Source: a virus | Reading direction: 5' to 3' (one strand) | Virus record (IMG/VR): IMGVR_UViG_3300025112_000157 | Span: 1-26,321 of that record | DNA length: 26,321 nt | Shown here: piece by piece, positions 1 to 26,321 of the stretch | Layout of the letters: the number at the start of each line of letters is the position of its first letter | Position numbering within the stretch: position 1 is the first letter of the stretch | Notes under the pieces: generated by a model | Seen by the model: only the letters and a program-made list of their open reading frames with translations | Databases searched by the model: none | Told to the model about the DNA's origin: nothing | Program-made: the position numbers and the translations under genes

Positions 1-33
1 TGAACTTTATACTAGATAAAAGTGAGATGAACA

Positions 34-2067
34 ATGAGTGAAACATCGTTAGATGATTTAATTGAGACCGGATATTCATCCCTTCCAAGCAAGGGAGTTA
101 ATCAATCTGATATTCCAATTCCAAACAATGTGGATTCTGAATTTCAATATAACTATTTTGTCAATGATGAGACAACAAACAGAGATGTTTCTCTATCTGG
201 AGATAGTGTTGAAGCATTTACAACGCTGTCATCAGATGCTTCAGAGTCAGTTAGAAGACAAGCATTAGTAGACTGGGATCTTCCCAGATTTGTTAAAATT
301 ACCTGGGATCCAATGGAGCTTGAATCAGTACTAGACGACGGACAGGTTCAAAATGAAATAGTTACAGATACTTCTGCAGAGGGATCTGTTGTTATTGGTG
401 AAAATCTTTCAAATATTCTCTATGAGGAGGTTCTAACTAGCAATCAATATAGTGGAATAAATCTACAGGATGCTGAGGGATTGACAAAGATTACTGACGC
501 AGCAAAAGTTGCAATAGACACTTCTGAAGTTCCATTTACATTTGCTAGCACATCAGACTCATCACTAATGACTGATTCAAATCTCGACATTGTGAATTCT
601 TACCTGGACGCTGTAGGTTCGTCAACAGGCCTAGACTCTTCTGCAAAAGAGTTGCTAAGAAATGCACTTGCAAGTTATCAGTCAACGGGTGATTTAAGCT
701 TCAACAATCAGTCTGAAGAAAGGACGTCTATTATTAGTGACAGCTTTTCTAACACATCTACAACATTTGACATGGGAATGTCTGTAAGTAATGTATTGGC
801 ACTTCGATGCGGAAATGCGTGGTCTAAGGATGGAGGAAGCTCATTTTTTGAGGAGATAATTTCTGTCAAGGATATATTGAGTGGAATTTCATCAGCAGCA
901 ATATCGCAGGAATCTGCAGGTGCAATTAGTGATAGCGACTATGACATTAGTGGTAATCCTGTAAACTATAGGATTTCTCAAAACCTTGCTGACAATACTA
1001 GCGGAGATCAGTATAGGTCAAGGGTTGTCGGGTACCTAATTGAGAAAAACGAGGTTGACGAAGATGGAAATGTTACTATCTTAGGGCCCATTGCTATAGA
1101 GAACCCTCTCGCAGGAGATGCTATTGATCCAAATGTTATGTACGGACGGGGATACAGATACACTGTGAGAACTGTAGCCTATGTTGAATTCAGTGCTATA
1201 AATGTCTATCCTGGAAATGAATCTAGAAATCAAACTGTTGTTGTTGGAATGCTTATTGCATCCAGGCCCAGCAAGACTACGACAGCAGTGTGCATTGAGA
1301 GAATACCTCCTCCCCCACCAGCTGATCTATCATTTATCTATGATGGAGAAAAGGGGGGTCTTGTTATATCATGGTCACTCCCAGTAAACAAGCAGAGGGA
1401 CATTAAAGAATTTAGAATTTTTAGAAGATCTAATTTAAGCTCATCATATGAATTATTAAAGAATTACTACTTTAATGACTCTACAACATTAACAAAGACA
1501 GATGAAATACCAGATCCTGATGCATTAGTTGAAAGTGACTCTTCAAAACTTTCTACATCCCTATTTCAAGTGACAAGCGGACCATCATTTTTATTCGTTG
1601 ACAAGGATTTTGACTTTAGATCTAGTTTTATTTATTCAATATGCAGTGTTGACGCAAGGGGAATGTGTTCAAATTATTCTCAACAATTTAGAGTAACATA
1701 TGATACATTTAAGTCAAGAATAGATTTTGAATACCTGTCAAGATCCGGGGCTCCTCTTCCCTATCCAAATTTATACATAAATAATGACTTATTTGTTGAT
1801 ACCATAAAGGTTTCATCTTTTGATAAGCTAAGTGTATACTTTGATCCAGAATACCTAACAGTCAAAGATTCTGATGATAATGATCTTAATGTTATTTCAA
1901 CAAGTGATGACAATCCTGCTTATAAATTATCAATAATAAATCTTGACAGTCAGAAATCTAAAGTGATTGATATTTATGTTAGAGATATCAGGGATGACTA
2001 TTTTAATGCTGGCGAAGGTATTGATTATAATGTTTCTGCCAAGGTGGCCACACTAGTGGATATCTGA
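34..2067 (+). CDS. Virion structural protein with FN3-like domains (putative baseplate/tail)
   Basis: 677-residue protein with no enzymatic motif. The N-terminal 300 residues are rich in Ser, Asp and Thr. Residues about 310-425 look like one beta-sandwich domain, with the GRGYRYTVRTVAYVEF strand pattern common in phage baseplate and tail proteins. A proline run (PPPPPA, near residue 425) leads into a clearer fibronectin type III-like domain at about 430-560, with VISWSLP, FRIFRRS and FIYSICSVDARG strands. The C-terminal 110 residues form another beta-rich unit. FN3-like domains are frequent in virion surface and tail proteins, so a baseplate or tail-fibre role is inferred from fold and position ahead of three other virion genes. 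The ATG at 34 follows a weak GTGAG; an unrelated upstream gene may end in the first bases of the window. Virion role fairly likely; exact part unknown. Confidence 0.6.
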   Translation: MSETSLDDLIETGYSSLPSKGVNQSDIPIPNNVDSEFQYNYFVNDETTNRDVSLSGDSVEAFTTLSSDASESVRRQALVDWDLPRFVKITWDPMELESVLDDGQVQNEIVTDTSAEGSVVIGENLSNILYEEVLTSNQYSGINLQDAEGLTKITDAAKVAIDTSEVPFTFASTSDSSLMTDSNLDIVNSYLDAVGSSTGLDSSAKELLRNALASYQSTGDLSFNNQSEERTSIISDSFSNTSTTFDMGMSVSNVLALRCGNAWSKDGGSSFFEEIISVKDILSGISSAAISQESAGAISDSDYDISGNPVNYRISQNLADNTSGDQYRSRVVGYLIEKNEVDEDGNVTILGPIAIENPLAGDAIDPNVMYGRGYRYTVRTVAYVEFSAINVYPGNESRNQTVVVGMLIASRPSKTTTAVCIERIPPPPPADLSFIYDGEKGGLVISWSLPVNKQRDIKEFRIFRRSNLSSSYELLKNYYFNDSTTLTKTDEIPDPDALVESDSSKLSTSLFQVTSGPSFLFVDKDFDFRSSFIYSICSVDARGMCSNYSQQFRVTYDTFKSRIDFEYLSRSGAPLPYPNLYINNDLFVDTIKVSSFDKLSVYFDPEYLTVKDSDDNDLNVISTSDDNPAYKLSIINLDSQKSKVIDIYVRDIRDDYFNAGEGIDYNVSAKVATLVDI

Positions 2068-2127
2068 TTATGGAATTATTTTACTGTATAACAAATAAAG
2101 TGGTATATTTACAACCAGGAGTAAAAA

Positions 2128-2832
2128 ATGGGTTTTCTTGATCACAGTACCAATAATATTATATTAGATGCTGTTCTCACAGACAAGGGAAGAGAGCTTT
2201 TATCTAGAAATGATGGATCTTTTCAAATTGTTAAATTTGCGCTATCTGATGAAGAAGTTGACTATACAATTATACAAAAATTTGGAAGAACAGTCGGAAA
2301 AGAGAAAATAGAAAAAAACACCCCCGTGTTAGAGGCAGTGACTAGAGGAAATATTGCACAAAAGTTTAGACTTAGAAGCATCTCAATACCAAATCTAGTC
2401 AGAATTCCAAGTCTAACACTAGAGGGAGTAACTTCTGATACAATTACGCTGAACATTGTTAACACTAGAAGCTCTAGTGTGACAGTCAAGCAGACAATTG
2501 GAGGAGATCAGCTGGTTCCAATAGAGCTTGTTGATCAGGTATTCAGAGTGCAGATGAACAATCTCTTTCTTCAAGCAACAGGCATCAGACCGGTTTCAAT
2601 TAGTAAGGAGAATATTGCTACATATTTGATAACAAGATCTTCTGCTCTTGACACAGTTACGGGAGCCTCGTCTGTATCACCCACGATTCAGGTAAAGTCA
2701 TCACTAACATCTACAATGTTTGATACATTTGGTGTTGCTGGTGATAAAACAACGATTAGATCATATGTCACAATTACAGGACAGCAATCTGGTGCTTCAA
2801 AAGACCTGCTTGTTAAGATCAATAAGACATAA
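2128..2832 (+). CDS. Conserved phage virion protein, putative tail/baseplate component
   Basis: 234 residues. The N-terminus reads GFLDHSTNNIILDAVLTDKG, followed by a segment about residues of unfinished growth (FQIVKFALSDEEVDYT). I recognise this opening as one seen in uncharacterised structural proteins of environmental myoviruses, but I cannot name a T4 counterpart. The remainder is predicted beta-strand-rich with many Thr, Ser and Val and no cysteines or membrane segments. A good Shine-Dalgarno (AGGAG at about 2117) precedes the ATG by a normal spacing. The gene lies between two proteins with virion-type architecture, 60 bases after one and 20 before the next, so co-transcription and a tail or baseplate role are inferred. 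Function otherwise unknown. Confidence 0.5.
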   Translation: MGFLDHSTNNIILDAVLTDKGRELLSRNDGSFQIVKFALSDEEVDYTIIQKFGRTVGKEKIEKNTPVLEAVTRGNIAQKFRLRSISIPNLVRIPSLTLEGVTSDTITLNIVNTRSSSVTVKQTIGGDQLVPIELVDQVFRVQMNNLFLQATGIRPVSISKENIATYLITRSSALDTVTGASSVSPTIQVKSSLTSTMFDTFGVAGDKTTIRSYVTITGQQSGASKDLLVKINKT

Positions 2833-2852
2833 TAATTTTTAAGAGATAAAGC

Positions 2853-4136
2853 ATGGCAACATTTAAAGAAATTTCTGCAGCAGATATTAAGACAAGCAGG
2901 TCTGTCTTAAATCAGCTGATTGACATCATCCAGGAAGATATATCTGGATCAACAACTAGAAAAAAATATCAGGTTTTTGTTACAGGCGGAGTAGGTCCTG
3001 GAGTAACATCTTCGCTGTTTCAAACTGTATACGACCAAGACTACACTCTACAGACAGCAAATCCTGTCTTTGATCTTACATACGGTGTATATTCAGGAAG
3101 CTCAGATGTCGCCTATGCATCTACAGGACAGGACAGTGCAGGAAAGCTTCTATTTCCCTCCACGTCTCTGATGATGAGAGAGAAGATTAATGTCTACAGA
3201 CAGTTTGCACAGCTTCTTCTTGGTGATGCATCTTATCAATTTATGACACCATTTGATACAACTCAGCCAGTTACGTCAAATGGAATTGATCACGCTATTT
3301 TCTTTACGTTTAAGCGTCTATTCGCCAGAGACAAGATTAAGCGTGAAACATTCGCAATGAAATTCTATCAGTCAGCATCTAGAGCCCCGTTCACGGCTGT
3401 TGATGGAGATATTATGTCTGGAAATATGGGTCCAAATATTGCTGTCCCAACAGTCTCAGGATCTGCTATCTACACAGATATCGGATCTGCTACAGCAAAA
3501 GAGACTTCAGTCGGTGGAGAAGTTGGAAATCTTGTTGACTCTTCAAATACAAATAGAAATGTAGGCCTTCTATTCTACGATATGGGAATTGGTCTCTTAA
3601 ATATTAATGAGGCAATATCAGCATCTCAACATGCATCTGGTGTTATCGACGCTATGTCTCCGGCAGCATTTAATGATGCTGCTGCAGGTCAGACTATAAT
3701 TGGATATGGTCCCGCCAGTCCAGGAGCAGGAGATATGGCATCAATTGGAAATTATAATGCAAAATTTGTTCCCGACTTTATGGTCTCTGCATCAATGGAT
3801 AACATTATAGACCATTTTGCATCTGTTAGATTTCAATCAGGGTCGCTGACAGCAATGACATTCCAGAATGTTACTAACATCAACTCAACTCTTGTCTTTT
3901 GCAGGGCAACATCTGATGAGTTTAACTACTCATCGAACCCAACGTTTACTGACAGCACTGGAAGAATAAATGTTATAGATGAGGGAGAGGAGCTTACACA
4001 GAGAACATTCTCCTTTGTTAGCACAATTGGCCTATATGATGGAAGAAATAACCTGCTTGCTGTTGCAAAGCTAAGCAGGCCTGTTGAGAAGAATGACGAG
4101 AAGGACCTGACATTCAGGATTAGGCTTGACTTCTAG
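2853..4136 (+). CDS. Virion structural protein sharing a C-terminal domain with the next gene
   Basis: 427 residues. The first 70 residues (FKEISAADIKTSRSVLNQLI, then a glycine-rich beta segment) look like an assembly region; the middle is beta-rich with low-complexity Ser/Ala/Gly stretches. The last ~170 residues contain FYDMGIGLLNI, a Cys followed by FNYSSNPTF, STIGLYDGRNNLLAVAKLS and the end RPVEKNDEKDLTFRIRLDF. The next gene ends with the same order of motifs (FYDEGIVLI, SSNPGF, ITGIYFHDDNMNVIMKV, VKRDEDDFLFRVKMDF), so the two are paralogous at their C-termini. This suggests they attach to the same or equivalent site on the virion, probably the baseplate or tail. AAGAGA ahead of the ATG serves as ribosome binding site. 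No enzymatic motif seen; the specific structure is not known. Confidence 0.55.
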   Translation: MATFKEISAADIKTSRSVLNQLIDIIQEDISGSTTRKKYQVFVTGGVGPGVTSSLFQTVYDQDYTLQTANPVFDLTYGVYSGSSDVAYASTGQDSAGKLLFPSTSLMMREKINVYRQFAQLLLGDASYQFMTPFDTTQPVTSNGIDHAIFFTFKRLFARDKIKRETFAMKFYQSASRAPFTAVDGDIMSGNMGPNIAVPTVSGSAIYTDIGSATAKETSVGGEVGNLVDSSNTNRNVGLLFYDMGIGLLNINEAISASQHASGVIDAMSPAAFNDAAAGQTIIGYGPASPGAGDMASIGNYNAKFVPDFMVSASMDNIIDHFASVRFQSGSLTAMTFQNVTNINSTLVFCRATSDEFNYSSNPTFTDSTGRINVIDEGEELTQRTFSFVSTIGLYDGRNNLLAVAKLSRPVEKNDEKDLTFRIRLDF

Positions 4137-4156
4137 TCCTACTGGGGGTTTAAGCC

Positions 4157-7081
4157 ATGTCAATCATTAAAATAACAAGGGACCTAATAGAGAAGGTCAC
4201 ACTAAAGACTCACCCACGTAGAGTCTTTGTGTCTTCTTCTGTAAGCCCTGTTAATGATGAACCCATGTCCGATGTTGGTATTCTTAGCCCGACTGGAACA
4301 CTTGGACAGGTTAGCCTCACACCTAGATCAAATAGAGTGATAAAGGGTGTCAGAGAGTTCGACTCAGAAAGCCCCTTGTTCAATGAAGATCAGTCATCTC
4401 TATTGATTAATCTAAGCAATGCAGTTGCGCTTTCTGGAACAACAACAGATATTCAAAACTATCTAGGGTATGCGACAGACTGGCCACACTCTGGAATTGA
4501 GAATGTAAATTTTCATGGAGATCCACCTGATCATGTAGGATATATGAAGGGTGTTGGACAGCTATCAAGACCTGCAAAAAATTCTAAGACTTTTGGAATT
4601 ACAAGATTTAGACCCCCATTTCTATTTCAGAATGATGAGCAAAAGTTTGGAGCAAAAGATTCCAATATTACATCTGGAAGCTTTGAAGCTAGTCAGAGAA
4701 TTGTTAAGAACCAAATTAGAAATATTCTTCTTCCAACGTCTAGGGGACAGTTTTCCCATCCCAACTATGCCTATACAAACTATCACTCACTTAACTTCTT
4801 TACGTCTTCAAATGGAAGTCAGATAGTTGGACACGGATCAACACTAAACTCTAGCCAGGTTACCACAAGCTCTGTTTTAATATACCCATGCATGACTGGA
4901 ACACTCAATCCATCGGGATCAGAATATCCAAATAGGAGATTAAGAAGGTTTGATGGAAAATATGCACCAGAGACAGCATTTACATTTGATTTTTACATAA
5001 ACCCAAGATATTCAAATGATGTAGATAGCTCAGCTAGAAAGAGTGACTTTCATGCAGGTACAATCTATCACATGAGCTCTACATATGCTGTGAGTCTGGT
5101 AACGGGATCTCTTAAAGCTGCAGACGGATCAGCAGAAGGATTTAGAATATTACTTCAGCTATCCCAAAGTGCAGAGTGGGAGCCTTCTAAGTTTAAAATA
5201 ATTCCCACCAGTGATAGACCCATATATAAGGGAGCTTCAGCAAACTATAAGACAGATCCATATAATCTAGCATGGGTATCTCCTGATAACTCACTTAAGA
5301 GAAACCATTGGCATCATGTTGCAATTAGGTGGGGCCCTAAGTCAAATAAGGGAACTGGAAGCTTTGTTATTGATGGCAAGATTGTTTCTGAATTCTATCC
5401 TGACATTGGAAGCGAAGTAAGTATCAGACCATTTGTAAATCAAACTGCAGCAGGCGCAAGAGCAATAGGTGATAGATTTTTGGCAGGAAGAGCAGATCCA
5501 AATGCGCTATTTATTGGTAACTTTTATGAAGGGACAAATGTAACCGGATCCAATGCAACGACAATAGAGCGATTCTTTAATCTTACAGCAAGAAAAAATG
5601 AAGGATTTACGCTGAGACCTGATATATCGGGATGGTCAAGGACTTTAAGTGTGGCAAAAGACACACCGTCAGAAATACAGCTAGGAGATCCAAAGACATT
5701 CTCTTTTAATCATCCTTTAAATGCTGAAGTTCATGATATTAAGCTATATTCAACATTTAGAACAATTTCTCAAATACAAACAAGCTCAGTCAGAGGCCCT
5801 GAAGATCTATCAAGCCTACTATTCTATGTTCCTCCATTTTTTACCTATGAGAAGCATGATAGGAGATTTTTATCAAATGCCGTTTCATCATCTCGTCGAC
5901 AAGACTTTAATGACACGGGAGGTGCCCTAGACGGTGTCTCGTATCCGACAGATAAGTTTGTACAACCGTATATGTCAATGCCCTTTAATGCAGGTCTTTC
6001 AATGGCAGTAGATGCTACACTTATCAATCTTGAAAACTTTACAAAGGATATTGTCAATGATGTCTATCCTCGACTTTTGTTTCTCACAGCTTCGTCACAA
6101 GCTGATAAGACTGGAAATCTATTTGTAGTACAGCCAAGAGACACTATAAATCATCTTTTTCAAACAGCATCACTTAGAAAAAGGTGCTTGACTGTTCTTC
6201 CCTGTGATAACGGAAGATTTCAGCCAAATTACGACCTAGTGTACACAGGATCAGATGTAACAGAGACAATAGTGTCATCTTCTGAGGGATTTTTATATAG
6301 AGATGATCTTGGAAATTTTGATCCAAGCTTGATAAACTTAAGCGACATGTTTACTGCCAGACCTTCACACGTATCACTTGCCGGACTAGATGAATCGTAT
6401 AGAATTTCACGTGCTTTGGCCTACTATACAGGTTCAGCTGGTGGAGGATTTCCATCCATGGGTCCAGATAATCCGTATCTACTGGCTCGTGAAGGAACTT
6501 CTGAAAACTACTTTATCGCATACCAGGCATCTAGAGATCCGTCTAGCAATGAAATTGTTATATTTAACATTCCCAATCTATTTTATGGAAATAGAATCCA
6601 ACCAGGAACATTTACACTTACAGACAGCAATCTATCCGGTTCTGCAGGAAAGGTTAAGATCACGCTTAAAGATGACTCTCTAGGATCCTTATACAGGGCT
6701 GACTCTAAGACAAAAAATGCTACATACAATAGTGTTGGAAATATCTTCTACGATGAGGGAATCGTCTTAATTAAGTCACCCCATCTAAGTCTTTTTGGAA
6801 AGAATCAATTTAAAATGGAATTCAACGGGGACCAAAACATCCATGTGATGGCAGTCAACGTTCCATGTCGACCTGGGCTGATAAATAGCTCATCAAATCC
6901 TGGATTTAGGGTTCTATCTGCGTCACTAGCGGCAAATGATGTTGATTCTGAGTTTGTCTACATTACAGGAATATACTTTCATGATGACAATATGAATGTT
7001 ATTATGAAAGTTAATCTTGCACAACCAGCAGTTAAGCGAGATGAAGATGATTTCTTATTTAGAGTTAAGATGGATTTTTAA
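4157..7081 (+). CDS. Large virion protein with LamG/concanavalin A-like domain (putative adhesin/baseplate)
   Basis: 974 residues. The N-terminus (LKTHPRRVFVSSSVSP) resembles a short anchoring segment of environmental phage structural proteins. Residues about 270-535 carry the signature of a laminin-G/concanavalin A-like jelly roll: TFDFYINP strand, a Ser/Thr-rich core, NHWHHVAIRWGP near residue 385, SFVIDGKIV, ALFIGNFYEG, and closing strand EVHDIKLYSTFRTISQI near 524. Such domains usually bind glycans, so host-surface or polysaccharide recognition is plausible but inferred. The C-terminal ~120 residues repeat the domain at the end of the preceding gene, ending VKRDEDDFLFRVKMDF. The ATG follows GGGGGT. 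Its TAA shares one base with the ATG of the resolvase gene, so translation of the two may be coupled. Confidence 0.65.
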   Translation: MSIIKITRDLIEKVTLKTHPRRVFVSSSVSPVNDEPMSDVGILSPTGTLGQVSLTPRSNRVIKGVREFDSESPLFNEDQSSLLINLSNAVALSGTTTDIQNYLGYATDWPHSGIENVNFHGDPPDHVGYMKGVGQLSRPAKNSKTFGITRFRPPFLFQNDEQKFGAKDSNITSGSFEASQRIVKNQIRNILLPTSRGQFSHPNYAYTNYHSLNFFTSSNGSQIVGHGSTLNSSQVTTSSVLIYPCMTGTLNPSGSEYPNRRLRRFDGKYAPETAFTFDFYINPRYSNDVDSSARKSDFHAGTIYHMSSTYAVSLVTGSLKAADGSAEGFRILLQLSQSAEWEPSKFKIIPTSDRPIYKGASANYKTDPYNLAWVSPDNSLKRNHWHHVAIRWGPKSNKGTGSFVIDGKIVSEFYPDIGSEVSIRPFVNQTAAGARAIGDRFLAGRADPNALFIGNFYEGTNVTGSNATTIERFFNLTARKNEGFTLRPDISGWSRTLSVAKDTPSEIQLGDPKTFSFNHPLNAEVHDIKLYSTFRTISQIQTSSVRGPEDLSSLLFYVPPFFTYEKHDRRFLSNAVSSSRRQDFNDTGGALDGVSYPTDKFVQPYMSMPFNAGLSMAVDATLINLENFTKDIVNDVYPRLLFLTASSQADKTGNLFVVQPRDTINHLFQTASLRKRCLTVLPCDNGRFQPNYDLVYTGSDVTETIVSSSEGFLYRDDLGNFDPSLINLSDMFTARPSHVSLAGLDESYRISRALAYYTGSAGGGFPSMGPDNPYLLAREGTSENYFIAYQASRDPSSNEIVIFNIPNLFYGNRIQPGTFTLTDSNLSGSAGKVKITLKDDSLGSLYRADSKTKNATYNSVGNIFYDEGIVLIKSPHLSLFGKNQFKMEFNGDQNIHVMAVNVPCRPGLINSSSNPGFRVLSASLAANDVDSEFVYITGIYFHDDNMNVIMKVNLAQPAVKRDEDDFLFRVKMDF

Positions 7082-7623
7082 TGGTACTTGGACTTGATAT
7101 ATCAACTAGCTGTACAGGGTGGTGTATAGTTGATCCGAGTGGTAGCTTAATAGCCATGGGATCAATTCCCCTTTCAAAAGATAAGTCAATGTTTAAAAAG
7201 GCACAAAAGGTTAGACGTGAGCTTTCCAGACTGAATATCGAGTATAGTATTGAAAAAGTCTGTGTTGAAGAAAACTTACAAGCATTTAGGCCCGGACTTT
7301 CTTCTGCAAAGACTCTTTTAACTCTTGCTAGATTTAATGGAATTGTGAGCTACATAGCACAGGAAGAGTTTTATTTTTCTCCGATTTTTATTAATGTTAA
7401 TTCTGCCAGAAAAGCACTTGGAATAAAGATTAAAAGAAAAAAAGACGGAGGAAAGCCCACTAAGGACCAGATCGTAGAATGGGCAGCTAGTGAGCTAAAT
7501 AGCTTTGTGTGGCCCACTAAGATATTAAAGAGCGGTCCAAGAAAAAATCAAAAAATTTTGGATCCATCTAGCTATGACATGGCAGATGCATACGTTATTT
7601 CAAGGGCAGGCTTGATTATTTGA
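7081..7623 (+). CDS. RuvC-like Holliday junction resolvase
   Basis: 180 residues with an RNase H-like RuvC fold. The first strand holds LGLDISTSCTGW with the first catalytic aspartate at D6; KVCVEEN places the glutamate at E63/E64; SYDMADAYV near the C-terminus gives D166 and D169. These match the four acidic metal ligands of RuvC-type structure-specific nucleases, which cut four-way junctions and other branched DNA. In a phage this would resolve recombination and replication intermediates before or during packaging. T4 uses the unrelated endonuclease VII (gp49) for that job; no homologue is seen here. The basic segment KIKRKKDGGKPTKDQ (about 115-130) could contact DNA. The start overlaps the previous stop by one base and there is no separate Shine-Dalgarno, so coupled translation is likely. 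Confidence 0.85.
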   Translation: MVLGLDISTSCTGWCIVDPSGSLIAMGSIPLSKDKSMFKKAQKVRRELSRLNIEYSIEKVCVEENLQAFRPGLSSAKTLLTLARFNGIVSYIAQEEFYFSPIFINVNSARKALGIKIKRKKDGGKPTKDQIVEWAASELNSFVWPTKILKSGPRKNQKILDPSSYDMADAYVISRAGLII

Positions 7624-7655
7624 AAAATATACCATATTGTGTTATGATATATTTG
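7620..7655 (+). promoter_or_regulatory. Predicted sigma70-type promoter for the primase
   Basis: A TTGAAA -35 box (7620-7625), exactly 17 bases of spacer, an extended -10 (TG at 7640-7641) and TATGAT (7643-7648) form one of the best bacterial promoter matches in the window. It overlaps the resolvase stop. With a six-base discriminator the transcript would begin at G7655, which is the first base of an in-frame GTG of the primase. AT-rich DNA produces chance matches, so activity is unproven. Confidence 0.5.
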
Positions 7656-8626
7656 TGGTAACGTTTACTAAAAAAATTTCATTCTTAAGAAGCGTTTTTG
7701 GACAGTGTGAGCTTGATAGGAAGCAGCAAAACGGAATATTTGTGTGCCCAGAGTGCGGATCTGGAACTGGTAAAAAGAAGTTCTATATAAATTTAGATAC
7801 ATGGCAATGTCATTGCTGGTCATGTGGGCTTAAGGGAAGAACAGTTCTTTCAATATTAAAAAAGCACGGAACTAGAGAAGATATTGAAAAATTTGTAAGC
7901 TATTCTGGAATTAAAAAAAATAATAATCAAATAGATCTGGACAGTGATCAAGACATTCAAAAGATTAGATTGCCTGAAGAGTTTTTGCTTTTAGCAGATA
8001 ATCAAAGATCTATAGATCCCGATGTCAGAGCCTGCATCAGATATCTAATGTCAAGAGGCGTGTCAGAGAGAGATCTCTGGCGATATAGGCTTGGGACAGC
8101 AAAGAGCGGTCGATTTAAGAGAAGAATAATAATTCCATCTTTTGACATGTCTGGTGACTTAAACTTCTTTGTCACTAGGTGTATTGACCCCGGAATAAGA
8201 AGAAAGTATATAAATTCAAATGTTAATAAAAAAAATATAGTATTTAATGAAATAGACATTGACTGGTCTAGCGAGATTGTTTTAGTTGAGGGTCCATTTG
8301 ATATGATGAAGTCAGGTATTAATTCAACATGTATTCTTGGATCAGCTTTAAGAGATGACTATCTTTTATTTTCAAGAATTGTATCTAGATGCACTCCTGT
8401 TATCCTTGCCCTAGATAGTGATATGAAAGAAAAAGAGCAAAAAATAGCAAAACTTCTAAGTTCATACGGATGCCAGGTTAAAATAATAGACTTGGGAGGA
8501 TTTTCTGATGTCGGATCAATGACCAAAGAAGATTTCAGGAACAGAAGGAAAAATGCACAAGCCTGGGATCCTTCACACCTTCTTAAGATGAAAATTGGTG
8601 CCATTAGGAGTGGATCTCTTCTTTAG
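7655..8626 (+). CDS. DNA primase (zinc finger plus Toprim)
   Basis: Makes RNA primers for lagging-strand synthesis. Numbered from the GTG at 7655 (323 residues, close to the 342 of T4 gp61), the CHC2-type zinc finger has CPEC (C31, C34) and CHCWSCG (C54, C57). The Toprim domain has LVEGPFDMMKSG with catalytic E212, and LALDSDMK with metal-binding D254 and D256. Between them a basic segment (RLGTAKSGRFKRRIIIPSFD) matches the RNA polymerase core of DnaG-type primases. The start is uncertain: there is no in-frame ATG before the zinc finger, only TTG at 7637 or GTG at 7655, neither with a Shine-Dalgarno. GTG is chosen because a predicted promoter would start RNA exactly there. No helicase gene is in the window. 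Confidence 0.85.
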   Translation: MVTFTKKISFLRSVFGQCELDRKQQNGIFVCPECGSGTGKKKFYINLDTWQCHCWSCGLKGRTVLSILKKHGTREDIEKFVSYSGIKKNNNQIDLDSDQDIQKIRLPEEFLLLADNQRSIDPDVRACIRYLMSRGVSERDLWRYRLGTAKSGRFKRRIIIPSFDMSGDLNFFVTRCIDPGIRRKYINSNVNKKNIVFNEIDIDWSSEIVLVEGPFDMMKSGINSTCILGSALRDDYLLFSRIVSRCTPVILALDSDMKEKEQKIAKLLSSYGCQVKIIDLGGFSDVGSMTKEDFRNRRKNAQAWDPSHLLKMKIGAIRSGSLL

Positions 8627-8663
8627 TTCATAATATTTATCTCTGTATATAAAAGGACTAAAG

Positions 8664-9047
8664 ATGAAGATTAGTAAGTCTCAGCTGAGAAGAATGATTA
8701 GGGAAGTGATGGCAGACCTTGAAGAAGATGCCATTTTTTCAAGACCAGATATCTTGGGCCTACAACCAGAAAAAGATATACATGGAGACAAAAAGAGTCC
8801 GTGTGATATAGAAAATTCACAGGGAAGAAATTTAAGCTACGGGTCCGGACCGTCACCTGATAATGAATCTCGTATGACAAAAAGTCAATTATTTAAGGTT
8901 GCAAGATATGCTCAAAGTCTGCACGATATGCTTCAAGATAGTGATGATCTTCCAGAATGGGTTCAGTCAAAAATAGCTGTAATGGATAATGACATTGGAA
9001 AGATTAAGCACTATCTTGAATATAAGCTGAATAGGATGAAGGGCTAA
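8664..9047 (+). CDS. Small conserved phage protein with putative capsid-targeting N-terminus
   Basis: 127 residues. It opens with a basic amphipathic helix, KISKSQLRRMIREVM, followed by ADLEED, which contains an L-x-E site like those cut by T4-type prohead proteases. The same motif opens the proteins at 18626 and 19213. The C-terminal third (SLHDMLQDSDDLPEWVQSKI and DIGKIKHYLEYKL) is a helical module that I recognise from uncharacterised proteins of marine phages. The middle is polar and probably disordered. Together this suggests an internal virion protein carried into the prohead, although the gene sits among replication genes. An AAGGAC ribosome binding site precedes the ATG. Function not known; packaging into the head is inference. 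Confidence 0.5.
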   Translation: MKISKSQLRRMIREVMADLEEDAIFSRPDILGLQPEKDIHGDKKSPCDIENSQGRNLSYGSGPSPDNESRMTKSQLFKVARYAQSLHDMLQDSDDLPEWVQSKIAVMDNDIGKIKHYLEYKLNRMKG

Positions 9048-9052
9048 GCTTC

Positions 9053-9090
9053 TTGTACAAGCAGTCATTGATAGAATAATATAGATTATA
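9053..9090 (+). promoter_or_regulatory. Possible promoter directly at the start of the Mre11-Rad50 fusion gene
   Basis: TTGTAC (9053-9058) lies 18 bases from TAATAT (9077-9082). A seven-base discriminator puts the expected transcription start at A9090, the first base of the ATG. The -35 box sits inside a perfect palindrome CTTGTACAAG (9052-9061), which could be an operator half-site pair. There is no Shine-Dalgarno upstream of the ATG. The -35 match is only moderate. Confidence 0.35.
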
Positions 9091-12000
9091 TGAGGATAAT
9101 TCACATAGCAGATGTCCACTGGCGTGGGCTTTCTCGACATGATGAGTATAGGGAATCATTCTCAGCTTTTATTAAGCAAGCTAGGGACTTACAGCCCGAT
9201 ATCATTTATGTGGGAGGAGATATAGTTCACTCTAAGACTCAGGGGATTTCCCCTGAGTTGATTGACTGTCTTTGCTGGTGGTTTACAGAATTATCAAAAA
9301 TCTGTCATGTTCATGTAATATTGGGAAATCATGACGGATTGCTCAACAACAAGGGCCGCCAGGATGCTATTAGTCCAATCCTGTCAGCTCTGGATAATCA
9401 TAGAGTTCATGTATATAAGAAATCAGGTGTATATCCCACCGGTGTAACAGGATTCAACTGGTGTGTCTTTTCTTGCTTTGATGAGGATGGCTGGAAGGAT
9501 ATTTCTCCCATTGAGAATGAAGTAAATATTGCACTCTACCACGGCGGAGTGTGGGGATCTAAGACAGATATTGATTGGGAGATTGAAGGCGAAGTTGATC
9601 TAGAATTCTTTTCAGATTATGATTTTGCACTTCTAGGAGATATTCACAAGGCACAATTTTTAAATGATAAAAAAACCGTAGCTTATTGTGGGTCGTCAAT
9701 TCAGCAAAACTATGGAGAAGGTGAAGGGAAGGGATTTTTATTTTGGGATATTAGGGATAAGGATGACTTTGACGTAACTTTTTATGAAATCCCACACTCT
9801 CAGCCGTTTGTTACAATTGACTGGCTTGACAATATCGATACTACTCTTTCATCAACAGGAAGCCTAGCAAGTGGATCAAGATTTAGAATTAGATCTGATA
9901 AAAAAATTCATCAATCAGATATAGTAACACTCTATAAGCGGCTAAAGGATCAAAAGAATGCAACAGAAGTAGTGTTTAAAATCGATCATGAAGTCGACCC
10001 AGGAATAATATCTGCAGATGGAGAATCTTTTTCAAAGAAAAATCTTAGAGATTTTTCTGTTCATCAGCGATTAATGAGAAATTATTATGAAAATACAGAA
10101 ATATCTAATGAAAATTGGATAAAAATTGAAGAAAAAATTTCTAGATACGTTGGCATTATTTCTAAAAAAGATTCAATAGCAAGAAATACAAGATGGTCTA
10201 TAAGAAATCTATCGTTTGATAACACATTTGGATATGGAAAGGGAAATATTTTAAGCTTTGATAAGCTGGGGGGAATTACCGGTATTTTTGGAAAAAATAG
10301 ACAGGGAAAGTCTTCTATAATTGGATCTCTAATGTACTGCCTCTACAACACAACAGATCGAGGCGGAATTAAAAATATTCACATAATCAATTCAAGAAAG
10401 AAGCACTGTAAGGCAAAAGTTGAAATTGATGTAAATGGAGCAAAGTATAGAATAGAAAGGGGTACTGTTAAGCATCAAGCAAGAAAGGGACACGTCTATG
10501 CAACAACTAGTTTAACAATATCAAAAATTGATGACCAGGGATTTGTCATTGAAGACATGTCAGGTGAGCAAAGAAGGGATACAGAAAAAATTGTTCAGAA
10601 ATTAATAGGAACATCTGATGATTTTTTATTGACATCTCTAGCATCTCAAGGTGAGATGAATGCTTTCATTAAGGAAAAGGCAACGTCTCGGAAAAATATC
10701 TTAAATAAATTTTTAGATCTTGAAATATTTGATTTAATGTTCTCAATGGCAAAAGAGGAGTCTTCTGAAATTAGACTAAAAGCTAAGAATCTACCGAAGA
10801 TTGACTGGGATAGTGAAATTGGCATACAAGAGAAAGAAATTAAAGATAGTAGAGAAAAAATAAATAAAATTGAATTATTTTTAAATAAGCTAAGGTCACA
10901 GCATCAAGACTTAAGAATACAGCTTGCAACATCACCAGAAAGAGATGTAGTAACTTCTCAAGATGTCTCTAATCAAAAAGATCTGATATCAAACACCCTA
11001 AGATCATTATTCGAAATTAGAAAAGAATTAAAAGAACATTCTAATGAAATTCTTGAATCAGAAAATAAGATTAAAAAGATAGAAATAGTCAAATCTCAGT
11101 TCCCCCTAGAACAAATAAAGGAAGAGCTTTTAGAGCTTAGAAGTATAAATACAGAACTTCTTAAGCTTGAACACGAGATAGATAGACAGAAGACTGTTCT
11201 AAAAAATCAGGAGAAGTCTATTAGAAAGCTAGAAGGAGTTCCGTGTGGTGATAAATTTCCTAAATGTAAGTTTATTAAAGATTCTCACAAAAATAAGCTA
11301 AAAATAGATGATCAAAAAGAGCTCATATCACTCCTATCCTCTCAGGCAAGAGATGCACGCAGAAGAATTAAGCGTCTTGATGAAAAAGAGCTAGAAGAGA
11401 AGATTCAAAGGTATGATGAAATTTTAGCTAAGGAATCATCATTAAAAGTTTTAATTTCATCAATAAGTGTAAAGATTCATAAAATGAGTAGTCAAGTATT
11501 TCAATTTGAGAAAAAATTAGAATCTTCTAGAGATGACCTTGCAAATATGGAAATACACGTTGTAGATGATTCAGAAAGTAGCGTGATTTTAAAGATTAAA
11601 AGAAAAATTTCTGAAATAGTTGACAAAATAACCATTGCTGATGCAAAGCGTCTCTCTCTTGTTGAAGAGGTTGGAAAGTTTGAAATGAAGCTTTCAAACT
11701 TTCTAGAAGAAAAAGAAATGTCAAATAGGGTCTGTAATGATCTTGAAGTCTATGACCTTATTATGCAAGCTGTATCTAAAAAGGGAATCCCAAGACTAAT
11801 TATGAGATCTCAGCTGCCATATATTAATAATGAAATATCAAAAATTCTTCAAGGAGTAATGGGATTTACTGTTGAGCTAGAGGCAGATTCAGATACTAAC
11901 TCAATGGACGTCTTTATCAACTATGGAGATTCTAGACGAATTATTGAGCTTGGATCCGGAATGGAAAAAATGATATCGTCTCTTGCAATAAGGGTTGCAT

Positions 12001-12227
12001 TGATTAATGTTTCTTCACTTCCAAAGCCAGATGTGTTTATTATTGATGAAGGATTTGGTAGTTTAGATGAGAATAATATTGCTTCTTGTAATTTATTACT
12101 CAATTCTATGAGAAAATGGTTTAAAAATATTATGATTATTTCTCATGTTGACGGTGTAAAAGATGTTGTTGACAATATTTTAGACATATCTCTATGTGGA
12201 AAAGATGCCAAAATCACGTACAACTAA
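9090..12227 (+). CDS. Single-chain Mre11-Rad50 (SbcD-SbcC, gp47-gp46) nuclease/ATPase fusion
   Basis: 1045 residues that join two proteins separate in T4. Residues 1-240 are an Mre11-type phosphoesterase: IADVH (D8, H10), GGD (D44), GNHD (N80, H81, D82), YHGG (H151) and GDIH (D184, H186). After a linker, a Rad50-type SMC ATPase runs from about 369: Walker A GKNRQGKSS (401-409), Q-loop ASQGEMNAF (Q520), long coiled coils about 575-715 and 735-880, a hook-like turn with C719 and C726, signature LGSGMEK (954-960), Walker B VFIIDEGFGSLD (D986, E987) and SHVD (H1019). The complex processes DNA ends to start recombination-dependent replication and may degrade host DNA. The frame is open throughout, so the fusion is not an annotation artefact. 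No Shine-Dalgarno precedes the ATG. Confidence 0.9.
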   Translation: MRIIHIADVHWRGLSRHDEYRESFSAFIKQARDLQPDIIYVGGDIVHSKTQGISPELIDCLCWWFTELSKICHVHVILGNHDGLLNNKGRQDAISPILSALDNHRVHVYKKSGVYPTGVTGFNWCVFSCFDEDGWKDISPIENEVNIALYHGGVWGSKTDIDWEIEGEVDLEFFSDYDFALLGDIHKAQFLNDKKTVAYCGSSIQQNYGEGEGKGFLFWDIRDKDDFDVTFYEIPHSQPFVTIDWLDNIDTTLSSTGSLASGSRFRIRSDKKIHQSDIVTLYKRLKDQKNATEVVFKIDHEVDPGIISADGESFSKKNLRDFSVHQRLMRNYYENTEISNENWIKIEEKISRYVGIISKKDSIARNTRWSIRNLSFDNTFGYGKGNILSFDKLGGITGIFGKNRQGKSSIIGSLMYCLYNTTDRGGIKNIHIINSRKKHCKAKVEIDVNGAKYRIERGTVKHQARKGHVYATTSLTISKIDDQGFVIEDMSGEQRRDTEKIVQKLIGTSDDFLLTSLASQGEMNAFIKEKATSRKNILNKFLDLEIFDLMFSMAKEESSEIRLKAKNLPKIDWDSEIGIQEKEIKDSREKINKIELFLNKLRSQHQDLRIQLATSPERDVVTSQDVSNQKDLISNTLRSLFEIRKELKEHSNEILESENKIKKIEIVKSQFPLEQIKEELLELRSINTELLKLEHEIDRQKTVLKNQEKSIRKLEGVPCGDKFPKCKFIKDSHKNKLKIDDQKELISLLSSQARDARRRIKRLDEKELEEKIQRYDEILAKESSLKVLISSISVKIHKMSSQVFQFEKKLESSRDDLANMEIHVVDDSESSVILKIKRKISEIVDKITIADAKRLSLVEEVGKFEMKLSNFLEEKEMSNRVCNDLEVYDLIMQAVSKKGIPRLIMRSQLPYINNEISKILQGVMGFTVELEADSDTNSMDVFINYGDSRRIIELGSGMEKMISSLAIRVALINVSSLPKPDVFIIDEGFGSLDENNIASCNLLLNSMRKWFKNIMIISHVDGVKDVVDNILDISLCGKDAKITYN

Positions 12228-12513
12228 AGCTTTAAAAGACTATATTCAGATAGTTCATAAGTCTGGGCTTATAGTTACTCAACCTAAAAATCTAATAGAC
12301 CCAATTCCGTTGTTTTGCAGTGTATGTACATTGTCTATGAGCGGTGAATTAGATAAGGCATATTATAAAAAATACTCTTGTTGCTCATCATGCGGGATGA
12401 AATGGGCAGATATGAACCAAGAGAATTGGAAAAATGGATGGAGACCCACAAAGGTCGAAATATCAAGTGAAAGAGATAGAAGAGTGTCTGATTTCGTTTC
12501 TTTCTCTTTGTAG
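12205..12513 (+). CDS. Small zinc-ribbon protein of unknown function
   Basis: 102 residues from the ATG at 12205; a GTG three codons earlier (12196) is less likely because GGAAAAG sits just ahead of the ATG. It overlaps the end of the Mre11-Rad50 gene by 23 bases, so expression is probably coupled. Two cysteine pairs, CSVC and CSSCG (with an extra Cys ahead of the second), separated by about 22 residues form a likely treble-clef or zinc-ribbon site. After the second pair, MKWADMNQENWKNGWRP is rich in tryptophan. Zinc ribbons of this size often bind nucleic acid or proteins. The pattern is familiar from uncharacterised phage proteins, but no function can be assigned. Confidence 0.65.
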   Translation: MPKSRTTKALKDYIQIVHKSGLIVTQPKNLIDPIPLFCSVCTLSMSGELDKAYYKKYSCCSSCGMKWADMNQENWKNGWRPTKVEISSERDRRVSDFVSFSL

Positions 12514-12542
12514 AAAATATATAGAAAAAGGGGTGAAATACC

Positions 12543-12923
12543 ATGCTAAACTTTAGTGAAGTCAATATACTAGGAAATATTTGTGATACTACTGTTGGAA
12601 GATCTTCAACCACAAGGTCGCCAACTATGTCTATTAAGACAAGCTTGCAGGATGATAAGTTTTCTGTAACGTATATGACAATTGTAAATCTGGGCTCAGT
12701 TTATGAAATGAGAGACCTTACAAAAAAATATGAAGAAGAGTCAATTAAGATTATTAATGACTATGTTAAGAGTGTTAAAAAAGAATTTAAATCAGAGTCT
12801 GGAAGAGCTTTAAAGGTAAAGGAGCTTAATTCTAGAGATGTTGTTGATGTAATTACAGCTTCTGCATTCTCACCTAAGCGAAATGCTTACTATAAGAGAA
12901 TAACAACGTTTCGTGTTGAATAA
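12543..12923 (+). CDS. Unknown protein immediately upstream of terminase large subunit
   Basis: 126 residues. The N-terminal half is beta-like (LNFSEVNILGNICDTTVG, KFSVTYMTIVNLGSVYEM); residues about 55-85 form a charged helix (LTKKYEEESIKIINDYVKSV); the C-terminus is basic and aromatic (SPKRNAYYKRITTFRVE). GGGGTG precedes the ATG. Its TAA overlaps the TerL ATG by one base. The small terminase often occupies this position, but no helix-turn-helix or coiled-coil oligomerisation pattern typical of small terminases is evident, so I do not assign that. It could equally be a neck, head-completion or tail protein. Confidence 0.55.
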   Translation: MLNFSEVNILGNICDTTVGRSSTTRSPTMSIKTSLQDDKFSVTYMTIVNLGSVYEMRDLTKKYEEESIKIINDYVKSVKKEFKSESGRALKVKELNSRDVVDVITASAFSPKRNAYYKRITTFRVE

Positions 12924-14548
12924 TGGCTTCCACGAATAAATCTAGACAAGTTAAAGAGATTATAAAATGTGGAAAAGATCCCGTTTATTTCTTTAATAAG
13001 TACACAAGAATTCAACACCCAGTTAGAGGGCTGATACCTTTTGATACATACCCATTTCAGGATGATTGTGTAGATGATTTTATTCAAAATAGATTTTCAA
13101 TAATAGTCAAGTCGAGACAGCTTGGTCTATCAACTCTTACTGCAGCGTATGCAACCTGGCTTGCGATTTTTCAAAAAGATAAGAACATCCTTATCATTGC
13201 AACAAAACTAAGTGTTGCTCAAAACTTCATTAAAAAAGTTAAGACAATAATAAGAAACTTACCACCATGGTTAGTTCTTCCCCAAATTGTAACAAATAAT
13301 AAGCAGCTTCTAGAATTTAGTCACGGATCATCAATTAAGGCCATACCGACATCAGAAGATGCAGGCCGATCTGAAGCTCTGAGCCTTTTAATTGTTGACG
13401 AGGCTGCATTTGTTAGAAATTTCGATGAGCTTTGGATGGGGCTATACCCTACAATATCTACTGGTGGACGTGTTGTTATTCTTTCAACTCCAAATGGAGT
13501 CGGAGGTCAGTATCATGAATTATTTACAAATGCAGAAGCAGGATTGAATGAATTTAAGGCGATAAGGCTTCCGTGGGATGTCCACCCAGAAAGAGATCAA
13601 GAATGGTTTGACAAAGAGACTAGAAACTTTTCAGCAAGAAAGGTTGCACAAGAATATCTTTGTGATTTTGCATCATCTGGTGAGACATTTCTTACAGATG
13701 AAGATTTAAAATATCTTCAATCACAGATAAAGAGCCCTGTAGATCGGGGAGGTAGGGATATGAATGTATGGATCTGGAAGTATCCCCTTTCTGATCACAG
13801 ATATATTCTATCAGCAGACGTCGCAAGGGGAGACTCTAAGGATTATTCATCATTTCATATTATCGATGTTGATGAGAACGAGGTTGTTGCAGAGTATAAG
13901 GGAAAAATCCCGCCAGATGATTTTGCTGTCCTTATCAATGAATTTGGATTAAAGTATAACAAAGCAGTTGTTTGCCCTGAGAACAATAGCTATGGATTTG
14001 CAACTATAATCAAGCTTAAGGATTTAAACTATCCTACACTCTACTATAGAAGAAGAAAAGCAGTCTTAATTGGTGACTATATACCCCCGGGAAATACAGA
14101 GATTGCAGGCTTTACCACTAGTGGCAAAACAAGAGGGCTGATCTTGACAAAGCTTGAAGAGGTTATTAGAAATAAGCAGATAAAAATTCACTCTTCCAGA
14201 TTTTATGAAGAAATGAAGACATTTATCTGGAAGGGAAATAAGGCACAGGCAATGAGAGGAAACTACAATGATGATCTTGTCATAAGCCTTGCAATAGGTC
14301 TCTGGCTTTATGATTCTGCTTCAGATCACAGTAGAAACTCTACAGCCCTCAATAAGGCAATGCTTGAGGGAATGTCAGTAAAGCAGAATACTTTTGATAT
14401 GCCGAGAGATATCCCAGGGGCACTTACAGAGGGAAGGCCATATAATCCCATAAGAACTGATTCTGATGGAAAAAGACAGGGAAAGTGGGAAGATAGGTGG
14501 GGAGAAAGAAATATTATACCTCCCGAATATGACTGGGTGTATAAATAA
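12923..14548 (+). CDS. Terminase large subunit (gp17-like packaging ATPase/nuclease)
   Basis: 541 residues (T4 gp17 is 610). The motor docks on the portal and pumps DNA into the prohead, then cuts it. N-terminal ATPase: YPFQDD adenine-binding region (about 43-48), Walker A variant KSRQLGLST (63-71), Walker B LLIVDE (D159, E160), then the coupling motif ILSTPNG (187-192). C-terminal RNase H-fold nuclease: LSADVARGDSKDYS with D299 and further acidic residues, CPENNSYG with E353, and NDDLVISLAIGLW with D450/D451. This is the arrangement of T4-type terminases using headful packaging. The start overlaps the previous stop by one base. Unlike T4, the next gene is the portal, with no tail sheath or tube genes between. 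Confidence 0.93.
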   Translation: MASTNKSRQVKEIIKCGKDPVYFFNKYTRIQHPVRGLIPFDTYPFQDDCVDDFIQNRFSIIVKSRQLGLSTLTAAYATWLAIFQKDKNILIIATKLSVAQNFIKKVKTIIRNLPPWLVLPQIVTNNKQLLEFSHGSSIKAIPTSEDAGRSEALSLLIVDEAAFVRNFDELWMGLYPTISTGGRVVILSTPNGVGGQYHELFTNAEAGLNEFKAIRLPWDVHPERDQEWFDKETRNFSARKVAQEYLCDFASSGETFLTDEDLKYLQSQIKSPVDRGGRDMNVWIWKYPLSDHRYILSADVARGDSKDYSSFHIIDVDENEVVAEYKGKIPPDDFAVLINEFGLKYNKAVVCPENNSYGFATIIKLKDLNYPTLYYRRRKAVLIGDYIPPGNTEIAGFTTSGKTRGLILTKLEEVIRNKQIKIHSSRFYEEMKTFIWKGNKAQAMRGNYNDDLVISLAIGLWLYDSASDHSRNSTALNKAMLEGMSVKQNTFDMPRDIPGALTEGRPYNPIRTDSDGKRQGKWEDRWGERNIIPPEYDWVYK

Positions 14549-14577
14549 TTTATGTAGATCATCTATTATAGTATATT
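14540..14577 (+). promoter_or_regulatory. Possible promoter region ahead of the portal gene
   Basis: Two overlapping possibilities. TATAAATA at 14540-14547, over the TerL stop codon, is an exact match to the T4 late-promoter core and would start RNA about 35-40 bases before the portal ATG. Alternatively TTTATG (14549-14554), 17 bases, TATATT (14572-14577) is a sigma70-like pair, but its start would fall on the ribosome binding site. The same octamer occurs by chance inside the Mre11-Rad50 gene near 11141, and no late sigma factor is visible, so confidence is low. Confidence 0.25.
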
Positions 14578-14593
14578 TGATCTGGAGATATTC

Positions 14594-16687
14594 ATGGCAG
14601 AAAGTAACAGAGAAGGTCTCTTTAGAAGACTTACAAAGCTATTTAGAAGTGGCCCAGTCGTAAAGAGAAGAATTAAGTCAAGTAAAGGTGACAGTCCGTC
14701 TTCTGCATTTGACATATTTGGAAAGACACAAAGCCACGTATACAGCACAGCCATGAGTGCCTATGGGACTTATGATAGAATGGCCAGGTATTCTGATTTC
14801 AGTGAAATGGAATATACACCTGAGATTGCTAGTGCACTTGATGTATATGCGGAAGAATCTGCAGCAACTGATGAAAATGGACATTGCTTACACATATACT
14901 CAGAAAATCCAAAAATTAAAAGCCTTCTGGAAGATCTATTTTTAGACACTATTAATGTTGAATTTAATTTAACATCGTGGGTTAGAAATCTTTGTAAGTA
15001 TGGGGACTTCTTTCTATTCAATGATCTCAGTCCTGATCACGGAATTATAAATGTCTTACCAATTCCTGTCAATGAGATTGAGAGAGAAGAGGGGTTTGAT
15101 CCACAAGATCCGATGGCTGTTAGGTATAGATGGGTAACACAGGGAAATCAAGTTCTTGAGAACTGGCAAGTAACTCACTTTCGTCTTTTGGGAAATGATG
15201 CATTCTTGCCATATGGATCTTCTGTTCTAGAATCAGCTAGAAGGATCTGGAGACAGCTGATACTTGTTGAGGACGCCATGTTGGTCTATAGGGTGGTTAG
15301 ATCTCCTGAAAGAAGAGTTTTTAAGATTGATGTTGGAAATGTTCCTCCAGAAGATATTCCAAACTACATGGAGCAGGTTCAATCAACCCTTAAGAGAAGT
15401 CAGGTTGTAGACAAGAATACGGGAAGGGTAGACTTAAGATATAACCCACTTTCTGTTGACGAAGACTATTATCTTCCTGTGCGCGGGTCGGAATCTGGAA
15501 CAACAATTGACACACTTGCAGGTGGTCAAAACGCTACAGCAATTGAGGATGTTGAATATATTCAGAAGAAGTTATTTGCAGCTCTTAAGATACCCAAGGC
15601 ATATCTCGGATACGATGAAGGACTCGGTGCAAAAGCTACACTTGCCCAGGAAGATATAAGGTTTTCTCGTGCAATCAATAAAATTCAAAGAACAATAATT
15701 TCAGAACTCAATAAGATAGCAATTATTCATCTTTACACATATGGATTTGAGGGAGAGGATCTTTTAGACTTTAGCCTTAGGCTTTCAAATCCGTCTACAG
15801 TAGCACAGCAGCAGAAATTAGAGCTTTTTAGATCTAGATTTGAAATAGCAGGAAACGCACCTGAGGGAATGGTTGATAGAAACTTTTTAAGAAAGACAAT
15901 TTTAGGACTTTCTGATAAGCAAATCGATGAGATAGAAGCAGGAAAGATGGAGGATAAGCTAATTGATCTTAAGATTGAAGAGGCTAAGCTTCCTGAACCA
16001 GACGAAGGCGGCGGCGGAGGCGGCGAAGAAGGCGGCGAAGAAGAGGGCAGTGATGAAGAGCTGGCAGGTGATGATATGAATACAAGAAACTTACCAATTC
16101 TAGCATCAGACTGGCAACAAGAAAATAGTTCACTAGATGAAGCAGACGATGAAGACAACATTGTCATGTTCAAAATGGATGACGAGCTTGCTCCGATCCG
16201 AGCTCAGAATAGAATTAGAAAGTATTCTTCATTAATTTCAGAAGATGATGAAAAAGATGACGAAGATGACGAAGAAGTAGAAGAAGACTACACACCTCAA
16301 GAAAAAGAAAAGAGAAATAGAAAGAGAAGAGTTAAGAATGCAGCAACTGCAATGGGTGATAGAGGGATGTTTCCAGACCCACTTGGCGGTACGAGAATCG
16401 ATCGAAGCAAGGGGTCTAATTTTGGTGATCCCTATGGGATGAAATCTCTCGGAAGAGACCTTTTCGGACAAAAGGGACAGCTGCTAAGCTCAAATCCGCT
16501 GAAAGAAGCTGATGAAACTTATGATATTGACGAGTCATCATTTTTTGAAGCATTCTTTAACGAAAAGTCAGCACAACAAGCAAAGATGACTTCAGATGTA
16601 AGATCTACATTGAAATCACTTGAGAGTAGAATAAATATTGATAGAAGCCAAATTATTAGAGAGTCCTCTGATGATGACGAGAGATAA
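14594..16687 (+). CDS. Portal protein (gp20-like)
   Basis: 697 residues (T4 gp20 is 524). Twelve copies would form the ring at one head vertex that nucleates scaffold assembly and passes DNA. Characteristic segments: SAFDIFGKTQSHVY and YDRMARYSDFSEMEYTPEIA (about 40-80), ASALDVYAEES, WVRNLCKYGDFFLF (about 130), PEDIPNYMEQV, and KIPKAYLGYDEGLGAKATLAQED (about 330-355), which match the clip/stem and wing regions of T4-type portals. Beyond about 465 it has a long extension: a Gly/Glu tract (471-492), a second acidic tract near 552-572, and basic patches. This tail is likely disordered and has no T4 equivalent of that size. GGAGAT before the ATG is a good ribosome binding site. Confidence 0.9.
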   Translation: MAESNREGLFRRLTKLFRSGPVVKRRIKSSKGDSPSSAFDIFGKTQSHVYSTAMSAYGTYDRMARYSDFSEMEYTPEIASALDVYAEESAATDENGHCLHIYSENPKIKSLLEDLFLDTINVEFNLTSWVRNLCKYGDFFLFNDLSPDHGIINVLPIPVNEIEREEGFDPQDPMAVRYRWVTQGNQVLENWQVTHFRLLGNDAFLPYGSSVLESARRIWRQLILVEDAMLVYRVVRSPERRVFKIDVGNVPPEDIPNYMEQVQSTLKRSQVVDKNTGRVDLRYNPLSVDEDYYLPVRGSESGTTIDTLAGGQNATAIEDVEYIQKKLFAALKIPKAYLGYDEGLGAKATLAQEDIRFSRAINKIQRTIISELNKIAIIHLYTYGFEGEDLLDFSLRLSNPSTVAQQQKLELFRSRFEIAGNAPEGMVDRNFLRKTILGLSDKQIDEIEAGKMEDKLIDLKIEEAKLPEPDEGGGGGGEEGGEEEGSDEELAGDDMNTRNLPILASDWQQENSSLDEADDEDNIVMFKMDDELAPIRAQNRIRKYSSLISEDDEKDDEDDEEVEEDYTPQEKEKRNRKRRVKNAATAMGDRGMFPDPLGGTRIDRSKGSNFGDPYGMKSLGRDLFGQKGQLLSSNPLKEADETYDIDESSFFEAFFNEKSAQQAKMTSDVRSTLKSLESRINIDRSQIIRESSDDDER

Positions 16688-16693
16688 CTTAGA

Positions 16694-17536
16694 ATGAAAA
16701 ATTCTCACAATAAAAAAAGAAATGTTGGTATAGTTTACGAACTACTTTTACGATATGTCTCAGATAGACTCGTTGAGTCAAAAAGTGAAGAAGCCCAAGT
16801 CGCACTTAATATTATTGAGAAATATTTCAATGAAAGCACAGAACTCTATAAGGAATTTAGACTATTTAATGCTCTTGCAAAGTCAACTGTTAGCTCGTCT
16901 TCAGTTGCTGCTGCAATATTGACAGAAGCTAAAAATGCTGCAAGAAGATGTGATGTCAATATGCTGAATAGTGAAAAATCAAAATTAATTAAAGAAATTA
17001 ATTACACTATCAACGATAGTAAGTTTTATTATAGAAGAGTTCCTGACTATACAATGTATGCTAATATACAGACTCTTTTAAATGAATGGAGAAAGGGTGA
17101 TCTATCAAATCTTACAAATGTTGCAATACATGAATCAAGAATTGTTGAGTGTCTTTTATCTGAAAAGGAATGTGACACCATTGAAGAAAATGTAGATCAT
17201 GATGTAGATAGACTTGTAGTTAAAATTTTAACAGAAAAATTTAATAAAAAATATCATAATAGACTAAATGATGAACAAAAAGATATTATTAGAACGTATG
17301 TTTTTTCGATGACAAAAGACAATGGATCTTCAATAAAATCTAAATTGAATTCAATAAAGGAAGAAACAGTCAGAGAGATAGACAGCTTAAGCTCTACTAC
17401 TGATAGTGATATTATTTTAGAAAAAATAAAAGATGTCAAGAGAAATATTCAAGAAACAAATTCAACTGAGATTAATGACACAACAATATCTAAGTTTCTA
17501 TTGATATCTAAGCTTAAGAACGAATTAACGGAGTAG
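16694..17536 (+). CDS. Helical protein between portal and prohead protease, function unknown
   Basis: 280 residues, lysine/glutamate-rich and almost entirely predicted helix (VGIVYELLLRYVSDRLVES, QVALNIIEKYFNESTELYKE, LLNEWRKGDLSNLTNVAIHE). The C-terminal 90 residues (KSKLNSIKEETVREIDSLSS onward) look like coiled coil. In T4 the genes for prohead core proteins gp67 and gp68 lie between portal and protease, so a core or head-assembly role is a reasonable guess from position alone; no sequence similarity to them is claimed. It begins six bases after the portal stop with a weak AGATAACTTAGA leader and ends next to the protease start. Codon use is especially AT-rich compared with the capsid genes. 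Confidence 0.55.
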   Translation: MKNSHNKKRNVGIVYELLLRYVSDRLVESKSEEAQVALNIIEKYFNESTELYKEFRLFNALAKSTVSSSSVAAAILTEAKNAARRCDVNMLNSEKSKLIKEINYTINDSKFYYRRVPDYTMYANIQTLLNEWRKGDLSNLTNVAIHESRIVECLLSEKECDTIEENVDHDVDRLVVKILTEKFNKKYHNRLNDEQKDIIRTYVFSMTKDNGSSIKSKLNSIKEETVREIDSLSSTTDSDIILEKIKDVKRNIQETNSTEINDTTISKFLLISKLKNELTE

Positions 17537-17538
17537 TG

Positions 17539-18159
17539 ATGAGTAGTGACAATAAGCTAAAGCTTTTAACAGAGTGGCTTCCTCTCAAGATCGATGCTGA
17601 AACAATTAAAGAAGATATGCAAAGAAATGGCGGAAGAGTCATTCTTAAGGGCGTTCTTCAAAAGTCAGACACATTGAATCAAAATGGAAGAATTTATCCA
17701 AAATCAATTCTTGAAAGAGAAGTAAAAAATTATCAAAAATTTATTAGAGAGAATCGTGCACTTGGTGAGTGTGATCATCCAGATTCTTCAGTAGTTGAAC
17801 TAAAGAATGCATCTCACATTGTAAGGGAGGCTTACATGGAAGACGATGTCTGCCTTGGGGCTGTCGAGCTTCTTGATACACCTAGCGGAAAGATTCTTAA
17901 AAGTCTAGTTGAGTCAGGAGTTACGCTTGGAATATCGTCAAGAGGGGTTGGCACAACAAAGAGACAGGGAGATACACAAATTGTTCAAGATGATTTTCAA
18001 CTAATATGTTTTGATATGGTTTCTGAGCCCTCTACACCTGGTGCATTTATGATGAATGAGGGAAGAGAGATAAAAAGAGATGATCTAGATAAGATTTTTA
18101 CTAAGAGTGACAGGGTCGATAGAATATTTAATGAAATATTGGCTTGGGGAGATGAATAA
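17539..18159 (+). CDS. Prohead core protease (gp21-like)
   Basis: 206 residues from the ATG at 17539; a GTG directly before it (17536, overlapping the previous stop) is an alternative, but GGAG at 17530 is better spaced for the ATG. It belongs to the herpesvirus assemblin-like serine protease fold used by T4 gp21. GRIYPKSILEREV (about 50-62), GECDHPDSSVVELK with catalytic H80, and TLGISSRGVG with nucleophile S133 or S134 are the family hallmarks; VSEPSTPGAF follows the core. The enzyme degrades the scaffold and trims capsid proteins at L/I-x-E sites when the prohead is complete. Such sites follow the N-terminal motifs of several neighbouring proteins and lie at E61 of the capsid protein. Confidence 0.92.
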   Translation: MSSDNKLKLLTEWLPLKIDAETIKEDMQRNGGRVILKGVLQKSDTLNQNGRIYPKSILEREVKNYQKFIRENRALGECDHPDSSVVELKNASHIVREAYMEDDVCLGAVELLDTPSGKILKSLVESGVTLGISSRGVGTTKRQGDTQIVQDDFQLICFDMVSEPSTPGAFMMNEGREIKRDDLDKIFTKSDRVDRIFNEILAWGDE

Positions 18160-18626
18160 TGGCTGAATACTATCCAGAAAGAGGCGCCGGTCCAAATTTT
18201 GTTCCGGCATATCAGGTTTCCGGTGTCCCGTTTGTGACATCTTCATTGCAATCTGGAACTGCAACGCCTGGCGTCCTGGGAACAACCCCGGAGAGAATAG
18301 ACTTTCCCTATGTTACTAGATTCTTTCATGTTCAAAATCATGGTGAAAATCCTCTAAGAGTTGGATTTTCTCTAAACGGAGTTAATGCAAAGGGTCACGG
18401 AAGTGTTAGTAACTACTTTATTGTTCCTGCATCTGGATCTTCTCCAAGACTAGAGCTCAGATGCAAGTCATTATTTTTAAGAGCTGAGCATGGAAAGACT
18501 GCTTATAGTGTTCTTGCAGGATTGTCAGGAGTTGATGCTGGACAATTTCCTATCCTGACTGGAACGATATCTGGAAGCGTCCGAGCCGGACCGTCTGATG
18601 TTCCTCTGTTTGAGGGTGTTGGATAA
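18159..18626 (+). CDS. Small putative virion protein (head-associated)
   Basis: 155 residues. N-terminal Tyr/Pro/Gly-rich segment (YYPERGAGPNFVPAYQVSGV) then a beta-sandwich-like core: FPYVTRFFHVQNHGENPLRV, GFSLNGV, NYFIVPASGS, LELRCKSLFLRA. This strand order resembles small jelly-roll proteins that decorate heads or form tail-tip parts. It shares single-base overlaps with the protease before it and the next gene after it (TAATG at both ends), so it is translated in the head-assembly operon. No catalytic motif, cysteine cluster or membrane segment. Head decoration or neck protein is inferred from position and composition only. Confidence 0.5.
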   Translation: MAEYYPERGAGPNFVPAYQVSGVPFVTSSLQSGTATPGVLGTTPERIDFPYVTRFFHVQNHGENPLRVGFSLNGVNAKGHGSVSNYFIVPASGSSPRLELRCKSLFLRAEHGKTAYSVLAGLSGVDAGQFPILTGTISGSVRAGPSDVPLFEGVG

Positions 18627-19147
18627 TGGCTAAGCTATCTAGAAGCGCTCTTAAGGGAATTGTAAAAGAGTGTCTGGTAGAAATTTTGAATGAAGGTATT
18701 TTAAACGAATCTCAACAACCTTCTAGAAGATTGAGAGAGTCTTCAACGCCCACACTTGGATTAAGTGAATCAAATTCAAGATCACGTCAGTCAAGATCAA
18801 ACATTCCAGCTTCAAGAAGGTCTGGACTAGATTCTGTATCCTACGGGGTGAAAAGAGAACCTGCACCTAACGAAAAATTTGAGAAAAATGTAAAAAATGC
18901 TGTTAGAAATTTGACAGATGATCCAGTCTTATCATCTATATTTCAGGATACAGCAAGAACGACACTCCAGGAACAAAGATCATCCACACCTTCAACTAGC
19001 AATACACCAGTGGCTCATGAGGCAGCTGTTCTATCTCAGGGTGATAAGGCTGCAAAAGCAGCAGCAATGTCAGATCCCTTAGAGATGTTTGGTGAAGCAG
19101 CTAGTAATTGGGCAGCTCTTGCTTTTGAGTCAAGCGCCAGAAAGTAG
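18626..19147 (+). CDS. Putative internal head protein with targeting-like N-terminus
   Basis: 173 residues. The first 16 residues (MAKLSRSALKGIVKEC) form a basic amphipathic helix matching the openings of the proteins at 8664 and 19213. Directly after come two L-x-E sites in tandem (EILNEGILNES), the type cut by gp21 proteases. The rest is low in order: a Ser/Arg-rich stretch (about 33-70), a helix near 85-100 (NEKFEKNVKNAVRNLTDDPV), and an Ala-rich end (KAAKAAAMSDPLEMFGEAAS). T4 internal head proteins likewise have a short targeting peptide ending in an I/L-x-E site, then a basic body. An internal, protease-processed virion or core protein is inferred. Its ATG overlaps the previous stop by one base. 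Confidence 0.55.
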   Translation: MAKLSRSALKGIVKECLVEILNEGILNESQQPSRRLRESSTPTLGLSESNSRSRQSRSNIPASRRSGLDSVSYGVKREPAPNEKFEKNVKNAVRNLTDDPVLSSIFQDTARTTLQEQRSSTPSTSNTPVAHEAAVLSQGDKAAKAAAMSDPLEMFGEAASNWAALAFESSARK

Positions 19148-19165
19148 ATTAAGTATTTTTGACTT

Positions 19166-19195
19166 GACGTAATATGTATACATGTAACTTACGTC
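19166..19195. promoter_or_regulatory. Inverted repeat with nested palindrome in the leader of the 19213 gene
   Basis: GACGTAA (19166-19172) and TTACGTC (19189-19195) are perfect inverted repeats 16 bases apart, and a ten-base perfect palindrome, ATGTATACAT (19174-19183), lies between them. The block sits in one of the few true gaps of the head operon, just ahead of an AGGAG ribosome binding site (19202-19206). It could be an operator, an RNA hairpin affecting processing or translation, or a weak attenuator; no U-tract follows, so it is not a standard terminator. A TTGACT at 19159 makes a poor promoter match. Confidence 0.5.
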
Positions 19196-19212
19196 TCAAA
19201 TAGGAGAGTCAA

Positions 19213-19449
19213 ATGGCCAGAGTTAAAAAACTCACACACAATAGACTTAAACAGCTTGTTCTTGAAGAAAAAAGAAAGATAAACGTTAGTGCAGATGAAG
19301 TTGATGCCAAGGATATGGCAAATACTCTTGCTAAAAATGTTGACTATCTTAAAGCTCTTAAAATTCATGAAGCAAAACTAACAAAAAAGCTTAAAAAGAT
19401 TCTAAAAGAAAAAGCAAGAGTTAAGAAAACCATTATAAGAGAATTATAA
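19213..19449 (+). CDS. Small basic coiled-coil protein, putative prohead core protein
   Basis: 78 residues, very rich in lysine. The N-terminus (KKLTHNRLKQLVLEEKRK) fits the helix motif of the proteins at 8664 and 18626 and contains an L-E-E site. Residues about 45-78 form a charged helix with heptad-like Leu/Ile spacing (YLKALKIHEAKLTKKLKKIL). Short, basic, helical proteins encoded near the scaffold in T4-like phages (gp67, gp68 and internal proteins) belong to the prohead core; the same is inferred here from position and composition. A clear AGGAG ribosome binding site precedes the ATG, and an unusual inverted repeat lies upstream at 19166-19195. Confidence 0.55.
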   Translation: MARVKKLTHNRLKQLVLEEKRKINVSADEVDAKDMANTLAKNVDYLKALKIHEAKLTKKLKKILKEKARVKKTIIREL

Positions 19450-19450
19450 T

Positions 19451-19981
19451 ATGCCAACACACAAGCAAGGAACTGTAACACCTCTCGGTCCAGCAGGAGA
19501 TGGAGGCCTTGGAAAAAGAAATGATGTAAATCTTAAAGCTTCTTTTTCTAGCTCGCCGTTATACAGCGACTATAATGAGAAAACTGTTCTAGATATCGGT
19601 GTTTCGTCTTTAAATGGTGCTGGTGGAAGCGGCGATAAGCTGACTGGAACGGCCAAGGGAATTGTCAACGATGCTGGTCATACTTTTGGTACTTTTGATT
19701 TAAATTATTCATCCTCACCCACTATGCTAGATGTTAAAACAGGCGGAGGGGGACTACCATCTTCGCCATATGTCCCAAATCTAACGTCACCTGGTCCTGG
19801 AAGCGTGTTTCCAAATGATCAGGATGCTTTTACAGGAGAGCTCCCAGATCCCGGTGTAGAGTTTGGGACAGGACTTGGGGGACTTGCTACACCGTCAGAT
19901 ACAGCAAAGGGAATATCAGGTCAAACAATTGGATCATATATATCTGGTAGGTCTTATGAGGGATCTGACGGAAGGGTATAG
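19451..19981 (+). CDS. Glycine/serine/proline-rich low-complexity protein, putative virion component
   Basis: 176 residues of mostly Gly, Ser, Pro, Thr and Asp, with no hydrophobic core that I can see. Motifs include PLGPAGDGGLGKRNDVN, SSSPLYSDYNEKTVLDIG and repeated short SSP/PGPGS units; the end reads TIGSYISGRSYEGSDGRV. It is probably disordered. The start is one base after the previous stop and lacks its own Shine-Dalgarno, so it depends on translational coupling. Its position among head genes suggests a virion or core role. No family recognised. Confidence 0.5.
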   Translation: MPTHKQGTVTPLGPAGDGGLGKRNDVNLKASFSSSPLYSDYNEKTVLDIGVSSLNGAGGSGDKLTGTAKGIVNDAGHTFGTFDLNYSSSPTMLDVKTGGGGLPSSPYVPNLTSPGPGSVFPNDQDAFTGELPDPGVEFGTGLGGLATPSDTAKGISGQTIGSYISGRSYEGSDGRV

Positions 19982-19983
19982 AG

Positions 19984-20655
19984 TTGAAGAAAAAGAGCAT
20001 TCTTGCTGAAAGAAGAAAAAGAGTGCTCGGCTCAAGACAGGCTGGCATAAAAGGACCCCCTGCAACAGCATATACCCCATATGACGATAGAAAGGGTGCC
20101 GGATACGGCACAATAGATCCAAAGTTTGATATCACATATCAAAAAGGGTCAGTTTATCCGTATGTTGAAGAGCCATCAGACATTGAAGACACTGACGGTC
20201 CATTTGATGAAGATACAGAGTCTTTAGATAGATTTGTTAGAATGGTTAACATGGGTGTATATAGAAATGATCCCTCAAGAAGACAGGACAGGGCTTCATT
20301 TGTATCAAATCAAAGAATTAGAATTCCAGAGTCAAATATTTCCATGAGAAAGGGAGATAGGCTTCATGGAACAATTTCTCCTATACCAAAGAGCGAGCTC
20401 TACGGAAGCTTTGATGGACCTGCTGTGGGAGGATCATCTGCAAATGTTGCGTTTAATCCGGGCCCACTCAAGAGGACAGGAACACAATACGGAACATCTA
20501 GAGCCCCCCTATATCTAGGGTCAATTGATGAAGATCCTGGTGAAGATATTACAGCTTACACTCTTGAAGATATCCTATATCCTGATGATAAAGCTGTCGC
20601 ACGAGCTAAAAAGGCTGTAGAAAAACAAAAAAATAGATCAAAAAAGCTATCTTAA
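19984..20655 (+). CDS. Tyr/Gly/Arg-rich putative virion protein, TTG start
   Basis: 223 residues from a TTG at 19984. No in-frame ATG exists before the conserved-looking region, and GGAAGG eight bases upstream supports TTG. The N-terminus is strongly basic (MKKKSILAERRKRVLGSR) and includes an L-A-E site; the middle is acidic (EEPSDIEDTDGPFDEDTESL); later parts are rich in Gly, Pro and Tyr, and the last 30 residues are a basic helix (DDKAVARAKKAVEKQKNR). Charge blocks like these suggest binding to DNA or to capsid partners. It lies two bases after the preceding gene and 61 before the scaffold gene. Family not recognised. Confidence 0.5.
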   Translation: MKKKSILAERRKRVLGSRQAGIKGPPATAYTPYDDRKGAGYGTIDPKFDITYQKGSVYPYVEEPSDIEDTDGPFDEDTESLDRFVRMVNMGVYRNDPSRRQDRASFVSNQRIRIPESNISMRKGDRLHGTISPIPKSELYGSFDGPAVGGSSANVAFNPGPLKRTGTQYGTSRAPLYLGSIDEDPGEDITAYTLEDILYPDDKAVARAKKAVEKQKNRSKKLS

Positions 20656-20716
20656 GTTGAAATGTCTTTGTAGTTTATGCTGGTGTGAAATAATTAAATT
20701 TTGAGGAGCGTTACGT

Positions 20717-22156
20717 ATGTCTAATACACTTTATGATGAAGCGATTGCAGATGCTAAAAAACTTAGAGAACTTGCAGAGAAAAATGCAAAGCAGGCAATT
20801 ATTGAAGCTGTTACACCAAAGATTAGGAAATTTATAGAAGATCAACTAATCAATGATGCAAACAGCGAGAAAGATGAAAGTCTATTAGAGGATATTTCAC
20901 GTGCAATGAGTCAAATAGATGAGTCTGGCTCTGATGTTGTATTAAGTGAAGGTGCTCTTGATGCTTTGATGGGAATTATAGATTCTAATGACGATCTAAG
21001 GGATGTTGAAAAAAGAAAATTTGAGAATGCACTTAGTGAAACAGCTCAAAATCTTAATTCAAGAGAAAGAGAAAAACTTTTAGAGATAACTAGAAAGCTT
21101 AAGAAAGATGTGGGAACTTTATCCCACGATGACATAGTTATAGGGCAGGAATTAAATAATATTAATATTAAGGAGAATTCTGAAATGCCAAGAAAGAATG
21201 AGACTCTTTATGAAGTCGATCTTAATGACATTACAAGTGGCCTATTTGAGTCATCAAATAATGTCAATGAGGCTGACTTAGAAGAGAAGGCAATTAGAGA
21301 GCTTATGAGCTCTATGACAGAGGATGATCATGAAGAATCATCAGATCCAATGTCTGAGATCTATAAGCTTCTAGAGCAGGATGATGAAGCTGCCTTACCA
21401 GCTGAAGAAGATCCTGCTGCTTTACCAGCTGAAGATCCCGGTGCCCTACCTGCTGATGAGGGCCCTGAGCTTCCTCCTGCGATAGATGACGCTATTGCAG
21501 CCCTTGAAGATGCAATAGCTGGTGCCGTCGGCGGCGGCGAGGCTGAAGCTGAACTGGAACCTGGCATTGAAGATCTCGGGGCTGAAGCACCGGCAGGTGT
21601 AGATGACCTAGCAGAAACAGTCGAAGTTGATCTAGACATGCTTAGATCAGAAATTAGACGTATGAAGAATCTCTCAGAAGGCGGTGGTAAGAAAACTCAC
21701 CAGCTCGAAGAGGGAAGCGGAGACGTCACACAAGAGAATCGAAAGTTGCGCAGAGCTATCTTAAATCAAGGACGTCAAAATCGATCCTTGGGCTCTAAGC
21801 TCGATGAATACAGAAGTGCAGTTCAATCACTTCGTGAGCAATTAACAGAGATGAATCTGTTCAATGCGAAGCTTCTTTATGTAAATAAGATGCTTCAGAA
21901 CGGAGATGTCTCATCATCGCAGCGTCGATCCATAATAGAGGCTCTCGATAGCGCTCGAAGCCTTCGGGAGGTAAAGCTCCTTTATAAGAGCCTTGCCGAG
22001 TCTATCGGGAATCGAAAGAGTGGAAGAACGCTGAATGAGTCAGCGGTCCGAAGAAATCTCGGTTCCGCATCGCGAGCCACACGTCAGGCTTCATCTACCA
22101 ATAGTCAGGTAGCAGAGGTCAGTAGGTGGGCAACACTCGCGGGAATTAACAAATAA
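20717..22156 (+). CDS. Prohead scaffolding core protein (gp22-like)
   Basis: 479 residues (T4 gp22 is 269). Three parts are visible: a helical Lys/Glu-rich N-terminal half (about 1-200); an acidic Ala/Pro-rich linker with imperfect ALPAE-DP repeats (about 222-250) and a Gly/Ala/Glu segment to about 305; and a C-terminal coiled coil with SLREQLTEMNLFNAKLLYVN and SSSQRRSIIEALDSARSLRE followed by VKLLYKSL, a pattern I recognise from gp22-type scaffolds. It would form the core on which the capsid assembles and then be degraded by the gp21-like protease. It directly precedes the capsid gene, as in T4. From about 21655 codon use changes: arginine moves from AGA/AGG to CGN, as in the capsid gene. 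GAGGAG precedes the ATG. Confidence 0.82.
   Translation: MSNTLYDEAIADAKKLRELAEKNAKQAIIEAVTPKIRKFIEDQLINDANSEKDESLLEDISRAMSQIDESGSDVVLSEGALDALMGIIDSNDDLRDVEKRKFENALSETAQNLNSREREKLLEITRKLKKDVGTLSHDDIVIGQELNNINIKENSEMPRKNETLYEVDLNDITSGLFESSNNVNEADLEEKAIRELMSSMTEDDHEESSDPMSEIYKLLEQDDEAALPAEEDPAALPAEDPGALPADEGPELPPAIDDAIAALEDAIAGAVGGGEAEAELEPGIEDLGAEAPAGVDDLAETVEVDLDMLRSEIRRMKNLSEGGGKKTHQLEEGSGDVTQENRKLRRAILNQGRQNRSLGSKLDEYRSAVQSLREQLTEMNLFNAKLLYVNKMLQNGDVSSSQRRSIIEALDSARSLREVKLLYKSLAESIGNRKSGRTLNESAVRRNLGSASRATRQASSTNSQVAEVSRWATLAGINK
21379..21475 (+). repeat. Short in-frame degenerate repeats coding ALPAE-DP in the scaffold linker
   Basis: Three to four imperfect copies of a unit of about 27-30 bases encode AALPAEEDP, AALPAEDP, GALPADEGP and a decayed ELPP. 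They sit at the boundary between the scaffold's N-terminal half and its coiled-coil end, so they probably act as a flexible acidic linker that can vary in length between strains. The long open frame on the opposite strand here is a by-product of the repeat. Confidence 0.65.
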
Positions 22157-22182
22157 ATTCATCAAACTTAGGAGAAATTAAG

Positions 22183-24123
22183 ATGAGTAAATCCTTTACG
22201 TTAAATCAATTAACAGAAGGCATTCGTCAGCGTCACCTGGGTGCACAGAACAGAAGACTTGTTGAGAAGTGGTCACGTACCGGTCTTCTCAGAGGTCTTG
22301 ACGGACAGCACCGAGAGAACATGGCAAGCCTTTTAGAAAACCAGGCTGCACAGCTACTTAGAGAGGCAAACTCTGTTGGTACCGGTGCTGGTGCTGGTTC
22401 AGCTTCTGGTGACCTTCAAGGGTTCACCAACATTGCTTTCCCAATCGTTCGTCGTGTTTTCGGCGGTCTGGTTGCAAATGAGCTTGTTTCAATCCAGCCA
22501 ATGAGCCTTCCTTCCGGTCTGCTCTTCTATCTGGACTACACATACGGCTCACGTCGTGGTGGTGATACTAACAATGCTACTGGCGCTGCCGGTTCAGCAG
22601 ATGCTCAGACCTATAAGATGGGTCAGTCAATCTACAACCTTCCTACTGGAAAGGGAGTCCGTTCAGGCTCTACTGCAGTTGGAGGCCATTACGACCTAGT
22701 TGGCGCTGGATTCACTAAGGTTCACAAGACCACTGAGGCAATTACCGTTGCAGCTTCTGGTGCATATGGAAATACTGCTGATGCAATTACAGTTGCTACG
22801 AAAGCAGTTGCAACAGGTACAGATGGAAAACTTCTTCAGTTCGATCCACAGCTTACAAGACTTATTGAAGGCGACCCTGGTCAGAACGGAGATGGAATAT
22901 TCTCATTCGTTCTATGGAACCTGAGTTCATTCCCATCAAGCATTGATCTTACACAGGCAAAAGAAGTTGGTCTTTTCTCAACTACAGCTGCCGGTGTAGA
23001 TCCAACATCTACAACAGAGCTAGGATACTGTGACATACCTGATTCAATACAGGCAGGAAACGGAATTCTAAATGTTCGACGTCTGAATCAGCTTGGTACA
23101 TACAACTCAAACACTGGTATATTCACATCAAATCCATTTGCTGATAGAAATACATCAAACGGTGTTCTACTGACAGTCGTGTCAGGTGCAACAAGAGTTA
23201 GAACAGTTCCTCACCAGGTTCTGATCACAGCTTCTTATGTGATCTCGCCAACACTTACTGTTGATAGTTCTGACGGTGCAGCTCTTACGATTCCATCGTT
23301 TGAGTCCAACTTCAGTTCATCCTCACCTTCACCGATCATCCCTGAGATCGACATCAAGATCGAGTCAATCGCTGTTACAGCGGTAACCCGTAAGCTACGT
23401 GCTCGCTGGTCACCAGAACTTGCTCAGGACCTGAATGCTTACCACAGCCTTGACGCTGAGGTTGAGCTCACACAGATCCTCTCAGAGCAGGTCGCACTCG
23501 AGATCGATAGAGAGATTCTTAATGATCTACTCGTTGAAGCACAGGGAGCTAACTACTACTGGTCACGTCTACCAGGTAAGTTTGTTAACAAGAGATCAGG
23601 CGCTGAAGCCACCAAGGCTAGTTCACTAGCTTCAGGTCCTCAGTTTACTGGTACTGTTCGCGAATGGTACGAGACACTAGTTGAGACAATCATCGATGTT
23701 GCTAACGAGATCCACAGAAAGACACTTCGTGGTTCCGCTAACTTCCTCGTGACCTCACCAGATGTTGCTACAATCTTCGAGTCATCGGTTCTCTACAAGC
23801 CATCACTCAAGATCGACGGCGACGGACAGGTTGGTGCTCCATTCTCACTGGGTGCTGCACAGATCGGTTCTCTAAGCAACCGCTTCACAGTCTACAAGGA
23901 TCCGTACTTCCCACGGAACAAGGTCCTCGTCGGCTACAAGGGTGGAAGCTATCTAGAGACAGGTTACGTATACGCACCTTACGTACCGCTGATCGTCACT
24001 CCTACTATCTTCCAGCCGGAAGACTTCACACCCCGTAAGGGCGTGATGACCCGGTACGGCAAGAAGATGGTTCGTGCTGACTTCTACGGTACAGTAACAT
24101 GTATGGATATGGACGTTATCTAA
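22183..24123 (+). CDS. Major capsid protein (gp23-like, HK97 fold)
   Basis: 646 residues, about 125 more than T4 gp23. Family-specific segments include VANELVSIQPMSLPSGLLFY (about 104-123), then TRKLRARWSPELAQDLNAYH with DAEVELTQILSEQVALEIDR (about 400-445), and near the end NKVLVGYKGGSYLETGYVYA with APYVPL and TRYGKKM. The first 61 residues form a delta-like propeptide; QLLRE followed by ANSVGT at E61 resembles the T4 cleavage point (FLTE then AEIGG at E65). Residues about 187-385 form a long insert between the two conserved halves, rich in Thr, Gly and Asp, where T4 has a shorter insertion domain. Codons are more CGT/GGT/CTG-rich than elsewhere, as expected for the most abundant virion protein. 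AGGAG precedes the ATG; a strong terminator follows. Confidence 0.95.
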   Translation: MSKSFTLNQLTEGIRQRHLGAQNRRLVEKWSRTGLLRGLDGQHRENMASLLENQAAQLLREANSVGTGAGAGSASGDLQGFTNIAFPIVRRVFGGLVANELVSIQPMSLPSGLLFYLDYTYGSRRGGDTNNATGAAGSADAQTYKMGQSIYNLPTGKGVRSGSTAVGGHYDLVGAGFTKVHKTTEAITVAASGAYGNTADAITVATKAVATGTDGKLLQFDPQLTRLIEGDPGQNGDGIFSFVLWNLSSFPSSIDLTQAKEVGLFSTTAAGVDPTSTTELGYCDIPDSIQAGNGILNVRRLNQLGTYNSNTGIFTSNPFADRNTSNGVLLTVVSGATRVRTVPHQVLITASYVISPTLTVDSSDGAALTIPSFESNFSSSSPSPIIPEIDIKIESIAVTAVTRKLRARWSPELAQDLNAYHSLDAEVELTQILSEQVALEIDREILNDLLVEAQGANYYWSRLPGKFVNKRSGAEATKASSLASGPQFTGTVREWYETLVETIIDVANEIHRKTLRGSANFLVTSPDVATIFESSVLYKPSLKIDGDGQVGAPFSLGAAQIGSLSNRFTVYKDPYFPRNKVLVGYKGGSYLETGYVYAPYVPLIVTPTIFQPEDFTPRKGVMTRYGKKMVRADFYGTVTCMDMDVI

Positions 24124-24144
24124 GATAACAACATAGCTAAAGCT

Positions 24145-24175
24145 GAGGCGGCTCTTCGGGGCCGCCTCTTTTTTT
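24145..24175 (+). terminator. Strong rho-independent terminator after the major capsid gene
   Basis: Perfect GAGGCGGC/GCCGCCTC stem (24145-24152 and 24161-24168) extends through T-G and C-G pairs to a C(UUCG)G tetraloop (24155-24158), followed by seven T. It lies 22 bases after the capsid stop and would close the head operon. The UUCG loop and GC-rich stem stand out in AT-rich surroundings. Confidence 0.93.
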
Positions 24176-24180
24176 ATTTG

Positions 24181-24216
24181 TTAACTGATTTTAGAAGAAT
24201 CGGTAAGATTTTTAAA
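24181..24216 (+). promoter_or_regulatory. Possible promoter at the start of the sulfotransferase gene
   Basis: TTAACT (24181-24186), 17 bases, TAAGAT (24204-24209), then six bases to the ATG at 24216. Each box matches the consensus at four of six positions. It sits right after the capsid terminator, where a new promoter is needed. The expected RNA start coincides with the ATG. GGTAAG at 24202 could alternatively be a poor ribosome binding site on a longer transcript. Confidence 0.35.
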
Positions 24217-25094
24217 TGATTATTTCACATAAAAATAATTTTATATTCTTTAAGCCTATGAAGGTTGCAGGCTCCAGTGTAGAGGTTTCACTGAGCAAAC
24301 ATTGTGACAGCGGTGACGTCCTAACCGGAACAAATCATTTTGACGAGATCACTTCACAGGAATATTCGTATCCAACAAGAAACAATATTGTCAAACACAG
24401 GTTAAAAAATGAAGTTGCATTAGCTGCATTGAGCAAAAGTGGAAACATTCACAAAGTTACACCTGATATGATTAAGTCTGGTGTATTTGTTGAGGTCCCC
24501 GAGCCAAGATTTCACATGCATGCTCTCCCACATCAGGTGTTTAAAAAGTATGAGAGAGATGTATCGGGGTATAGAAAGATTACGATTGTTAGAAATCCAT
24601 GGGATATGATCGTGTCTTTCTTTTGGTGGTCATTTTACACTACACCGGCTGGATATATTGATCCCAGTGGTGTTCCACACGCCCGCAATATGAGTACTGG
24701 GTTTAGTCAAAGAAGTCATCCAGAAGTTGCTCCAACACCGCTAGACAGTGCAGAATCACTTAGGCAAAAGCTAGAGATATTTTTACAGCTTTCTGGAAAT
24801 TTTAACGGACCACTTGGACTTGAGAAGGATAAGAATGTCCTAGATTGGTTTATAGGAATGAATGAGAGATTCTATGACATAGATTATGATAATATTCTAA
24901 GATATGAAAATCTTCAAAATGACTATGACAGTCTGTGTGATTCACTCATGATTGAGAAGTCAATCCTTCCCAGGCTAAAGAGCAGCCAGAGAAAGAGCAA
25001 GATTCCATATCGTGAGTATTTTAATAGATGGTCTCTATCCCACATAGAGAATAAACTGTCTATGTGGATAAATAATTTTAATTATTCGTTTTAG
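24216..25094 (+). CDS. Sulfotransferase-family protein (PAPS-dependent)
   Basis: 292 residues. Transfers sulfate from PAPS to an acceptor, if active. The N-terminus runs straight into the phosphosulfate-binding loop, FIFFKPMKVAGSSVEVSL (9-26), the position of the K-T-G-S/T motif in Sulfotransfer_2-type proteins. The 3'-phosphate-binding segment is ITIVRNPWDMIVSFF, with R126 and S134 as expected ligands. A probable helix-rich C-terminus includes YENLQNDYDSLCDSL, also common in the family. The acceptor cannot be told: host or phage glycan, lipid or protein are all possible. The gene is set apart by the capsid terminator before it and a predicted promoter after it, between the capsid gene and a probable decoration gene, which looks like a moron-type insertion. 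No signal peptide. Confidence 0.8.
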   Translation: MIISHKNNFIFFKPMKVAGSSVEVSLSKHCDSGDVLTGTNHFDEITSQEYSYPTRNNIVKHRLKNEVALAALSKSGNIHKVTPDMIKSGVFVEVPEPRFHMHALPHQVFKKYERDVSGYRKITIVRNPWDMIVSFFWWSFYTTPAGYIDPSGVPHARNMSTGFSQRSHPEVAPTPLDSAESLRQKLEIFLQLSGNFNGPLGLEKDKNVLDWFIGMNERFYDIDYDNILRYENLQNDYDSLCDSLMIEKSILPRLKSSQRKSKIPYREYFNRWSLSHIENKLSMWINNFNYSF

Positions 25095-25103
25095 TTTGAA
25101 TAC

Positions 25104-25139
25104 TTAATATTAAGCCCGGTGTATGGTATAAGGCGGAAC
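25104..25139 (+). promoter_or_regulatory. Predicted extended -10 promoter for the 25195 gene
   Basis: TTAATA (25104-25109), 17 bases of spacer, and TGG directly before TATAAG (25127-25132) give an extended -10 promoter. RNA would start near 25139-25140, leaving a leader of about 55 bases with AAGGAG close to the ATG. A 12-base palindrome, CTTAATATTAAG (25103-25114), overlaps the -35 box and might be an operator. Prediction only. Confidence 0.45.
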
Positions 25140-25166
25140 CTACACGTTAGCACCGGAAGCATGTAG
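25140..25166 (+). promoter_or_regulatory. 5' leader hairpin of the 25195 mRNA
   Basis: CTACA (25140-25144) pairs with TGTAG (25162-25166), and GTT/AGC inside can add three pairs after one mismatch. The stem would begin at the predicted 5' end of the transcript. Terminal hairpins of this kind can protect abundant mRNAs from decay. No U-tract follows, so it is not a terminator. Confidence 0.4.
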
Positions 25167-25194
25167 ATTTAACACCTATTAAAAGGAGAAAATT

Positions 25195-25758
25195 ATGCCA
25201 AATGTAAAATATAGTGATTCAAAAGGTCTTTATCAGGAAGCCGGATCTGGACTTGATATCGATGGAGAGCTTAGAGGAGCAAGAAGAAAGGTCCTTCGTG
25301 CAAGCGCCTTCACATCTGACGCTTACACCCTGAAGAAGGGAGACAGCGGATGTGTTGTACTTCTTGATGAGGATGCTGCGACAACGATAACAATGCCAAA
25401 GGTGACTTCAGATATGCTCGGTTGCACATACCTTATCATTGAAACAGTTGCTAGTACTGCTGATAGAACCATTAATACAGCCTATAATAATGACTACTGG
25501 GTCGGTGGTGTTGCAAACCTCCCGACTGCTGCTGAGAACGGCGCAAAGGTTTTTGTCGCTGCAGGAAGCACAGATACACAGATCACATTTGATGATAACC
25601 TCGCAAACGGTGCTGGTGCTCTCGGTGCATGGGTTAGACTCACAGCCGTCCTAACTGGTAATATACAGGCTGGTGGTGGCGCAAAGCTGGTCTGGCTTGT
25701 TGAGGGAGTTATGGGAACTGCAGATGCCAACGGTGACGGTACAGCAATCTTTACCTGA
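25195..25758 (+). CDS. Probable abundant virion protein (capsid decoration candidate)
   Basis: 187 residues. After a polar N-terminus (MPNVKYSDSKGLYQEAGSGL), a beta-rich body follows: YTLKKGDSGCVVLLDEDAAT, TITMPKV, GCTYLIIETVAS, YWVGG, AKLVWLVEGVMGT. This YTL-G-SG-VLLD-AA-TITMP pattern occurs in small phage capsid-associated and fibre-like beta proteins. Synonymous codon choice is closer to the capsid gene than to the tail or replication genes. With its own predicted promoter, an AAGGAG ribosome binding site and a terminator, it appears to be a highly expressed single-gene unit, as expected of a decoration protein (the role of Hoc or Soc in T4, no homology claimed). A tail component cannot be ruled out. 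Confidence 0.55.
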   Translation: MPNVKYSDSKGLYQEAGSGLDIDGELRGARRKVLRASAFTSDAYTLKKGDSGCVVLLDEDAATTITMPKVTSDMLGCTYLIIETVASTADRTINTAYNNDYWVGGVANLPTAAENGAKVFVAAGSTDTQITFDDNLANGAGALGAWVRLTAVLTGNIQAGGGAKLVWLVEGVMGTADANGDGTAIFT

Positions 25759-25784
25759 TGCCTTAGTCTAGTAATTCAATTATT

Positions 25785-25815
25785 AAAAGCACCTCTTTTT
25801 ACAGGGGGTGCTTTT
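25785..25815 (+). terminator. Rho-independent terminator after the 25195 gene
   Basis: AAAAGCACC (25785-25793) pairs with GGTGCTTTT (25807-25815); two or three further pairs including G-U are possible inside, leaving a T-rich loop. The 3' arm supplies a short U run. Together with the promoter at 25104 it isolates the gene. The A-rich 5' arm makes a terminator on the opposite strand conceivable, but no genes there need one. Confidence 0.8.
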
Positions 25816-25868
25816 ATAGCGTCTATGCCTTTTATGATCTTATGAATATTTAAATACAGGGGTAATTC

Positions 25869-26321
25869 ATGGCAGCTGGTTTAAAAAATCTTAAAAAAGG
25901 ATTAAAGCTTATGCCCAAAGAGCAAAAAAGTCCAGAGGACAGCTCTAAATTTTACGCCGATCAAGATATGATGGAAAATAACCTAGTGCTAGACGACAAT
26001 AGCAAGCAAGATAGAGACCCGGTCTCAACTAAAAGAGAGATTAAAAAAGATATGACTAATACCAATGATGATTTTGACTTTGTAGCAGACTATGATGACG
26101 CTGTCGAGGGAGAGAGTGGAACACTTCTCCCCGAAAATTCAGCCCCCTCTTCACTTTCTATAGGTTTTATAGGCGTCGGCGGCGGCGGTGGAAAGATGGC
26201 CAAAGCCTTTATCGACATGGGATTCACCCAGACACTGGTTGTAAACACTACAGACAAAGACCAGCCCACAGACTTGGGAGAAGATCATTTTCTTTTGATT
26301 CCAGGTGCTGACGGTGTGGGA
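25869..26321 (+). CDS. FtsZ/tubulin-family GTPase, 5' part only (runs off the window)
   Basis: The first 151 residues are visible. Residues 1-20 are a basic amphipathic helix (MAAGLKNLKKGLKLMPKEQK), followed by a polar, acidic, probably disordered stretch to about 95. Then the tubulin/FtsZ nucleotide-binding fold begins: IGFIGVGGGGGKMAKAF (98-114, the T1 glycine loop region and helix H1), TLVVNTTDKDQ (122-132, strand S2 and the T2 region) and LLIPGADGVG (142-151, approaching T3). This order matches FtsZ (VGGGGGN then NTD). The diagnostic GGGTGSG loop (T4) lies beyond the window, so family assignment rests on the N-terminal third. GGGG at 25859 is the ribosome binding site. Phage members of the superfamily (PhuZ) form filaments that position DNA or virions; the role here is unknown. 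A different Rossmann-like nucleotide-binding protein is the main alternative. Confidence 0.72.
   Translation, partial: MAAGLKNLKKGLKLMPKEQKSPEDSSKFYADQDMMENNLVLDDNSKQDRDPVSTKREIKKDMTNTNDDFDFVADYDDAVEGESGTLLPENSAPSSLSIGFIGVGGGGGKMAKAFIDMGFTQTLVVNTTDKDQPTDLGEDHFLLIPGADGVG

Follow-up and report, generated by a model that had tools for sequence, protein, structure and literature searches.

The window analysed here is the full stretch (positions 1 to 26,321, to which all coordinates refer) of the 26-kb viral record IMGVR_UViG_3300025112_000157. A gene at 9090-12227, with an ATG at 9090, a stop codon at 12225-12227 and no internal stops, encodes a protein of 1045 residues composed of an N-terminal Mre11/SbcD nuclease followed by a C-terminal Rad50/SbcC ATPase with a coiled coil. 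The fusion gene, its parts and its conserved neighbours are as follows.

7081..7623, plus strand: RuvC-like Holliday junction resolvase, conserved neighbour upstream of the fusion (PHROG 159, synteny)
7637..8626, plus strand: DNA primase-like protein, conserved neighbour upstream of the fusion (PHROG 47; TIGR01391 below cut-off; synteny)
9090..12227, plus strand: fused Mre11-Rad50 (SbcD-SbcC) gene, 1045 residues plus stop (ORF, Pfam, PHROG, intact frames of relatives)
9090..9788, plus strand: Mre11/SbcD phosphoesterase core, about residues 1-233, with D8, H10, D44, N80, H81, H151 and H186 (Pfam, AlphaFold2, alignment)
9636..9647, plus strand: G183-D184-I185-H186, the canonical GHxH with Asp for the first His (alignment; same swap reported for Mimivirus R555)
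9789..9995, plus strand: Mre11 capping domain, about residues 234-302, boundary approximate (AlphaFold2; Foldseek match to 7dog, an SbcD nuclease-plus-capping structure)
9996..10052, plus strand: loop 303-321 between cap and helix-loop-helix, flexible at 303-313 with pLDDT <50 (AlphaFold2)
10053..10169, plus strand: Mre11 helix-loop-helix, predicted Rad50-binding domain, residues 322-360 (AlphaFold2 and profile alignment)
10170..10199, plus strand: actual fusion linker, about residues 361-370 (profile alignment; SbcD ends at 362, SbcC starts at 371)
10200..10721, plus strand: Rad50 N-lobe, residues from about 368/371 to 544, with Walker A G401-S408 and Q-loop Q520 (PF13476, AlphaFold2, alignment)
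10722..11237, plus strand: outgoing coiled-coil arm, residues 545-716 (AlphaFold2)
11238..11276, plus strand: coil apex, residues 717-729, with C719-X6-C726 (11244-11267) for the usual CXXC hook (alignment)
11277..11774, plus strand: returning coiled-coil arm, residues 730-895 (AlphaFold2)
11775..12224, plus strand: Rad50 C-lobe, residues 896-1045, with signature SGMEK 956-960, Walker B 982-987 and H1019 (AlphaFold2, alignment)
12923..14548, plus strand: T4-type terminase large subunit, conserved downstream neighbour (Pfam, PHROG, synteny)

A preliminary description of this DNA held that Mre11 and Rad50 lie in one uninterrupted frame of 1045 residues, and this is borne out both by the reading frame and by Pfam, PHROG and NCBIfam models, which match both halves. 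The Pfam Metallophos (calcineurin-like phosphoesterase) family matches residues 1-186 (E 1.9e-11), the PHROG SbcC family matches residues 269-1035 (E 5e-52), and PF13476 (AAA_23) scores above cut-off at 10218-10901; the NCBIfam sbcd and sbcc models each match one half, both below their curated cut-offs. Related loci were collected in a first search of viral contigs with the fusion protein, which returned 22, and in a second, alignment-based search, from which the best 80 of at least about 600 candidates were kept. A family alignment of 61 sequences was used for residue conservation and as AlphaFold2 input. The resulting model has a mean pLDDT of 85 and a pTM of 0.52, the latter expected for a protein with a long flexible coil; being of a monomer, it does not bear on dimer geometry or on packing in cis or trans. 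It runs from phosphoesterase core, capping domain, flexible loop and two helices to the ATPase N-lobe, the coil arm out, the apex, the arm back and the C-lobe. Foldseek searches with the model matched SbcD, Rad50 and fused viral proteins; the top matches are giant-virus fusions at 18-25% identity, and Listeria and Tenacibaculum phage fusions were also among the best.

All elements expected of a Rad50/SbcC ATPase (Walker A, Q-loop, signature, Walker B and H-loop) are present at the residues proposed earlier, with K407, S408, Q520, S956, D986 and E987 invariant in the 61-sequence alignment and H1019 kept in 60 of 61. D8, H10, D44, N80, H81, D82, H151 and H186 are invariant as well, so that the Mre11 residues named in the preliminary description all stand, but its statement that every Mre11 motif is present is not quite correct, because the first His of GHxH is replaced by D184, a substitution that had been overlooked. 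Six of the seven two-metal ligands (Asp, His, Asp, Asn, His, His, His) are identical in the fusion, and the seventh is Asp184, a plausible metal ligand. Asp is a common metal ligand. D184 is invariant (61 of 61 aligned sequences), as is H47, which gives GDxxH for GDxxD. Asp in GDxH is also found in Microcystis phage Mel-JY01, the huge phage LR756501 and Tenacibaculum phage pT24, while the His of GHxH is kept in E. coli, T4, SPO1, Lactobacillus phage 3-521, Romulus and the Listeria fusion. GDxxH occurs in split Herelleviridae proteins too, so only GDxH is diagnostic here.

The apex of the coiled coil differs from the CXXC zinc hook found in the other phage and bacterial Rad50s compared. Its motif, VPCGDxFPxC, has CX6C spacing, with C719 in 58 and C726 in all 61 of the aligned sequences; the first Cys is lost in L019 and L020. 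It is through the ATPase head and coil, rather than the hook, that the fusion is recognised as a Rad50 homologue. A 62-residue apex query gave nothing meaningful among GenBank phages, and a narrow query of the literature on variant zinc hooks, a weak test, returned no description of a CX6C apex.

At the junction between the two enzymes, residues 320-368 had been taken for the linker, and a disordered linker in this position is ruled out by both the AlphaFold2 model, in which helices 322-332 and 340-360 occupy most of the span, and the family profile, in which residues 172-362 correspond to E. coli SbcD 210-399 and residue 371 onward to SbcC from residue 3. Since most of this span belongs to the Mre11 helix-loop-helix, the true added linker is confined to about residues 361-370 and measures about 8-10 residues. 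The cap and helix-loop-helix are both retained between nuclease and ATPase, and across the family the span equivalent to residues 300-372 is 70-75 residues long. For other Mre11/Rad50 fusions, a gap of ~28 Å and nine to twelve linker residues were inferred (Yoshida, Claverie and Ogata 2011, PMC3175470), and the argument for a short linker is the same as that made here for the phage fusion.

The order RuvC, primase, fusion, terminase is widely retained among the relatives. Across 112 loci, many of them cut by contig ends, the primase was found in 90, the terminase in 97 and RuvC in 72. A GTG-initiated ORF of 105 residues at 12196-12513 overlaps the final 32 bases of the fusion gene and is probably a real gene of uncertain start, since its homologues directly follow the fusion in 78 of the 112 loci. 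Pfam assigns the portal, the prohead protease and the capsid protein to T4-like families, and the terminase matches the T4-type family. In GenBank, the nearest relatives judged from capsid and terminase are Microcystis phage Mel-JY01, Flavobacterium immuto phages and a huge uncultured phage; the capsid comparison also brings Rhodothermus RM378 near. These relationships suggest that the phage falls within the Far-T4 phages of Roux et al. (PMC4360716). In the gp23-type major capsid protein (22183-24123, 646 residues) the first half contains ~270 residues without a Pfam match, probably a large insertion domain, and similarity to Pfam Gp23 picks up again at residue 379. An ORF of 292 residues at 24216-25094 has a weak, short PHROG match to a galactose-3-O-sulfotransferase (phrog_3347, residues 216-261).

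Twelve relatives of 102-289 kb, in records not certified complete, were searched for a separate Rad50, and PF13476 matched nothing in them but the fusion; PF00149 likewise hit nothing beyond the fusion except, in 2 of the 12, a single small free-standing phosphoesterase. Because of the status of these records the absence of a second Rad50 is not proof, but the result indicates that the fusion would be the only Mre11-Rad50 in these 12 relatives. Ten of the 12 encode RecA, as does Mel-JY01. A sole copy accompanied by RecA fits a fusion that would stand in for T4 gp46/gp47 during recombination-dependent replication.

Several relatives depart from the simple arrangement. In L027:2944-7166 (LR756508.1, a 484-kb uncultured phage) the fusion gene is split just past GDIHKRQ, within its Mre11 part, by a ~300-residue ORF that has a TnsA-like endonuclease domain and looks like the insertion of a homing endonuclease. 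L102:255-3533 and L103, 99.9% identical and from two metagenomes, carry in the same Mre11 loop an insertion of ~50 residues with an in-frame TAA, placing the split inside the nuclease domain and not at the fusion joint. Rfam searches gave no group I intron match in L027 or L102, and an intron of this type was rejected as the cause. Tenacibaculum phage pT24 (L121:4980-8912) encodes a 1310-residue 'metallo-phosphoesterase' that is an Mre11-Rad50 fusion with GDIH. Relatives in the genome collection are all in metagenome-assembled genomes, with L110-L113 and L115 assigned to Halobacteriovorax, Methylococcaceae, Acidiferrobacteraceae, Flavobacteriales and Nitrosopelagicus. L110-L113 have the phage neighbours seen around the fusion here, with terminase and portal among them in L110-L112, and are therefore probably phage contigs binned with hosts; L115 has only a primase match. 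On these relatives, cellular fusions belonging to this phage clade were rejected.

An assembly or sequencing artefact could in principle have merged two adjacent genes through loss of a stop codon: the E. coli genes sbcD and sbcC have 4 bases (ATGA) in common, and a small error might join genes placed in this way; a broken version, L021, interrupted in the Rad50 part, is present in an assembly. However, at least 87 other distinct viral contigs (duplicates removed) carry an uninterrupted fusion frame of at least 1033 codons, with 33-82% identity among those aligned, the exceptions besides L021 being several frames ended by a contig edge and the stop inside the Mre11 part of L102/L103. The junction conserves both its length and its reading-frame bias; counted over residues 316-372 against four close relatives, the differences number 30 at first, 24 at second and 88 at third codon positions, a third-position excess that points to one continuous coding frame. 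Single-frame fusions are also present in the genomes of the isolates Microcystis phage Mel-JY01, Listeria phage LMTA-57 and Tenacibaculum phage pT24. The same domain order, which the earlier account had proposed to seek in other phage and metagenome proteins, is thus found repeatedly, and its concern that a sequencing error might hide a stop at residues 300-370 is dispelled by dozens of independent contigs together with the codon-position bias. We regard the artefact as refuted, its remaining probability being negligible. Alternatively, one genuine frame could give two proteins, with internal initiation or proteolysis freeing a separate Rad50 and the fusion being a mere precursor. The poorly modeled loop 303-313 is a possible cleavage site, and an in-frame ATG occurs at M329, the sole ATG, GTG or TTG in frame between residues 300 and 400. 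This codon, however, is positioned within helix 322-332 of the helix-loop-helix, with no obvious ribosome-binding site in the 20 bases upstream, and start codons are absent from the short true linker; we judge the production of two proteins very unlikely.

The protein might instead have diverged from DNA-end processing, serving, through its Asp site and altered hook, to tether ends structurally or to cut with another specificity. Asp184, which is invariant, and the nearly invariant CX6C apex are not the canonical metal ligand and hook, and activity and tethering might be different as a result. Yet all remaining metal ligands and the ATPase motifs are invariant, the substituting Asp is itself a frequent metal ligand, and the 12 long relatives show no other Rad50 match, while RecA occurs in 10 of them, a combination that leaves such divergence very unlikely. 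A further proposal, and an unlikely one, is that the clade forms a distinct Mre11-Rad50 variant, in which an Asp second metal site and CX6C would confer a different nuclease specificity and a different tether (perhaps non-zinc or differently spaced), and in which fusion would make both changes co-evolve.

The reading that we consider highly probable is that of a complete SbcD/Mre11 nuclease joined head-to-tail with a complete SbcC/Rad50 ATPase, constituting the phage's only such machine, forming an M2R2 complex and having a role like that of T4 gp46/47. The analysis shows the domain order, the intact motifs, their conservation, the lack of a second Rad50 in the long relatives, the predicted fold and the neighbourhood of primase, RuvC, T4-like packaging genes and, in relatives, RecA; from these we infer the oligomeric state, the cis packing, the nuclease and ATPase activities and the role in infection. 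The preliminary description proposed that fusion might alter the coupling of the nuclease to the ATPase. Mre11 and Rad50 subunits assemble 2:2 even as separate proteins. With only about 8-10 residues added, ordinary M2R2 architecture is consequently the simplest reading of the fusion. Two chains would pair into the usual assembly, with the Mre11 cores dimerizing and the helix-loop-helix (322-360) predicted to pack on the coiled-coil root of its own chain, which the linker could reach. The two Rad50 heads would sandwich ATP, whose binding and hydrolysis would control whether DNA ends can enter the two-metal nuclease site; the apex of the coil may tie two DNA ends or two complexes. In the infected cell, DNA ends, and possibly host DNA, would be processed into substrates for the phage RecA-like recombinase and so feed recombination-dependent replication and repair, the part played in T4 by gp46/47. 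By this analogy, the making of recombinogenic DNA ends is the likely role of the fusion.

In trees of the joint, Mre11 and Rad50 cores, 22 GDxH fusions, including this one, fall on one side of a branch with SH-aLRT support of 99, 93 and 90, respectively. The Listeria fusion groups with the split proteins of Staphylococcus phage Romulus in the joint (99) and Rad50 (95) trees. Because the trees contain several long branches and only a small outgroup of split proteins, the deep nodes and the depth of the first fusion event are unsure. The pairing of the Listeria fusion with split Romulus leaves a single origin of all phage fusions unsupported and indicates that phages fused these genes at least twice, once in the T4-like clade and once in Listeria phages, in agreement with the recurrent creation of such fusions proposed in 2011 (PMC3175470).

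The fusion is a real, conserved protein of a kind already described, and this gene is a new member and no discovery. Mre11/Rad50 fusions were reported in 2011 in Mimivirus (R555), plasmids, bacteria, eukaryotes and one Bacillus phage; from marine metagenomes, R555 homologues were inferred to be abundant in aquatic viruses, probably including phages, and phage primase genes were found to adjoin them on the scaffolds (PMC3175470). The novelty implied by the preliminary description is therefore not upheld. The relatives collected here are full-length members in full context, where the 2011 metagenomes confirmed only a few long sequences, and they tie the family to abundant marine T4-like phages. 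A single-chain Mre11-Rad50 with a linker of 8-10 residues could also suit structural work on the complex as a construct.

Compared by published description, the fusion resembles the Mimivirus R555-like proteins in domain order, in GDxxH (H47) and GDxH (D184), both of which are substitutions reported for R555 (PMC3175470), in marine viral origin and in its primase neighbours. It differs in size and host virus, R555 having 1351 residues and belonging to a eukaryotic giant virus, rather than 1045 residues in a T4-like phage. The protein of Microcystis phage Mel-JY01 (WWT39521.1, 'AAA domain containing protein') is a full-length fusion with 27.6% identity over the whole query, the GDIH motif and a primase two genes upstream, as here, but its apex is CKHC, with conventional CXXC spacing. 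The Listeria Pecentumvirus 'recombination exonuclease' (LMTA-57, AID17555.1) also carries Mre11 and Rad50 in one chain, of 1009 residues, but has the canonical GHYH and a CPTC hook, and its grouping with the split Romulus pair marks it as an independent fusion. E. coli SbcCD and T4 gp46/gp47 are the same two enzymes with the same motifs, the profile spanning SbcD to 399 and SbcC from 3, but they are encoded by two separate genes and have the GHxH metal motif and the CXXC hook.
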